A DNA stretch of 64,000 bases from Enorma burkinafasonensis. GTDB taxonomy: Bacteria; Actinomycetota; Coriobacteriia; Coriobacteriales; Coriobacteriaceae. The stretch spans positions 186,001 through 250,000 of the forward strand of contig NZ_LR597501.1 in NCBI RefSeq assembly GCF_902150035.1, in the 5' to 3' direction. Below the pieces are notes generated by a model. The model searched no databases, was not told the DNA's origin, and was given only the letters and a program-made list of their open reading frames with translations. A program made the position numbers and the translations under genes. Below are positions 1 to 64,000 of the stretch, in pieces (the stretch's first letter is position 1; each line of letters opens with the position of its first letter).

Positions 1-1863
1 CAAGAGCGTCATGAACTCGTCGCCCGTGATGGTCTCCTTCTTGTAGAGGTAGCGGGCGAGCTCGTGCAGCTTGAACTTGTTCTCCTTCAGGATCTGCAGG
101 GCGCGGGCGTGCGCGGCCTCGATATAGGTCTTCACGACCTCGTCCACGCGCTCGGCCGTGCCCGGTGCGCAGGTGAGCGAGGACTCCTGGCTGAGATAGG
201 GGTTCTGCACCGTGCCGAGCGCCATCATGCCGAACTCCTCGGACATGCCGAAGCGCGTGATCATGTTGCGCGCGAGCTTGGTAGCCTGCTCGATGTCGTT
301 GGCGGCGCCGGTGGTCATCTCGCCGAAGATGAGCTCCTCGGCGGCGCGGCCGCCGCAGTACACCGCGAGCTTGTCGAGCACCTCCTGCTTGGTGGTGAGG
401 AACTTCTCGTCCTCCTCGACCTGCATGGTGTAGCCGAGGGCGCCCGAGGTGCGCGGCACGATCGTGATCTTGGTGACGGGCGCGCCCTCCTTCATGTTCG
501 CCGCGACGATGGCATGGCCGATCTCGTGGTAGGAGACGACCTGCTTCTCGTGGTCGGAGAGCACGGTGGACTTGCGCTGCTGGCCGGCGATGACGACCTC
601 GACCGATTCCTCGAAGTCCTCCTGCGTGGCGCGGCTGCGGCCCTGGCGCACGGCGCGCAGCGCGCCCTCGTTGATGATGTTCGAGAGGTCCGCGCCCGAG
701 GCGCCGGGCGTGGCGCGCGCGATGGCGGAGAGGTCGATCGGCGGCTGGGTCTTCACGTCCTTGGCATGCAGCTCGAGGATGGCCTTGCGGCCCGCGAGGT
801 CAGGCAGCTCGACGGGGATGCGCCGGTCGAAGCGGCCGGGGCGCAGGAGCGCCGGGTCGAGCGAGTCGGGGCGGTTCGTGGCGGCGAGCACCACGATGCC
901 CTTGTGGTTGTCGAAGCCGTCCATCTCGGTGAGGAGCTGGTTCAAGGTCTGCTCGCGCTCGTCGTTGGTGGAGAGGCCCGCGTCGCGGCGCTTGCCCACG
1001 GCGTCGATCTCGTCGATGAAGACGATGCAGGGGGCCTTCTCGTTCGCCTGCTTGAACAGGTCGCGCACCTTGGCGGCGCCGCGGCCGACGAACATCTCGA
1101 CGAACTCGGAGCCCGAGATGGAGAAGAACGGCACGCCCGCCTCGCCGGCGACGGCCTTGGCGAGCAGGGTCTTACCGGTGCCCGGAGGGCCCACGAGCAG
1201 GGCGCCGCGCGGCAGGCGCGCGCCGATGGCCTCGTAGCGCTTGGGGTTCTCGAGGAAGTCGACGACCTCCTTGAGCGACTCCTTGGCCTCCTCCTGGCCG
1301 GCGACGTCCTTGAAGGTGACGCCCACGTCCTTCGACGCGACGATGCGGGCGCCGCTCTTGCCGAGGCCGCCCCCGCCCATGCCGCCGAACCCGCTGCCGA
1401 AGTTCATCGACGGGCCGTCGTCGCCCGAGGCCTTCTTCATGCGGCGGTTGATCCACCAGCCGATGAGGAAGAAGATCGCGAACGGCAGCACGAGCGTGAT
1501 GAGGTAGTAGGTCCACAGGCTCGAGTCGTTGTTGGGGATCACGACGTCGATATCGGCCCCGGACTCCCTGATGAGCTGGATCAAGGTGTCCTCGGAGCCG
1601 GGCATGACGGTCGTGCGGTAGGCGACGTTGTCGGGGTCGCCCTCGCGCGTGTAGACGGCATCGTACTCGCCGGTGGTGTAGTCGATCTTGTCGACATCGC
1701 CCTTCTCGAGGTCATCGAGGAGCGTGGTGTAGCTCACCTCGGTGATCTGCGCCTGCTGGCCCATGTTGGGGAAGAGCACGGTGTTCAGCACCAGGTACAC
1801 CATGAAGGCGATGATGATGTAGAGGATCATGTTCCGTCTACGTTTATGGTCATCCATCTCCAT
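1..1863 (-). CDS. ftsH: FtsH, ATP-dependent zinc metalloprotease (C-terminus cut by window edge)
   Basis: Membrane-anchored AAA+ protease that extracts and degrades misfolded membrane proteins and short-lived regulators. The first 621 residues are present; the C-terminal end lies beyond base 1. Seen in order: TM helix at residues 12-31, an extracytoplasmic domain, a second TM at 118-138, a Gly-rich linker, the AAA+ module with Walker A GPPGTGKT (Lys231) and Walker B FIDEID, then the zinc site HEIGH at 446-450. The ATG at 1863 has GGAG nine bases upstream; an in-frame ATG at 1857 is the alternative. It is divergent from the MATE gene, with a 97-bp shared upstream region in which I see no convincing promoter. 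The identification is secure because all diagnostic motifs are intact. Confidence 0.97.
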
Positions 1864-1960
1864 CGGGAACAACTCCATTCCGTACGTTCATAATGGTTAG
1901 AGGATACCCAGCGCACAAGGGGCTAATCAGACATCTTCGAGCACAGGGGAAGGAGCTCGC

Positions 1961-3394
1961 ATGGCGTTTGGAAGGCGCTCCGCCCGGCATGCGGGGGCGG
2001 CATCGCTCGACGTGACCCACGGCGTGATCTGGCGGCAGCTCCTGCTGCTGTGCGTGCCCATCTTCTTCAGCTCGTTCTTCCAGCAGGCCCACGCGCTCAT
2101 CAACACCTTCATCCTGGGGCAGTTCGGCGGCAAGCTCGCGCTCGGCGGCGTGCAGGCGACCGCATCGCTCTTCGAGCTCGCCGTGGGCTTCTCGGTGGGG
2201 CTCGGCGCGGGCTGCGCCGTCATATCGGGCCAGTTCTTCGGCAGCCACGACGACGAGCGGCTCGCGCGCTCCATACACACCGCCATGACGCTCGCGCTGG
2301 CGCTCGGCGCGGCCGTCTCCGTCGCGGGCGCGCTCTTCATCCCGCAGGTGCTTGCCCTCATGGGGACCCCTGCCGACCTCATGCCCGAGGCGGTCCCCTA
2401 CGCGCGCTGCTACGCCGTCGGCATGGTGTTCTCGCTCACGCTCAACATGGGCTCGGCGCTCCTGCGCTCCGTGGGCGACACGCGCACCCCCGCCCTCATC
2501 ATCGCGAGCGGCTGCGTGATCAACGCCGCGCTCGACGTCGTCTTCGTCGCCGTGCTGCACCTCGAGGCCATGGGCTGCGGCATCGCCACCGCGACGACCC
2601 TCTTCGTGAACGCCGCCCTCATCGTGCGCCGGCTCACGCGCGCCGAGGGCGCGTGGCGGCTCGACCTCAGGCGCCTGGGCTTCGACACCAGGATCTTGAG
2701 GAGCATGGTCGCCACGGGGCTTCCCCTCGCCATCCAGTCCTCGGTCTACTCCATCTCGAACATCATCCTGCAGTCGACGGTCAACACCTTCGGCTCGGAC
2801 GCCGTGACGGGCTGGGGCCTCTCGGGGCGCCTCGACGCCATGATCTGGATGGTCACCGAGGCGCTCGGGGTGTCCGTCACCACGTTCGCCGCGCAGAACT
2901 TCGGGGCGCGCGACTACGACCGCATGCGCCGGGGCTACCACACCTCGCTCTTCATCACGGTCGTGCTCGTGGGCAGCATCTCGGCGTTCCTCGTCGCGTT
3001 CGTGGAGCCGCTCGCTCGCCTGTTCATCGACGACGCGGCGGTGACCGGCTACACCACGACGATGATCCACTTCATCGCGCCGTTCTACGTGTTCTACTCC
3101 ATCGTCGACAACACCTCGGGCGCGATCCGCGGGTCGGGCGAGAGCCTGCGGCCGATGCTGCTCACCATCCTGGGCACCGTCGTCTTCCGCATCATCTGGC
3201 TGCTCTCCGTGGTGCCGCTGCACCACACGATCGAGACCATGCTCATGGTCTACCCGGTCACCTGGATTCTCTCGGCCTGCCTGTTCGTGGGCTACCACCA
3301 CTGGGGCCACTGGCTGCGCCACGCCGAGCGCAGGGCGGCGCGCCTCGAGGCCGCGACGCACGCGCGCGAGGGGCACCAGGAGGTCGAGCTCTAG
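1961..3394 (+). CDS. MATE-family multidrug/organic-cation efflux transporter
   Basis: Predicted twelve-helix inner-membrane antiporter of the MATE family, which exports drugs or metabolites using an Na+ or H+ gradient. The 477-residue length fits the family (about 450). The N-terminal part has the typical first helices with FFSSFFQQAHALINTFILG and a GVQATASLFELAVGFSVG stretch, and the two halves show the expected pseudo-repeat of hydrophobic segments. The C-terminal 30 residues are charged and cytosolic. The ATG at 1961 is preceded by GGGAAGGAG. It is a single gene between divergent ftsH and the convergent methyltransferase. The substrate cannot be read from the sequence. The downstream gap starts with three GGGGCC-like repeats but has no clear terminator. 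Confidence 0.9.
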   Translation: MAFGRRSARHAGAASLDVTHGVIWRQLLLLCVPIFFSSFFQQAHALINTFILGQFGGKLALGGVQATASLFELAVGFSVGLGAGCAVISGQFFGSHDDERLARSIHTAMTLALALGAAVSVAGALFIPQVLALMGTPADLMPEAVPYARCYAVGMVFSLTLNMGSALLRSVGDTRTPALIIASGCVINAALDVVFVAVLHLEAMGCGIATATTLFVNAALIVRRLTRAEGAWRLDLRRLGFDTRILRSMVATGLPLAIQSSVYSISNIILQSTVNTFGSDAVTGWGLSGRLDAMIWMVTEALGVSVTTFAAQNFGARDYDRMRRGYHTSLFITVVLVGSISAFLVAFVEPLARLFIDDAAVTGYTTTMIHFIAPFYVFYSIVDNTSGAIRGSGESLRPMLLTILGTVVFRIIWLLSVVPLHHTIETMLMVYPVTWILSACLFVGYHHWGHWLRHAERRAARLEAATHAREGHQEVEL

Positions 3395-3506
3395 CGCGGG
3401 GCGCCGGGGCCGGGGCCGGGGCCGCCGCCGGTCGCGCGGCCGAGCGCGGAAAGCCGGCGCGAACCGCGCGCGGCGGAGCCGTTCCCGCTGGGCGTGCGAA
3501 CCCTTT

Positions 3507-4403
3507 TTATGCGTAGCGCCCCGGACGGTAATGGTAGGCGTTCGAGGCATGGGGGCAGAGCTGCCAGAAGGCCACGGCCGAGGCGGCGGCGACGTTCAGC
3601 GAGTCGACGCCGTTCGCCATGGGGATCCTCACCGCGATGTCGGCGCCGGCTATCGTGCGCGGGGTAAGCCCCGCACCCTCGGTCCCCATGAAGAGGGCGA
3701 GGCGCTCGTGCGCCACGAGCTCAGGGTCGTCGAGCGACACCGAGTCGTCGGTGAGCGCGAGGGCGGCGCAGGTGAACCCCGCGTCATGGAGGGTCTCGAG
3801 CCCGTCTTGGGGCCAGCGGCGCGCCTCGCTGCCGATGCGCGTCCAGGGCACCTGGAAGACCGTGCCCATCGAGACGCGCACGGCGCGGCGGTAGAGCGGG
3901 TCGCAGCAGGTGGGGCTCACGAGCACGCCGTCGACGTTCAGGGCCGCCGCGGACCTGAAGATCGCCCCGACGTTCGTGTGGTCGACGATGCCCTCGAGCA
4001 CGCAGACGCGCACCGGGCGCCCGTCTTCGCGCGCCACGAGCCCCTCGAGGAACGACCCCGCGTCCGGCAGCCGCGGCCGGCGGCAGGCGGCGAGCGCCCC
4101 GCGCGTGACCGTAAAGCCGGTCAGCCGCTCCATGAGCTCCATCGGCGCCACGAACACCGGGACCGGCTCCGGCACGTCCAGGGTCTCGAGCAGGGGCGTG
4201 AGCGGCTCGAGCCACCGCTCGCCCAGAAGGAAGCTCACCGGCTCCATGCCGGCGTCCGCCGCCCGCTCGATGACCTTCAGGCTCTCGGCGATGAAGATCC
4301 CCTTCTCCGGCTCGAGGACGCTCCTGAGCTCGCGCTCGGTGAGCCGCGTGTACGCGTCCAGGCGCTCGTCGCCCAGGCTGTCGATGCGGATGACCTCGTA
4401 CAT
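3507..4403 (-). CDS. SpoU/TrmH-family RNA 2'-O-ribose methyltransferase
   Basis: SPOUT-class methyltransferase that transfers a methyl group from SAM to a ribose 2'-OH in rRNA or tRNA. The 298 residues comprise an N-terminal substrate-binding domain (to about 130) and a C-terminal trefoil knot. All three SpoU motifs are visible: NVGAIFRSA (motif 1), FMGTEGAGL (motif 2) and IPMANGVDSLNVAAA (motif 3). A longer reading from 4496 exists but overlaps dihydrofolate reductase; the ATG at 4403 lies one base past the reductase stop, so translation is probably coupled. The exact nucleotide modified is unknown; an rlmB- or tsnR-like role is possible. It is third in a thyA-dfr-spoU run. Confidence 0.9.
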   Translation of the reverse strand: MYEVIRIDSLGDERLDAYTRLTERELRSVLEPEKGIFIAESLKVIERAADAGMEPVSFLLGERWLEPLTPLLETLDVPEPVPVFVAPMELMERLTGFTVTRGALAACRRPRLPDAGSFLEGLVAREDGRPVRVCVLEGIVDHTNVGAIFRSAAALNVDGVLVSPTCCDPLYRRAVRVSMGTVFQVPWTRIGSEARRWPQDGLETLHDAGFTCAALALTDDSVSLDDPELVAHERLALFMGTEGAGLTPRTIAGADIAVRIPMANGVDSLNVAAASAVAFWQLCPHASNAYHYRPGRYA

Positions 4404-4404
4404 G

Positions 4405-5004
4405 CTAGGACACCGCATCCGAAACGACGCCCGCGGCCCCCGAGATGGGGTCGGCCGCCGCATCGAGCGGGACGCTCGCGTCGCCGCGGCGCGCATCGCC
4501 CGTGCGCTCGTAGGTCACGAACTCGTACGCCACGCCCGCATCGCCCTCGCCCTCGGCGACCACGTGGCCGCCGTCGCGCGCGGCGATATGCCAGGCAGGG
4601 TCGTCGTCGAGGTTCGGGAAGAAGGTGTCCGCGGGGCGCTCGCAGCGGTTTCTCGTCACGACGGCTTCCGAGCAGAAGGGCAGCAGCTGCCGGTAGACCT
4701 CCGCGCCGCCGATGACCCAGGCCTCGTCCTCCCCCGCGACGGCGGCGAGCGCCTCGTCCACGGAGCGGACGGCCTCGACGCCGGCGCGCGCGAACGACGC
4801 GTCGCGCGTGAGCACGACGTTGCGGCGGTCCTTGAGCGGGCGGCCGCCGGGAAAGCTCTCGAGGGTCTTGCGGCCCATGATGACCGCATGGCCCTTGGTG
4901 CACGCCACGAAATGGCGCATGTCGGCGCGGTTCTCGACGACCATGCCGCCGTCGAGACCGATCCCCCAGTCGTCGCATACCGCGACGATGGCCTTGAGGT
5001 CCAT
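4405..5004 (-). CDS. folA: Dihydrofolate reductase
   Basis: Reduces dihydrofolate to tetrahydrofolate with NADPH, regenerating the cofactor oxidised by thymidylate synthase just upstream. The 199 residues show the DHFR pattern: an N-terminal strand AVCDDWGIG, the NADPH-binding segment VIMGRKTLESFPGGRPL, and IGGAEVYRQLLP. The family is usually about 160 residues; the last 30 or so here form an unrecognised Ala/Gly/Asp-rich extension. The ATG at 5004 has AGAGGGG upstream; the longer frame to 5070 lacks a ribosome site and covers an inverted repeat. It abuts the SpoU gene (1 bp). It is 228 bp from thyA, so either long readthrough or its own promoter is possible. Confidence 0.93.
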   Translation of the reverse strand: MDLKAIVAVCDDWGIGLDGGMVVENRADMRHFVACTKGHAVIMGRKTLESFPGGRPLKDRRNVVLTRDASFARAGVEAVRSVDEALAAVAGEDEAWVIGGAEVYRQLLPFCSEAVVTRNRCERPADTFFPNLDDDPAWHIAARDGGHVVAEGEGDAGVAYEFVTYERTGDARRGDASVPLDAAADPISGAAGVVSDAVS

Positions 5005-5035
5005 CGATACCCCTCTCACTCCTGCTTGCGCGCGC

Positions 5036-5172
5036 TCGTTGCGGTATTCGGTGCGAACGTTCGCGCGCATCTACGATAGCGCATTGCCGCGCGTTTGCGA
5101 CCTGCGGTTTTACTCGAGCGGGAACCGGGTCTTTCAGCTGACGCCGAAATCTCGCACCGAATTCCGCAACGA
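5036..5172. repeat. Intergenic inverted repeat between thyA and dihydrofolate reductase
   Basis: Arms 5036-5056 and 5152-5172 are 21 bp long and match as reverse complements except at one position. The 95-bp interior also contains the perfect palindrome GCGAACGTTCGC at 5053-5064. The element fills most of the thyA-dfr gap and would fold as a long stem in the mRNA. No transposase gene and no clear target duplication is seen. It could be a dispersed palindromic element or an mRNA-processing site. Confidence 0.75.
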
Positions 5173-5232
5173 ACGTCGCGCTCGCCCGGGAACCCCGCGA
5201 ACCAGGCCCCCGCCAGCGACCCCGCCCGCGGC

Positions 5233-6081
5233 CTACACGGCGATCGGGATCCCCTTCACCTGGGGCCCGTGCTGGTAGTCCTCGACGATGAGGTCGTCGG
5301 TCGTGAAGTCGTAGAAGTCCGTGACCGCGGGGTTGAGCGAGACCTTGGGTGCCGGGAACTGCGGGCGGGCGATGAGCTCGCGCACGATGTCCACATGCCG
5401 GTCGTAGATGTGCGCGTCCACGATCACGTGCAGAAGCTCGCCGGCGACCATCCCCGTGCTCTGGGCGACCATCATGAGCAGGATCGCGTACTGGCACACG
5501 TTCCAGTTGTTCGCCGCGAGGATGTCCTGGCTGCGCTGCATGAGCACCATGTTGAGGGTGGGCCGCTCGTCGCCCTCCGCGTGCGTGACGTTGTAGGTCA
5601 CGCTGTAGGCGCACGGATAGAGGTGCATCTCGTGGAGGTCGGCGAAGGTGTACATGTTCGTCATGATGCGGCGCGAGTACGGCGTATGCGTGAGGTCAAA
5701 GAGCACGCGGTCCATCTGGTCGAAGTCGCCCTCCGGGTAGTGCGACTTCTGCGCGATCTGGTAGCCGTAGGCCTTACCGATAGAACCGGTCTCGTCGGCC
5801 CACTCGTCCCAGATGTGGCTGTTGAGGTCGTGGATGTTGTTCGACTTCCGCTGGTATATCCACAGGATCTCGTCCATCGCGCTCTTGAGCGCCGTGCGGC
5901 GCAGCGTGAGCGCGGGGAACTCCTCGCGCAGGTCGTAGCGGGCGGTCACGCCGAAGTTCTTGATGGTGTAGGCGGGCGTGCCGTCCTCCCAGCGCGGCCG
6001 CACCTTCTCGCCCTCGGTCGTGGTGCCGTGGTCGAGGATGTCCGTGCACATCTTCACGAAGAGCTGGTCTGCCTTGCTCAT
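5233..6081 (-). CDS. thyA: Thymidylate synthase (ThyA type)
   Basis: Methylates dUMP to dTMP using 5,10-methylene-tetrahydrofolate, releasing dihydrofolate that the next gene's product reduces. The 282 residues fit ThyA. The catalytic cysteine is Cys157 in LYPCAYS, followed by the conserved QRSQDILAANNWN-type block, and the DAHIYDRHVD segment binds dUMP. The residue after the catalytic Cys is Ala, not the His of the E. coli enzyme; to my knowledge this is a known subtype in Gram-positives. The ATG at 6081 follows GGGAGCGC; upstream in-frame Met codons at 6120 and 6198 lack good ribosome sites. Its partner dihydrofolate reductase follows after an inverted repeat. Confidence 0.95.
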   Translation of the reverse strand: MSKADQLFVKMCTDILDHGTTTEGEKVRPRWEDGTPAYTIKNFGVTARYDLREEFPALTLRRTALKSAMDEILWIYQRKSNNIHDLNSHIWDEWADETGSIGKAYGYQIAQKSHYPEGDFDQMDRVLFDLTHTPYSRRIMTNMYTFADLHEMHLYPCAYSVTYNVTHAEGDERPTLNMVLMQRSQDILAANNWNVCQYAILLMMVAQSTGMVAGELLHVIVDAHIYDRHVDIVRELIARPQFPAPKVSLNPAVTDFYDFTTDDLIVEDYQHGPQVKGIPIAV

Positions 6082-6198
6082 GCGCGCTCCCGTCTCGCAG
6101 TCCGAATCGAACGCATCCATTGTAGGCGAGCGGGCGCCGGCGCGCCCCGCGGCGCCGGCACGGCCATAGAGAACACGAAACGGCGGCAGAGCGGGCAC

Positions 6199-6894
6199 CT
6201 AGGCGCGGGCGAGCTCCTCCTCGTCGTCCGGCACCGCGTCAGAGCCCTTGCCGAGGCCGACCACGAAATCGATGAGCGGCGACGAGATGAACACCGTCAC
6301 GAGCGAGAACGCGATCTTGGTGATGGGGATGTAGGAGAGCGAGAGCACAAGCACGGTGAGGTCCGTGAACAGGTAGCAGCGCGCGAGCTTGAGCCCGGTG
6401 AGCTTGTTGATCGAGAGGGCGAGCGCGTCGTCGCCGCCCGCCGACGCGTTGCAGCGCACCACGAGGCCCGCGCCCACGCCGACGAACATGCCGCCCAGGA
6501 TGGCCGCGACGAGCGGATGGGCCGAGAGGTCGGGCAGCAGGTGCGGCAGGCTCTCCCAGAGGGCGTAGAACAGCGCGAGGAGCACGCTCGAGACGGCGGA
6601 CCAGCCGAGGAAGCCGGCGCCGAGCACGAAGAGCCCCACGAGGTAGCAGACGGCGTCGAGCACGGGCGAGGCGATAGAGGCGTCAATGCCGAACCAGTGG
6701 TTGAGCAGCAGGATGCCGCCGAGGACGCCGCCCTCGGTGATGCCCACGACCTGGTGGATGTTGTGCATGCCGAACGTGAGGATCGCGCAGCCGAGCGCGA
6801 TGGTCAAAGAGCGCCTCGCGAGCGCGCGCGGCGACGCCTGCTCGAGGGTGTCCTTGGCCTTCCGTTGCATCTTCATCGCTAGCTCGGCGAGCAT
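6199..6894 (-). CDS. YitT-family (DUF161-like) integral membrane protein, short form
   Basis: A 231-residue, highly hydrophobic protein with five or six predicted membrane helices and the YitT-family signature stretches GITEGGVLGGILLLNHWFGI and GVGAGLVVRCNASAGGDD. YitT proteins usually run to about 280-300 residues with a cytosolic DUF2179 domain at the C-terminus; that domain is absent here and the protein ends in a short acidic tail (DDEEELARA). The function of the family is not established. The ATG at 6894 has GGAG eight bases upstream; a GTG at 6903 is weaker. It is divergent from the MerR regulator, and a MerR-type promoter/operator reads toward it, so it is the likely target gene. Confidence 0.85.
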   Translation of the reverse strand: MLAELAMKMQRKAKDTLEQASPRALARRSLTIALGCAILTFGMHNIHQVVGITEGGVLGGILLLNHWFGIDASIASPVLDAVCYLVGLFVLGAGFLGWSAVSSVLLALFYALWESLPHLLPDLSAHPLVAAILGGMFVGVGAGLVVRCNASAGGDDALALSINKLTGLKLARCYLFTDLTVLVLSLSYIPITKIAFSLVTVFISSPLIDFVVGLGKGSDAVPDDEEELARA

Positions 6895-6939
6895 CGTTCC
6901 CACTCCATCTTGCGCCGTATCGTTTCCATTCGCTTCCCT

Positions 6940-6970
6940 AGGGTAAACTCTGGTACGGTACCAGGGTCAA
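6940..6970 (-). promoter_or_regulatory. MerR-type promoter with operator in the -35/-10 spacer, reading into the YitT-like gene
   Basis: A perfect 7-bp inverted repeat, CTGGTAC-G-GTACCAG, lies at 6950-6964. On the minus strand it sits between TTGACC (6970-6965) and TACCCT (6945-6940), a 19-bp spacer. Overlong spacers with a central dyad are the hallmark of MerR-regulated promoters. The adjacent MerR gene is divergent. The -10 match is weak, so the exact hexamer is inference. Confidence 0.65.
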
Positions 6971-6990
6971 GCGACGGGCATGGAGAAAGC

Positions 6991-7809
6991 ATGGAGCGCA
7001 CGCGCATCAAGGACAGCTACACCATCAGCGAGGTCTCGCGGCTTTTCGGGATCGGCATCGACTCGCTGCGCTACTACGAGCGGCTCGGCATCATCGCGCC
7101 GGCGCGGGCCGCCAACGGCTACCGGATCTACAGCCTCTCCGACATGTACAAGCTCGCGAGCATCAAGGAGCTCAGGAGCCTGGGGCTCGGCATGGAGGCC
7201 ATCGGCTACTACCTCGACCACCAGGAACTCGCGAGCACGGAGCAACTCCTCGCCGACGAGATCGACCTCATCGAGAAGCAGATATCGAGCCTCCGCGAGC
7301 GGGCGGCGGCGCTCACCGAGCGGCGCGCCCGGCTCGATGCCGCCCAGGCCGCTGCGACCGGCGAGGTCATCGCGTGCGAGCTGCCCGCACGGCGGTGCGT
7401 GCGGCTCTCGGGAAGGCTCGAGCGCGACGAGGAGATGGACCTCTTCATATCGCGCCTGCACCGCCGCTACGACACGCAGCTGCCGCTTCTGGGCACGATG
7501 ACCGTCGGCGCGTTCTTCGACCGCGAGGCGCTCGCCGCCGGCCGCGCCGACGTCTTCGAGTCGGTGTTCTTCGTCGTGGACGATGAAAGCGTGCCCTGCG
7601 ATTTCGAGCTACCGGCGGGCGGGTACCTCACCTACCGCTACCGCGGCCCCTACAGCCAGGACGCCAGCGCCCTCTCCGCGCTCGCGCGGGCACGGGGACG
7701 CGAGGGCCTCTGCGAGGACGCGGCCCCCTTCGAGATCTACGAGATCGACAACCGCGACACCGCGCGCGAGGAGGAGTTCGTCACGCGCGTCGAGGTGCCC
7801 CTGGCATAG
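6991..7809 (+). CDS. MerR-family transcriptional regulator with GyrI-like effector domain
   Basis: One-component regulator of the BmrR/TipA type: an N-terminal winged helix-turn-helix binds the spacer of a target promoter and a C-terminal domain binds a small, often hydrophobic or cationic ligand. In the 272 residues I see the MerR HTH (SYTISEVSRLFGIGIDSLRY), a wing with ANGYRIYS, a dimerisation coiled coil around residues 85-125 and a GyrI/AraC-effector-like C-terminal half. The ATG at 6991 has GGAG five bases upstream; earlier in-frame starts would cover the operator. The dyad at 6950-6964 lies between this gene and the divergent YitT-like gene, which it probably controls. The ligand is unknown. 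Confidence 0.9.
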   Translation: MERTRIKDSYTISEVSRLFGIGIDSLRYYERLGIIAPARAANGYRIYSLSDMYKLASIKELRSLGLGMEAIGYYLDHQELASTEQLLADEIDLIEKQISSLRERAAALTERRARLDAAQAAATGEVIACELPARRCVRLSGRLERDEEMDLFISRLHRRYDTQLPLLGTMTVGAFFDREALAAGRADVFESVFFVVDDESVPCDFELPAGGYLTYRYRGPYSQDASALSALARARGREGLCEDAAPFEIYEIDNRDTAREEEFVTRVEVPLA

Positions 7810-7829
7810 GCGCCGGACATGGCGTGAGC

Positions 7830-8756
7830 CTAGAGGGTGAGCAGGAGCGCGAGCAGCGGAAACGTAGCGAACGAGCAGACGGTCGTGACCACGATGCCGC
7901 GCGCGGGAAGGTTCGCGTCGATTCCGTACGCCGAGGCGACCGCCGGCGCGATCGAGCCGACGGGCATCGCGAGCAGCACGGTGAGCACGCCGGTGAGCAC
8001 GCCGTCCACGCCCGCGAGGCGCAGCAGCGCGAAGAGCGCGAGGGGCAGGAAGATGAAGCGCAGGGCCTCGAAGAGGTAGAGCCGGCGCTCGTGCAGCACG
8101 TCGCCGAGATCCGACTCGGCGATGGCCACGCCCACGAGCATCATACCCAACGGCGACGTGGCGCTGCCGGCGAGCCCGCAGGCCTCGGCAGCGAACGCGG
8201 GCAGGTGGACATCGAGCAGGAAGAGCGCCATGGCGACCGCGCTCGCCGCGAGGGGCGCGCTCAGGATGCGGCTGTAATCGACGGCGCCGCCCTCGGCGCC
8301 CGCGGTGACGAGCATGACGCCCAGGCTGTAGAAGAGCAGGTTGAACACCGCGAAGACGATGCTCCCCAGAAAGACGGCGTCGCTGCCGTAGAGTGCCTCG
8401 ATGACCGGAAAGCCCGCGAAGACGATGTTGGTGAAGGTCCCCATGAACAGGTAGAGCGGGCGTTCCCGTGCAGGCAGGCGCATCACCTGGATGATGAGCC
8501 AGCTCGCGGCGAGCATGATGAAGAAGAACGCGAGCCCCAGGACAAGGCCTCTCGCCACCTGCGCCCCGCCGAGCGAGCGGTCGGCCTGCGCGGCGGCGTC
8601 GAGGATGGTGCAGGGCAGGGTGATGTTGAAGACGAGGCCCGAGACGCCGTCGCGCACGGGCCCGGACAGGTAGCCCAGGCGAGCCGCCACGTAGCCGAGC
8701 AGCGACACGATGACGAGCGCGACCATGCTGTCGAGCGCGCCTGCGATCCCCAACAT
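7830..8756 (-). CDS. AEC-family transporter (auxin-efflux-carrier-like permease)
   Basis: A 308-residue membrane protein with about ten predicted helices in two repeats of five, matching the AEC family. Bacterial members move dicarboxylates such as malate or malonate, but the substrate cannot be read here. Typical features are the N-terminal LLGYVAARLGYLSGPVRDGVSGLVFNITLPCTIL region (a conserved N-x-x-LP in the broken helix) and GTFTNIVFAGFPVIEALYG in the middle. The ATG at 8756 has GGGGGGAG upstream. It starts 21 bp after the ffh stop in the same direction, so it may be co-transcribed with ffh although the functions look unrelated. The gene converges with merR across a 20-bp gap. Confidence 0.88.
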   Translation of the reverse strand: MLGIAGALDSMVALVIVSLLGYVAARLGYLSGPVRDGVSGLVFNITLPCTILDAAAQADRSLGGAQVARGLVLGLAFFFIMLAASWLIIQVMRLPARERPLYLFMGTFTNIVFAGFPVIEALYGSDAVFLGSIVFAVFNLLFYSLGVMLVTAGAEGGAVDYSRILSAPLAASAVAMALFLLDVHLPAFAAEACGLAGSATSPLGMMLVGVAIAESDLGDVLHERRLYLFEALRFIFLPLALFALLRLAGVDGVLTGVLTVLLAMPVGSIAPAVASAYGIDANLPARGIVVTTVCSFATFPLLALLLTL

Positions 8757-8777
8757 GTCTCCCCCCGAACGGAGCGC

Positions 8778-10256
8778 CTACTTGCGCTTCATCTGCTGCT
8801 CCATGGCGCGGAGCATGTCCATCTCGGAGCCTGCGCCCATGCCGCCGAAGGGGTTGCCGCCGCCCATACCGGGCATCCCGGGCATTCCGGGCATGCCAGG
8901 CATGCCGGGCATGCGCATCCGCTTGCCCTTCTTGCCCTTCTTCCCCTTCTTGCCGCCCTGCTGCTGGGTCATGGAGCGCATCTTGCCCATCATCTTGTTC
9001 ATCTCGCCCCACTGCTTCATGAGGTTGTTGACGTCGGTGGGCGTGGTGCCGGAACCGCGGGCGATGCGCGCGCGCCGCTGCCCGTTGATCATCGAGGGCT
9101 TCAGGCGCTCCTTGGCGGTCATTGACTGGATCATGGCCTCGATCTTGTCGAGCATGGACTCGTCGAAGTTGCCGCCCATCTGGTTGAGCATGCGCTGGCC
9201 GCCGGGAAGCATCCCGATGAGCGACTTCATGCCGCCCATCTTCCTGAGCATGCGCATCTGCTCCAAGAGGTCGTTCATGGTCAGGCCGTCACGGAGCATG
9301 CGCTCGGCAGCCTCGAGCTGCTCGGCGTTGGCGGCCTCCTGGGCCTTCTCGATGATGCCCACCACGTCGCCCATGCCGAGGATGCGCTTGGCCATGCGGT
9401 CGGGGCTGAAGACCTCGAGCGAGTCGGGCTTCTCGCCCATCGACACGAACTTGATGGGCTTGCCGGTCACGGCGCGGACGGAGAGCGCGCCGCCGCCGCG
9501 GGCGTCGCCGTCGAGCTTGGAGATGATGACGCCGTCGAAGTCCGTGCGCTCGGCGAAGGTCGAGACCACGTTGACGATGTCCTGGCCGGTCATGGCGTCG
9601 ACGACCATGAGCACCTGGTCGGGCTTGACCGCGCGCTTGATGTCGACGGCCTCCTGCATCATCTGCTCGTCGATCTGCAGGCGCCCCGCGGTGTCAACGA
9701 TGACCACGTCGCGCATCTTGTCGACGGCCTCGCGCACGGCGCCCTGGGCGATCTCGATGGGATGCGCGCCGTCGCCGCGGAAGACCGGCACGCCGATCTC
9801 GCCGCCGAGGGTGGCGAGCTGGTCGGCGGCGGCGGGACGGTAGACGTCGCAGGCCGCGAGCAGCGGCGACTTGCCCTGCTTCTTCAGGAGGTAGGCGAGC
9901 TTGGCGGCCGCGGTGGTCTTACCGGAGCCCTGCAGGCCCACCAGCATGATGACGTTGGGGATGCGGTTCGAGAGCACGAGCTTGCTCTCGGTGGAGCCGA
10001 GGAGCTCGACGAGCTCGTCGAGGACGATCTTCACGACGTTCTGCGCGGGCGTGAGCGACTCCATGACCTCGGCCGTGAGGCAGCGCTCGCGCGTCTTGGC
10101 GACGAAATCCTTCACGACCTTGTAGTTGACGTCCGCCTCGAGCAGCGCCATGCGGATGTCGCGCATCGCGGTCGTGATGTCGGCCTCGGTGAGCTTGCCC
10201 TTGCCGCGCAGGCGGTCGAAGGTGTCGTTCAGACGGTCGGAGAGGTTGTTGAACAT
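8778..10256 (-). CDS. ffh: Ffh, signal recognition particle GTPase (SRP54)
   Basis: Protein subunit of the signal recognition particle; binds signal sequences as they leave the ribosome and docks with FtsY, also encoded in this window. The 492 residues contain the N domain (1-90), the G domain with GLQGSGKTTAAAKLA, DTAGRLQ and SKLDGDARGG, then the Met-rich M domain. The C-terminus is unusual: a KKGKKGKKGK run followed by five PGM repeats and a Met/Gly-rich tail. The ATG at 10256 follows TAGGAG; a longer reading to 10283 lacks support. The leader carries a 22-bp inverted repeat. No SRP RNA gene was found in the window. Confidence 0.97.
   Translation of the reverse strand: MFNNLSDRLNDTFDRLRGKGKLTEADITTAMRDIRMALLEADVNYKVVKDFVAKTRERCLTAEVMESLTPAQNVVKIVLDELVELLGSTESKLVLSNRIPNVIMLVGLQGSGKTTAAAKLAYLLKKQGKSPLLAACDVYRPAAADQLATLGGEIGVPVFRGDGAHPIEIAQGAVREAVDKMRDVVIVDTAGRLQIDEQMMQEAVDIKRAVKPDQVLMVVDAMTGQDIVNVVSTFAERTDFDGVIISKLDGDARGGGALSVRAVTGKPIKFVSMGEKPDSLEVFSPDRMAKRILGMGDVVGIIEKAQEAANAEQLEAAERMLRDGLTMNDLLEQMRMLRKMGGMKSLIGMLPGGQRMLNQMGGNFDESMLDKIEAMIQSMTAKERLKPSMINGQRRARIARGSGTTPTDVNNLMKQWGEMNKMMGKMRSMTQQQGGKKGKKGKKGKRMRMPGMPGMPGMPGMPGMGGGNPFGGMGAGSEMDMLRAMEQQMKRK
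8865..8912 (-). repeat. Nine-base tandem repeat encoding Pro-Gly-Met units in Ffh
   Basis: Five consecutive 9-bp units (CATnCCnGG on the plus strand) encode a run of PGM tripeptides near the end of the Ffh M domain. Units differ only at one or two positions. Such arrays can change copy number by slippage. The added methionines extend the Met-rich character of the signal-sequence-binding domain. Confidence 0.85.
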
Positions 10257-10617
10257 GGGGGCTCCTATCGGGTTACCGCACAAGATGGGCTGGCTGCCCG
10301 CGCAGTCCCCTGCTCAGACAGTCCTCGCCGCTGCGCGGCCGCGGAACTCACGATGGACTGCGCGGGCAGCCAGCCCAAAGCGGGAATCCGTACTCGCGGC
10401 TGATACTCAGATGGGTTGATTGTACCGCAGGGAGCGGGGTCGTTGAGGGGTTTCGGCCATCGTACCCGAAGGCGACATGAACCGTCTGCGGACGCACGGG
10501 GGCCGCCCACCGGAGCCCTTCCGCTCCCGGCGACGCGCGGGCGACGCAGCACTACCATCCGAAGGGAACCCCGGGAGCGCCCGCACCCTGCGCTCGCGGA
10601 GACTCAAGGAGGCAAAC
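10257..10617. other. 361-bp gap between ffh and the esterase (leader region with hairpin element)
   Basis: Divergent upstream region of ffh (minus) and the esterase (plus). It holds a perfect 22-bp inverted repeat at 10287-10376 and, on the minus strand, a TACAAT hexamer at 10424-10419 that could be the ffh -10 box, without a good -35. If used, the repeat would lie in the ffh 5' leader. The short reading frames here have no family resemblance and no ribosome sites. Nothing else is recognised. Confidence 0.6.
10287..10376. repeat. Perfect 22-bp inverted repeat with 46-bp loop upstream of ffh
   Basis: Arms 10287-10308 and 10355-10376 are exact reverse complements (GGGCTGGCTGCCCGCGCAGTCC is split here as GGGCTGGCTG plus CCCGCGCAGTCC). 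The loop is GC-rich and contains further partial complementarity. The conserved SRP RNA tetraloop region is not present, so this is not ffs. It may be a dispersed palindromic element, a structured ffh leader or a small RNA. Confidence 0.8.
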
Positions 10618-11883
10618 ATGGCAGCGCATGTCGTCAACGCGACCCAGACCATCGTCGTCGAGGGCTTCGACTGGGGGCCGGCCGTCACCGCGACCGTCAT
10701 CGACTTCGGTGCCGCGGTCGCGGCCCGCACGCTCGACGCGCGCGCGTTTCGCGTGCGTGACCGCCGCCAGGATTACGTCGACGACGCTGCCGACGCGGAC
10801 GGCATCGGCATCGTCGAGCACGAGCGCACCGTCGTTGACGCCTACCCGAGCGACGCGCAGGGCAGGCGCCTCGCCGGCGATTCGCGCTACGTCACGCTAG
10901 CAATGGCCGTCGGCGTGGACGACGGCGGCTGCAAGGTCTGGCGCGACTCGCTGAGCATGAACTTCTGGAGCGATCCGTACGAGCTCATAGTCGAGCTCGC
11001 GGGCGCGGCGCGGCTCGCCTTCGCGGACGGCGCGCCCATCGACGCGCTCGAGGTCGCGACCGACGACCTCATCGCCAACCGGTACGCCCCCGTCATGGAC
11101 GCCTTCGCGACCGGGACGTTCACGGCATCGGATGGCCGCGCGCTCGCTTTCGCCGCCCACTCCCCCGCCGCCGACGGCGAACGCCACCCGCTCGTCGTCT
11201 GGCTCCATGGGGCGGGCGGCGGCGGGACCGACGTGTCCATGGCCGTCTTCGACACGAGGTGCACCGCGCTTGTCGAGAAGCCCTTCCAGACGGCGCTCGG
11301 CGGCACCCACGTGCTCATCCCCCAGTGCGACGGCTTCTGGCTCGAATACGAGGGCATGGGCGCGGACGGCCCGCTCGGCAACCCCGGCCTGCCCTCCGTC
11401 TGGAAGCGCGCGGTGCTCGAGCTCATCGACGCCCATATCGCCGCGCATGCTGACATCGACCCGGACCGCGTCCTCGTGGGCGGCTGCTCGAACGGCGGCT
11501 TCCTCACCTTGGACCTCGCGTTCGAGCGGCCCGGCTTCTTCGCCGCAGCCTTCCCCATCTGCGAGGCGTACCGGGACGCCGGCATCACGGACGCGATGCT
11601 CGCCTCGATACGCGAGCTGCCGCTTTGGTTCGTCTACACGCGCGCGGACGTCGTGGTCGATCCGCGCCTGAACGAGGACCCGACGCTTTGCCGCCTCGAG
11701 AAGGCGGGGGCGACGGACCTCCACGCCTCGATCTTCGACGACGCGCGGATCCTCCACGGGCCCTCGGCCGGCCACGTGTTCCCCGACGGCCACGAGGCAT
11801 GGGTCTACTTCTTCAACGACCAGTGCGCCGACGCGCACGGCACCAGGATGTGGGACTGGCTCGCCCGGGCGCGGCGCCGCTAG
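10618..11883 (+). CDS. Alpha/beta-hydrolase esterase with N-terminal Ig-like domain (predicted peptidase/esterase family)
   Basis: A 421-residue hydrolase of the EstA/COG4099 type. The N-terminal 170 residues look like the Ig-like domain that precedes this esterase fold; the hydrolase domain follows. The oxyanion-loop motif WLHGAGGGG and the nucleophile elbow GGCSNGG (Ser291) are clear, with plausible acid (ADVVVD region) and histidine (AGHVFPDGHEAW) downstream. No signal peptide is visible, so it is probably cytosolic. The ATG at 10618 has AAGGAGG upstream; the frame opens 141 bases earlier without a ribosome site. The stop at 11883 directly touches the convergent ftsY stop at 11884, with no terminator between. 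The substrate is unknown; a carbohydrate ester or short peptide ester is possible. Confidence 0.85.
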   Translation: MAAHVVNATQTIVVEGFDWGPAVTATVIDFGAAVAARTLDARAFRVRDRRQDYVDDAADADGIGIVEHERTVVDAYPSDAQGRRLAGDSRYVTLAMAVGVDDGGCKVWRDSLSMNFWSDPYELIVELAGAARLAFADGAPIDALEVATDDLIANRYAPVMDAFATGTFTASDGRALAFAAHSPAADGERHPLVVWLHGAGGGGTDVSMAVFDTRCTALVEKPFQTALGGTHVLIPQCDGFWLEYEGMGADGPLGNPGLPSVWKRAVLELIDAHIAAHADIDPDRVLVGGCSNGGFLTLDLAFERPGFFAAAFPICEAYRDAGITDAMLASIRELPLWFVYTRADVVVDPRLNEDPTLCRLEKAGATDLHASIFDDARILHGPSAGHVFPDGHEAWVYFFNDQCADAHGTRMWDWLARARRR

Positions 11884-12798
11884 CTACGCGGCGCCCACGA
11901 GCGCGCGGCAGAAGTCGTGCGCGTCGAACTCCTGCAAATCCTCAATGCGCTCGCCCACGCCGATGCGCAGGATGGGGAGCTTGAGCTTGGCCGCCACCGC
12001 GAGCGCGATGCCGCCCTTGGCGGTGCCGTCGAGTTTGGTCATGATGATGCCGTCGAGCCCCAGCGCCTCGTTGAACTCGAGCGCCTGCGAGAGCCCGTTC
12101 TGGCCGGTGCCGGCGTCGATCACGAGGACGACGCGCACGGGCATGGGGCCGGAGGCGCACCTCTCGGCGCGCTTGCGGGTCACGTTGACCACCTTGGCGA
12201 GCTCGCGCATGAGCTCGGCCGAGGTGTGGAGGCGCCCCGCCGTGTCGATGAGCACGAGGTCGGCACCCTGCGCGTCGGCCTGGTCGAGGACGTCGTAGCA
12301 CACGCTCGCGGGGTCCGAGCCGCGGTCGCGCTTGACCACGGGCACGCCGGCGCGCTCGCCCCAGACGTCGAGCTGCTCGATGGCCGCGGCGCGGAACGTG
12401 TCGGCGGACCCGATGACGACGCGCTTGCCCGCCTCGTGCGCGGCGCTCGCGATCTTGCCCACCGTGGTGGTCTTGCCCGCGCCGTTGATGCCCACGAAGA
12501 GCACGCAGGAGGGCGTGTCGAGGAAGAAGTCGCTCGCGGGCTCGGTGAAGTACTCCTCGAGCCGGTCGGCGAGCGCGCGGCGCAGTTGGTCGGCGGTGGT
12601 GAGGTTCTTGCGCGCGGCGAGGTCGCGCAGGTCGTCGGTGACCTGCATCGAGATCTCGGCGCCCATGTCGCCCATGACGAGCGTGTCCTCGAGCTCCTCC
12701 CAGAAGCTCTCGTCCACCTCGCCGCCGAAGTAGAAGATCTCGTTCAGGGCCTCGCGGCTCCGCTCGAGCCCGCGGGAGAGTGCGTCGAAGAGTCCCAT
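11884..12798 (-). CDS. ftsY: FtsY, signal recognition particle receptor GTPase
   Basis: Membrane-associated receptor that docks ribosome-SRP complexes on the translocon. The 304 residues hold only the NG core: N domain (1-90), then GINGAGKTTTVGKIA (G1), DTFRAAAIEQL, DTAGRLH, TKLDGTAKGG. The long acidic A domain of the E. coli protein is absent, as in many Gram-positives. The ATG at 12798 is immediately next to the smc stop at 12799, so the ribosome site lies inside smc and translation is likely coupled. Last gene of the rpmF-plsX-acpP-rnc-smc-ftsY run. Confidence 0.97.
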   Translation of the reverse strand: MGLFDALSRGLERSREALNEIFYFGGEVDESFWEELEDTLVMGDMGAEISMQVTDDLRDLAARKNLTTADQLRRALADRLEEYFTEPASDFFLDTPSCVLFVGINGAGKTTTVGKIASAAHEAGKRVVIGSADTFRAAAIEQLDVWGERAGVPVVKRDRGSDPASVCYDVLDQADAQGADLVLIDTAGRLHTSAELMRELAKVVNVTRKRAERCASGPMPVRVVLVIDAGTGQNGLSQALEFNEALGLDGIIMTKLDGTAKGGIALAVAAKLKLPILRIGVGERIEDLQEFDAHDFCRALVGAA

Positions 12799-15700
12799 TT
12801 ACGCGTTCACGACCTTTCCGGTTGCACGATCGAGTCTCTGGCTGACCACGCGGCTCACGCCGTCGGCCTGCATGGATACGCCGTAGAGGACGTCGGCGTC
12901 CTCCATGGTGCGGCGCTGGTGCGACACCACGAGCAGCTGCGTGCGGTGGCGCAGCACGTCGATGGCGTCGAGGAGCTTCGAGAGGTTGGAGTCGTCGAGC
13001 GCGGCCTCGACCTCGTCGAGCACGTAGAAGGGCACCGTGCGGGTGCGGTAGACGGCGAAGAGCAGCGCGAGCGCGGTGAGGCTCTTCTCGCCGCCGCTCA
13101 TGAGCATCATCTTGGTGATGCGCTTGCCGCGCGGCTGCGCCACGACCTCGATGCCGGTCTCGGCGGGATGCTCGGGGTCGGTCATCTCGAGATGGGCCTG
13201 GCCGCCCGGGAACAGCATGCCGAAGATCTCGCGGAAGTTCGCGTCGACCTTCTCGAACGTCGTGAGGAAGGCCGTGCGCATCTTGCGGTCGATGGCGGCG
13301 ATGATCTTGGTGAGCGCCTTGCGGGCGCGCTCGAGGTCGGCGAGCTGCTCCTCGATGTAGTCGGCGCGCTCGCGCAGGCGGTCGTACTCCCCCATGGCCA
13401 CCTGGTTCACGGGGCCGAGGTTGTTGATCTGGCGCACGAGGTCGGCGAGCTCGCGCTCGGCCGCCTCACGGTCCTCGGGCGCGGGCAGGGTGAGCGCCTC
13501 CTCGAGCACCGTGGTGCCGTCGGCGGTGATGGCGGACACCGCGCTCTCGACCTGGACCTCGAGCTTGCCACGGGCGACCTTGAGCTCGCTTTGCGCGGCG
13601 ACCGCGAGGTCGACCTCCTCCTTGGCGCGCGCGACCTGCGCCTTGGCGTCCTCGATGGTCTTCTTGAGCGATGCCGAGTCGGCCTCCTCGATGGACGCCT
13701 GGTCGCGCAGGCGGGCGGCCCACGCGGCGGCGCATTCGGAGAGCGCGGCGTAGCGGTCGTGCAGCGGGTCGACGCGCAGTCTCAGGACCTCGAGCGAACG
13801 CGATGCCTGCGTCGTCGCGCGGATGCGGCGGTCGATCCCCTCGAGCCTGCGCTCGAGCTCGGGCACGCGCGCCTGGAGCGACTTCAAGCGCTCCGCGGCC
13901 TGGGCGCGGCGCACGCGGGCGTCGCCGAGCTCGGAGGCCGCCTCGGCGTCCTCGCGGCGGAGCCGGTCGAGCTCGTCGGTCGCGTCGGCGATCTCCTGGG
14001 CGCGCTCGCCCGCCGCGGCACGGGCCTCGTCGCGGGTGCGCTCGAGCTCCTCGGCGCGCGGGGCGGCGGCGCGGGCGTTCTCGGCTGCCATCTCGCGGCG
14101 CTTGGCGATGCGCGCCCGCTCGGCGGTAGACGTCGCGATGGACTGCTCCAGGCGGCCGATCTCCTCGCGAACGGAGGTGCGCTCGCCCTCGAGGCGCGCG
14201 AGGTCGCCGGCGATGTCGCGCTCACCCGCGCGCGCGGCCTCCACGGCCTCCTGGGCCTCGGCGACCTGGGCGACCAGGCGGTCGAAGAGCGTCGAGAGGT
14301 CGGGCTCCATGCCCTCGAGCTCGCGGATGCGGCGCTTGCGCTCGAGTGAGCCGGCCTGCTCGTCCTGGGCGCGGCCGAGCCGCACCACGCCGCCGTCGCG
14401 GACGCGGGCGCCGTCGCGCGTGACGTAGACCACGCCGGGCACCGCCGGGGAGGCGAGCGCCTCCTCGAGCGAGTCGACGAGGTGGATGTGGCCGAGCATG
14501 CTCGCGACCGCGTCGGCGTACCCATCGCGGACCTGCAGCAGCTCCACGAGGCGCGTCCCCGCGGCGTCGGCGGCCTTGGGCGCGCGGACGTCGCGCGAGA
14601 CGAGCGTGGCCTCGCCCGAGACGTCCTCGGCGGAAAGCGCCTGGGAGCCAGCCTCGAGCGTGGAGGCCCGGGAGCCCATCACGAGCGCGTCGATGTCGCC
14701 GCCGAGCAGCTGCTCAACCAGGCCCTCGAGCTCGGTCGGCGCCTCGATGACGTCGCCGAGCCGCGCGTCGACGGCGGAGGCGTTGTCCTCGGCGATGCGC
14801 GCCGCCAAGGGCGACGCGTCGGCGAGGCGCGCGTCGAGCTTGCGGAGGCTCCCGAGCTCGGAGCGGACCTCGCCCAGGCGCTCGCGTGCCTCGGCTTCCC
14901 GCCCGCGCAGCCCGTCCAGGGCGCGCGTCGCGGTATCGATGGCCTCGCTCGCCTCGGCGCGCTCGGATGTCGCCTGCTCGATGCGGGCGTCGATCTCCTC
15001 GGCATGCAGGCGGCGCTGCTCGAGGGAGGCCTCGACGTTCTCGAGCGCGTCGTCGATCTGCTCCAGGCGCGAGGCGTACATGGAGTCCTCGACCTCGGCG
15101 TTCGCGAGGGACTCGCGCACGCGGGCGAGCTCGAGGGTCGCGTCGTCGGCGCGGCGCTGGGCCTCGCGCTGGTCGCGCGTGAGCCGGCCGATGGCCTCGT
15201 CGAGCTCGACACGGCGGGCGTGCAGCTCGTCGGCGGCGGGCTCCAGGCGCGCCACGTCGGCGTCGGCGACGTCGAGCGCGGCTCTGACCTCGTCGAGCTG
15301 CCGGCGGGCGTCCTCGAGCTCCTCGGCGACGCGCCGGCGCTGGTGCTCGGACGACGAGAGGGTGCCGCGCATCTCGGAGAGGCGGGTCACCATGTTGTGG
15401 CCCTTCTCCTCGAGCAGGCGCATGTCCGAGCCGAGGCGGCCCATGATATCCTGCATGCGGCGGCGCTGCTCGCCGAGGTCACCCACGAACAGACCCTTCT
15501 CCTCGAGCATGACCTGCAGCTTCTCGAGCTCGCGCTCCTTCTCGCCCAGGCGGTAGCGCGAGAGCTCGAGCGCGGCGTCGCGCTCCTTGGCCTCGTGCTC
15601 GAGCGCCGCCCACTCCTTCTGGAGGCGCCTCAGCTCGTCGACGGCGAGGATGCGCGTGAGCTCGCCTGCGCGCTCGGTGAGGTCGCGGTGCTTGCGGGCG

Positions 15701-16332
15701 CGGTTCACCTGGCGCTCGAGCGGGCGGAGCTGGCGCGTGATCTCGCGGCTGATGTCGCGGGCGCGCGTGAGGTGCTCGTCCATGGAGCGGATCTTGCGCA
15801 CCGCGCGCTCCTTGCGGCGCTTGTGCTTGGAGATGCCGGCGGCCTCCTCGATGAGGACGCGGCGCTCCTCGGGGCGGCTCTGCAGGATGGAGTCGAGCTT
15901 GCCCTGGCTGATGATCGAGTGGGTGTCCTTGCCGAGACCCGAGTCGTGCAGGATGTCCTGGATGTCCATGAGGCGGCAGGGGCTGGAGTTGATAAGGTAC
16001 TCGCTCTCGCCGGAGCGATACATGCGCCGCGTGATGGCCACCTCGTCGAAGTCGACGGGCAGCACGTGGTCGGCGTTGTCGAGCACGAGCGTGACCTCGG
16101 CGACACCTACCGGCTGGCGCGCAGAGGAGCCCGAGAAGATGACGTCCTCCATGGCCTGGCCGCGCAGCTGCTTGGCGCTCTGCTCGCCGAGTACCCAGAG
16201 AATCGCGTCGGAGATGTTCGACTTGCCCGAGCCGTTGGGGCCGACGATGACCGTGAGGCCGGGCTCGAAGGTCATGTGGGCGCGATCGGCGAACGACTTG
16301 AAGCCCTTGAGCGTGAGTGACTTGAGGTACAT
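12799..16332 (-). CDS. smc: SMC, chromosome segregation ATPase
   Basis: The 1177-residue subunit of the SMC-ScpAB complex that extrudes DNA loops and organises newly replicated chromosomes. Visible: N-terminal ATPase half with Walker A GPNGSGKSN near residue 32, a first long coiled coil (about 165-500), a globular hinge (about 500-650), a second coiled coil (about 660-1010), and the C-terminal ATPase half with signature LMSGGEKSL and Walker B FYVLDEVEAALDD. The length matches the family. The ATG at 16332 begins MYLKSLTLKGFKSF, the standard start; the frame remains open upstream through the reverse strand of rnc and is ignored. It lies 5 bp after rnc and abuts ftsY, the common Gram-positive order. 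Confidence 0.98.
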   Translation of the reverse strand: MYLKSLTLKGFKSFADRAHMTFEPGLTVIVGPNGSGKSNISDAILWVLGEQSAKQLRGQAMEDVIFSGSSARQPVGVAEVTLVLDNADHVLPVDFDEVAITRRMYRSGESEYLINSSPCRLMDIQDILHDSGLGKDTHSIISQGKLDSILQSRPEERRVLIEEAAGISKHKRRKERAVRKIRSMDEHLTRARDISREITRQLRPLERQVNRARKHRDLTERAGELTRILAVDELRRLQKEWAALEHEAKERDAALELSRYRLGEKERELEKLQVMLEEKGLFVGDLGEQRRRMQDIMGRLGSDMRLLEEKGHNMVTRLSEMRGTLSSSEHQRRRVAEELEDARRQLDEVRAALDVADADVARLEPAADELHARRVELDEAIGRLTRDQREAQRRADDATLELARVRESLANAEVEDSMYASRLEQIDDALENVEASLEQRRLHAEEIDARIEQATSERAEASEAIDTATRALDGLRGREAEARERLGEVRSELGSLRKLDARLADASPLAARIAEDNASAVDARLGDVIEAPTELEGLVEQLLGGDIDALVMGSRASTLEAGSQALSAEDVSGEATLVSRDVRAPKAADAAGTRLVELLQVRDGYADAVASMLGHIHLVDSLEEALASPAVPGVVYVTRDGARVRDGGVVRLGRAQDEQAGSLERKRRIRELEGMEPDLSTLFDRLVAQVAEAQEAVEAARAGERDIAGDLARLEGERTSVREEIGRLEQSIATSTAERARIAKRREMAAENARAAAPRAEELERTRDEARAAAGERAQEIADATDELDRLRREDAEAASELGDARVRRAQAAERLKSLQARVPELERRLEGIDRRIRATTQASRSLEVLRLRVDPLHDRYAALSECAAAWAARLRDQASIEEADSASLKKTIEDAKAQVARAKEEVDLAVAAQSELKVARGKLEVQVESAVSAITADGTTVLEEALTLPAPEDREAAERELADLVRQINNLGPVNQVAMGEYDRLRERADYIEEQLADLERARKALTKIIAAIDRKMRTAFLTTFEKVDANFREIFGMLFPGGQAHLEMTDPEHPAETGIEVVAQPRGKRITKMMLMSGGEKSLTALALLFAVYRTRTVPFYVLDEVEAALDDSNLSKLLDAIDVLRHRTQLLVVSHQRRTMEDADVLYGVSMQADGVSRVVSQRLDRATGKVVNA

Positions 16333-16337
16333 GCCCC

Positions 16338-17057
16338 CTACCCGTGCCTTCCTTGGGAGTCCGTGTCGATGTAGCCCAGGCGCGCGAGCGCATCCTGGGC
16401 GGCCGCCGCCTCGGCCTCCTTCTTCGAGGGACCGCTGCCCCTGCCCTGGCGCACGCCGTCGACCATCACGACTGCCGTGAAGGTGGGCGCATGCGCGGGA
16501 CCGCTCGTGTCGACCAGCTTGTAGACCGGCGGCTCCATGCGGTCCCCCTGGACGCATTCCTGGAGGTACGACTTGGGGTTCGAGGGCCGCTCGGCGCGCT
16601 CGGTGGCCAGATGCGGCTTGAGCGTGTCCATGATGAAGCGCTCGGCGACCTCGCGCCCGCCGTCCAAAAAGAGCGCCCCCACGAGCGACTCGTAGACGTT
16701 CTCGAGCGCGGAGTGCAGCCCGCGCGCGCCGGTGCCGGTCTCTGAGGCGCCGAAGATGATGCACTCGTCGATACCGAGCTCGTGGGCGACCTCCGAGAGC
16801 GTGGAGCCCGCCACGAGCGAGACCTTGAGGCGCGTGAGCTTACCCTCGTCGAGGTCGGGGTAGCTGCGGAAGAGCGCGAGGGCCACGATCGAGCCCAGGA
16901 TCGAGTCCCCCAAAAACTCGAGGCGCTCGTAGGACGAGCCCACCGGCTCGCCCTCCACCGCCGAAGGGTGCGTGAGCGCCGTGCGCAGCAGCTTCTTGTC
17001 GTTGAACTCGTGCCCGCAGATCTTCTCGGCGCGGGCGAGCCGCTCTGATGTCGGCAC
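16338..17057 (-). CDS. rnc: Ribonuclease III
   Basis: Double-strand-specific endoribonuclease that processes rRNA precursors and structured mRNAs. In 239 residues the catalytic domain carries the signature ERLEFLGDSILG and the second metal-binding segment ENVYESLVGALFLDGG; the C-terminal dsRNA-binding domain begins near NPKSYLQECVQG and ends with KKEAEAAAAQDALARLG. The start is GTG at 17057, with AGGAGG ten bases upstream inside the acpP end. It lies between acpP (5 bp) and smc (5 bp). Confidence 0.97.
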   Translation of the reverse strand: MPTSERLARAEKICGHEFNDKKLLRTALTHPSAVEGEPVGSSYERLEFLGDSILGSIVALALFRSYPDLDEGKLTRLKVSLVAGSTLSEVAHELGIDECIIFGASETGTGARGLHSALENVYESLVGALFLDGGREVAERFIMDTLKPHLATERAERPSNPKSYLQECVQGDRMEPPVYKLVDTSGPAHAPTFTAVVMVDGVRQGRGSGPSKKEAEAAAAQDALARLGYIDTDSQGRHG

Positions 17058-17062
17058 GCTGG

Positions 17063-17305
17063 CTATGCCTCCTGCGTGGCCTCGATGGCGTCGATCGCGT
17101 CGGCCACGGAGTTGATGGCGAGCAGGCGCTCCTCGTCCATCTCGATATCGAACTCGTCCTCGAAGGCGGTGACGAGCTGCAGGCGATCGAGCGAATCGGC
17201 GTCGAGGTCGTCGAAGGTGGTCTTTTCGGTGATCTCGTCCGCGTTGATGCCGAGCACGTCGCTCGCGATGTCGGCGACCTTCTCGAAGATCTCGCTACGG
17301 TCCAT
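17063..17305 (-). CDS. acpP: Acyl carrier protein
   Basis: An 80-residue acidic carrier that holds growing fatty acyl chains on a 4'-phosphopantetheine arm. The attachment serine is in the DADSLDRLQL motif. The order plsX-acpP-rnc is typical and links phospholipid and fatty-acid synthesis. The ATG at 17305 has AAGGAG six bases upstream. A TAGAAT box at 17347-17342 could give acpP its own promoter, allowing higher expression than plsX. Confidence 0.97.
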   Translation of the reverse strand: MDRSEIFEKVADIASDVLGINADEITEKTTFDDLDADSLDRLQLVTAFEDEFDIEMDEERLLAINSVADAIDAIEATQEA

Positions 17306-17341
17306 GGTTGCTCCTTCCGGTGCTTGCTATGCCACCCCTCG

Positions 17342-17347
17342 ATTCTA
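17342..17347 (-). promoter_or_regulatory. Possible -10 box for acpP
   Basis: TAGAAT on the minus strand (5 of 6 to consensus), 37 bp before the acpP ATG, in the 106-bp plsX-acpP gap. The best upstream hexamer, TTCATG at 18-bp spacing, is a poor -35. Placement is suggestive only. Confidence 0.35.
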
Positions 17348-17411
17348 CCCGTAAACGCCGCAGCCCATGAAGCGGGAGCGGCGAATGCCGGGGGCGAGGC
17401 GCAGGCGGTCC

Positions 17412-18434
17412 CTATTTCACGACGATGGAGTCGACGGCCGCCGTCACGCCCTCGATGAGCCCGGCGCGCACGGCCTCGGCCGTGGCGAGCGTGCCGTTCT
17501 TCACGGCCTCGACGGAGGTCGCGCCGTGCCCGATGAGCACGACGCCCTTGAGGCCCAGAAGGATCGCGCCGCCCTTGGCGTCGCCCGAGAGCTTGGCCTT
17601 GAGCGCGGAAAGCTCGTCCTTGAGCAGAAGCGCTGCGAGCTTGCCCTTGAGCGAGCCCAGAAGGGCGCCCTTGAGCTCGGAGAAGAGGAACTTCGCGCAG
17701 CCCTCGGTGGCCTTCAGGGCGACGTTTCCGGAAAACCCGTCGGCGACCACGACGTCATAGTCGCCCGAGACGAGGTCGCTCCCCTCGCAGTTGCCCGCGA
17801 AGCCCTCGAGGCGCCCCTTCATGAGCTTGAAGCACTCCTTGGTGAAGTGCGAGCCCTTGGAGTCCTCGGTGCCGTTGGAGAGCAGGCCGATGCGTGGGGC
17901 GGCGATGCCGCAGACCACGCGCGCGTAGGCAGCGCCCATCTGGGCGAACCGCAGCATGTCGCCCGGCTCCACATCGGGGTTCGCGCCCATGTCGCAGAAG
18001 ACCGTGAGCGCGCCCTTGCGGTTGGGGACCGCCGTGGTGATGCAGGGGCGGATGGGGTGCTGCTCGCCGTCCTCCTCGTACTTGAACGGCGTGACGTAGG
18101 CCGTGGCGGCCGCGGTGACGGCACCGGTGGCGCCGGCGGAGAAGAAGCCCTGGGCGGAGCCCTTCTTGATGGCGCGGCAGGCGACGACGATCGACGACTT
18201 GCGCTTGGACATCACGGCCTTGATGGGGTCGTCGCCCATCTCGATGACGTCGGGTGCCGCGAGCGGCTCGACGCGGTCGTGCGCCTCCGCGAAGGGGACG
18301 ACCAGCTCCTCGGGGCCGACGGCGAGCACCGTCAGCTCGGGGTCGGCGGCGACCGCCGCCAGGATGCCGTCGAGGACGACCTGGGGCTCCTCGTCCCCGC
18401 CCATCACGTCGACGGCAACACGGACCTCACTCAT
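17412..18434 (-). CDS. plsX: PlsX, phosphate acyltransferase
   Basis: Peripheral membrane enzyme that converts acyl-ACP and phosphate to acyl-phosphate, the acyl donor for PlsY in phosphatidic-acid synthesis. The 340 residues show the family start VRVAVDVMGGDEEPQVVLDG, the GLLSNGTEDSKGS block and VADGFSGNVALKATEG. The ATG at 18434 has CAAGGAG upstream; the frame opens further back through a terminator-like hairpin and is not used. It follows rpmF, the conserved order in Gram-positives, and precedes acpP. Confidence 0.97.
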   Translation of the reverse strand: MSEVRVAVDVMGGDEEPQVVLDGILAAVAADPELTVLAVGPEELVVPFAEAHDRVEPLAAPDVIEMGDDPIKAVMSKRKSSIVVACRAIKKGSAQGFFSAGATGAVTAAATAYVTPFKYEEDGEQHPIRPCITTAVPNRKGALTVFCDMGANPDVEPGDMLRFAQMGAAYARVVCGIAAPRIGLLSNGTEDSKGSHFTKECFKLMKGRLEGFAGNCEGSDLVSGDYDVVVADGFSGNVALKATEGCAKFLFSELKGALLGSLKGKLAALLLKDELSALKAKLSGDAKGGAILLGLKGVVLIGHGATSVEAVKNGTLATAEAVRAGLIEGVTAAVDSIVVK

Positions 18435-18456
18435 CGCGAAACTCCTTGAGATAGTG

Positions 18457-18481
18457 AAAAGGCCGACTCGCGAGCCGGCCT
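18457..18481 (-). terminator. Terminator/attenuator between rpmF and plsX
   Basis: On the minus strand a 9-bp stem (AGGCCGGCT / AGTCGGCCT, one G-T pair) with a CGCG loop is followed by four T. It lies between rpmF and plsX, so it probably ends some rpmF transcripts and lowers plsX expression relative to L32. The short T run suggests partial termination. Confidence 0.6.
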
Positions 18482-18556
18482 CATCGATCCTTGAAACGGC
18501 CCAGCCGCTTCCCATCGCCTGCGGTGCTACCCGAGGCGTCACCGTGCGCCGCGGCG

Positions 18557-18736
18557 CTACTCGGTGACGATGACCTCACGGTCCTTGTAGTAGCCGCAGT
18601 TGGGGCACACGTGATGCGGGAGCTTCACGGCACCGCAGCGCGGGCAGGTGGAGCGGGAGGGGGCGTCGATCTTCATGTTGGCCGAGCGACGGTTATGCGT
18701 GCGGATGCGGCCCTGCTTTTGCTTGGGTACTGGCAT
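18557..18736 (-). CDS. rpmF: Ribosomal protein L32
   Basis: A 59-residue large-subunit protein beginning MPVPKQKQGRIRTHNRRS and carrying four zinc-binding cysteines in CPRCGAVKLPHHVCPNCG, so it is the zinc-containing (C+) form. The ATG at 18736 has AAGGAAGG upstream; a longer reading from 18778 would cross the leader. A good extended -10 promoter lies 50 bp upstream. First gene of the rpmF-plsX-acpP-rnc-smc-ftsY transcription unit. Confidence 0.96.
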   Translation of the reverse strand: MPVPKQKQGRIRTHNRRSANMKIDAPSRSTCPRCGAVKLPHHVCPNCGYYKDREVIVTE

Positions 18737-18784
18737 GATGACCTTCCTTATATCTACGTACAGCGTGAATACGCGCAAGCAGTG

Positions 18785-18814
18785 ATATTAGCATACCACC
18801 TGCAAGGATGTACA
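18785..18814 (-). promoter_or_regulatory. Promoter of the rpmF-plsX operon (extended -10)
   Basis: On the minus strand, TGTACA (18814-18809), an 18-bp spacer and TAATAT (18790-18785) preceded by TGC, i.e. TGCTAATAT. The AT-rich patch stands out from its surroundings. It lies about 50 bp before the rpmF start. A hairpin with arms at 18824-18829 and 18852-18857 lies just upstream and may end yceD transcripts. Confidence 0.65.
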
Positions 18815-18887
18815 GAAGTTATTTCCTGCGATGGGCTCGACCATAGAACATGCAGGATTTCCGCACATGGCGGGGTGCAGGCGCGCC

Positions 18888-19442
18888 CTAATCGTCGAAC
18901 TTGAGGCCCTTCAGCGCCGCGAAGGGGTTGTCGTCGGCCTGGGCGCGCTCCTCGCGGGCGCGCTCGGCGCAATCGCACTGCTCGCGGTTGAGGTTGCAGC
19001 CGCACGTGGGGCACAGCCCCGCGCAGTCGGGCTTGCACAGCACCACGAACGGCGTGTCGAGCACCACGGCGTCCGAGATCGCCTCGGCGAGGTCGAGCGT
19101 GCGCTCGGGGCCGATGACGTCGAAGCCGTCCTCGAACGCCTCGGGGTCGTCGGGCTCGTCGAAGAGGTAGTACTCCTCGATCTCGCTCGCGATGTCGAGG
19201 TGCGCCGGGTCGAGGCACAGATCGCACTGGCCGACGGCCTCCGCGCGGACGATACCCGTCACGAGCACGCCGTCGCCGGTGTGCGTGAGCACGACGTCGT
19301 AGGAGACGCCGTGGGGCAGCGCGAACTCCTTGTCGCCCACCCGGTAGGAGACGGCGTCGATGGTGCCCGCGAGCGGGTAGCTGTCACCGGGGTTCTCGAG
19401 GTGGTCGGCGAGCGGGATGCGCACCGCTTCGAAGAGCGCCAT
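18888..19442 (-). CDS. yceD: YceD/DUF177-family cysteine-rich protein
   Basis: A 184-residue acidic protein of the DUF177 family, which is linked to 23S rRNA/large-subunit biogenesis and is nearly always beside rpmF. Six or more cysteines form probable metal pairs: CDLC in the middle and CKPDCAGLCPTCGCN with CDC near the end. The ATG at 19442 follows the preceding stop by one base (TAACATG), suggesting translational coupling; a GTG at 19454 is a less likely start. The C-terminal segment ends in FAALKGLKFDD. The next gene, rpmF, has its own promoter 150 bp on. Confidence 0.85.
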   Translation of the reverse strand: MALFEAVRIPLADHLENPGDSYPLAGTIDAVSYRVGDKEFALPHGVSYDVVLTHTGDGVLVTGIVRAEAVGQCDLCLDPAHLDIASEIEEYYLFDEPDDPEAFEDGFDVIGPERTLDLAEAISDAVVLDTPFVVLCKPDCAGLCPTCGCNLNREQCDCAERAREERAQADDNPFAALKGLKFDD

Positions 19443-19443
19443 G

Positions 19444-19944
19444 TTACCAGGCACCGTTCTGGGCGTTGTTGGCGCCCTCGTTGAGCTGCTGGCGGCAGCG
19501 GGCGACGGTGTTGGTGAGGCTCTTCAGGTTCTCCTCGAGATGCGTGAAGACCTGCTCGGCGTAGTCCTCGGCGGCGTATCGGGTCTCGCGCTCGTACTGC
19601 TGGGCGCGGTCGCGGATGTCGTCTGCCTGCTGCTGGGCGAGGCGGACGATCTCCTGCTCGCCGGCGATGGTCAGGGCCTGCTGCTGGGCGTCGGCGATGA
19701 TGGAGTCCGCCTGGGCGGTCGCCGAGGCGAGCAGCTCGTCGCGTTCCTTCAGGATGCGGCGGGACTTCTGCCACTCGTCGGGGTAGCTCATGCGGATCTC
19801 GTCGAGGATGTTGTAGAAGACGTCGGCCTCGATGACCTTGAACTGCGCGTTCTTGCCGAACGGCGGCTTGGCCTCCTCGATGAGGGCTTCGAGCTCCTCG
19901 ACCAGGCTCACGATTCTGTCGCCCGGAAAGTTCTCGCCCGGCAT
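19444..19944 (-). CDS. SepIVA/DivIVA-like coiled-coil protein
   Basis: A 166-residue soluble protein with an N-terminal DivIVA-like segment (GDRIVSLVEELEALIEEAKPP) and a long Gln/Ala/Glu-rich coiled coil from about residue 60 to 150, resembling ATP-synthase b-type helices. No TM segment is seen. In mycobacteria the gene beside the DUF177 gene is SepIVA, a septum-localised DivIVA-like protein needed for division; the same order, with coaD and rsmD upstream and yceD downstream, is seen here. The ATG at 19944 has GAGGAG upstream. The assignment rests on synteny and coiled-coil type, not on a catalytic motif. Confidence 0.65.
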   Translation of the reverse strand: MPGENFPGDRIVSLVEELEALIEEAKPPFGKNAQFKVIEADVFYNILDEIRMSYPDEWQKSRRILKERDELLASATAQADSIIADAQQQALTIAGEQEIVRLAQQQADDIRDRAQQYERETRYAAEDYAEQVFTHLEENLKSLTNTVARCRQQLNEGANNAQNGAW

Positions 19945-20001
19945 CGGATCTCCTCTCGTAGGGTACGTGTCAATCTGTCATGGTACCACATGGTACCCCG
20001 G

Positions 20002-20517
20002 CTACGAGGCGAAGCGGCGCTTGAGCGCGCGGACCACGTTCTCGGGGACGAATTCCGACACATCTCCACCAAACGACGCGATCTGGCGCACCACCGAGGA
20101 CGAGAGGTAGCCGTACTGCGGGGAGCTCATGACGAAGATCGACTCGAGCTCGGCATCCAACCGATAGTTCAGGTCAGCCTGCTGGAGCTCGTACTCGAAG
20201 TCGGTCATCGCGCGCAGGCCCTTGACGACCGCGCCGGCGCCCACCTCGCGGGCGAAGTCCACAAGCAGCCCCGTGAACGGCCGGACCTCGACTTTGGACA
20301 GGTCATCGTAGGCGGAAAGCGCCTCGCGGGCGAGCTCCACGCGCTCGTCGAGCGTGAAGGTGGTGCCCACGCCGTTCTTGCCGAGCGACGCGGCGACGGC
20401 GACGGTCACGCGCGGGCAGATGCGGCTCGCCCGGCGCACGACGTCGACGTGGCCGAAGGTGATGGGGTCGAAGGTGCCCGGCACGAGCACGTGCTCTATC
20501 CTGTCTGCCATGGCCAT
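20002..20517 (-). CDS. coaD: Phosphopantetheine adenylyltransferase
   Basis: Catalyses the fourth step of coenzyme A synthesis, adenylating 4'-phosphopantetheine. The 171 residues include the nucleotidyltransferase motif GTFDPITFGHVDVV and the C-terminal ISSSxV-like element YLSSSVVRQIASFGG, plus KGLRAMTDFEYELQ. The ATG at 20517 overlaps the rsmD stop by one base (TGATG), with AAGGA eight bases upstream; another ATG lies at 20511. The rsmD-coaD pair is widely conserved. Confidence 0.97.
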   Translation of the reverse strand: MAMADRIEHVLVPGTFDPITFGHVDVVRRASRICPRVTVAVAASLGKNGVGTTFTLDERVELAREALSAYDDLSKVEVRPFTGLLVDFAREVGAGAVVKGLRAMTDFEYELQQADLNYRLDAELESIFVMSSPQYGYLSSSVVRQIASFGGDVSEFVPENVVRALKRRFAS

Positions 20518-21116
20518 CACGAAGATCCTTCCTGGTCCGGTTGCATGGTGGGGCGGAGCACGTCGATCGAGGTGCCCCCGTAGCGCTTGGACTTCACGCA
20601 CGCGAAGCCGCGGGGCACCGCGCCCGCGCGCTCGCTCGCGCGCTCGCTCAGCACGACGGCGCCCGGTGCGATGAGCCCGCGGTCCGCGAGCGCCTCGAGC
20701 AGCTGCTCGGCCGGTGCGGGCCCGAGCGCGTAGGGCGGGTCGATGAGTACGACATCGAAGGGGCCGCCCGGCACCCGGCCGCGCGCGACCGCGGCGAGCA
20801 CGTCGGCCGTGACCACGGTCCAGCTCCCCCGCTCGGCACCGAGCGTCTCGAGGTTGCGCCTGATGAGGGCTGCCGCACGCCGGTCGCTATCGAAGAACGT
20901 GGCGTGCGCCGCCCCGCGCGAGAGCAGCTCGATGCCGAGCGCGCCCGAGCCCCCGAAGGCGTCGAGCACGCGCGCGCCCTCGATGCCCTCGTCGAGCGCC
21001 GAGATCGCGATCGACGCGCACGCCTCGCGCACGCGGTCGGTCGTGGGCCGCGTGACCGCGCGCCCTGTGGGCTCGGCGAGCTTCCTGCCGCGCCAGATGC
21101 CTCCGACGATCCTCAT
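20517..21116 (-). CDS. rsmD: RsmD, 16S rRNA (guanine-966-N2)-methyltransferase
   Basis: SAM-dependent methyltransferase acting on the assembled small subunit. The 199 residues begin MRIVGGIWRGRKL, with the SAM-binding block VLDAFGGSGALGIELLSRGA and the catalytic motif DPPY in VVLIDPPYALGP. The ATG at 21116 overlaps the recG stop (ATGA), so translation is coupled on both sides. Longer upstream readings lie inside recG. Confidence 0.95.
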   Translation of the reverse strand: MRIVGGIWRGRKLAEPTGRAVTRPTTDRVREACASIAISALDEGIEGARVLDAFGGSGALGIELLSRGAAHATFFDSDRRAAALIRRNLETLGAERGSWTVVTADVLAAVARGRVPGGPFDVVLIDPPYALGPAPAEQLLEALADRGLIAPGAVVLSERASERAGAVPRGFACVKSKRYGGTSIDVLRPTMQPDQEGSS

Positions 21117-23299
21117 CCCCCACTCACCTCTCTGAACACGTCGCCGTAGCGCCTGATGACCTCGTGGCGGAGCGGGAGCGTGGGCCGGGCGGCAAGCGTC
21201 GGCGCGTAGCGCAGGAGCTCGACCGCGTCGTCGTGGGCGGCCTCGATGAGCTCGCCGTCGGCATCGAGATCGACGAAGCGCAAGGTGACGCCGCCGTGCT
21301 GCCTCAGGCCCAAGATCTCGCCCTCGTGCCTGAGGCGCAGGTCCAGCTCGGCGAGCTCGAAGCCGTCCGCGGTGCGCTCGAGCGCCTCCAGGCGCTCCTG
21401 GGCCGTCGAGCGCGCGCCGCTCCCCTTCGCATGCGTCATGATATAGCACTCCCCCGCCCAGCGCCCGCGGCCCACGCGGCCGCGGAGCTGATGGAGGGTC
21501 GCGAGACCGAAGCGCTCCCCGTCCTCGATGACCATGACCGTGGCCTCCGGCACGTCGACGCCCACCTCGACGACGGTGGTCGAGACCAGGATCTCAACCT
21601 CGCCGGTCCTGAAGGCGTCGATCACGCGGTCCTTCTCGGCGTTGGCGAGCCTGCCGTGGAGCGCCGCCACCTTCGCCTCGGGAAAGGCCCGCTCGAGCCG
21701 CTCGAGCTCCGTGGTCACGCTGTGCAGGCGCGCCTTGGGCTGCTCGGCGCCGTTCTCCGCGACGGCGAGGCCGGGCACGTCCTCGAGCTCGCCGGCGTCG
21801 TCACCGTCCTCCACGAGCGGGCAGATCACGTAGGCGCGCCGCCCCGCGCCGAGCGCCTCGCGGATCGCCCCGTAGGCGATGTCGCGGTTGCGCTCGGTGA
21901 GCACCCGCGTGGTGACGCCCGCGCCGGCGTTCGGCCGCGTGCGGATGACGCTCGTGTCGAGGTCGCCGTAGACGGACAGGGCGAGCGTGCGCGGGATGGG
22001 CGTGGCGGTCATGACGAGCAGGTCGGCGCCGGGGCCCTTGGAGCGCAGGGCGTTGCGCTGCCCCACGCCGAAGCGGTGCTGCTCGTCGATCACGACGAGC
22101 GAGAGCCGCGCGAAGGTGACGTCCTCGGAGAGGACGGCATGCGTGCCGAAGAGCACCGTGAGGGTGCCCGCCGCGGCCTCGGCGGTGATGTGGGCGCGCT
22201 CGCGGGCGGGCGTGGCCCCGGTGAGGAGCGCCCACCGTATGCCCGCCGCATCGAGCAGGGGCCCGCACTTCACGGCGTACTGCCCGGCGAGCACGCCCGT
22301 CGGCGCCATGACGCACGCCTGCGTCCCGGTATCGGCGACCGCGGCCAGCGCGACGCAGGCGACCGCGGTCTTGCCGGTGCCCACGTCACCCAGAAGCAGC
22401 CGGTTCATGATGCGCTCACCCGAGGACATGTCGGTGAGGATATCGCGGGCGGCCGCCTCCTGCTCCTCGGTGAGCGTGAAGGGCAGCGCGGCGCGCAGGG
22501 CCTCGACGTGGCTTCCCGGCGTGTGGGCGACGCCGGCGATGCCGAGCAGGTTGCAGTCGTTGCGCAGGCGCAGCGCCAACTGGAGGTAGAGCAGCTCGTC
22601 GTAGGCGAGCCGCTCGCGGGCGCGGTCGCGCTCGACGAAATCGACGGGGAAATGGATGGCCCTGAGCGCGGCGGAGGCGCTCATGAGGCCGCGGCGGGCA
22701 CGCAGCCGTGCGGGCAGCGCGTCGATAAGGCCCGCCACCCCGGCGAGCGCGCCGGAGACGATCCGGCGCATCCAGGCGACCGATATGCCCTCGCCAACCG
22801 GGTGCACGGGCATGATCGTGCCCGACTGCGCGCGCTCGTCGAGCTTCTCGAAGTGCGGCGAGGACATCTGCTTGAACCCGTAGGCGAACTCGACCTTGCC
22901 CATCACGGCGAGCCGGTCGCCCTGGGAGAGGTCGCGGGCGATCCAGGGCTGCTTGAAGAAGGCTACCTGCAGGACGCCCGTCCCGTCGACGAGGGACACC
23001 TCCACCACGGAGAGCCGCGGCCGGGGGCGCTTCTCGCGCACCCGGTCGACCGTCGCGACGACGGTCGCGACCTGCCCGAGCGGCGCCTCCTCGATGGTGT
23101 AGGCGTGGCTGAAGTCGAGATAGCGGCGGGGAACTCGCATGAGCAGGTCGCCCACCGTGTCCACGCCGAGCCTGCGCAGGGCCTCCTCGCGCGCGCCCGA
23201 GACGTACTTCAGGCGCGCGACGTCCTCGTCGAGCATGGAGGCGCGCAAAAGACGGCCCGCGACGCGGGGCACCGCGTAGCGGGCGGTCTCGTGTTCCAT
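21113..23299 (-). CDS. recG: RecG, ATP-dependent DNA helicase
   Basis: Branch-migrating helicase that remodels stalled forks and Holliday junctions. The 728 residues show the wedge/OB domain (about 60-230), then the SF2 motor: Walker A LLGDVGTGKTAVA, motif II VIDEQHRFGVGQR (DEQH), motif III TATPIP, and motifs V-VI with TTVVEVGVDVPEA and QLRGRVGRG. The ATG at 23299 has a weak GGGGT-type ribosome site 11 bp from the fakA stop; an in-frame ATG lies 18 residues on. It overlaps rsmD by four bases. Confidence 0.97.
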   Translation of the reverse strand: MEHETARYAVPRVAGRLLRASMLDEDVARLKYVSGAREEALRRLGVDTVGDLLMRVPRRYLDFSHAYTIEEAPLGQVATVVATVDRVREKRPRPRLSVVEVSLVDGTGVLQVAFFKQPWIARDLSQGDRLAVMGKVEFAYGFKQMSSPHFEKLDERAQSGTIMPVHPVGEGISVAWMRRIVSGALAGVAGLIDALPARLRARRGLMSASAALRAIHFPVDFVERDRARERLAYDELLYLQLALRLRNDCNLLGIAGVAHTPGSHVEALRAALPFTLTEEQEAAARDILTDMSSGERIMNRLLLGDVGTGKTAVACVALAAVADTGTQACVMAPTGVLAGQYAVKCGPLLDAAGIRWALLTGATPARERAHITAEAAAGTLTVLFGTHAVLSEDVTFARLSLVVIDEQHRFGVGQRNALRSKGPGADLLVMTATPIPRTLALSVYGDLDTSVIRTRPNAGAGVTTRVLTERNRDIAYGAIREALGAGRRAYVICPLVEDGDDAGELEDVPGLAVAENGAEQPKARLHSVTTELERLERAFPEAKVAALHGRLANAEKDRVIDAFRTGEVEILVSTTVVEVGVDVPEATVMVIEDGERFGLATLHQLRGRVGRGRWAGECYIMTHAKGSGARSTAQERLEALERTADGFELAELDLRLRHEGEILGLRQHGGVTLRFVDLDADGELIEAAHDDAVELLRYAPTLAARPTLPLRHEVIRRYGDVFREVSGG

Positions 23300-23310
23300 G
23301 GACCCCGTGC

Positions 23311-24975
23311 CTACTCGATCGAGAAGATGACGGGGTACAGCGGCTGCTCGCCGCGGTGCGAATCGATCTCGAGGTCGGGCTGGGCCTCCTCGATGGCGGC
23401 GATCAGGTCCTCGAAGTCCTCGTCGGACATGTCGGCGCCGGCGAGGATGGTGAGGGAGTCGCCCTCCTCGTCCTCCTGCATGCGGTTGATGCACTCGAGG
23501 GTGACCTGCTTGACGTCGGAGCCGACCACCTCGATGGAGCCGGAGACGATGCCCATGACGTCACCCGCGTGGATCGGTGAGCCGTCGGCGGCGGACGAGT
23601 CGCGGACGGCGGTGGTGACCTCCCCGTCGCGGACCTCGCCGATGGCCTCGGTCATCGCGGCGACCGCGTCCTCGAGCGAGGAGTCGGGAAGCACCGCGAA
23701 CAGCGCGCTGAAGGCCTGCGGCACGGTCTTGGTGGGCACCACCGCGACCCGCTTGTCCTCGCAGGCGCTCGCGGCGGCCTCGGCGGCCATGCGGATGTTG
23801 CCGTTGTCGGGCAGGATGATGACCGCCTCGGCGTTGACGCGCATCACCGCGTCGAGCAGGTCGGCGGTGGAGGGGTTCATGGTCTGGCCGCCCGAGACGA
23901 CCACGTCGACGCCGAGCGACTCCAGGATCTCGGCCTCGCCCGAGCCGGCGGCGACGGCGACGAAGCCGAGCGGCTTGGCCGGCGCGGCGGGGGCGCCGTC
24001 CTGGTCCTCATGGATCTTGGCGGTGCGCTCGGCGCTCTCCATGTCCATGTTGTGGATGAACACCTCGTAGATCTGGCCGAGCTGGAGCATGTGCTCGAGC
24101 ACGAGGTTGGGCGTGTTGCTGTGCACGTGGATCTTGTAGTCGGGGTACGACCCCACGAGGAGCTCGCAGTCGCCCATGGAGGCGAGGAACGCCAGGCACT
24201 CGTCCTCGTCGAAGGGGGCGTCGGCCTTGAAGAGGAACTCGTTGCAGTAGCGGTACTCCGAGCCCTCCCAGTCGTCGTTCGCCTCGATCTTCACCTGGGC
24301 GAGCGCGCCCTCGCGCGCCGAGTCCGCATCGAAGGTGGCCGAGAACTCCTCGACCTTGACCGTGGAGCGGCCGAGCGCCGCGGCGACGAAGTTCTCGAGG
24401 AAGATCGCGAAGCCGAACGCGCCGGAGTCCACGACGCCGTTCTCCTTGAGCACGGGGAGCAGGTCGGGCGTGCGGGCGACCGACTCGTACGCCTCGACGA
24501 CGATGGCGTCGAGCGTCTCCTCCACCGAGTCGCGCGCCTTCTCGCAGGCGTCGGCGCGGGAGGAGATGTCGCGCAGCACGGTGAGAATCGTGCCCTCGAC
24601 CGGCTTGCGGACGGCCTTGAAGGCGACCTTCACCGAGCGGCGGAGCGCCTGGGCGATGTCGGCGGACGAGACGGGGTCGGTCGCGCCGATGAGACCCTCG
24701 GCCACGCCGCGCAGGATCTGGGAGGTGATGACGCCCGAGTTGCCGCGCGCGCCCATGAGCGACCCGTGGGTGATGGCGCCCGCGATGGCCTCCATGTCGG
24801 CGTCGGCGGGCAGCGCCGCGAGCTCCTTCACGACCGAGGCGAGCGTGAGCGACATGTTGGTGCCGGTGTCGCCGTCGGGCACCGGGAAGACGTTCAGCTT
24901 GTTGATGTCCTCGGACTTATCGGATACCGCGGCGGCGGCGATGGGAAAGCAGGTTCGGATGGTCTTCGCAATCAT
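23311..24975 (-). CDS. fakA: FakA-like fatty acid kinase (DAK/DhaL domain)
   Basis: ATP-binding subunit of a fatty-acid kinase that phosphorylates acyl chains held by a DegV-family FakB partner. The 554 residues contain an N-terminal DhaL domain with FPVPDGDTGTN (Mg-ATP aspartates) and GARGNSGVITSQILRG, followed by the FakA middle and C-terminal domains. FakB is not in the window. The asp23-fakA-recG order is common in Gram-positives. The ATG at 24975 has GGAG ten bases upstream. Acyl-phosphate made here could feed PlsY alongside the PlsX product. Confidence 0.9.
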   Translation of the reverse strand: MIAKTIRTCFPIAAAAVSDKSEDINKLNVFPVPDGDTGTNMSLTLASVVKELAALPADADMEAIAGAITHGSLMGARGNSGVITSQILRGVAEGLIGATDPVSSADIAQALRRSVKVAFKAVRKPVEGTILTVLRDISSRADACEKARDSVEETLDAIVVEAYESVARTPDLLPVLKENGVVDSGAFGFAIFLENFVAAALGRSTVKVEEFSATFDADSAREGALAQVKIEANDDWEGSEYRYCNEFLFKADAPFDEDECLAFLASMGDCELLVGSYPDYKIHVHSNTPNLVLEHMLQLGQIYEVFIHNMDMESAERTAKIHEDQDGAPAAPAKPLGFVAVAAGSGEAEILESLGVDVVVSGGQTMNPSTADLLDAVMRVNAEAVIILPDNGNIRMAAEAAASACEDKRVAVVPTKTVPQAFSALFAVLPDSSLEDAVAAMTEAIGEVRDGEVTTAVRDSSAADGSPIHAGDVMGIVSGSIEVVGSDVKQVTLECINRMQEDEEGDSLTILAGADMSDEDFEDLIAAIEEAQPDLEIDSHRGEQPLYPVIFSIE

Positions 24976-25023
24976 CAGCGTGTATCTCCGTCTATCGTTC
25001 GTGGTGAGGCTGCCGCGCGGGCA

Positions 25024-25377
25024 CTAGGCGCGGTTCTTGAGGGCATCGACGTGGATGATGACCTTCAGGTGGGCAGGGTCGATCTGCGCGATCTCCTGGA
25101 GGGTGAACGCCACGGCGCTCGAGAGGTTCTCGCAGACGGACTTCATGTTGACGCCGCTCTCCAGCACCACGTGGAGGTCGACGAGCAGCCCCTCGTCGGT
25201 GGTCGAGACGAGCACGCCCTTGCGCAGGCGCTGGCCCGCGAGCAGGCGCACGCTCTCCGCGCCCTGCAGCTGCTCGGCCATGCCCACCACGCCGTAGCAG
25301 GACATGGCGGCGTAACCGGCGATATCGGCGATGACGTCGTTGGAGACGCTGAGGCTTCCGCAAATGATCTCTGGCAC
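25024..25377 (-). CDS. Asp23/Gls24 family envelope-stress protein (YloU-like)
   Basis: A 117-residue protein of the Asp23/YloU family, small alkaline-shock-type proteins of uncertain function, some linked to the membrane. The family features are the ISVSNDVIADIAGYAAMSCYGVVGM-type N-terminal half and the VHVDALKNRA-like end. The start is GTG at 25377 with AAGGAG six bases upstream. The gene directly precedes fakA (48 bp), the usual pairing. Confidence 0.9.
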   Translation of the reverse strand: MPEIICGSLSVSNDVIADIAGYAAMSCYGVVGMAEQLQGAESVRLLAGQRLRKGVLVSTTDEGLLVDLHVVLESGVNMKSVCENLSSAVAFTLQEIAQIDPAHLKVIIHVDALKNRA

Positions 25378-25679
25378 TGGTAGCTCCTTATCTGATGCGC
25401 ACGCATCGACACGGGGAATCGACCGTTAATCCTAAGTATCTTACTACGACGCCCGGCGCGGTGCAGCTCAAATCGGCGGGTCGGCCGCCCGCTCAGGTTT
25501 TCTTCAAGCACTCCTTCCGCCGGCGGCCGGGCGCCCCCGGAGATGCACTCGGGATGTGGGGGCGCAGGCGCGCGGGTACCGCGGCGCTTCCCATTAGGTA
25601 TCCTTACGAACCGTTAAGTATATGTTCAGCATTTCTAAAGCAATGCGCGGCATCCAGCCGCTCGACCGTTAGGAGCCCC
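25378..25679. other. 302-bp divergent gap between asp23 and murT
   Basis: Holds the upstream regions of asp23 (minus) and murT (plus). AT-rich patches at 25428-25446 and 25590-25640 (e.g. TTAAGTATATG near 25614) are the likely promoter areas, but I cannot name hexamers with confidence. No repeat, RNA gene or plausible small gene was seen. Confidence 0.5.
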
Positions 25680-27035
25680 ATGCCCTTCCCCCGCCTCGCC
25701 TGCTTCACCGCCCGCCGCGTCCGCGACCTCGAGCACGCACTCGGCATGAACGCGGGCAACTTCCCCGGCGAGGTCGCCATGCGCCTCGATCGCGACGTCC
25801 TCTCGTTCGAGGCGGGCAAGATCACCGAGGCGGCCGTCGTCACGACGGGCACCAACGGCAAGACCACGACGAACAACCTCATGGCGAGCTGCCTGGCCGA
25901 GGCGGGCGCGGAGGTGTTCTGCAACCGCGCGGGCTCGAACCTCGAGGCCGGCATCGTCACCGCCCTCATCGACCCCCGGCGCGCGGCTTTCGCCTTCCTC
26001 GAGTGCGACGAGATGTACACGCGCTTCGTCACGCCCAAGCTCGACCCGCGCATCTTCTGCCTCATCAACCTCTTCGAGGGCGACCAGATCTACCGCTTCG
26101 GCAGCATGGACCGCATCTACGACGCCATCGCCCAGGCGCTCGACGGCGCTCCCGGGATGACGCTCGTGCTGAACGGCGACGACCCCAACTGCCAGGCCGT
26201 CGTCGAGCGCGCCGGCTCCGCGCACGACACGGTCGCCTTCGGTATCGAGGGCGCGCTCGCCGACGACGGCGCCGACGCGTTCGAGGGGGCGCGCTGCCCC
26301 GTGTGCGGCGGGCCGCTCTCGTACGCCCTGCGCCGCTACACCCAGCTCGGCCGCTGGAGCTGCCCTGCCTGCGGCGCCGCGGCGCCAAAGCTCGACGTCG
26401 TCGCACGCAACATCCGCGAGACCGAAGCCGGCTACCTCATCGACATCGCCGGCGCGACCGCCCTCGCCGGCGGCCGCGACTTCTCGCTCGTCGACGTCGA
26501 GGTGCCCTGCACCGGACTCTATATGGTGTACAACGTGCTCGCCGTGCGCATCGCGACGGCGCTGCTCGGCTGCCCCGACGAGGCCTTCAGGCGCGCGGTC
26601 TCGACCTTCGACCCCAGAAACGGGCGCCTGCAGGAGTACCGCGTCCGCGGCCGCGCGATCATGACGAACATGGCCAAGAACCCCGTCGGCTTCAACCAGA
26701 ACATCCGCATGGCGCTCAAGTACCCCGAGCCCTACGCGGTCGCCTTCCTCATGGACGACATGGTGGAGTGCAACGGCGACTACAGCTGGGTCGACGGCAT
26801 CGAGTTCAGCGCGCTCGCGGGCGCGGCGGGCTCGGGCGTGCCGGTGTTCTTCGGCGGCGAGATCGCCGAGCCCCTCGAGCGCGCGCTCGAGGCGGCGGGC
26901 ATCGCCGCCACGCGCGCCGACACCGTCGCCTCCGTCCTCGACGGGCTCGACGCGCACGACGGCCGCAAGCTCTTCGTCATCGCCAACTACCATGCGCTCG
27001 AGCGCGTCTGCAAGGAGCTCGACGGCCTGTCATAG
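25680..27035 (+). CDS. murT: MurT-like lipid II isoglutaminyl synthase subunit (Mur ligase family)
   Basis: Mur-ligase-fold protein of 451 residues. MurT with the glutaminase GatD amidates the D-Glu of lipid II. Seen: Walker-type loop VTTGTNGKTTTNNLM, a central domain with the MurT zinc-ribbon cysteines (CPVCGG ... CPACGA, near residues 205-240), and a C-terminal DUF1727 domain with NMAKNPVGFNQ. The ATG at 25680 follows TTAGGAG. GatD normally follows murT, but the next gene here is a convergent ABC transporter, so the partner must be elsewhere or absent. A folate- or polyglutamate-type ligase is less likely given the ribbon. Confidence 0.88.
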   Translation: MPFPRLACFTARRVRDLEHALGMNAGNFPGEVAMRLDRDVLSFEAGKITEAAVVTTGTNGKTTTNNLMASCLAEAGAEVFCNRAGSNLEAGIVTALIDPRRAAFAFLECDEMYTRFVTPKLDPRIFCLINLFEGDQIYRFGSMDRIYDAIAQALDGAPGMTLVLNGDDPNCQAVVERAGSAHDTVAFGIEGALADDGADAFEGARCPVCGGPLSYALRRYTQLGRWSCPACGAAAPKLDVVARNIRETEAGYLIDIAGATALAGGRDFSLVDVEVPCTGLYMVYNVLAVRIATALLGCPDEAFRRAVSTFDPRNGRLQEYRVRGRAIMTNMAKNPVGFNQNIRMALKYPEPYAVAFLMDDMVECNGDYSWVDGIEFSALAGAAGSGVPVFFGGEIAEPLERALEAAGIAATRADTVASVLDGLDAHDGRKLFVIANYHALERVCKELDGLS

Positions 27036-27097
27036 AGCGGCCGCCGCGCCGTGCGGCTCCGCGCGCCCGCCGGTACTGGCGGTCCGCCGGCGCGCCC

Positions 27098-28912
27098 TCA
27101 GGGCTCGCGGACGTCCTCGAACTGGGCGTTATAGAGCTTCGCGTAGAAGCCGCCCCGGGCGAGCAGCTCCTCGTGCGTGCCCTTCTCGACGATATCGCCG
27201 TCGTCGAGCACCAAGATGAGGTCGGCGCCCCGGATGGTCGAGAGCCGGTGCGCGATCACGAAGCTCGTCCTCCCCTGCATGAGGGCATCCATGGCGCGCT
27301 GGATGCGCTCCTCGGTACGCGTGTCCACGTTCGAGGTCGCCTCGTCCAGGATGAGGATCGGGCGGTCGGCGATGAAGGCGCGCGCGATGGTGAGGAGCTG
27401 CCGCTGGCCCTGGCTCACGTTCGACGCGTCCTCGTTGAGCTCGAAGTCGTACCCGCCCGGGAGCGTGCGGATGAAGTGGTCCGCGAGCGCGGCGCGGGCG
27501 GCGGCACGCACCTCGTCGTCGGTGGCATCGGCGCGCCCGTAGCGGATGTTCTCCAGGATCGAGCCCTTGAAGAGCCAAGTGTCCTGGAGCACCATGGCGA
27601 AGTTCGCCCGCAGCTCGTCGCGCGGCATGGCGCGCAGGTCCACGCCGTCGATGGAAATCGAGCCGTCATCCACGTCGTAGAAGCGCATGAGGAGCTTCAT
27701 GAGGGTCGTCTTGCCGGCGCCCGTGGGACCCACGATGGCGACGGTCTGCCCGGGCTCCACCCTGCAGCTGAAGTCGTGGATGATCGTCTTTTCGGGCACG
27801 TACCCGAAGCGCACGTGGTCGAAGGCGACCGCGCCGCGGCACGCGGGCAGCTCGGCTGCCTTCGCATCCGGGCTCTCCTCGGGCTCCGCGAGGAACTCGA
27901 AGACGCGCTCCGCTGCCGCCGAGAGCATCTGCAGCATGTTGGAGACCTGCGTGAGCTGCGTGATGGGCTGCGTGAAGTTGCGCACGTACTGCATGAACGC
28001 CTGGATGTCGCCGACCGTGATGGCGCCCGACACGGCAAGGAAGGCGCCGATCGACACGACCGCCACGTAGGCGAGGTTCGCGACGAAGTTCATGATGGGC
28101 TGCATGAGACCGGAGAGGAACTGCGAGCGCCAGCCGGACTCGAAGAGCCCCCTGTTCTCGACATCGAACTCATCGAGCGCCCGCGTCTCGCGGTTGAAGA
28201 CCTTGATGACGTTCTGCCCGGAGAAGCTCTCCTCGATGATGCCGTCGACGCGGCCGAGGAGCACCTGCTGCCGACGGAAGTAGCGCTGCGACATGCGCAC
28301 CACGAGCACCACGAGCGCGAGCGACACGGGGATCGTGAGGAACGTGACGCCCGCGAGCGTGATCGAGACCGTGAGCATCATGACCGTCACGCCGATGAGC
28401 TGCGTCACGGATGTCACGAGCTGCGTCACGCTCTGGTTGAGCGACTGGCCGAGCGTGTCGACATCGTTCGTCACGCGCGAGAGCACGTCGCCCACGGAGT
28501 TCGTCTCGAAGTAGCCGAGCGGCATGCGGTCGACCTTCTGGATGATCTCGCGGCGCAGGCGGTAGCACACGCGCTGCGTGATGCCCGTCATGAGCCAGCC
28601 CTGCAGGAAGTTGAGGAAGGCGGACGTGGCGTAGAGGCACATGAGCGTCGCGAGGATGTACCCGATTCCCGCGAAGTCGACCGTACCCGTGCCGGCGACC
28701 TTCTGCGCGATACCCTCGAAGAGCTTCGTCGTCGCCTGGCCGAGGATGCGCGGCCCGATGACGTTGAAGACCACCGATCCGATCGCGCACGCGATGGCGA
28801 CGATGAGCGCCGCGCGCTCCCGGGCGATGTAGGACACGAGCTTCACGATGGTGCCCTTGAAATCCTTGGCGCGCTCGGCGGCAGGCCCGCGCCCTCCCAT
28901 GGGTCCCGGCAT
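27098..28912 (-). CDS. ABC exporter half-transporter, canonical ATPase subunit
   Basis: Fused six-TM and ATPase half-transporter (604 residues), second of a heterodimeric pair. Walker A is GPTGAGKTT, Walker B ILILDEATSNVD with the catalytic Glu, and the H-loop IAHRLSTI is intact; the signature is variant (NVSQGQRQ). It pairs with the upstream subunit, which has the complementary set of canonical and degenerate motifs, as in TM287/TM288-type exporters. The start overlaps the upstream stop (TGATG), so the two are co-translated. The substrate is unknown; drug or peptide export is typical. The gene converges with murT. Confidence 0.93.
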   Translation of the reverse strand: MPGPMGGRGPAAERAKDFKGTIVKLVSYIARERAALIVAIACAIGSVVFNVIGPRILGQATTKLFEGIAQKVAGTGTVDFAGIGYILATLMCLYATSAFLNFLQGWLMTGITQRVCYRLRREIIQKVDRMPLGYFETNSVGDVLSRVTNDVDTLGQSLNQSVTQLVTSVTQLIGVTVMMLTVSITLAGVTFLTIPVSLALVVLVVRMSQRYFRRQQVLLGRVDGIIEESFSGQNVIKVFNRETRALDEFDVENRGLFESGWRSQFLSGLMQPIMNFVANLAYVAVVSIGAFLAVSGAITVGDIQAFMQYVRNFTQPITQLTQVSNMLQMLSAAAERVFEFLAEPEESPDAKAAELPACRGAVAFDHVRFGYVPEKTIIHDFSCRVEPGQTVAIVGPTGAGKTTLMKLLMRFYDVDDGSISIDGVDLRAMPRDELRANFAMVLQDTWLFKGSILENIRYGRADATDDEVRAAARAALADHFIRTLPGGYDFELNEDASNVSQGQRQLLTIARAFIADRPILILDEATSNVDTRTEERIQRAMDALMQGRTSFVIAHRLSTIRGADLILVLDDGDIVEKGTHEELLARGGFYAKLYNAQFEDVREP

Positions 28913-31215
28913 CAGCGCCCACCCCCTTCCAGGGCCACCGCATCCGCGGCGGCGGGCTCCTTATCGAGGCCGAGTTCCTCGGCCGAGAGCTGGCTCTTCG
29001 CAATCTCGAGGTACTCCGGGCAGGTGCACAGGAGCTCCTCGTGCGTGCCCTTGCCCACCACGCGGCCGTCATCGAGCACGATGATCTCCTCCGCGTGCAT
29101 GATGGTCGCGATGCGCTGCGCGACGATAATCACCGCGGCATCGCCCGCGCAGCGCGCGAGCTCGGCGCGGAGCGTCGCGTCGGTCTTGTAGTCGAGCGCG
29201 CTGAACGAATCGTCGAAGACGAGAACGCGAGGCTTGATCGCCAGGGCGCGCGCGATGGACAGGCGCTGGTTCTGGCCGCCCGAGACGTTCGACCCGCCCT
29301 GCGCGATGGGGCTTTCGTAGCCGTCGGGCTTGGCCTCGATGAACTCCGTCGCCTGCGCGATCTGGGCCGCCTCGACCATGTCGGCGTCGGACATGGCCGG
29401 GTCGCCGTACTTGATGTTGCTCTCGATCGTGCCGCTGAAGAGCATGCGCTTCTGCGGCACGTAGCCGATCTGCCGGCGCAGCTCCGCGAGGCCGATATCG
29501 CGGATATCGACGCCGTCGAGCGTGATGGAGCCCTCCGTGACGTCGTAGAGGCGCGGCAGCAGTTGCACGAGCGACGACTTGCCGCAGCCCGTGGAGCCGA
29601 TGATCGCGCAGGTCTTGCCCGGCTCGACCGTGAAGCTCACGTGCTCGAGCGTGGGGACGTCCGCGTCCGGATAGGTGAACGTGACGTCGTTGTAGGACAC
29701 GACGCCACGCCAGCCCTCCCCGTCCTCGCGCGAGACGCGGGCCTCGGGCGCCGGGTCCACGATGCTCGAATGGGTGGCGAGCACCTCCTGCACGCGCTCG
29801 GCGGCCACGTCGGCGCGGGGCAGCATGACCGAGACCATGGTGATGATCATGAAGCTCATGATGACCTGCATCACATAGTTGATGTAGGCCATGAGGTCGC
29901 CCACCATGATGGTCCCGGCGTCGACGCCCTGGCCGCCGAACCACACGATGGCAACGGTCGAGGCGTTCATGACGAGGAGCATGACGGGCATGAGGACGGA
30001 CATGCAGCGGTTCGTGAAGATATAGGCGCGCGTGAGCTCGCGGTTCGCCTCGTCGTAGCGCTCCTGCTCGTACTCCTGGCGGCCGAAGGCGCGGATGGGC
30101 ATGATGCCCGTGATGACCTCGCGGGCGATGAGGTTGTTGCGGTCCACGAGCTTCTGCATGATGCGGAACTTCGGCATGGTCACGCCCATGAGCACGGCGA
30201 TAGCGATGGCGATGGCCGCGACCGCCACGACGAGGATGGGCTCGAGGCCCACGGGGTTCGAGAGCACGCGCACGAGCGACCCGATGCCCATGCACGGCGC
30301 GAAGAGCACGATGCGCATGCACATGACGAGCACCATCTGGATCTGCTGGATATCGTTCGTGGCGCGCGTGATGAGCGAGGCGGCGGAGAACGTGTTCATC
30401 TCGGCCGGCGAGAAGTCGAGCACGCGGCCGTAGAGCTCGTGGCGCAGGTCGCGCGCGATGGCGGCCGAGGTCTTCGACGCGTTGAAGGCGGCGGCGATGG
30501 CGCACGTCGCCGAGAGCAGCGCGAAGCCGAGCATGGTCGCGCCCTGGCGGAAGAGGTAATCGCTCTGCACCTCGTTGAGGTCGACGCCGGCGCGCTCGTA
30601 GGCGCCGCTCACGTAGGCGATGGCGCGCGAGGAGACGATGCTGTCGCCCGTGTCGCCGAGCGCGTCGACGATGGCGGCGCGCGACGCGGCGAGGTCGCCA
30701 GCCGAGAGCAGGCCCGCGTCCACGAGCTTTGAGATGTCGTCCATATCGATGGTATCGCCGAAGACGGCCTCCATCTGCTGGAGAGCGGCGACCTGCGCCT
30801 CCGGCGAGGTGCCGGTCGAGAACACCTGCCCGACGCTTTGGGCGAACGTTTCGGTCGGGATGCCCTGTGCCATCTGGTAGACGAGCATCTCCGCTTCGGC
30901 GAGGGGTCGCTCGAGCGCGGCGCGGTCGTCGGCGGTGCCCGTGAAGGAGCGGACGGCGTCGCCCGTCCCCGCGCTGTAGGCAGCCTCGACCTGCGCGACC
31001 TCGTCCTCCGTGAGGAAGAGCTCGACCTGGGCGAGGTCGTCGGCGCGAATCTTGTCCGGCACGGGGCTCTCGATACCGCCCTGGCTGATGCCCACATCGA
31101 CGATGTCGCTCATGAGCCCGGGCAGCGTGAGCTCGCAGTTCGCCTGGATGCAGAGCAGGGCGAGGGCAATCACCAGGTTCAGAAGGTGGCCCTTGAGAAA
31201 TCCGAATGTCTTCAC
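28912..31215 (-). CDS. ABC exporter half-transporter, degenerate ATPase subunit with large extracytoplasmic insert
   Basis: First subunit of the heterodimer (767 residues, about 170 longer than its partner). Walker A is GSTGCGKSS and the signature NVSGGQNQR is canonical, but Walker B reads VLVFDDSFSALD with Asp at the catalytic Glu position, and the H-loop has Gln (VAQRIATI). These are the marks of the non-catalytic site in heterodimeric exporters. TM1 (about 10-27) and TM2 (about 228-248) are separated by some 175 residues (45-222) instead of a short loop, giving an acidic, helical extracytoplasmic domain. The start is GTG at 31215 with GGAGGG upstream. A long reading further upstream is not used. 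Confidence 0.9.
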   Translation of the reverse strand: MKTFGFLKGHLLNLVIALALLCIQANCELTLPGLMSDIVDVGISQGGIESPVPDKIRADDLAQVELFLTEDEVAQVEAAYSAGTGDAVRSFTGTADDRAALERPLAEAEMLVYQMAQGIPTETFAQSVGQVFSTGTSPEAQVAALQQMEAVFGDTIDMDDISKLVDAGLLSAGDLAASRAAIVDALGDTGDSIVSSRAIAYVSGAYERAGVDLNEVQSDYLFRQGATMLGFALLSATCAIAAAFNASKTSAAIARDLRHELYGRVLDFSPAEMNTFSAASLITRATNDIQQIQMVLVMCMRIVLFAPCMGIGSLVRVLSNPVGLEPILVVAVAAIAIAIAVLMGVTMPKFRIMQKLVDRNNLIAREVITGIMPIRAFGRQEYEQERYDEANRELTRAYIFTNRCMSVLMPVMLLVMNASTVAIVWFGGQGVDAGTIMVGDLMAYINYVMQVIMSFMIITMVSVMLPRADVAAERVQEVLATHSSIVDPAPEARVSREDGEGWRGVVSYNDVTFTYPDADVPTLEHVSFTVEPGKTCAIIGSTGCGKSSLVQLLPRLYDVTEGSITLDGVDIRDIGLAELRRQIGYVPQKRMLFSGTIESNIKYGDPAMSDADMVEAAQIAQATEFIEAKPDGYESPIAQGGSNVSGGQNQRLSIARALAIKPRVLVFDDSFSALDYKTDATLRAELARCAGDAAVIIVAQRIATIMHAEEIIVLDDGRVVGKGTHEELLCTCPEYLEIAKSQLSAEELGLDKEPAAADAVALEGGGR

Positions 31216-31342
31216 GTGACGGTCCCTCCATGCCGGCAGCGGGGAACCCATGCCCCGGTGCGCAAATGCATCTGTTCTACCCGCCCCCCGCCGTCCCAGA
31301 GGCGGCATCGGGAGGAAGGAATCTCCGCCACAGCATCTCCAT

Positions 31343-31360
31343 TGCTTCGGTACCGAAGCA
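31343..31360. promoter_or_regulatory. 18-bp perfect palindrome upstream of the ABC exporter (candidate operator)
   Basis: TGCTTCGGTACCGAAGCA is identical to its reverse complement. It lies about 130 bp before the exporter GTG and 180 bp before rpmB. The size and symmetry suit a dimeric repressor. No regulator gene lies next to it. It shares the central GGTACC with the MerR operator's GTACC half-sites, which may be coincidence. Confidence 0.5.
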
Positions 31361-31475
31361 TCTTGCTGCGGGGCTCCCGGCGGCCGTCGCGGACCCCATA
31401 CCGCCGGCGCGCCGGGGGCACCAACGGCCATTCCTCCCAATAATCATGAAAATTGCACGCAGGAACGACGTTCTG

Positions 31476-31484
31476 TGCTATAGT
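31476..31484 (+). promoter_or_regulatory. rpmB promoter, extended -10
   Basis: TGCTATAGT: a TATAGT -10 box with TG one base upstream, in a locally AT-rich patch 55 bp before rpmB. The TTGCAC hexamer 20 bp upstream is too far for a standard -35, consistent with an extended -10 promoter. Confidence 0.6.
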
Positions 31485-31538
31485 TCCTATCTGTTTGTTC
31501 AGCCGGATGATTCCAGACCACCCAAGGAGGGTTTGAAT

Positions 31539-31727
31539 ATGTCCAAAGTTTGCGAAGTCTGCGGTAAGCACCCCGTTGCTGGTCGCTCCATCAGCCACTC
31601 CCACCGTGTGACCAACCGTAAGTTCCGTCCCAACATCCAGCGCGTCTACTGCGTCGTCGACGGTCAGCGCAAGAAGATGAACGTGTGCACCAACTGCCTC
31701 AAGTCCGGCAAGGTCGCCCGCTCGTAG
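31539..31727 (+). CDS. rpmB: Ribosomal protein L28
   Basis: A 62-residue basic large-subunit protein. It begins MSKVCEVCGKHPVAGRSISH and has a second cysteine pair in VCTNCLKSGKV, so it is the zinc-binding (C+) form. The ATG at 31539 has AAGGAGG upstream. It is monocistronic: an extended -10 promoter precedes it and an intrinsic terminator follows 35 bp after the stop. In many Gram-positives rpmB lies beside asp23; here they are 6 kb apart. Confidence 0.97.
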   Translation: MSKVCEVCGKHPVAGRSISHSHRVTNRKFRPNIQRVYCVVDGQRKKMNVCTNCLKSGKVARS

Positions 31728-31761
31728 CGCTCCCTCTCCTTGGGAACATCGTTGTGCCTTG

Positions 31762-31789
31762 GGCGCATCCCTTCGGGTGCGCCTTTTTT
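31762..31789 (+). terminator. Intrinsic terminator of rpmB
   Basis: Nine-base-pair stem GGCGCATCC / GGGTGCGCC with a CTTC loop, followed by six T. Textbook form, 35 bp after the rpmB stop. Confidence 0.9.
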
Positions 31790-31932
31790 CATTCCGGTCG
31801 TTCCCGGCACGAAAACCAAAGCGCGCCGTTCACGCGAGACCCCATGCCCTCCCCGATGCAAGCCCTTCCGCAGCGCCGCCCGACCCCCTATCGTTACGGA
31901 AACCATGCAGGGGCTCTAACTGTGCCTTTACA

Positions 31933-31962
31933 ATTGAAGCGCTTAAAAAGATTGAAGCGCTT
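31933..31962 (+). promoter_or_regulatory. Tandem ATTGAAGCGCTT boxes upstream of adhE (candidate regulator sites)
   Basis: ATTGAAGCGCTT occurs at 31933-31944 and 31951-31962, an 18-bp period. Each copy is a near-palindrome around AAGCGCTT with a central CG, the pattern of LacI/GalR-family operators. They sit about 50-80 bp upstream of the adhE -10, a position that suits an activator better than a blocking repressor. They do not match the Rex consensus. Confidence 0.55.
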
Positions 31963-32007
31963 TAATTTACCGTTTGCCGGAAATCTGCCGTTCGCCGAGA
32001 AATATCT

Positions 32008-32016
32008 TGCTAAACT
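32008..32016 (+). promoter_or_regulatory. adhE promoter, extended -10
   Basis: TGCTAAACT: -10 TAAACT with an upstream TG, 40 bp before the adhE ATG. No good -35 is visible at 16-18 bp. It matches the TGCTA-type extended -10 of rpmB and rpmF. Confidence 0.5.
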
Positions 32017-32056
32017 TTAAGCCGTAGGGTAAGTCACCAGTCGCAAGGAGAGACAC

Positions 32057-34702
32057 ATGGTGAAAAAGCCAACGGTACCGGCAGCCCCTGAGGTCGTGGA
32101 CTCCGTCGACGCCCTCGAGGCCAAGCTCGCGCACATGCGCGAGGCCCAGAAGGTCTTCGCCACCTACACCCAGGAGCAGGTCGACGAGATCTTCTACCAG
32201 GCGGCCATGGCCGCCAACAAGGCGCGCATCCCGCTCGCCAAGCTCGCGGTCGAGGAGACCGGCCGCGGCGTGCTCGAGGACAAGGTCATCAAGAACCACT
32301 ACGCCGCCGAGTACATCTATAACGCCTACAAGAACACCAAGACCTGCGGCGTCATCGAGCACGATGAGGCCTACGGCATCACCAAGGTGGCCGAGCCCAT
32401 CGGCATCGTCGGCGCGGTGATCCCCACCACCAACCCGACCTCCACCGCGATCTTCAAGTGCCTCATCTGCCTGAAGACCCGCAACGCCATCATCATCTCC
32501 CCGCACCCGGCTGCCGCCAAGTGCACCATCGCCGCCGCGAAGCTCGTGCTCGAGGCCGCTGTCAAGGCCGGTGCCCCCGAGGGCATCATCGGCTGGATCG
32601 ACCAGCCCACCCTCGAGCTCACCAACAAGCTCATGAGCGACGTCGACATCATCCTCGCCACCGGCGGCCCCGGCATGGTGAAGAGCGCCTACTCCTCGGG
32701 CAAGCCCGCCCTCGGCGTCGGCGCCGGCAACACCCCCGTCGTGATCGACGAGACCGCCGACATCCTGAACGCGGTGAACTCCATCATCCACTCCAAGACG
32801 TTCGACAACGGCATGATCTGCGCCTCCGAGCAGTCCGTGACCGCGCTCGACTCCGTCTACGACCAGGTGAAGGCCGAGTTCCAGCGCCGCGGCTGCTACT
32901 TCGTCAAGAAGGGCAAGGAGCTCGAGGCCCTGCGCGAGGCCATGTTCAAGAACGGCGCCCTCGACCACCGCATCCCCGGCATGCCCGCCGCCAAGATCGC
33001 CGAGCTCGCCGGCATCGAGGTCCCGGCCAAGACCAAGATCCTCATCGCCGAGGTCACCTCGACCGACCCGACGAAGGAGGAGTTCAGCCACGAGAAGCTC
33101 TCCCCCGTGCTCGCCATGTACCACGCGAAGGACTTCCAGGAGGCCGTCGACAAGGCCGAGCACCTCGTGCTCGCCGGCGGCCCGGGCCACACCGCCTCGC
33201 TCTACGTCCACCCCGCCGAGAAGGACAAGATCGCGCTGTTCCAGGAGACCATGAAGGCCTGCCGCATCGTGATCAACACGCCTTCCAGCCAGGGCGGCAT
33301 CGGTGACCTGTACAACTTCGCCATGAAGCCGTCCCTCACGCTGGGCTGCGGCTCCTGGGGCGGCAACTCCGTTTCCGAGAACGTTGGGGTGAAGCACTTG
33401 CTGAACATCAAGTCCGTGGCGGAGCGCCGCGAGAACATGCTGTGGTTCCGCGCTCCGGAGAAGGTCTACTTCAAGAAGGGCTCCACGCCCGTCGCGCTCG
33501 ACGAGATCGGCCGCGTCATGGGCAAGAAGCGCGCCTTCATCGTCACCGACCAGTTCCTCTACAAGAACGGCAACTGCAAGGCCATCGAGGCCAAGCTCGA
33601 CGAGATGGGCGTCGCGCACGATGCCTTCTACGACATCCAGCCCGACCCGCGCCTGCAGGACGCCGAGCGCGGCGTCGAGCGCATGCGCCTGTTCGAGCCC
33701 GACGTGATCATCGCCGTGGGCGGCGGCTCCGCGATGGACGCCGGCAAGATCATGTGGCTCATGTACGAGCACCCCGAGGCGAACTTCGAGGACATGGCCA
33801 TGGACTTCATGGACATCCGCAAGCGCGTCTACACCTTCCCCGAGATGGGCAAGAAGGCCTACTTCGTCGCCGTCCCGACCTCCTCGGGCACCGGCTCCGA
33901 GGTGACTCCGTTCGCCATCATCACCGACGCCGAGACCGGCATCAAGTGGCCCATCGCCGACTACGCGCTGCTGCCCAACATGGCCATCGTCGACGTCGAC
34001 AACGCGATGACCGCGCCCAAGGGCCTCACTTGCGCCTCCGGTATCGACGTCATGACGCACGCCATCGAGTCCTTCGTCTCGATCATGAGCTCCGACTACA
34101 CCAAGGGCCTCTCCATGCGCGCCGCCAAGCTCGTCTTCGAGAACCTGCCCGCGGCCTACGAGAAGGGCGCCGCCGACCCGCACGCCCGCGAGGAGATGCA
34201 CAACGCCTCCTGCCTCGCCGGCATGGCCTTCGCCAACGCCTTCCTCGGCGTGAACCACTCCATGGCCCACAAGCTCGGCGCCTTCCACCACCTGCCCCAC
34301 GGTCTTGCCAACGCCGTGATCCTCACCCGCGTGATGCGCTACAACGCCGCCGAGAAGCCCGTCAAGATGGGCACCTTCTCGCAGTACCAGTACCCGCACG
34401 CGCTCAAGGACTACGCCGACCTCGGCCGTTACTGCGGCTGCACCGGCAAGGACGACCGCGAGGTGTTCGAGAACTTCATCGCCAAGCTCGAGGAGCTCAT
34501 GGACACCATCGGCATCAAGAAGACCATCGCCGAGTACGGCGTGGACGAGCAGTACTTCCTCGACACCCTCGACGAGATGAGCGAGCAGGCCTTCAACGAC
34601 CAGTGCACCGGCGCCAACCCGCGCTACCCGCTCATCAGCGAGATCAAGGAGCTCTACCTCGACGCGTACTACGGCCGCGAGCCCCAGTCCTACGAGGTCT
34701 AA
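32057..34702 (+). CDS. adhE: AdhE, bifunctional acetaldehyde-CoA/alcohol dehydrogenase
   Basis: Reduces acetyl-CoA to acetaldehyde and then ethanol, reoxidising two NADH in fermentation. The 881 residues fuse an N-terminal CoA-acylating aldehyde dehydrogenase (to about 440; catalytic Cys255 in MICASEQS) to an iron-dependent alcohol dehydrogenase (from about 455), with NAD motif GGGSAMDAGK and metal-ligand histidines in THAIES and HSMAHKLGAFHHLPHG. The protein usually assembles into spirosome filaments. The ATG at 32057 has AAGGAGAG upstream. Codon use is strongly biased to C-ending codons, as for highly expressed genes. Two candidate operator boxes lie upstream. Confidence 0.97.
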   Translation: MVKKPTVPAAPEVVDSVDALEAKLAHMREAQKVFATYTQEQVDEIFYQAAMAANKARIPLAKLAVEETGRGVLEDKVIKNHYAAEYIYNAYKNTKTCGVIEHDEAYGITKVAEPIGIVGAVIPTTNPTSTAIFKCLICLKTRNAIIISPHPAAAKCTIAAAKLVLEAAVKAGAPEGIIGWIDQPTLELTNKLMSDVDIILATGGPGMVKSAYSSGKPALGVGAGNTPVVIDETADILNAVNSIIHSKTFDNGMICASEQSVTALDSVYDQVKAEFQRRGCYFVKKGKELEALREAMFKNGALDHRIPGMPAAKIAELAGIEVPAKTKILIAEVTSTDPTKEEFSHEKLSPVLAMYHAKDFQEAVDKAEHLVLAGGPGHTASLYVHPAEKDKIALFQETMKACRIVINTPSSQGGIGDLYNFAMKPSLTLGCGSWGGNSVSENVGVKHLLNIKSVAERRENMLWFRAPEKVYFKKGSTPVALDEIGRVMGKKRAFIVTDQFLYKNGNCKAIEAKLDEMGVAHDAFYDIQPDPRLQDAERGVERMRLFEPDVIIAVGGGSAMDAGKIMWLMYEHPEANFEDMAMDFMDIRKRVYTFPEMGKKAYFVAVPTSSGTGSEVTPFAIITDAETGIKWPIADYALLPNMAIVDVDNAMTAPKGLTCASGIDVMTHAIESFVSIMSSDYTKGLSMRAAKLVFENLPAAYEKGAADPHAREEMHNASCLAGMAFANAFLGVNHSMAHKLGAFHHLPHGLANAVILTRVMRYNAAEKPVKMGTFSQYQYPHALKDYADLGRYCGCTGKDDREVFENFIAKLEELMDTIGIKKTIAEYGVDEQYFLDTLDEMSEQAFNDQCTGANPRYPLISEIKELYLDAYYGREPQSYEV

Positions 34703-34713
34703 GGTTTCCCATC

Positions 34714-34740
34714 GCGCCGGGATGCGTGGCATCCCGGCGC
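34714..34740 (+). terminator. Strong hairpin after adhE without T tract
   Basis: Perfect 11-bp stem GCGCCGGGATG / CATCCCGGCGC with a five-base loop, 11 bp after the adhE stop. No T run follows, so it may protect the adhE mRNA 3' end or terminate weakly rather than act as a standard terminator. Confidence 0.6.
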
Positions 34741-34755
34741 CCCCGGAACCCAAGC

Positions 34756-34772
34756 CTCTCAACCCTTGAGAG
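34756..34772 (+). promoter_or_regulatory. Small hairpin next to the ribosome site of the kinase-like gene
   Basis: CTCTCAA-CCC-TTGAGAG, a perfect 7-bp stem with a three-base loop, ends directly before the GAAAGGA ribosome site of the next gene. It could modulate its translation or mark a processing point downstream of adhE. Confidence 0.45.
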
Positions 34773-34787
34773 AAAGGACGTTGAACG

Positions 34788-35555
34788 ATGATTCTTCCCG
34801 ATTCCAAGACCGAGCTCGCCCGCCGCGGCAACAAGGTCGTCTACGACCTGGGCGATAAGATCGCGAAGGTGTTCAACGAGACCAAGCCCGTTTCCGACGT
34901 CTTCAACGAGGCGCTGAACCTCGCCCGCATCAACGAGTGCGGCATCCCGAGCCCCAAGGCGCTCGAGGTCACCGAGGTCGAGGGCGCCGAGTCCGGCTGG
35001 GCCCTCATCACGAGCAAGGTCCCCGGCGTCACCCTCGCCGAGAAGATCGACGCCGAGCCCCAGCGCTTCGGTGAGTACCTCGAGCAGTTCGTCGACCTCC
35101 AGATCGAGATCCACGGCTACAGCTCGCCGCTGCTCAACCGCCAGGACGCCAAGTACGCCCGCATGATCAACTCGCTCGAGCAGATCAACGCGACCACCCG
35201 CTACAACCTCCTCGAGCGCCTCGACGGCCTCAAGAAGGGCCAGAGCGTGTGCCACGGCGACTTCAACCCGTCGAACGTCATCGTCGGCGAGGACGGCAAG
35301 CTCGCCGTCTGCGACTGGGCGCACGCCACCCAGGGCGCTCCGGCCGCCGACGTCGCGATGACCTACCTGCTTTTCGCCCTGAAGAGCAAGGAGCAGGCCG
35401 AGGCCTACCTCGAGACCTATTGCGAGCGCGCCGACATGCCGATGCAGATCGTCCACCAGTGGATGCCCGTCATCGCCGCTTCCGAGCTCGCGCGCAAGCG
35501 CAAGGTCGACGAGGAGTTCCTCCTCAGCTGGATCGACGTGTTCGATTACCAGTAA
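34788..35555 (+). CDS. Aminoglycoside-phosphotransferase-like small-molecule kinase
   Basis: A 255-residue protein with the APH/choline-kinase fold: catalytic-loop motif CHGDFNPSNVIV and metal-binding VCDWAHATQG, corresponding to the HxDxxxxN and D-W elements. The N-lobe glycine loop is poorly conserved. It resembles the TIGR02172-type family of unknown substrate seen in gut anaerobes; antibiotic resistance is not implied. The ATG at 34788 follows a GAAAGGA ribosome site 85 bp after adhE, so it is probably transcribed partly from the adhE promoter. A strong terminator follows. Function unknown. Confidence 0.8.
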   Translation: MILPDSKTELARRGNKVVYDLGDKIAKVFNETKPVSDVFNEALNLARINECGIPSPKALEVTEVEGAESGWALITSKVPGVTLAEKIDAEPQRFGEYLEQFVDLQIEIHGYSSPLLNRQDAKYARMINSLEQINATTRYNLLERLDGLKKGQSVCHGDFNPSNVIVGEDGKLAVCDWAHATQGAPAADVAMTYLLFALKSKEQAEAYLETYCERADMPMQIVHQWMPVIAASELARKRKVDEEFLLSWIDVFDYQ

Positions 35556-35646
35556 GCGGCCGGCGCTCGACGGCGCTCCGGATATCCGGCGGATGCCGCC
35601 ATCACCGCGCGACGCGTCTGCGCATGAGGCATATGACCTCGCAACA

Positions 35647-35676
35647 GGGCCCCGACATTCGTCGGGGCCCCTTTTT
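35647..35676 (+). terminator. Intrinsic terminator of the adhE-kinase unit
   Basis: Perfect 10-bp stem GGGCCCCGAC / GTCGGGGCCC with ATTC loop, followed by C and five T. Confidence 0.9.
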
Positions 35677-35696
35677 CACCCTATCCGATCGTCATC

Positions 35697-35849
35697 TAGA
35701 CAGTTTTTTCGATTTTGCGCGATTGGGGCTCCTGCAAGGCCGATCGACGCCCTTGCCAACTGGGAAAATGTCATGAGATATCCGCCGGGTGGAGAATCCA
35801 CACCGGTAAATGCCGAGATACAGCCGTGCAAAATCGAAAAATGTGTCTA
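35697..35849. mobile_element. MITE-like element with 25-bp terminal inverted repeats
   Basis: Ends 35697-35721 and 35825-35849 match as reverse complements at 22 of 25 positions, sharing TTTTTCGATTTTGC. Both ends carry outermost TA, as expected if a TA target was duplicated, the habit of IS630/Tc1-mariner elements. The 103-bp interior encodes nothing recognisable and there is no transposase, so it would be mobilised in trans. AT content is higher than in the flanks. Confidence 0.6.
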
Positions 35850-35933
35850 TGTCAGCCGTCAGCCGAGCCGTCGAGGCAGGTGAATTCTCCCTCGTGACCG
35901 GGGAAGGGCCGGACAAGGACGACGAGCACGCGC

Positions 35934-36629
35934 TCACGAGAAGAGCCAGCAGGCGATGCGCCCCTCATGGCAGGTAATGGACGCCTGGTCGCGCTCGATC
36001 ACGTTCGAGATGCCGAGGTCCGACAGGAGCGGCACCTCGGCCCTATCGAGCTCCCAGCGCATACCCGCCTCCGAGACCGTCGCGACAGGCGACAGCGGCA
36101 CGAACGAGAAGCGGCACCCGTGCGCCCCCTCGATCGAGTAGCTCATGCCGTCCTTGAGGATGCAGCCGGAAAAGCCGTCCTCTACGAAACACACCTTCCC
36201 GTCCCAGGTCGTCAGGCGCCCCATCACCGCGAGGGCATGGTCGGGACTGCCGCCGGCGAGGCAGGTCGCGCGCAGCGCGGAGCCCGGCCACCGGCGGGCG
36301 ACCTCGGTGAGCGCGAGCCCGAGGTCGGTGTCGTCCTTGTGGGGGTTGTAGCGGACGACCTCGAACGGCGCCGCGGCGCCGCGGCGCGACGCATCCTCCG
36401 CCGAGCGCACGCGCGCCGCTGCGGCCTCGCTCGCGGAATCGACGTCGCCGCAGAACAGGTCGCATCCCAAGCCCGCATGCGCGAGGGCGTCGAGCCCCCG
36501 GTCGATCGCCACGACGGCGACGCAGCCCTCGGCCGCCCGCTCGATCGTGCCGGCGGACGAGGGGGCCGGAGACCCGCCCACGAGCAGCACGCAAGGCTCC
36601 GCTCCCGTAGAGGGGCTCGCTGCGAACAT
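35934..36629 (-). CDS. Thiamine pyrophosphokinase-like protein
   Basis: Transfers pyrophosphate from ATP to thiamine, giving the cofactor TPP. The 231 residues show the family signatures: LLVGGSPAP near the N-terminus, CGDVDSAS (DxDS-type metal site), NPHKDDTDLGLALTEV, then AGGSPDHALAVMGRL in place of the usual GGxxGRxDH, and LLSDLGISNVIE near the end. The altered third motif could affect thiamine binding. The ATG at 36629 lies 12 bp after the HAD gene, so the two are probably co-transcribed. No TPP riboswitch was seen. Confidence 0.82.
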   Translation of the reverse strand: MFAASPSTGAEPCVLLVGGSPAPSSAGTIERAAEGCVAVVAIDRGLDALAHAGLGCDLFCGDVDSASEAAAARVRSAEDASRRGAAAPFEVVRYNPHKDDTDLGLALTEVARRWPGSALRATCLAGGSPDHALAVMGRLTTWDGKVCFVEDGFSGCILKDGMSYSIEGAHGCRFSFVPLSPVATVSEAGMRWELDRAEVPLLSDLGISNVIERDQASITCHEGRIACWLFS

Positions 36630-36641
36630 GGCCGCACCCCC

Positions 36642-37325
36642 CTAGTACGCCGCGAGGCGCTCAACGGTGAGCTCGGGGTAGCCGTCCACGAACACGTCGG
36701 AGAGGCTGCGGACCTCGTCGCGGGAGGCGCGGCCGTGGGGGTCGAAGATCCCGAGCGTGCGCATGCCGGCGTCGCGCGCGCTCCTGAGCCCGAACGGGGC
36801 GTCCTCGAACACCCAGACGTCGCCGTAGTCGACCGGCCCCAAGCCCGCCGCGGGGCTCACGCGCTCGAGCGCGAGCTCGTAGACATCGGGGAACTGCTTC
36901 GAGCGGCCCGACTCGCCCGTCGTCGTGATCGTGAGGAAGTAGCGGTCGAGCCCCTGCGCGGCGAGGCCGGCGGCAACGAGGTCGGCCTGCGTGGAGGTCG
37001 CGATGCCCATGGGGATGCCCGCGCGATGCGCCTCCTCCAGAAACGCCTGGACGCCGTCGCGGGCCTCGACATGGTTGGTGTACTGCTCGCGGAGGACCTC
37101 GGTGAAGACCGCGCGCACCGCCTCACCGGATTCCTCGATGCCCCAGGTCTCGTGGTAGGCGACGCACTCCTCCTCCATCGAGAGGTGCTCGAAGCGCGCG
37201 AAGTCCCTATCGGTCGCCTCGATGCCGTAGCGCGCGAGGAACCGCGGCTGGACGGTGATCCACATGCCCATCGAGTCGAGTATGGTCCCATCGCAATCGA
37301 AGATGAACGCAGCAGGCCGTGCCAT
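36642..37325 (-). CDS. HAD-superfamily phosphatase (beta-phosphoglucomutase-like)
   Basis: A 227-residue HAD subfamily IA hydrolase with a helical cap. Motif I is FDCDGTILDS, motif II IATST, the motif III lysine lies in SGRSKQFPDVY, and motif IV is VFEDAPFGLRSA. Likely a sugar-phosphate phosphatase or a phosphoglucomutase relative; the substrate cannot be read. The ATG at 37325 has GGGAGGG upstream. It is divergent from glgB, which hints at, but does not prove, a link to sugar-phosphate metabolism. It precedes the thiamine pyrophosphokinase-like gene. Confidence 0.85.
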   Translation of the reverse strand: MARPAAFIFDCDGTILDSMGMWITVQPRFLARYGIEATDRDFARFEHLSMEEECVAYHETWGIEESGEAVRAVFTEVLREQYTNHVEARDGVQAFLEEAHRAGIPMGIATSTQADLVAAGLAAQGLDRYFLTITTTGESGRSKQFPDVYELALERVSPAAGLGPVDYGDVWVFEDAPFGLRSARDAGMRTLGIFDPHGRASRDEVRSLSDVFVDGYPELTVERLAAY

Positions 37326-37476
37326 GGTATCGCCCTCCCGGAGCGCGTCGCGCGCGAGTCGTCGGTGTACGTGGGCATGGTAGCAGACGGGAGCCTCTAC
37401 AGCCGGCGCGCATCGGCAACTCCACGGACCGCTCGCTACCGTCCCCCGCCTTGCAGGGTGCCGCCGAGGGCGCGCA

Positions 37477-37485
37477 TGGTATCCT
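37477..37485 (+). promoter_or_regulatory. Possible glgB promoter, extended -10
   Basis: TGGTATCCT, a TG-N-TATCCT extended -10, 133 bp before the glgB ATG in a region otherwise very GC-rich. No -35 matches. Tentative. Confidence 0.35.
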
Positions 37486-37617
37486 ATTCACGTCTAGGTT
37501 CCATCGGCGTGCACGCTTGTGGAACGCGGCCGAACGTTCAGACCGATGCGCAGTCAGGATCCCGGACAGCCTTATCGGATGGCGGCATGCCAGCCGCCCG
37601 AACGATTGGAAGCGCCC

Positions 37618-39891
37618 ATGAGCACCCGCAAAGCCACGACCGCCAACGCCGCGCCGGCGGAGGGGACGCCCGCCGCTCAGGAACCCTGCCTCATCATCAC
37701 GCAGGACGATATCAACCTGTTCGCCGCCGGCATCTGGCAACGCAGCTGGGAGAAGATGGGCGCGCACCCCGATGTCCAGGACGGCGTCTCCGGCTGGCAC
37801 TTCGGCGTCTGGGCACCCGACGTCAAGAGCGTCCACGTGGTGGGCGACTTCAACGGCTGGGACTCGTGGGCGAACCCGCTCGAGCATATCGGCGGCGGCA
37901 TCTGGCAGGGCTTCGTCGGCGGGCTCTCAGAGGGCGACCTCTATAAGTACGTCATCGAGTGCGAGGACGGGCGGCTCCTCTACAAGGCCGACCCCTACGG
38001 CTTCTACGCCGAGCAGGCGCCCGGCACCGCCTCGCGCCTCATGGACCTCGCCGGCTACACCTGGGGCGACGAGGCGTTCATCGAGGAGCGCCGCTCACAC
38101 GACCACATGGAGCGCCCGCTCGACATCTACGAGGTCCATCTGGGCAGCTGGAAGCGTCACGGCGACGAGCCGCAGGGCGAGCCGCGCGAGGACGGAACCT
38201 ATCCCGGGCCCGGCGACCCCTTCCCCGCACAGCGCGGCACCTTCTACACCTATGACGACCTCTCGGTCGAGCTCGTGGACTACGTGCGCGAGATGGGCTA
38301 CACCCATATCGAGGTCATGCCCGTGATGGAGCACCCCTTCGACGGCTCGTGGGGCTACCAGGGCACCGGCTACTTCGCGGCGACCGCGCGCTTCGGCGAG
38401 CCCAAGCGCTTCATGCACTTCATCGACGCCTGCCACCAGGCGGGCATCGGCGTCATCCTCGACTGGGTCCCCGGCGGCTTCTGCGCCAACGACGAGGGCC
38501 TCGCGACCTTCAACGGGCAGATGCTCTACGAGCGCGAGATCCATCCCAACTGGGGCACGCACAAGTTCGACTTCGGCCGCGGCGAGGTGCGCAGCTTCCT
38601 GGTCTCCAACGCGCTCTTCTGGATCGAGCTCTTCCATGCCGACGGCCTGCGCATGGACGGCGTCTCGAGCATGCTCTACCTGAACTTCGGCGTGGACGAC
38701 CCCGGCCAGAAGAAGTTCAACAAGTACGGCACCGAGGAGGACCTCGACGCCTCCGCGTTCATCCGCCAGGTCAACGCCGCGGTGGGCCGCCAGTTCCCCG
38801 ACGTCATGATGATCGCCGAGGAGTCGACCGCCTGGCCGCTCGTGACCTACCCGCCCGAGGAGGGCGGCCTGGGCTTCCACTACAAGTGGGACATGGGCTG
38901 GATGAACGACACCCTGCACTACATGCAGACCGACTTCCCCTGGCGCCCGGGTAACCACCGCCTGCTCACCTTCTCGATGATGTACGCCTTCAACGAGAAC
39001 TTCGTCCTGCCACTCTCGCACGACGAGGTCGTGAACGGCAAGTGCTCGCTCATCGGGCGCATGCCCGGTGACTGGTGGCGCCAGTTCGCCGGCCTCCGCA
39101 CGCTCGCGTTCTACCAGATGGCGCACCCCGGCGCGCAGCTCACGTTCATGGGCGACGAGATCGCCCAGTTCATCGAGTGGCGCTACTACGAGTCGATCCA
39201 GTGGTTCTTGACCGAGCAGTTCGAGACCCATGCGCGCCACCAGGCGTTCATCAAGGCGCTCAACCACCTCTACGCCTCCGAGCCCGCCTTCTGGGAGCGC
39301 TCCTACACCGAGGACGGCTTCACCTGGATCGACGCGGACAACGCCAAGCAGTCCATCATCTCCTTCGTCCGGCACGGCAACGACCCCGCCGACGACCTCG
39401 TCGTCATCATCAACTTCGACCCCGCCTCCTATACGGACTTCCACCTCGGCGTCCCGCGCGAGGGCGACTGGGAGGTCGTGTTCAACTCCGACGAGCCGGA
39501 GTACGGCGGCAGCGGCTACACCGACAACGCCGTGTACATGAGCGTCCCCTACCCGTGGAACGGTTGCGAGAACTCGCTCACCATCGCGCTGCCGGGGCTG
39601 GCCGGCATCGTGCTCAAGCGCCAGGGGCCGAGCTCCTACGTCCCGCCCAAGCCCAAGCGCCGCACCGGCGCGCGCAAGACCGCCCCGATCACCGACCCGG
39701 GCGCCGCTCCGGTGAAGAAGCCCGCGACGAAGCGCACCGCCACCAAGAAGGGCACGGGCGCGACCAAGACAACGGCCAAGACCGCCGCGAAGGCGAAGGC
39801 CGCTTCGAAGCCCGCCGCCAAGAAGGCGGCAGGCACCCGCACCGCGGCCAAGAAGGCCGCATCCAAGACTACGCCGAAGGGCGACGCGTAA
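37618..39891 (+). CDS. glgB: GlgB, 1,4-alpha-glucan branching enzyme with histone-H1-like C-terminal tail
   Basis: Cuts alpha-1,4 chains and rejoins them as alpha-1,6 branches in glycogen. The 757 residues hold a CBM48 domain (about 45-150), the GH13 barrel with nucleophile Asp347 in GLRMDGVSS, the acid Glu pair 401-402 in IAEEST and the SHDE motif, then a C-terminal beta domain to about 675. The last 80 or so residues are a Lys/Ala/Thr tail with repeated PAAKKA-type units, unlike ordinary GlgB and similar to histone H1. The ATG at 37618 has TTGGAAG upstream; an in-frame ATG at 37579 has no clear ribosome site. First gene of the glycogen run; glgP starts 52 bp on. Confidence 0.95.
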   Translation: MSTRKATTANAAPAEGTPAAQEPCLIITQDDINLFAAGIWQRSWEKMGAHPDVQDGVSGWHFGVWAPDVKSVHVVGDFNGWDSWANPLEHIGGGIWQGFVGGLSEGDLYKYVIECEDGRLLYKADPYGFYAEQAPGTASRLMDLAGYTWGDEAFIEERRSHDHMERPLDIYEVHLGSWKRHGDEPQGEPREDGTYPGPGDPFPAQRGTFYTYDDLSVELVDYVREMGYTHIEVMPVMEHPFDGSWGYQGTGYFAATARFGEPKRFMHFIDACHQAGIGVILDWVPGGFCANDEGLATFNGQMLYEREIHPNWGTHKFDFGRGEVRSFLVSNALFWIELFHADGLRMDGVSSMLYLNFGVDDPGQKKFNKYGTEEDLDASAFIRQVNAAVGRQFPDVMMIAEESTAWPLVTYPPEEGGLGFHYKWDMGWMNDTLHYMQTDFPWRPGNHRLLTFSMMYAFNENFVLPLSHDEVVNGKCSLIGRMPGDWWRQFAGLRTLAFYQMAHPGAQLTFMGDEIAQFIEWRYYESIQWFLTEQFETHARHQAFIKALNHLYASEPAFWERSYTEDGFTWIDADNAKQSIISFVRHGNDPADDLVVIINFDPASYTDFHLGVPREGDWEVVFNSDEPEYGGSGYTDNAVYMSVPYPWNGCENSLTIALPGLAGIVLKRQGPSSYVPPKPKRRTGARKTAPITDPGAAPVKKPATKRTATKKGTGATKTTAKTAAKAKAASKPAAKKAAGTRTAAKKAASKTTPKGDA

Positions 39892-39943
39892 CGGCGACGC
39901 TCCCTCGAGTAGATAGACCCTGTACCCGAACTGAAAGGCACCA

Positions 39944-42370
39944 ATGAATAGGATCTTCGACAACAAGGACGAGTTCATCGAGCTGTACCGGTCGTCGGTC
40001 ACCTCCATCTCGGGCAAGCCGTTCGAGATGACGAGTGACCTCGACCGCTTCCAGGCGCTCGCCAAGCTCATCGCGAGCAAGTCGCGCGCCATCCAGACCG
40101 AGACCGAGGAGCGCGTGACCGAGCGCGGGCAGAAGCGCGTCTACTACTTCTCCATCGAGTTCCTGATCGGCCGCCTGCTCGACAACTACCTACTCAACCT
40201 GGGCGTCCGCGACATCGTGAAGGACGGTCTCGCCGAGATGGGCGCGGACCTCGACGCCCTGTGCGAGCTCGAGCCCGACCCCGCGCTCGGCAACGGCGGC
40301 CTGGGCCGCCTCGCCGCGTGCTTCCTCGACTCCATGGCGCATGAGGGCATCGCCGGCTACGGCAACGGCATGCGCTACCGCTACGGCCTCTTCAAGCAGG
40401 AGATCGTCGACGGCGCCCAGCACGAAACCACCGACGAGTGGCTCTCCCACGGCTACCCCTGGGAGGTCCGCCGCCCCGACAAGGCCGTGCGCATCGGCTT
40501 CGGCGGCCGCGTCGAGGGCTACGAGCAGGACGGCCGCACGTTCTACCGCACGGTCGACACGCAGGACGTCCTCGCGGTCCCCTACGACATCCCCATCGTG
40601 GGCTACGGCGGCGAGACCGTCAACAAGCTCCGCGTCTGGAGCGCCGAGCCCGTCGAGGAGCAGTTCGACCTCGAGGCCTTCAACCGCGGCGACTACGCGC
40701 TCGCCGACGCGCACCGCGCCGAGGCCGAGGCCATCAGCGCCATCCTCTACCCCAACGACGCGGGCGAGCACGGCAGGCTCCTGCGCCTCAAGCAGGAGTA
40801 CCTCTTCGTCTCGGCCGGCCTCTCCAGCGTGCTCGACACCTTCCGCGCCGAGCACGGCAACGACTGGAAGCGCCTGCCGGACTACGTCGCGATCCACACC
40901 AACGACACCCACCCGGCCATGTGCGGCCCCGAGCTCATGCGCGTCCTCATCGACGAGGAGAGGCTCGAGTGGGACGAGGCGTGGGACATCGTGACCCGCA
41001 CCATCTCCTACACCAACCACACGATCCTGCCCGAGGCGCTCGAGAAGTGGCCCATCTCGACCTTCTCCAAGCTGCTGCCGCGCCTCTACCAGATCATCGA
41101 CGAGATCAGCCGCCGCTACAACAGCGCGTTCGACCGCGGCTCCGAGGGCTGGCAGGAGCGCCTGCGCCAGACGGCCATCCTCTGGGACGGCGAGGTGCGC
41201 ATGGCAAACCTCTCCGTGATCTGCAGCCATTCCGTGAACGGCGTCGCCAAGCTCCACACCGAGATCCTGAAAGAGCAGACGCTCAAGGACTTCTACGCGC
41301 TCACGCCCGAGAAGTTCAACAACAAGACGAACGGCATCTCGCACCGCCGCTTCCTCGCCGAGGCGAACCCCAGCTACGCCAGGCTCATCACCGAGGCCAT
41401 CGGCGAGGGCTGGCTCGATGATGCCGACGAGCTCGCCAAGCTCGAGCGCTTAGAGGGCGACCCCGCCTTCCTCGAGCGCGTGGGCGAGGCCAAGCGCGAC
41501 AACAAGCTGCGGCTCGCCCGCTACGTCAAGCGCGAGTGCGGACTTGTCATCGACCCCGACACGATCTTCGACGTCCAGGTCAAGCGCTTCCACGCCTACA
41601 AGCGCCAACTCCTGAACATCTTCAAGGTGATGGACATCTACAACCGCCGCCTCGCGGACCCCAACTTCCGCGTCGCGCCCACGACGTTCATCTTCTCCGG
41701 CAAGGCCGCCTCGAGCTACACCTTCGCCAAGGAGACCATCCGCCTCATCAACTCGGTCGCCGACGTCGTGAACAACGACCCGCGCGTCAACGAGGTCATG
41801 AAGGTCTGCTTCATCCCCAACTTCCGCGTCTCGAACGCCCAGCTCATCTACCCCGCCGCCGAGATCTCCGAGCAGATCTCCACGGCCGGCATGGAGGCCT
41901 CGGGCACCTCGAACATGAAGCTCATGATGAACGGCGCGCTCACGCTCGGCACCATGGACGGTGCCAACATCGAGATCGTGAAGCTCGCCGGCGAGGAGAA
42001 CGAGAAGATCTTCGGCCTCACCGCACCCGAGGTCGACGAGCTCCGCGCGAGCGGTATGCACTTCGCGTGGGACATGTACAACGCCGACCGCGACCGTTTA
42101 GGCCGCGTTATCGACGAACTCACCGATAATACGTTCGCCCGCCTCTCCGGCGACTTCGGCAGCATCCATAATGAGCTTATGAGCAGTAACGACCATGACT
42201 TCGTCATGAAGGACTTCATGTCCTACGTCACTGCCTGGGAGGAGCTCACCGCGAGCTACTCCGACCGCACGGACTGGAACCGTCGCGCGCTGCACAACAC
42301 GGCGAGTTCGGGCTGGTTCTCCAGCGACCGCACCATCCGCGAGTACCGCGACGACATCTGGGGAGCGTGA
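39944..42370 (+). CDS. glgP: GlgP, glycogen/alpha-glucan phosphorylase
   Basis: Releases glucose-1-phosphate from non-reducing ends of glycogen, using PLP. The 808 residues match the phosphorylase family: GNGGLGRLAACFLDS, the NDTHPAM block, VKRFHAYKRQLLN, and the PLP-lysine segment EASGTSNMKLMMNG with Lys659. The mammalian regulatory phosphorylation site is absent. The ATG at 39944 has AAAGG upstream. It sits between glgB and glgC, so synthesis and breakdown enzymes are transcribed together, as in the B. subtilis glg operon, though the order here differs. Confidence 0.97.
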   Translation: MNRIFDNKDEFIELYRSSVTSISGKPFEMTSDLDRFQALAKLIASKSRAIQTETEERVTERGQKRVYYFSIEFLIGRLLDNYLLNLGVRDIVKDGLAEMGADLDALCELEPDPALGNGGLGRLAACFLDSMAHEGIAGYGNGMRYRYGLFKQEIVDGAQHETTDEWLSHGYPWEVRRPDKAVRIGFGGRVEGYEQDGRTFYRTVDTQDVLAVPYDIPIVGYGGETVNKLRVWSAEPVEEQFDLEAFNRGDYALADAHRAEAEAISAILYPNDAGEHGRLLRLKQEYLFVSAGLSSVLDTFRAEHGNDWKRLPDYVAIHTNDTHPAMCGPELMRVLIDEERLEWDEAWDIVTRTISYTNHTILPEALEKWPISTFSKLLPRLYQIIDEISRRYNSAFDRGSEGWQERLRQTAILWDGEVRMANLSVICSHSVNGVAKLHTEILKEQTLKDFYALTPEKFNNKTNGISHRRFLAEANPSYARLITEAIGEGWLDDADELAKLERLEGDPAFLERVGEAKRDNKLRLARYVKRECGLVIDPDTIFDVQVKRFHAYKRQLLNIFKVMDIYNRRLADPNFRVAPTTFIFSGKAASSYTFAKETIRLINSVADVVNNDPRVNEVMKVCFIPNFRVSNAQLIYPAAEISEQISTAGMEASGTSNMKLMMNGALTLGTMDGANIEIVKLAGEENEKIFGLTAPEVDELRASGMHFAWDMYNADRDRLGRVIDELTDNTFARLSGDFGSIHNELMSSNDHDFVMKDFMSYVTAWEELTASYSDRTDWNRRALHNTASSGWFSSDRTIREYRDDIWGA

Positions 42371-42476
42371 TGCCGCACTAGGGGGACGTGACAAGGTGAA
42401 TCTCGGGCCCGGCGCGGGCCATGCGCCGGGCACCGCTAGGAAGGATATTGGCACGGGTATCTGAAGGAGAACATCG

Positions 42477-43622
42477 ATGAGCAAAAAGGAATGCATCGCA
42501 ATGCTCCTCGCAGGAGGACAGGGCAGCAGGTTGGGAGCGCTCACCTCTAAGATCGCGAAGCCCGCGGTCTCGTTCGGCGGAAAGTACCGCATCATCGACT
42601 TCACGCTGTCGAACTGCGCGAACTCCGGCATCGACACGGTGGGCGTGCTGACGCAGTACCGTCCCTACCAGCTGCATGCCTACCTGGGATCGGGCAGCGC
42701 ATGGGATCTGGACGAGAAGGGCGCGGGCGTGTCGATCCTGCCGCCGTACGCCACCCAGGAGGGCGGCGCATGGTACGCGGGCACCGCGGACGCCGTGACC
42801 CAGAACCTCGACTACATCAAGTCGCATGACCCCGAGTACGTGCTCATCCTCTCCGGCGACGCCCTCTACCGCATGGACTACCGCGCCATGCTCGACTCAC
42901 ATATCGAGAACAACGCGGACCTCACCATCGCCGTCATGCCCGTGCCCTGGGAGGAGGCGAGCCGCTTCGGCATCCTCACCGCCGACGACGAGGGCCGCAT
43001 CACCCGCTTCGACGAGAAGCCCGAGAAGCCCGAGAGCAACCTCGCCTCGATGGGCATCTACATCTTCACCGCCGACTTCCTCATCAAGGCGCTCGAGGAG
43101 GACGCTATCGACCAGCGCTCGAGCCATGACTTCGGCGGCGACATCATCCCCAACGCCCTCGCCGAGGGCAAGCGCCTGTTCGTCCACGAGTTCCACGGCT
43201 TCTGGCGCGACGTGGGCACCATCGCGAGCTACCACGAGACCTCGATGGACCTGCTCGGCTCGAACCCCGCGTTCGACCTCTTCGACAATGCCGTGCCCGT
43301 GATGTCGAACGACCTCACGCGCCCGCCTCACTACATCGGGCCCGAGGGCCGCGTCGACGACTGCCTCATCTCCAACGGCTGCCGCATCCTCGGCACCGTG
43401 CGCCACTCGATCATCTCGACGGACGCCGTCGTGGGCGAGCGCGCCGTGGTGGAGGACTCCGTGCTGCTGCCGGGTGCCGTCGTGAAGAGCGGCGCCTACG
43501 TGAGCCGCGCCATCCTGGGCGAGAACGCCGTCGTGGAAGAGGGCGTCAAGCTCGGCTCCGTCGACACCACGAAGGACACGGCCGTCGTCGGAAACGACGT
43601 CGTCATCGGGAAGGGGGAATGA
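42477..43622 (+). CDS. glgC: GlgC, glucose-1-phosphate adenylyltransferase (catalytic subunit)
   Basis: Makes ADP-glucose, the committed glycogen precursor. The 381 residues have an intact N-terminal nucleotide motif [14 protein letters not shown], the [12 protein letters not shown] block, the sugar-binding FDEKPEKP and GIYIF, and a C-terminal left-handed beta helix with hexapeptide-type repeats. The ATG at 42477 has GAAGGAG upstream. glgD begins 4 bp after the stop. In Gram-positive bacteria GlgC usually forms a heterotetramer with GlgD. Confidence 0.96.
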
Positions 43623-43626
43623 ACCG

Positions 43627-44736
43627 ATGATCAACCAGAAGGCCATCGGCTATATCACCGCTAACTACTCGAGCTCGGAGAAGAGCATCCTCGTCGAGAA
43701 CCGCTCCATCGCCTCCGTGCCGTTCATGGGCCGCTACCGCCTCATCGACTTCCCGCTCTCCAACATGGCGAACGCCGGGATCAGGACCGTGGGGCTCGTG
43801 CTGCCGGGCAACTGGAGATCGATCCTCGACCACGTGGGCCACGGCAAGGACTGGATGCTCGACCGCAAGAAGGGCGGCCTGTTCCCCGTGCCGGGCAACC
43901 CCTACGGCACCACCAAGCAGGGTATGCGCTTCCTTTTGCGCGACATCATCTCCAACAAGGAGCTCTTCCAGCGCTCCGACAAGCCCTACGTGGTCATGAT
44001 GGCGTCGAACATCATCTTCAACCTCGAGCTCGACGAGATCATCGATGCGCACGAGCGCAGCGGCGCCGGCCTCACCATGGTCTACGTGCATGCCGAGCGC
44101 GCGCACAAGGACTGCTCGCGCCTCATCATCGGCGACCGCGGCCGCGTCCAGAAGGTCGAGCCCGGCTGCGAGTACGGCGACAACAAGTTCATCGACTGCT
44201 TCGTCGTGAACCGCGACCTCCTGCTGCAGATCATCGAGCGCTACGAGAGCGCCGACTACCTCGATATCTTCGAGGCCATCGCCGGCGACTTCGGCCTCAT
44301 CGACGTGTGCAGCTATGAGTTCAAGGGCTATGCGATCGGCATCTTCAACGAGAAGACGTACTACGACCGCAGCATGGAGCTGCGCGACCCGCTCTTCGCC
44401 GACCAGCTCTTCCGCAAGGACCGCCCGATCATGACCAAGGCGCACGACGCGCCCCCGGCGAAGTACTCCGCCGGCAGCAACGCCACCAACTCCCTCATCT
44501 CCGCCGGCTGCGAGATCGAGGGCACGGTGCGCGGCTCCATCCTCGCCCGCGGCGTCATCGTCGAGAGCGGCGCCAGCGTCACGAACAGCATCATCATGCA
44601 GTCCTGCGTCGTCAAGAGCGGCGCGCGCGTCGAGAACGCCATCATCGACAAGGGCAACGTGATCCCGGCCAACACCGAGCTGCGCGGCACGCCCGACGCG
44701 ATCCTGGTCGTCGGCAAGAACCAGATGCCCGCGTAG
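43627..44736 (+). CDS. glgD: GlgD, non-catalytic ADP-glucose pyrophosphorylase subunit
   Basis: A 369-residue paralogue of GlgC. The adenylyltransferase fold and C-terminal beta helix remain (SVTNSIIMQSCVVKSGA), but the catalytic GGxGxRLxxLT loop is missing: the equivalent N-terminal region reads GYITANYSSSEKSIL. It is therefore expected to be a regulatory subunit that raises GlgC activity. The ATG at 43627 is 4 bp after glgC. A hairpin with four T follows 29 bp after the stop and may limit readthrough into glgA. Confidence 0.93.
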   Translation: MINQKAIGYITANYSSSEKSILVENRSIASVPFMGRYRLIDFPLSNMANAGIRTVGLVLPGNWRSILDHVGHGKDWMLDRKKGGLFPVPGNPYGTTKQGMRFLLRDIISNKELFQRSDKPYVVMMASNIIFNLELDEIIDAHERSGAGLTMVYVHAERAHKDCSRLIIGDRGRVQKVEPGCEYGDNKFIDCFVVNRDLLLQIIERYESADYLDIFEAIAGDFGLIDVCSYEFKGYAIGIFNEKTYYDRSMELRDPLFADQLFRKDRPIMTKAHDAPPAKYSAGSNATNSLISAGCEIEGTVRGSILARGVIVESGASVTNSIIMQSCVVKSGARVENAIIDKGNVIPANTELRGTPDAILVVGKNQMPA

Positions 44737-44764
44737 AGCGCGAGCAGCGAAAGCGTTACCATAG

Positions 44765-44799
44765 AACCGCCGCCCCGCCCCGCGCGTGGCGGCGGTTTT
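44765..44799 (+). terminator. Probable terminator/attenuator between glgD and glgA
   Basis: Perfect 10-bp stem AACCGCCGCC / GGCGGCGGTT with a 13-base loop; the T run is only four including the stem end. It likely terminates part of the transcripts, so glgA may be expressed below glgBPCD or from its own promoter. Confidence 0.55.
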
Positions 44800-44826
44800 G
44801 GAATCCGAAGGAATCGGGGGATTCAT

Positions 44827-46944
44827 ATGTCCGATAAGAAACTGCAGGTGGTGATCGCCTCCGCCGAGTGCGCGCCGTTCGTCAAGACCGGCGGCCTGGG
44901 CGATGTCGCCGGCTCCCTGCCCCAGGCGCTCGTCGCCGCCGGGGCCGACGTGATCGTGATGGTGCCCAAGTACGGCTCGATCCCTGCGCGCTACACCGAG
45001 CGCATGGAGCACTTCCGTGACTTCTACGTGAGCCTCGGCTGGCGCAACGAGTACTGCGGGCTGGAGCGCCTGGACATGGGCAACGGCGTCACCTACCTGT
45101 TCGTCGACAACGAGCACTACTTCCTGCGCGACTACCCCTACGGCTTCTTCGACGACGGCGAGCGCTTCGCGTTCTTCTCGAAGGCCGTGTGCGAGAGCCT
45201 CCAGTACCTCCCCGAGGGCTTCGAGTGCGACGTCCTGCACTGCAACGACTGGCACACCGCGCTCGCGCCCGTGTTCCTGCGCGAGTTCTACCAGGGCCTG
45301 CCCCTCTACGAGCGCGTGAAGACGGTCTTCACCATCCACAACATCGCCTTCCAGGGCCAGTACTCAGACACCATCCTGAACGACATCCTGGGCCTCGCGC
45401 ACATCCCCGCCGCCGCGGGCCAGCTGCGCTGCGACGACCGCTCCATCAACTACATGCAGGGCGCCCTCAAGTACACGGACGCCATCACGACCGTGAGCCC
45501 GAGCTACGCCTGGGAGATCCAGACGCCCGAGTACGGCGAGGGGCTCGACGGCATCCTGCGCGAGCGCTCGAGTGTGCTCTCGGGCATCCTGAACGGCATC
45601 GACACGGACGCCTGGAACCCGGCGACCGACACCGCCATCGCTGGGAACTACAAGGTCGGCGACATGGCGGGCAAGGCCGCCTGCAAGGCCGCCCTCCAGG
45701 AGGAGCTCGGCCTCGAGGTGCGCGACGACCGCCCGCTCATGGTCATGGTCACGCGCCTCACGCGCCAGAAGGGCATGGACCTCGTGACCTACGCGCTCGA
45801 CCGCATCCTCTCGGGCGGCGTGCAGGTGGCGGTGCTCGGTACCGGCGACTACGAGGAGCCCATGCGCTACTTCGCCGACAAGTACCCCGGCACCATGGCG
45901 GCCCGCATCACGTTCGACTCCGCCCTCTCCCACCGCATGTACGCCGGCGCCGACCTGTTCCTCATGCCGTCGCTCTTCGAGCCGTGCGGCCTCTCCCAGA
46001 TCATCGCCATGCGCTACGGCACCCTGCCCGTGGTGCGCGAGACCGGCGGCCTGCGCGACACCGTCATGCCCTACAACCACTTCACCGGCGAGGGCACCGG
46101 CTTCTCGTTCGCCAACTTCAACGGCGACGAGATGGGCGACGCCGTCTTCCGCGGGGCGCGCCTGTTCTGGGACGACCGCGCCGCGTGGAACCAGGTCGTC
46201 AAGCAGGCCATGGAGACCGACTTCAGCTGGACCCGCTCGGCTGCCGCCTACCTGGACCTCTACCGCGGTCTGCATCCCGAGTGCGCCTTCGTCGTGCCCG
46301 CGCCGGCCGCCGAGCCCGCACCTGCCGCCGAGCCCGAGCCCGCCGCGGCTCCCGAGCCCGAAGTGAAGCCGGCTGCGGCGCCCGAGCCCGAGGTGAAGCC
46401 GGCTGCCGCGCCCGAGGCGAAGCCCGCAGCCGCGGCCGAGTCCGCGGCAGATGCGAAGACGGCGCCCGCCCCCGCCAAGAAGCCCGCCGCCAAGAAGGCG
46501 CCCGCGCGCAAGACCGCCGCGAAGAAGGCCGAGCCCGCGAAGGCCGAGGGGAACGCCCCCAAGAAGGCCGCGCGCACGACGGCGCGCAAGACTGCGGCCG
46601 CCGAGAAGGCCACGACCGCGACCGCTGCGAAGAAGCCCGCCGCGAAGAGCACCGCCGCCAAGGCCGCCCCGGAAAAGCCGGCGACCAAGACGGCTTCCGC
46701 GAAGAAGGCGACGGCCAAGGAGGCCGCCACCGCGATCGAGACCGCGGCAGCCGAGACACCCAAGGCGACGACCGCGAAGAAGACCGCGACCAAGCGGGCC
46801 ACCGCCGCGAAGGCCGCTCCCGCGAAGAAGGCCACCCCGGCACCCAAGGCGGCAGCTGCCGCCGAGGAGCCGGCGGAGAAGCCCGCGCCCAAGGCGCGCA
46901 CCGTCTCGGCCGCCCGCAAGACCACGCGCAAGCGCTCCTCGTAA
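44827..46944 (+). CDS. glgA: GlgA, glycogen synthase with acidic linker and histone-H1-like C-terminal tail
   Basis: GT5 glycosyltransferase that adds glucose from ADP-glucose to glycogen chains. Residues 1-480 are an ordinary GlgA: ADP-binding KTGGLGDVAGSLP near the N-terminus, CNDWHTALAPV, MVTRLTRQKGMDL and PSLFEPCGLSQIIAMRYG. Beyond about 485 follow about 60 residues rich in Pro, Ala and Glu with two near-identical PEPEVKPAAA units, then about 160 Lys/Ala/Thr residues with many AAKKA and KKPAAK units, ending KTTRKRSS. Typical GlgA stops near 480, so the extension is about 220 residues. The ATG at 44827 follows GGAATCGGGGG. Same type of tail as GlgB. Confidence 0.95.
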   Translation: MSDKKLQVVIASAECAPFVKTGGLGDVAGSLPQALVAAGADVIVMVPKYGSIPARYTERMEHFRDFYVSLGWRNEYCGLERLDMGNGVTYLFVDNEHYFLRDYPYGFFDDGERFAFFSKAVCESLQYLPEGFECDVLHCNDWHTALAPVFLREFYQGLPLYERVKTVFTIHNIAFQGQYSDTILNDILGLAHIPAAAGQLRCDDRSINYMQGALKYTDAITTVSPSYAWEIQTPEYGEGLDGILRERSSVLSGILNGIDTDAWNPATDTAIAGNYKVGDMAGKAACKAALQEELGLEVRDDRPLMVMVTRLTRQKGMDLVTYALDRILSGGVQVAVLGTGDYEEPMRYFADKYPGTMAARITFDSALSHRMYAGADLFLMPSLFEPCGLSQIIAMRYGTLPVVRETGGLRDTVMPYNHFTGEGTGFSFANFNGDEMGDAVFRGARLFWDDRAAWNQVVKQAMETDFSWTRSAAAYLDLYRGLHPECAFVVPAPAAEPAPAAEPEPAAAPEPEVKPAAAPEPEVKPAAAPEAKPAAAAESAADAKTAPAPAKKPAAKKAPARKTAAKKAEPAKAEGNAPKKAARTTARKTAAAEKATTATAAKKPAAKSTAAKAAPEKPATKTASAKKATAKEAATAIETAAAETPKATTAKKTATKRATAAKAAPAKKATPAPKAAAAAEEPAEKPAPKARTVSAARKTTRKRSS

Positions 46945-47012
46945 GCCAGGAGGCGCTGCCGTCCACCCCGGGCGCGAAAGATGGCGGCACGCCGCGAACG
47001 CGCCATAACATG

Positions 47013-47045
47013 ACCGGGCGAGCGCCGAGACGGCGCCCGCCCGGT
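47013..47045 (+). terminator. Long hairpin after glgA, weak terminator
   Basis: Nested stem ACCGGGCG / CGCCCGGT enclosing GCGCCG-AGA-CGGCGC, with one mismatch. It is followed by TCTG rather than a T run. It lies 68 bp after the glgA stop and may stabilise the mRNA end or partly terminate. Confidence 0.5.
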
Positions 47046-47082
47046 TCTGCGTACCCGAGTACCCCGAGCGTAAGGAGCCACC

Positions 47083-48330
47083 ATGTTCTGCAACAAATGC
47101 GGCCGCGAGCTCCCCGAGGGCGCGGCGTTCTGCAACGCCTGCGGCGCCTCCGCATCCCTCGGCGCAGACGCCGCGGCAGCAGCCGACGGCAGCGCAGCCA
47201 CGGACCGACAGGCCGGAGGCGACCCCTCCCCCTCGTCGGCGCCCGGCGGTGGCACCGGCCCCGCGGCATCGGGCGCCGTCCCGCCGCCGATCCCGCCCCA
47301 GGCGGCCGCCCAACCCCAGGCGCAGCGGACGCACAACGACAACGTCGCGCTCGCCTCCCTCGTCTGCGGCGTGATCGGCCTGTTCTGCAGCCCGACCCTC
47401 ATCATCGGCATCGCGCTCGGCATCATCGCCATCGTGCTCGCCTCGTCCCATCGCAAGGCGGGCGGCACCAGCACCCTTGCCACGGTCGGCAAGGTATGCG
47501 GCATCATCGACCTCGCGCTGGCCGCGATCCTCTTCATCCTGTTCACGACCGTGGGGTGCACCACCTTCGCGATCGTGGGCAACGCGGCGCTGGAGAGCTC
47601 CTCGCGCGCCGAGAGCACCGAGAGCGGGACCGACACGATCGAGAACGGGAACGGGACCGGTGGAACCACCGGGACCTCAGAGCCGGCGACGGTCGAGCTC
47701 TCGGACGCCGAGGTCGAGGATATCTCCAACCAGGTCGCCGCCTATCTCGACCCAATCTTCGCGCAGGACAGCGAGGCGGTCGATGAGCTCGCCGCGCTCG
47801 CGGACAGCGAATTCCAGGAGGTCTTCGGGTTCGGGCTCGATGAGGCCGGCGTGGGGGCGCGCGAGTACGTGCTCTGGCGGCTCGAGGGCATGAGCTGGGA
47901 GATCTCGAGCATCGAGGCCTACTCCGACGGCACGGCGATAGCGAACATCACGCTCAACTCCTGCTACAGAAGAGACGTGCACAGCGCGTTCGCATACCTC
48001 ATGGACGTGTACTTCGAGCGCGGCGGCGACATCCACGACCCCGAGCGGGTGGGACAGGTGCTCGCGGCATCTCAGGAGATGTTCTATAACACGGACGTCC
48101 CGGACTGGAGCGGCATCGACAGGACATCGGTCCCCTTCAGGTTCGTGCAGCTGGGCGATGGCTCATATGGGCCCCAAACGAACACCTGGGACTACCAGAT
48201 GCGCACCACCTTCGCGCCGCTTAACGCCGACAGCATAGAAATCGTCCTTGCGGACGAGGAGCTGTGCCTGACCTACGAGATGTATCCCCCCGAGGAGTAC
48301 GCCGACCCCTATCTCGAGGGCATCATCTAG
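47083..48330 (+). CDS. Zinc-ribbon, DUF4190-like membrane protein of unknown function
   Basis: Unrecognised beyond domain types. The 415 residues begin with a zinc ribbon (MFCNKCGRELPEGAAFCNACG), then a Pro/Ala/Gly-rich linker (about 30-85), two TM helices (about 88-118 and 135-160) of the DUF4190 kind, a Gly/Thr/Asn/Ser stretch, and an acidic C-terminal domain of about 210 residues that should lie outside the membrane. The ATG at 47083 has AAGGAG upstream. It sits between glgA and the GH13-GH77 gene, separated by hairpins. The outer domain resembles, in layout only, other ribbon-TM-sensor proteins. A role in glycogen metabolism is unproven. Confidence 0.8.
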   Translation: MFCNKCGRELPEGAAFCNACGASASLGADAAAAADGSAATDRQAGGDPSPSSAPGGGTGPAASGAVPPPIPPQAAAQPQAQRTHNDNVALASLVCGVIGLFCSPTLIIGIALGIIAIVLASSHRKAGGTSTLATVGKVCGIIDLALAAILFILFTTVGCTTFAIVGNAALESSSRAESTESGTDTIENGNGTGGTTGTSEPATVELSDAEVEDISNQVAAYLDPIFAQDSEAVDELAALADSEFQEVFGFGLDEAGVGAREYVLWRLEGMSWEISSIEAYSDGTAIANITLNSCYRRDVHSAFAYLMDVYFERGGDIHDPERVGQVLAASQEMFYNTDVPDWSGIDRTSVPFRFVQLGDGSYGPQTNTWDYQMRTTFAPLNADSIEIVLADEELCLTYEMYPPEEYADPYLEGII

Positions 48331-48411
48331 CAGGCGCGCTCCGGCCGGTCCCTTCGCCTGCGCGCCGCGCCGCATGCCCTAGGACGATAGGCGGCGCGCC
48401 TGCGGTTCCGG

Positions 48412-48433
48412 TATACTGTTCTGCTGGTATACC
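48412..48433 (+). promoter_or_regulatory. Candidate promoter/operator of the GH13-GH77 gene
   Basis: TATACT at 48412-48417 is a good -10 (5 of 6), 69 bp before the ATG. GGTATAC occurs at 48410 and again in the palindrome GGTATACC at 48426-48433, a 16-bp repeat that would overlap the transcription start. A dimeric regulator could bind there. No -35 is evident. Confidence 0.5.
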
Positions 48434-48485
48434 GCCCGCAGGGCCTGCTGCATGGTGCCCTGCGCGATGATAGATCGGACCGACC

Positions 48486-51400
48486 ATGAGACTTACCCAT
48501 AACAGCCGCCTCGAGCGGTTCCGCTCCCCCTTCGGCGCGGTGACCGTGGGCACGCCCATCCGGCTCGCCCTCGAGGTCGAGGACGCCGACCCCGCATCGG
48601 TCGCGGCGACGCTGCGCATCTGGATCGACGGGCGCGGCGAGGAGCTCGTGCCCATGGAGCACGTGGGCGCCGGCCGCTTCGAGGCGACGATCCGCTACGA
48701 CGACCCTCTCATCGTGTGGTACAGCTTCGCGGTGCGCTGCGGCGACACCGAGCTCCACTGCGGCGCCGCGCACGGGCGCACGGGAGGCGTGGGCGCGACC
48801 TACGACTACGCCGAGGTCCCCTCCTTCCAGATCACCGTGTACCGCCACCGCGCGACGCGCCCCGCCTGGTACGAGCGCGGCATGGTCTACCAGATCTTCC
48901 CCGACCGCTACCGCCGCGACGACGCCTGGCGCGAGCGCTGCGAGCGGGCGCTCGCCGAGCCGCACAACGGCATCCCCCGCCGCATCGTCGAGGATTGGAA
49001 CGAGCCGCCGGTCTACGAGCGCGCCGCGGACGGCTCCATCGCGAGCTGGGACATGTACGGCGGGTCCTTGAAGGGTATCACGGGCGACCTCGACCGCCTC
49101 GCCGAGATGGGCATCACCGCGATCTACCTCAACCCCATCTTCAAGGCGGCGAGCAACCACCGCTACGACACGGCCGATTACCTCGAGATCGACCCCATGC
49201 TCGGCACCGAGGAGGACTTCCGCGAGCTCTGCCGTGAGGCCGAGCGCCGCGGCATCTCGATCATCCTGGACGGCGTCTTCAACCACACCGGCGACGACTC
49301 CGTCTACTTCAACCGCTACTACAACTTCCCCGAGCCGGGCGCCTGGCAGGGCCCCGAGTCGAAGTGGTACGACGCCTACTGCTTCAACGAGGACGGCACC
49401 TACCGCTGCTGGTGGGGCATCGAGAACATGCCCGACCTGAACCAGAGCTCGCCGCTCGTGCGCGAGCTGCTGCTCGGCGAGGGCGGCGTGATCCGGCGCT
49501 GGACGCGCGCCGGCGCGCGCGGATGGCGCCTCGATGTGGCCGACGAGCTGCAGGAATCGCTCATCGAGGACATCAAGGCGACGCTCCTGTCCGAGAAGCC
49601 CGACGGCCTGCTTCTGGGTGAGGTCTGGGAGGACGCGTCGAACAAGATCAGCTACGGCAAGCCGCGCCACTACCTGCTGGGGTCCGAGCTCGACTCGGCG
49701 ATGAACTACCCGTTCCGCGATATGGTCCTGGGCTTCTTGCTGGGCACGATGACCGCCTCGGACGCGGCCGAGGCCATCGAGACGCTGCGCGAGAACTACC
49801 CGCCCGAGGCGCTCGCCTGCTGCCTCAACCTCCTGGGCAGCCATGACCGGCCGCGCATCGCCTCGCTGCTGGGCGGCGGGCCCGACGAGAGCAAGCTCCC
49901 CGAGGAGGAGCGCGGCCGCTGGCGCCTCTCGCCCGAGGCCATGGGCCTCGCCAAGGGCCGCTTCTGGCTCGCCACCCTCATGCAGATGACCTTCCCGGGC
50001 GTGCCCTCGATCTACTATGGCGACGAGTACTGCCTCGAGGGCCTCTCCGACCCCGGCAACCGTCGCACCATGCCGCTCGAGGAGGACATCTACGACCGCG
50101 ACATGCAGGACATCATCCGCAACGCCGCGGCGATCCGGCGCGCGCTCCCCTGCATGGTCACGGGATCCATCGAGGCCTTCGTCCCCGAGGGCGCCGGCGA
50201 CGACGTGCTCGCCTACACCCGGCGCGGCGAGGACGGCGAGGTCGCCTGCGTGCTCGTGAACCGCAGCCTCGACGCGACGCATACCGTCCGCATCCCCGCT
50301 CCGGCAGAGGCCGCGACCGATGTGGTCTCGGGCGCCGAGCTCACGGTCGAGGACGGCTCCGTCGAGGTCACGCTCTGGCCGTTCGGCTCGTCGGTCGTGT
50401 ACTTCCACCCCGTCCAGCGCCTGCAGAAGCCGCTCGAGGACGGTGCGGGCGTCCTCTGCCATATCACCTCGCTGCCCACGGGCACCGGCAGACCCGGCAC
50501 GCTCGGCGAGCCCGCGCGCCGCTTCATCGACCATCTCGCCGCCATGGGCATGCGCTACTGGCAGATCCTGCCCGTGAACCCCACCGACATGTTCCGCTCG
50601 CCCTACTCGGGGCCGTCGGCCTTCGCGGGCAACATCGCGCTCATGGAGGAGACCGAGGACGAGCTCAGGCGCGACTTCGCCGCCTGGCAGGCCGCCGGCG
50701 ACGGCGCCGTCGACCGCGAGTTCACCGCCTTCTGCCGCGCCAACGCGAGCTGGCTCGAGCCCTACAGCGCGTTCATGGCCATCAAGCGCGCGCTGCTCGA
50801 GACCCCGCGCAGCGAGTGGCCGGCGGAGCTCCAGACGTACGACCCGGCGTTTCTCACCGACGCCCGCTTCGCCCGCGAGGCGAAGATCCAGGCCTACCTG
50901 CAGTACCGCTTCGAGCGCGCCTGGCGCGACACCCGGGCGTACGCGCACGCGCGCGGCATCCAGATCGTCGGCGACATCCCCATGTACGTCGCTGACGACT
51001 CCGCCGACGTGTGGGCGGCGCCCGAGCTCTTCTCGCTCGACCGCGACGGGCGCCCGACCCAGATCGCCGGCGCGCCGCCCGACGGCTTCGCCCCCGAGGG
51101 CCAGATCTGGGGCAACCCCACCTACCGCTGGGACGCCATGAAGGCGGACGGCTACCGCTGGTGGCTCGCGCGCTTGAGGCGCGCCTGCAGCCTCTATGAC
51201 CGCGTGCGCCTGGACCACTTCCTCGGATTCCACAACTACTTCAGCATCCCCGCGGGCCAGAAGGGCAACGCCGGCCGCTGGCTCCCCGGACCCGGCCGTG
51301 AGCTCTTCGAGCTCGCCGCGCGCGAGCTCGGGCCGCTCCCCTTCATCGCCGAGGACCTGGGCATCCTCACGCCCGGCGTGCGCTCGCTGATGGCGAGCTG

Positions 51401-51785
51401 CGGGTTCGCCGGCATGGACGTGCTCGAGTTCTCCGACTACGACGTGCGCCAGGGCCTGCACCCGCACCCCGGCAAGGTCTTCTACACCTCGACGCACGAC
51501 ACCTCGACGCTCGTGGGCTTCTGCACGCGCTCCTTCCAGAGCATGGGCACGCTGCTCGGCGGGCGCGAGCTCGCCGCCGAGCTGGTGAGGGAGGCGCTCG
51601 CGAGCGACGCCGGCGTCGTCATGATCCCGCTGCAGGACCTCCTCGGCCTCGGCGACGGGGCCCGCATGAACGTGCCCGGCGTGGCCGACGGCAACTGGCG
51701 CTGGCAGGCGCACGAGGATGACGTCGCCGACTGCGAGCGGCGCATCGCCGACCTCATGGTCGAGACGGGCCGCTTCGCCCGGTAG
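48486..51785 (+). CDS. GH13-GH77 fusion: alpha-glucan hydrolase (neopullulanase-like) plus 4-alpha-glucanotransferase
   Basis: A 1099-residue fusion of two glucan enzymes. Residues 1-120 form an N-terminal starch-binding-type beta domain; the GH13 barrel (about 125-560) has Asp350 (GWRLDVADE), Glu379 (LLGEVWED) and Asp454 (GSHDRPRI). From about 645 a MalQ-type GH77 domain follows, with Asp910 (RLDHFLGFH), Glu956 (IAEDLG) and Asp1005 (STHDTST). All six catalytic acids are present, so both halves should work. No signal peptide is seen, so it is cytosolic: it would debranch or cut limit dextrins and re-pair short maltodextrins after GlgP. The ATG at 48486 has only a weak ribosome site. Confidence 0.93.
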   Translation: MRLTHNSRLERFRSPFGAVTVGTPIRLALEVEDADPASVAATLRIWIDGRGEELVPMEHVGAGRFEATIRYDDPLIVWYSFAVRCGDTELHCGAAHGRTGGVGATYDYAEVPSFQITVYRHRATRPAWYERGMVYQIFPDRYRRDDAWRERCERALAEPHNGIPRRIVEDWNEPPVYERAADGSIASWDMYGGSLKGITGDLDRLAEMGITAIYLNPIFKAASNHRYDTADYLEIDPMLGTEEDFRELCREAERRGISIILDGVFNHTGDDSVYFNRYYNFPEPGAWQGPESKWYDAYCFNEDGTYRCWWGIENMPDLNQSSPLVRELLLGEGGVIRRWTRAGARGWRLDVADELQESLIEDIKATLLSEKPDGLLLGEVWEDASNKISYGKPRHYLLGSELDSAMNYPFRDMVLGFLLGTMTASDAAEAIETLRENYPPEALACCLNLLGSHDRPRIASLLGGGPDESKLPEEERGRWRLSPEAMGLAKGRFWLATLMQMTFPGVPSIYYGDEYCLEGLSDPGNRRTMPLEEDIYDRDMQDIIRNAAAIRRALPCMVTGSIEAFVPEGAGDDVLAYTRRGEDGEVACVLVNRSLDATHTVRIPAPAEAATDVVSGAELTVEDGSVEVTLWPFGSSVVYFHPVQRLQKPLEDGAGVLCHITSLPTGTGRPGTLGEPARRFIDHLAAMGMRYWQILPVNPTDMFRSPYSGPSAFAGNIALMEETEDELRRDFAAWQAAGDGAVDREFTAFCRANASWLEPYSAFMAIKRALLETPRSEWPAELQTYDPAFLTDARFAREAKIQAYLQYRFERAWRDTRAYAHARGIQIVGDIPMYVADDSADVWAAPELFSLDRDGRPTQIAGAPPDGFAPEGQIWGNPTYRWDAMKADGYRWWLARLRRACSLYDRVRLDHFLGFHNYFSIPAGQKGNAGRWLPGPGRELFELAARELGPLPFIAEDLGILTPGVRSLMASCGFAGMDVLEFSDYDVRQGLHPHPGKVFYTSTHDTSTLVGFCTRSFQSMGTLLGGRELAAELVREALASDAGVVMIPLQDLLGLGDGARMNVPGVADGNWRWQAHEDDVADCERRIADLMVETGRFAR

Positions 51786-51817
51786 CGGCCGCGCCGCATC
51801 CGACCCAGATGGAATCT

Positions 51818-51847
51818 ATCGCCCCGCGTTTGCGCGCGGGGCGATTT
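51818..51847 (+). terminator. Terminator after the GH13-GH77 gene
   Basis: Perfect 11-bp stem ATCGCCCCGCG / CGCGGGGCGAT with a six-base loop, then TT. The T tract is short. It overlaps the possible -35 (TTGCGC) of the next gene. Confidence 0.65.
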
Positions 51848-51896
51848 CGGGTACAGTATCCCCTGGACATTTCGGGATTCATAAGGAGCTTTGAGC

Positions 51897-52181
51897 ATGG
51901 CACGTTATGACTACCGCTGCACCTCGTGCGGCGCGGTATTCGAGGTCGAGCACGCGATGACGGAACGCCCCGAGGTGAGCTGCCCCACCTGCGGCGCGCC
52001 CGCCGAGAAGGTCTTCAGCGCGAGCGGCATCAAGTTCGTGGGGAGCGGCTTCTACAACACCGACCAGCGCGGCGGGGGCTCCTCGACCGCTGCCACGTCG
52101 GGCACAGGCGACGGCGCCAAGGCGGATGCGGCCGGCACCTCGACCCATTCCTGCGAGAACTGTCCCCACAAGAACGACTAG
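51897..52181 (+). CDS. FmdB-family zinc-ribbon protein
   Basis: A 94-residue protein with a rubredoxin-like zinc ribbon (YRCTSCGAVFEVEHAM ... CPTCGAPAEKVFSASG), followed by a flexible Ser/Gly/Ala linker and a third cysteine pair CENCPHK at the C-terminus. The family (CxxC_CxxC_SSSS) is described as a putative regulatory protein; its role is not known. The ATG at 51897 has AAGGAG upstream, and a TACAGT -10 box lies at 51852-51857. It is convergent with rsmB across 40 bp without a terminator. Confidence 0.85.
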   Translation: MARYDYRCTSCGAVFEVEHAMTERPEVSCPTCGAPAEKVFSASGIKFVGSGFYNTDQRGGGSSTAATSGTGDGAKADAAGTSTHSCENCPHKND

Positions 52182-52221
52182 CGGACGATCGCGCGATGCC
52201 CGTGCTCACCGTGCGGCGCGC

Positions 52222-53676
52222 TTAGGCCCTGCGGACGAGTCGGGCGCAGAAGTGCCCGTCGAATTCTCCGGGAGCGGGGCATGACCTGAAGAGCCCGCGC
52301 GCGGTCCCATGGGCCCGCGCATAGGTGGCGGCATCGGCGAGACCCTCGTGTCCGAAGATCTCCACTTCGGAGAACGCGGCGATCTCGAACCCGCGGCCGG
52401 CATCGCTCTTAAGAAAGGCGTCCACCACACCCTCGTCCTCCTCCTCGAGCACGGAGCAGGTCGCGTAGAGGAGCTGGCCTCCCGACGCGACGCGGGCGGC
52501 CGCGGACGCGAGCAGGGCGAGCTGGAGGCCCGGCAGGCTATCGCGGGCGCCCATCTCCAGGTCCTCCGGCACGAGGCGCCACGGGATCTCCGGGTGGCGG
52601 CGCATGGTCCCCGTCCCCGAGCACGGCGCGTCGACGAGCACGCTCGAGAAGAGCGCGCGCTCCCCCATCCCCCTATCGATCCGCTCGAGGGCGCGGTCGA
52701 GGTCGCAGCCGTCCCCGGTGATGCAGCTCACGCCGCCATCGAGCCCGGCCCGCTTGAGGCGGCGAACGTTGAGCCGCGTCTTCTTGCGCGACAGCTCGAG
52801 CGCCACCGCGGCGCGCTCGACACCCAGGCGCGCCGCCTGCGCGGCCATGACGAAGGTCTTGGTACCCCGGCCCGCGCCGACCTCGAGGCAGCTGCCCGGC
52901 GCGAGCGCGGCCGTGGCGATGAGCTGCGCGTTGAGGTCGCAGACCGCGAGCCCCGACCGCCTGAGCGCCGCGCTGTGGACGACGTCGGCGCCCGCGACGC
53001 GCACCAGCGCGCCGGCGAGCGGCGAGGCGGGAGCCGGTGCCGCCGGGACGCCCTTGGCGGCGTCCCCGAGGCCCATGAGCTCGGCTGCGGCATCGTCGTC
53101 GAGGGGGTTCAGGTGGACGGCGACGGGAGCCGGGTCGAATTGCGACGCGGCCAGCTCACAGGTGGCATCGAAGCCAATGGAGTCCGCGATCCGGGCGGCA
53201 AGCCATACCGGCAGGCCGCCGGCCCGGGCGAGCGCGACGACGCGGCGCCGCGACGGGCTCGCGACATCGACGGCATCGAGATACGCATAGCGATCCTCGG
53301 CGATACGGCGGAGCACCGCGTTGGCGAACCCCGCGGCGCCCCTTGTCTGCGTCCTGACGAGCTCGACGCCCTGGCTCACCGCGGCGCGGGGCTCCCGCTT
53401 AAGATAGACGAGCTCGAAAGCCGCGATGCGGAGCGCCTCGCGCACGCGCCCATCCATGCGGTCGGGCCGGGCGGCATACGTGTCGATCAGCTCGTCGAGG
53501 CAGCCGAAGGAGGCGACGACCCCCAGCACGAGCCGCATGGCAAGGCCGGCGTCCCTCCGGTCGAGCGCGCGCACCGCGGGCGAGGCGTCGAGCGCGTCGC
53601 GGGCGTAGGCACCCGTCTCCTCGAGCTCGAGCAGGAGGTCGAGCGCCACGCGGCGCGCCGGCGAGAGCTCCGTCAT
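52222..53676 (-). CDS. rsmB: RsmB, 16S rRNA (cytosine-967-C5)-methyltransferase
   Basis: SAM-dependent RNA methyltransferase of the NOL1/NOP2/Sun family. The 484 residues comprise an N-terminal NusB-like RNA-binding domain (1-150), a linker, and the catalytic domain with both cysteines: DAPCSGTGTMRRHPEIPW and YATCSVLEEED. Motif I is divergent, CLEVGAGRGTKTF instead of the usual DxCAAPGGKT. The ATG at 53676 overlaps the fmt stop by four bases (ATGA). Longer readings upstream would lie inside fmt. Last gene of the priA-def-fmt-rsmB cluster. Confidence 0.93.
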   Translation of the reverse strand: MTELSPARRVALDLLLELEETGAYARDALDASPAVRALDRRDAGLAMRLVLGVVASFGCLDELIDTYAARPDRMDGRVREALRIAAFELVYLKREPRAAVSQGVELVRTQTRGAAGFANAVLRRIAEDRYAYLDAVDVASPSRRRVVALARAGGLPVWLAARIADSIGFDATCELAASQFDPAPVAVHLNPLDDDAAAELMGLGDAAKGVPAAPAPASPLAGALVRVAGADVVHSAALRRSGLAVCDLNAQLIATAALAPGSCLEVGAGRGTKTFVMAAQAARLGVERAAVALELSRKKTRLNVRRLKRAGLDGGVSCITGDGCDLDRALERIDRGMGERALFSSVLVDAPCSGTGTMRRHPEIPWRLVPEDLEMGARDSLPGLQLALLASAAARVASGGQLLYATCSVLEEEDEGVVDAFLKSDAGRGFEIAAFSEVEIFGHEGLADAATYARAHGTARGLFRSCPAPGEFDGHFCARLVRRA

Positions 53677-54605
53677 GCGAGGGGCCCCCAGGTGCCGCTG
53701 CGGTCGCGCTGGCCGGCGGCCCAGGATGCGGCGTCCATCTCGCGCTTCCCATCGGGCTTGAGGGCGGTGACCTCGAGCGCGCCGTCGGCGGCGCCGAGCA
53801 CGAGCCGCTTGCGGTCGATCTCGAAGGTGCCGGGAGCGGGCACGGGGACCTCGCCAGCCGCCGCGACGGGCACCGCGGCCGTGATGCGCACCGGCTTGCC
53901 GGCGAGCATGCAGCGGGCGGGCGCCGCATCGGAGGATGCCAGCACGCGGCGCGCGTTCGCCGTCGCCGTGTCGGCGGGATCGAGCCTGAGCTCCGCCTTC
54001 GAGATCTTGGCGGCATGGGTGACGAGCGCCTCGTCCTGCTCCTGCCAGGAAGCCGTCCCGTCGACGATGGCGGGCAGCATCTCGACGAGCAGCTCGCCCC
54101 CAAGCGCGGCGAGCTCGGAGGTGAGCTCGTCGGCCGTCTTGCCGGCGACCGTGCAGGACGCCTGCGCGCAGAAGGCGCCCGTGTCGACGCCCTTGCCGAT
54201 ACGCATGATCGACACGCCGGTCCGCTCGTCGCCGGCGAGGATCGAGCGTTGGATGGGCGCCGCGCCGCGCCAGCGGGGCAGCAGGCTCGCGTGCACGTTC
54301 ACGCAGCCCGCAGGCGCCATGGTGAGCACCTCGTCGGGAAGGATGCAGCCATAGGCGGCGACGCAGAACACGTCGGCCTCGGCGGCGCGCAGGGCACCGA
54401 GCGCCTCCTCGGTCATGCGGGAGGTCTCGAGCACGGGGAGGCCGAGCTCGAGCGCGCGCACCTTGACCGGCGAGGGCTCGAGCTTCTTCCCGCGCGAGCG
54501 CACGGCATCGGGGCGCGTCACGACGAGCGCGACCTCGAACGCCTCGGCGAGCGCCGTGAGCGAGGGCACGGCGAAGGCGGGTGTACCCATGAACACAACC
54601 CTCAT
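53673..54605 (-). CDS. fmt: Methionyl-tRNA formyltransferase
   Basis: Formylates initiator Met-tRNA with 10-formyl-tetrahydrofolate. The 310 residues begin MRVVFMGTPAFAVPSL; the catalytic Asn-His-Asp set is seen in VNVHASLLPRWRGAAPI and GVDTG. The C-terminal OB-fold domain binds tRNA. The ATG at 54605 has AAAGGAG upstream. It works with Def, encoded just upstream, in the formyl-Met cycle. Confidence 0.96.
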   Translation of the reverse strand: MRVVFMGTPAFAVPSLTALAEAFEVALVVTRPDAVRSRGKKLEPSPVKVRALELGLPVLETSRMTEEALGALRAAEADVFCVAAYGCILPDEVLTMAPAGCVNVHASLLPRWRGAAPIQRSILAGDERTGVSIMRIGKGVDTGAFCAQASCTVAGKTADELTSELAALGGELLVEMLPAIVDGTASWQEQDEALVTHAAKISKAELRLDPADTATANARRVLASSDAAPARCMLAGKPVRITAAVPVAAAGEVPVPAPGTFEIDRKRLVLGAADGALEVTALKPDGKREMDAASWAAGQRDRSGTWGPLA

Positions 54606-54678
54606 GGCGGGTCTCCTTTCCGGCGCCGGCCATGCGGCCCTTCGGCGCCCGAGGTCGGATGGCGCGAGCGGCCGGTGG

Positions 54679-55215
54679 CTACTCGGTCTCGCCGGGCTTG
54701 GCGCCGCGGGCGAGCGCCTCCTGGTAGTCGTGCAGGGCTTTCACGCGCTGGCGGGGCTCCAGGCGCTCGAACATCGTGATGCCGTGCAGGTGGTCGATCT
54801 CGTGCTGCAGGCACACGCAGAACAGGTCACCCTCCGCCTCGTAGCGCATGAGGTTCGCGTCGAGGTCGTAGGCCTCCACCACCACGCGGTCGGGCCGGCG
54901 GATCTCGCAGTTGATGCCGGGGATCGAGAGGCACCCCTCCGAGGAGGGCACCAGGTTGTCGGACTGCTCGACGATGACGGGGTTCACCAGCACGAAGGGG
55001 TCGTAGTCGTCGCGCGAGCGGTAGTCGGTGTCCACGATGACGAGCTGGATCATCTCGCCCACCTGCGGGGCGGCGAGGCCGCAGCCGCCGTTCGCGAACA
55101 TCTCCTCCTTCATGCGCTCGGCGAGCTCACAGATCTCGGGCGTGATCTCCTCGATCGGGGCGCACTCCTGGCGCAGGCGGGGGTCGGGCGACAGGACGAT
55201 GCCGTTCACTTCCAT
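54679..55215 (-). CDS. def: Peptide deformylase
   Basis: Metalloenzyme that removes the N-formyl group from new proteins. The 178 residues carry all three motifs: GCGLAAPQVG, EGCLS and QHEIDHLHG, giving the Cys-His-His metal site and catalytic Glu. The ATG at 55215 (MEVNGIVLS) has AAAGGA upstream; an earlier Met at 55251 is unlikely. Confidence 0.97.
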   Translation of the reverse strand: MEVNGIVLSPDPRLRQECAPIEEITPEICELAERMKEEMFANGGCGLAAPQVGEMIQLVIVDTDYRSRDDYDPFVLVNPVIVEQSDNLVPSSEGCLSIPGINCEIRRPDRVVVEAYDLDANLMRYEAEGDLFCVCLQHEIDHLHGITMFERLEPRQRVKALHDYQEALARGAKPGETE

Positions 55216-55312
55216 GACGTTCCTTTCACGACGAAGTACAATCCCCATCATTGTATCCGCTACGGGGCGCGCCCATGCGGATTCACCGGAATACCGCCGC
55301 CGGGGCGGGCCG

Positions 55313-57799
55313 CTACATCATGTCGTAGGCGTCGACATCGACGCTCACGTCGATACCGGGCCTCGAGCCGACATCGGCCAAGGCGAGCGAGATAGCGGAG
55401 GACACGTCGAGGCCGAGGGGCGCCTTCACAAGGAAGTGGTAGCGGTAGCGGTCCTTCGCCCGCTCGATCACGCACGGCGTGGGCCCCAGAAGCTGCGGCC
55501 CCCGCATGGCCGCGCCGCCGTCCACGCCGCCCGCATCCCCGTCCGACACCTGCGCCCGGCCAGGGTCGCCCGGCCATTCCGGGATGGCGAGCCGCTCGCG
55601 CACCGCGGCGGCGAGGACCCCGATATAGGAGGCGACCGCCCGCTCATCGCGCCCGCGGCACACCACGTTCACCAACCTGACGAAGGGCGGGTAGCAGGCG
55701 TCCCCACGGGTGGCGAGGTCGTGCTCGGTGAAGATGGAGCGGTCGTGGGCCACGACCGCGCGGATGACGGGGTTGTCGGGCAGGTAGGTCTGGATGATGA
55801 CGCGCCCGGCCCGCTCGCCGCGGCCGGCGCGGCCGGCGACCTGCTCGAGCAGGTCGAAGGCGCGCTCGCCGGCACGGAAGTCGGGCATCTTCAAGGCGTA
55901 GTCGGCGTTCACCACGCCCACGAGCGTCACCTCGGGGAAGTCGAGGCCCTTGGCGATCATCTGCGTGCCCAGGAGCACCGCGCACTCCGCGGCGTCGAAG
56001 CGCTCGAGCAGCCTGGCGTGGCCGTCCTTGCCGCGCGTCGAGTCGGCGTCCATGCGGATCACCTCGACGTGCCCGGGCATGAGCTGGCGAAGCGCGTCCT
56101 CGACCTGCTGGGTGCCGAGCCCCATCTTCGCGAGGTAGGGGCTGCCGCACTTGGGGCAGCGCGACCCCTCGGCGGGATACGGCCGCACGCGGTAGGTGGC
56201 GCCGCAGGTGTGGCACTCGAGCGTATGGGTGCGCTCGTGGTAGGTGAGCGCGGTCGAGCAGTGGCGGCACGTGGGCACGCAGCCGCACTCGCGGCACATG
56301 AGGAAGGGCGCGAACCCGCGCCGGTTGTGCAGAAGCACCGCCTTCTCGCGGCGCTCGGCCACCTCGAGCAGGGCATCCGAGAGCTCGCGCGAGAAGATCG
56401 AGCGGCCGCCCCCCATGAACTCGCGCCTGAGGTCGCAGACGGTCACGCTCGGCAGCTGCGCGCCGCCGGGGCGCTCGGGCATCTCCACGCGGGTCCAGCG
56501 CTGCCCGCCCGCGCCGCCGCGCGCGCAGCGCGCAAGCGCCTCGAGCGAGGGGGTGGCGGAGCCCAGCACCAAGGGGCAGCCGTGGCGGCGCGCCATCTCG
56601 GCGGCGACCTCGCGCGCATGGTAGCGCGGGCTCGAGGACTGCTTGTAGCTCTGCTCGTGCTCCTCGTCGATGATGATGATCCCCAGGTGCTCGAGCGGGC
56701 AGAAGAGCGCCGAGCGCGCGCCCACCACGACGCGGGCCGCGCCCGAGCGGACCATGTCCCACTGGTCGAGGCGCTCCCCTGCCGAGAGGCGCGAATGGAA
56801 CACCGCGACCATGTCGCCGAAGCGCGAGCGGAACCGGCCCACCGTCTGGGCCGTGAGCGAGATCTCGGGCACGAGCACGCAGGCGGAGCCGCCGTCGGCG
56901 ATGACGCGCTCGATGGCCGAGAGGTAGACCTCGGTCTTGCCCGAGCCGGTGACGCCGTCGATCACGACCACGTCGCCCGCGCGCGCACGGCGGGCGTCCT
57001 CGATGGCGGCGAGCGCGCGCTCCTGGCCCGCGGTGAGGCGCTTAGGCGGGCGGGCGGTCGCCGACGAGAGGCGCGCCGCGCCGGCACCGCCCCCGCGCCA
57101 GGCGCGCCGCTCCTCGACCGTGACGACGCCGCGCCTCTCGAGCGCGCGGATCGCCGCCGACATGTCGGTATAGAGCGCGTTGAGCTCGTAGGTGGTCACC
57201 GGCCCGCAGGAGAGCGCCTCGATGAGCTGGCGCTGGCGCGTCGCGCGCTCGGGCGGCTCGAAGGCGGCCCCCTCGGGAGTGAGCGACACCCAGCGGGCGC
57301 GCACCTCCTTCACGGCGGGCTTCACGAGCTCGTAGCGGCCGTCCTCGCCGCGGCGCAGCCTGGGCGTGGCCCCGGGCGGGAGGAAGAGCCTCAGGCACTC
57401 CGCCGACGAGGCGACGTACTCGCGCGCCATCCAGAGCGCGACCCCAGCCGACGTCTCGGAGAACGCCGGCGGCGCGAGCACGTCTTGCACGGGCTTGACG
57501 CGCGCCGGTTCGAGCCCGGCCGTCCCGGGCAGCCCCTCGAGGTGCGCGGCGCGTGAGACCACGTAGCCGAGCGCCGGCCGCCTGCCGAAGCTCACGAGCA
57601 CCGTGCACCCCACCGTGCAGGCGTCGGCAAGGCCGGCGGGGACGGCGTAGGCGAAGGGCTCCGCCAGCGAGCGCGTGGGGATGTCGACGAGGACGGACAC
57701 GAAGGCGGCCCCGGAAGCGGCGGGAGCACCGCCGGCGCGCGCCTCCCCATGGGATCCGCGCTCCCGCGGCGTCTCCTCGAACAGACTCACCTGCTTCAC
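55313..57799 (-). CDS. priA: PriA, primosomal replication-restart helicase
   Basis: 3'-5' helicase that reloads the replisome at repaired forks. The 828 residues contain an N-terminal DNA-binding domain, Walker A GVTGSGKTEVY, the DEAH-type box IIIDEEHEQSYKQ, eight zinc-binding cysteines between CRECGCVPTCRHC and CPKCGSPYL, and the late motifs LLGTQMIAKGLDFP and QVAGRAGRG. I choose GTG at 57799 because AGGAGGAG lies six bases upstream; ATG codons at 57814 and 57820 have no ribosome site. Between the GNAT gene and def. Confidence 0.95.
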   Translation of the reverse strand: MKQVSLFEETPRERGSHGEARAGGAPAASGAAFVSVLVDIPTRSLAEPFAYAVPAGLADACTVGCTVLVSFGRRPALGYVVSRAAHLEGLPGTAGLEPARVKPVQDVLAPPAFSETSAGVALWMAREYVASSAECLRLFLPPGATPRLRRGEDGRYELVKPAVKEVRARWVSLTPEGAAFEPPERATRQRQLIEALSCGPVTTYELNALYTDMSAAIRALERRGVVTVEERRAWRGGGAGAARLSSATARPPKRLTAGQERALAAIEDARRARAGDVVVIDGVTGSGKTEVYLSAIERVIADGGSACVLVPEISLTAQTVGRFRSRFGDMVAVFHSRLSAGERLDQWDMVRSGAARVVVGARSALFCPLEHLGIIIIDEEHEQSYKQSSSPRYHAREVAAEMARRHGCPLVLGSATPSLEALARCARGGAGGQRWTRVEMPERPGGAQLPSVTVCDLRREFMGGGRSIFSRELSDALLEVAERREKAVLLHNRRGFAPFLMCRECGCVPTCRHCSTALTYHERTHTLECHTCGATYRVRPYPAEGSRCPKCGSPYLAKMGLGTQQVEDALRQLMPGHVEVIRMDADSTRGKDGHARLLERFDAAECAVLLGTQMIAKGLDFPEVTLVGVVNADYALKMPDFRAGERAFDLLEQVAGRAGRGERAGRVIIQTYLPDNPVIRAVVAHDRSIFTEHDLATRGDACYPPFVRLVNVVCRGRDERAVASYIGVLAAAVRERLAIPEWPGDPGRAQVSDGDAGGVDGGAAMRGPQLLGPTPCVIERAKDRYRYHFLVKAPLGLDVSSAISLALADVGSRPGIDVSVDVDAYDMM

Positions 57800-57922
57800 C
57801 GGTCTCCTCCTCATGCGCATGCGCGGCCGGGCCCCGCCCTGCCTACAGAAGCGCCTCGTATTCGCGCCGTTGATGGAACACGCCGTACAGCGTGACGCGC
57901 CGCCGGCGCGCTGAAGCGGCCC

Positions 57923-58489
57923 CTACGCGCGCAGGTCGAGCTCCATGAGGTGCGCGGCGTGCACCACACCGTCCTCGTAGTGCAAAACGAAGACACCGCG
58001 GTCCTCGTAGCCGTGCGCGCGGTACAAACGCACCGCCGGCTCGTTGTTGTCGAACACGTCGAGGCGCAGCGTCGCGAAGCCGCGCTCGCGCGCCGCGGTG
58101 CTCGAGGCCTCGAGCAGGACGGGCGCGATACCCTGCCCCCGGTGCGCAGGGTCGACGACGAACAGGTGCAGGACGCCCACCTGGGGCTGCGGCGCATCGA
58201 TGCGCCACGGCGCGACGGCATAGGTGGGGTCGTCGGCGTTGTCGACCACGCACGCGCCCACGACCTCCCCCGCGAGCTCCGCGACGATGAGCTCGCCGGC
58301 GGCGATGCGCTCGAGGAGCCCCTCACGGGTGGGGTAGTTCCCCCAGACCCACTCGATATCGAACGCGGTGCCCGCCATGTCGCGGCAGGCCGCCTCGTAG
58401 ACGGCGCAGACCGCATCCAGGTCGGCCGGCGCCGCGGGCCGCACGCGCAGGTCGCGCGCGGGCGTCTTCCCAGCATGCTCGCAAGCCAT
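57923..58489 (-). CDS. GNAT-family N-acetyltransferase
   Basis: A 188-residue acetyl-CoA-dependent transferase. The central motif A is FVVDPAHRGQGIAPVLLEAS (the R-G-Q-G-I acetyl-CoA loop), preceded by beta strands with GELIVAELAGEVVGACVV and followed by LRLDVFDNNEPAVRLYRAHG. The substrate cannot be predicted; many such genes acetylate small amines or protein N-termini. The ATG at 58489 has AGGGGG upstream and lies 9 bp after metK, so the two are co-transcribed. A 123-bp gap separates it from priA. Confidence 0.88.
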   Translation of the reverse strand: MACEHAGKTPARDLRVRPAAPADLDAVCAVYEAACRDMAGTAFDIEWVWGNYPTREGLLERIAAGELIVAELAGEVVGACVVDNADDPTYAVAPWRIDAPQPQVGVLHLFVVDPAHRGQGIAPVLLEASSTAARERGFATLRLDVFDNNEPAVRLYRAHGYEDRGVFVLHYEDGVVHAAHLMELDLRA

Positions 58490-58498
58490 GGAAACCCC

Positions 58499-59794
<1,296 letters not shown>

Positions 59795-59928
59795 GTTGGT
59801 TCCCTTCTTGAGATGACGTAGTCCACCGGCGGCCGTTACCATTCCGCCGGGCACGCGCTCGCGATGGCGAGCCTAGTGATTGTACTCCCCCGCCGGGACG
59901 CTCGGGCGCGAATCGACCGAGCAGCGTC

Positions 59929-62537
59929 TCATCCACCGAAAACGGACGAAACCGTCTCGCGGCCCGCGAGACGCTCGGGCCGCACGCGGCGCTTCGTGCG
60001 CGTGAGCGCGAGCAGGAGCGCCAAGGCGGCAGCGATCCACACCGCGGCCGCGACAGCCGAGGTGCCGAGCCCCGCCATCGAGCCCGCGACGGCACCCCTG
60101 AGCGCATCCGCGAGAAGCGGCACCGGAAGCACGCGCGCGAGCGCGGCCAACGCACCTCCCACCGCATACGAGGGCAGGACCGCGCCGGCGCACAGGAGCT
60201 GGAGGGCGAGCAGGCCGAGCGACACCGGCGCGGCCAGGCGGCCGCAGACGAGGCGGACGAGCTGGGCGATGAGCGCCAGCGCAACCGACCACGCGAGCAC
60301 GAGGGCGATAAGCGCGGGCAGCGAGGCCGCCTCGACGCCGCCGATGAGCACGAGGGCGGCCACCGCGATAAGGCCCTGTGCGAGCCCGAAGAGCGCATGG
60401 AGCGCGCAGGGCGCGAGCACCGACGCGGGCGCAGAGTCCACGAGCAGAGCGCGCCGGTCGTAGGGCGCCACGACATGCGAGCACGCAAGGCACCCGAGCC
60501 AGAGCGCCGCCGCGAGCGCTATGGGCGCGATCTGCGAGGCCGTCGAGGGGGCCTCGTTCACCACCGTCGTCGCGAGCGTGACCGGGCGCGAGGCGACCTC
60601 GGCGCGCTCGTCCGCCCCGGACGAGACGTCCTGGAGCGCCTCGCCCGATGCCTGCATGGTGTCCGTGACCGTCTGGGACCCCTCGCCGAGCTGGCCGATC
60701 CCCTGGGCGAGCTGCCCCTGGACGCTCGCGAGGGCGCCGAGGCCGTCACCCAGGCCGGACACACCCGTCCCCACGGCCGAGAGCGCCTGGCCGAGCGTGA
60801 CGCCGCCGCTGCCGAGCTGCGCGCTCGCCGAGGAGAAGCCCTCGAGCGCCTGCGAGAGGGCCTGGGTACCCGCCGAGATGCCCGTGGCGCCGGCGCCGAT
60901 GGCGCCATCGGATGAGAGCAGCGAGGCCGTCGTCTCGACACCTGCCGAGAGCCGGTCCGTGAGCGCCGGCACCTGGGCGAGCTGACGTTGCGCGATGGCC
61001 ACGTCGGCAAGTGCGGAGGAGATGGAGGTGCCATGGTCTGCAAGCGAGCCCGCGATGGATGCGGTGGCATCGCTCGCCGCGGCGGCGCTTTCCTGGAAAC
61101 TCGACGCGTCCTGCGAGAAATCCCCGATCGCGGTAGCCGCCGCATCGATGCCGCCGGTAGCGGTCCCGGCGGCGGTCGAGAGCGCTTGCGCCTGCTGCGA
61201 TGCGGTCTCCGCTCCCGCCTCGAGGCGCGGGGCCGCCTCCTGGAACGCCTGCGCATCGGCCTCGTAGGCGGCGATGAGATCGGTCTGCTCCTGGGTGATC
61301 GTCCCGCCGGCCGCCTCGGCCTCGAGCGCCGCGGCGAGGGCGATGACCCGGTCGCGGCCGTTCGCCCCGAGCCATCCCTCGCCCGCCTCACCCACTGCGG
61401 AGGCATCGGCGGCAAGACCGCTCTCGCCGTCGGCGCCGTTCACGGTGGCGGCCAGCGCGGATGCGGAGTCCGCTGCATCCTGGACCCCGCCGCGCGCCTG
61501 CTCGACGGCCTCCGCCGCTTCGGAGGCGGCACCCTGCACGCTATCGGCAAGAGACGACATGCTCGCCTGCGCTTGACCCAGTTCCTCCATCGGGGCGGCG
61601 AGCTCGCCCACGAGCTCGGCGAGGCCAGCGAGCGCCTCGGAGCTTTGCGCCAGCCGTTCGTTCGCGGCGCTCGTGAGCCCGCCCACGCCGTCGATGCCCT
61701 GGGCGACGGCGGCAAGGCCGTCCGCCGCCTGGTCGAGCCCCGTCGCGAGCGCCTCCGACCCCGCGAAAAGCGGGGATACCGCCTGCTCGTTCACCATGTC
61801 GATGCCCTCGGCGAGCGCTTGGTTTCCGGTGCCGAGCGCGCCGGTGCCCTGCGCGATGGCGTCGACGCCCTGGGTGAGCGCGGCGGTACCCTCCGCCGTC
61901 TGCTCGAGCCCCGAGGCGACGCCCGCCGCGCCCTGCCCGAGCGCATCATACGCCTCGTCGAGCATGACCGCGCCGTCGGCGGTGAGCGTGAGGCGCGACG
62001 CCTCGCCGCTCACGTCGTTCAAGATGGAGACGAGGTACTGCTCCCCGAGCTCGCCCCTCAGGCGCTGCTGCACCAGGCGCATGACGGCAGAGCCCTCACG
62101 GGTCGCGAGCACGTTTTGCGCGCCGTCCGAGATGACCTCGATGCGCGCCTGCGCGGGGTCGTCGCCCTCGAGGCTCGCCACCTGCTCGGAGTACTCCTCG
62201 GGAATCTGGACGATCAGGGTGTAGGCGCCCGACGCGAGGCCCTCGTCCGCCGTCGCGCGGTCCACCTCGTCCCAGGCGACGTCGCCCGCATCGATGAGCT
62301 CGTGCACGAGGTCGTCGCCCGCGCGCACCTCCTTGCCGGAGGCATCCTTCGCCCCCCGGTCGAGGTTGACGAGCGCGACCGCCATCCGCCCGCTCGCATC
62401 GAGCGACGGCGCCACCACCACGACGAGCATAAGCGCGAGCACCGCCGGGACCAGCAGCGCCGCGATGGCCGCGATGCCGTGGGAGCGCTCGCGCGCGAGG
62501 CGCGAGGCTGCCTGACGCAGCGTATCCATGAAGCCGT

Positions 62538-62541
<4 letters not shown>
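59929..62541 (-). CDS. YhgE/Pip-family membrane protein with ABC-2-type helices
   Basis: An 870-residue protein: one N-terminal TM (about 23-45), a large extracytoplasmic region (about 50-670) rich in Ala/Gly with repeated GxxxL-type heptads predicted to be helical, and five C-terminal TMs (about 675-850). This layout matches YhgE/Pip (phage infection protein) and ABC-2 permeases linked to export of surface or WXG100-type material. Function unknown here. The start is GTG at 62541 with GGAGG upstream and overlaps the stop of the ABC-like gene by four bases; an ATG at 62529 lacks a ribosome site. The ABC-like partner is translationally coupled. Confidence 0.85.

Positions 62542-64000
<1,459 letters not shown>

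Follow-up and report, generated by a model that had tools for sequence, protein, structure and literature searches.

The branching enzyme GlgB of Enorma burkinafasonensis continues for some 80 residues beyond its expected end as a Lys/Ala-rich tail, which raises the question of what a glycogen-building enzyme does with a histone-H1-like C-terminus. The gene lies in a 64,000-nucleotide stretch of contig NZ_LR597501.1 (hereafter the window, to which all positions refer), within a cluster of the order glgB-glgP-glgC-glgD-glgA on the + strand (37618-46944), in which glgA is the last operon gene. The relevant features are:

37618 to 39891, + strand: glgB, 1,4-alpha-glucan branching enzyme, 757 aa, from its ATG start and NCBIfam scores
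37711 to 39624, + strand: conserved core of GlgB (aa 32-669), used as search query; D347, E401, H468 and D469 are invariant
39625 to 39657, + strand: fold/tail junction of GlgB, GPSSYVPPKPK
39625 to 39888, + strand: tail of GlgB (aa 670-757), cationic and rich in Lys/Ala/Thr, from composition, AlphaFold2 and a negative Pfam search
39944 to 42370, + strand: glgP, glycogen phosphorylase, without cationic tail (TIGR02093, 1055 bits)
42477 to 43622, + strand: glgC, glucose-1-phosphate adenylyltransferase, without cationic tail
43627 to 44736, + strand: glgD, glucose-1-phosphate adenylyltransferase subunit, without cationic tail (full ORF sequence)
44827 to 46944, + strand: glgA, glycogen synthase, 705 aa (NCBIfam PRK00654, 636.9 bits)
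46279 to 46458, + strand: first 60 aa of the GlgA tail, an acidic Pro/Glu-rich spacer of net charge -7
46459 to 46866, + strand: Lys/Ala-rich body of the GlgA tail, net charge +25
46867 to 46941, + strand: basic end of GlgA, last 25 aa, net charge +6, including VSAARKTTRKRSS

The ORF of glgB (37618-39888, stop codon 39889-39891) begins with ATG, and an in-frame GTG also exists upstream. Its product exceeds the cut-offs of three NCBIfam equivalogs, namely PRK12313 (806.1 bits, cut-off 577), PRK05402 (791.8, cut-off 741) and TIGR01515 (726, cut-off 463.95). It contains the CBM48, alpha-amylase and alpha-amylase C domains of a GH13 enzyme, and the catalytic Asp/Glu/Asp residues (D347, E401 and D469) were invariant across 30 aligned homologues. 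By curated models, GlgB is a normal branching enzyme with all domains and tested catalytic residues present. A histidine in region I (WVPGHF) is usual in branching enzymes but does not strictly define the family. At this place GlgB reads WVPGGF (aa 283-288; 38464-38481); the 98 main GlgB proteins examined from Coriobacteriia likewise have Gly here, whereas the nine closest Bacillota relatives have His. Judged from these alignments, the exchange of His for Gly is a clade-wide active-site change of the Coriobacteriia main GlgB.

The NCBIfam models stop at residues 667-669 of 757, and residues 670-757 (39625-39888; GPSSYVPPKPKRRTGARKTAPITDPGAAPVKKPATKRTATKKGTGATKTTAKTAAKAKAASKPAAKKAAGTRTAAKKAASKTTPKGDA) form a tail of 88 aa with 24 Lys/Arg, 22 Ala and 2 Asp/Glu. 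The initial annotation, which had described a Lys/Ala/Thr-rich tail of about 80 residues beyond the normal GlgB end, was accurate in size and position. Its remark that branching enzymes usually end earlier was also borne out, as solved GlgB chains run from a few to about 20 residues past the model end point and 54 of 56 GlgB proteins from other Actinomycetota stop at most 22 residues past the fold. A Pfam search returned no match for the GlgB tail or the GlgA tail, so that neither is recognised by a curated family, and a tandem-repeat finder detected no DNA tandem repeat in the GlgB tail. In an AlphaFold2 model based on 30 homologues, the last GlgB strand spans residues 662-670, while residues 686-757 have a pLDDT of about 31-39 and lack secondary structure, which predicts that the tail is disordered. 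Because pLDDT also drops below 50 in parts of the core (426-483 and 510-529), the model supports tail disorder but does not provide a quality structure.

We then considered how widespread the tail is. The two families labelled f1 and f2 in the genome sample are equated here with Coriobacteriaceae and Atopobiaceae, an assignment that we infer. Besides this class-wide sample, GlgB ends were taken from named genomes, chiefly species of Collinsella, Enorma and Olsenella, of which NCBI places Enorma in Coriobacteriaceae and Olsenella in Atopobiaceae. When GlgB was compared across Coriobacteriia, as the initial annotation had proposed, the tail proved conserved and not absent from close relatives: 96 of the 102 main GlgB proteins had a tail of 30 aa or more (46 of 49 in Coriobacteriaceae, 50 of 53 in Atopobiaceae). 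The C-terminal end was net positive in all 102, including the few short ends of 16-27 aa. Median tail length was 78 aa in Coriobacteriaceae and 74 aa in Atopobiaceae (range 16-201), with Lys plus Arg at 27% and 30% and Asp plus Glu at 3% and 5%, respectively. One genome from a third family carried a GlgB tail of 116 aa with more mixed charge. The junction GPSSY(V/K)PP or a near variant recurred among Coriobacteriaceae GlgB proteins. In nine rumen-type Atopobiaceae loci, one block of the GlgB tail, KARRSAAAKKAAATRKANAAKKAA, is well conserved, in contrast to the drifting tails elsewhere.

Ordinary bacterial GlgB and GlgA proteins share all domains and tested catalytic residues with the proteins studied here, whereas a cationic GlgB tail was found in none of the 56 other Actinomycetota; there the median extension beyond the query was 2 residues, and the two longer ends were neutral or acidic. 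The nearest Bacillota GlgB proteins extended 3-28 residues past the fold, a few of these ends being short and Lys-rich. The second GlgB-like paralogue of Coriobacteriia (about 35-41% identical) carried no cationic tail in any of 15 sequences. This second protein occurs in many Atopobiaceae and in genus g5, and mostly has a VPVHF motif (15 loci).

The initial annotation was incomplete in one respect: GlgA, encoded in the same operon, bears a longer tail of like kind, which we located because a genome scan with an AKKA codon pattern led back into the window. GlgA scores 636.9 bits against NCBIfam PRK00654 (cut-off 603), whose profile ends at aa 482 of 705, and the tail comprises 221 aa past the query core (46279-46941). 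It consists, in order, of an acidic Pro-rich spacer, a Lys/Ala body and a basic end motif, VSAARKxxxRKR; its Lys/Ala character was judged by composition, disorder having been modelled for GlgB. Averaged over 38 GlgA tails, the charge was -6 in the Pro-rich first 60 residues, +23 in the body and +7 in the last 25 residues. GlgA was tailed in 35 of 37 Coriobacteriaceae (109-464 aa; median 261 aa with the two untailed proteins included) and in 2 of 24 sampled Atopobiaceae; in one of these tails a base is unresolved and the frame is probably broken. None of eight divergent GlgA paralogues had a tail, all stopping at the fold. Both Coriobacteriaceae genomes without a GlgA tail belong to genus g5 and have a GlgB tail, and a long GlgA tail is present in each of the three whose GlgB tail is shorter than 30 aa; thus every Coriobacteriaceae genome examined for both enzymes has a tail on GlgB, on GlgA or on both. 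Inspection of C-termini and ORFs in the same operon found no cationic tail on GlgP, GlgC or GlgD, and since the TIGR02093 profile reaches aa 807 of 808, GlgP ends where its family profile ends. Within the operon, the tails are therefore restricted to the two polymer-building enzymes. GlgA ends often carry a motif like ATSVSAARKTTTRKKR, and at the C-terminus (46894-46941) the VSAARKxxxRKR-like motif is kept across Coriobacteriaceae genera while the remaining tail drifts; from this conservation, it is possibly a short binding motif.

To find such tails elsewhere in the genome, we used the GlgB tail as a protein query, which returned itself and two weak, unlike matches. The query missed both GlgA and topoisomerase I (TopA), which shows that profile searches do not pick up tails of this kind, and we therefore turned to scans with codon patterns. 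The pattern KK[STPA]3K gave nine matches (two in GlgB, four in GlgA, one in TopA and two outside a Lys-rich frame), AKKA marked the same three proteins, and KxxKxxK gave nothing in this genome. Long Lys/Ala tails in these scans were thus confined to GlgB, GlgA and TopA, with the proviso that a pattern-based screen lets tails with other spacing escape. A protein resembling ribosomal protein L17 by eye, with a short tail of mixed charge, also came up, as did a basic ribosomal-type protein of 69 aa; both were set aside. Across 124 loci (811 kb), 89 ORFs had a Lys-rich C-terminus, and each of them was GlgB or GlgA; since the loci were centred on glg genes, this result describes the gene neighbourhood. 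A genome-wide tendency to Lys/Ala tails is supported neither by the scans nor by this ORF survey.

Cationic tails of this kind have precedents in other bacterial systems. The basic histone-like C-terminus of PhaF/PhaM binds DNA non-specifically and spreads PHB granules along the nucleoid (PMC13052382), and in Pseudomonas aeruginosa the 195-aa disordered, KPAA-rich C-terminus of AlgP is needed for the spacing of polyphosphate granules (PMC9239181). Like PhaF/PhaM, GlgB and GlgA are storage-granule proteins with a basic, histone-like C-terminal part, and they share with AlgP the long Lys/Ala(/Pro) tail, disordered by modelling in GlgB and alike in composition in GlgA. PhaF/PhaM are, however, dedicated granule-surface proteins and AlgP is a dedicated DNA-binding protein with a helical N-terminus, regular repeats and no enzyme, whereas here the glycogen-building enzymes themselves bear the tail, and the place of an N-terminal granule-binding or helical domain is taken in GlgB by a whole GH13 enzyme. 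In Streptomyces TopA, Lys repeats stabilise the enzyme-DNA complex (PMC7398561); the TopA of this genome has the Lys/Ala-rich C-terminal tail of actinobacterial topoisomerase I (ending in AAAKTGAKKGAAKKTAAKKAAPRKTTKKA), but acts on DNA and not on carbohydrate. FrzCD of Myxococcus xanthus requires a basic peptide of about 30 aa for nucleoid targeting (PMC5716589) and thus exemplifies a non-DNA protein directed to the nucleoid by a histone-like peptide, although this peptide is short and N-terminal and the protein is a chemoreceptor. Glycogen is absent from a 2025 review of bacterial organelle positioning that treats polyester and polyphosphate granules (PMC13052382), and the available text of a 2024 review of prokaryotic alpha-glucan enzymes does not mention the nucleoid, disordered regions or Coriobacteria. 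Literature searches, with subscription journals outside their coverage, found no reports of Lys-rich tails on glycogen enzymes. Tailed glycogen enzymes are a variant of the H1-like tail theme that is apparently unreported in the literature searched.

By analogy with these systems, we propose that the glycogen-building enzymes carry cationic tethers in the style of PhaF, AlgP and TopA that keep enzyme and granule on the nucleoid, a working model to which we give slightly less than an even chance. Coriobacteriaceae GlgB and GlgA, and GlgB alone in most sampled Atopobiaceae, each combine an ordinary glycogen enzyme with a C-terminal histone-H1-like tail. In the model, the folded enzyme would sit on the growing glucan and the tail would bind a polyanion irrespective of sequence, with chromosomal DNA as the likeliest candidate. 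Each tail would be weak, but many enzyme molecules coat one granule, and their combined binding would keep the nascent granule at the nucleoid. Such tethering would localise synthesis, prevent granule fusion and split granules between daughter cells, much as PhaF and AlgP do with polyester and polyphosphate granules, respectively; the acidic Pro-rich spacer of GlgA may keep the basic part off the catalytic domain.

The tail could also be the neutral product of read-through or slippage in GC-rich low-complexity DNA past the functional gene end, as its length and order drift fast and pooled pN/pS in the C. aerofaciens group was 0.43 in the tail versus 0.034 in the GlgB core. However, Lys/Arg was the most conserved class of site. 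In 23 gap-free pairs of GlgB tails that were at least 70% alike, 96.8% of Lys/Arg residues were kept, compared with 88.1% of Pro, 85.4% of Ala and 80.7% of Ser/Thr. Furthermore, 59% of altered Lys/Arg codons had changed silently, whereas by the code table, disregarding transition bias, a random change of AAG is silent in about one of eight or nine cases. Lys is also preferred over Arg against the GC pressure: the ratio is 868:179 in Coriobacteriaceae GlgB tails, while the core of this GlgB, in a 66%-GC gene, has 15 Lys to 29 Arg. The Lys preference, the retention of Lys/Arg and the silent changes argue for selection on positive charge. Together with a charge sign that never reverses and the strict split between a tailed main GlgB and an untailed second paralogue, they render the neutral origin disfavoured and very improbable. 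The pattern, with sequence and length drifting while charge is retained, rather fits selection for a flexible cationic segment.

That the tail could bind anionic partners, as the initial annotation suggested, fits a conserved and charge-selected tail, but its composition suits any polyanion, which weakens the case for DNA, as do the few Coriobacteriia GlgB ends of 16-27 aa. Since the tails occur on both chain-building enzymes and the other such tail in our scans is on a DNA enzyme, TopA, DNA is favoured and ranks first among the partners listed there (DNA, RNA, polyphosphate and glycogen phosphate); we infer DNA as partner, tethering and inheritance with confidence just short of even. Polyphosphate is a serious if unlikely rival: tails that bind or co-condense with it would site glycogen synthesis at polyphosphate granules. 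Of 55 tailed genomes, 45 encode PPK1, this one among them, and the median GlgB tail was 51.5 aa without PPK1 versus 88 aa (Mann-Whitney p = 4e-4), a trend that persisted after genome size (t about -3), both values being uncorrected for phylogeny. DNA binding does not predict this shortening. Yet the ten genomes with shorter tails that lack PPK1 also lack PPK2, and the GlgB ends in these genomes, 16-86 aa long, are nevertheless net positive. As nine of the ten genomes are near-complete (the tenth is 86% complete), polyphosphate cannot be the universal partner. The tails might instead act on glycogen or the enzymes themselves, through glycogen phosphate, solubility, spacing in crowded granules or grouping via acidic surfaces. 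Their confinement to glucan-building enzymes and the pairing of acidic and basic segments in GlgA agree with this, but unphosphorylated glucan is neutral and GlgP, which also works on the granule, has no tail, so that we consider it rather unlikely. The suggestion that the tail holds the glycogen enzymes in one assembly did not stand as a GlgA-tail/GlgB-tail pair: most sampled Atopobiaceae have the GlgB tail alone, hence a GlgA tail is no obligatory partner and mutual pairing is not required. The same distribution makes the GlgA half of a DNA tether non-essential. Disordered tails rich in Lys bind RNA no less readily than DNA, and binding or condensation with RNA or ribosomes would concentrate the synthases in the cytoplasm. 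A plastid branching enzyme is reported to have been drawn into an RNA splicing complex (PMC13172542). The glg operon, however, has no RNA-linked context and the only other long Lys/Ala tail in our scans is on a DNA enzyme, which leaves RNA an improbable partner.

Returning to the nucleoid tether, we regard as more tentative the wider proposal that in Coriobacteriia the glycogen synthase and branching enzyme arrange the granules they build on the nucleoid and see to their inheritance there, with charge and not sequence being selected. If true, the polymerising enzymes would themselves be the tethers, and glycogen would have its own equivalent of PhaF/AlgP. Positioning and partition of bacterial glycogen have hardly been studied, and a class-wide, paralogue-specific, charge-selected tail in common gut genera (Collinsella, Olsenella) offers a direct handle on granule positioning. 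H1-like tails also occur on metabolic enzymes, beyond DNA-binding proteins.

Two proteins are encoded downstream of the glg genes. The one directly after glgA (47083-48330) begins with a zinc-ribbon-like CxxC stretch and contains a hydrophobic segment, and ORF 48486-51785 (1099 aa) appears by eye to fuse an alpha-amylase-type enzyme with a MalQ-like 4-alpha-glucanotransferase.
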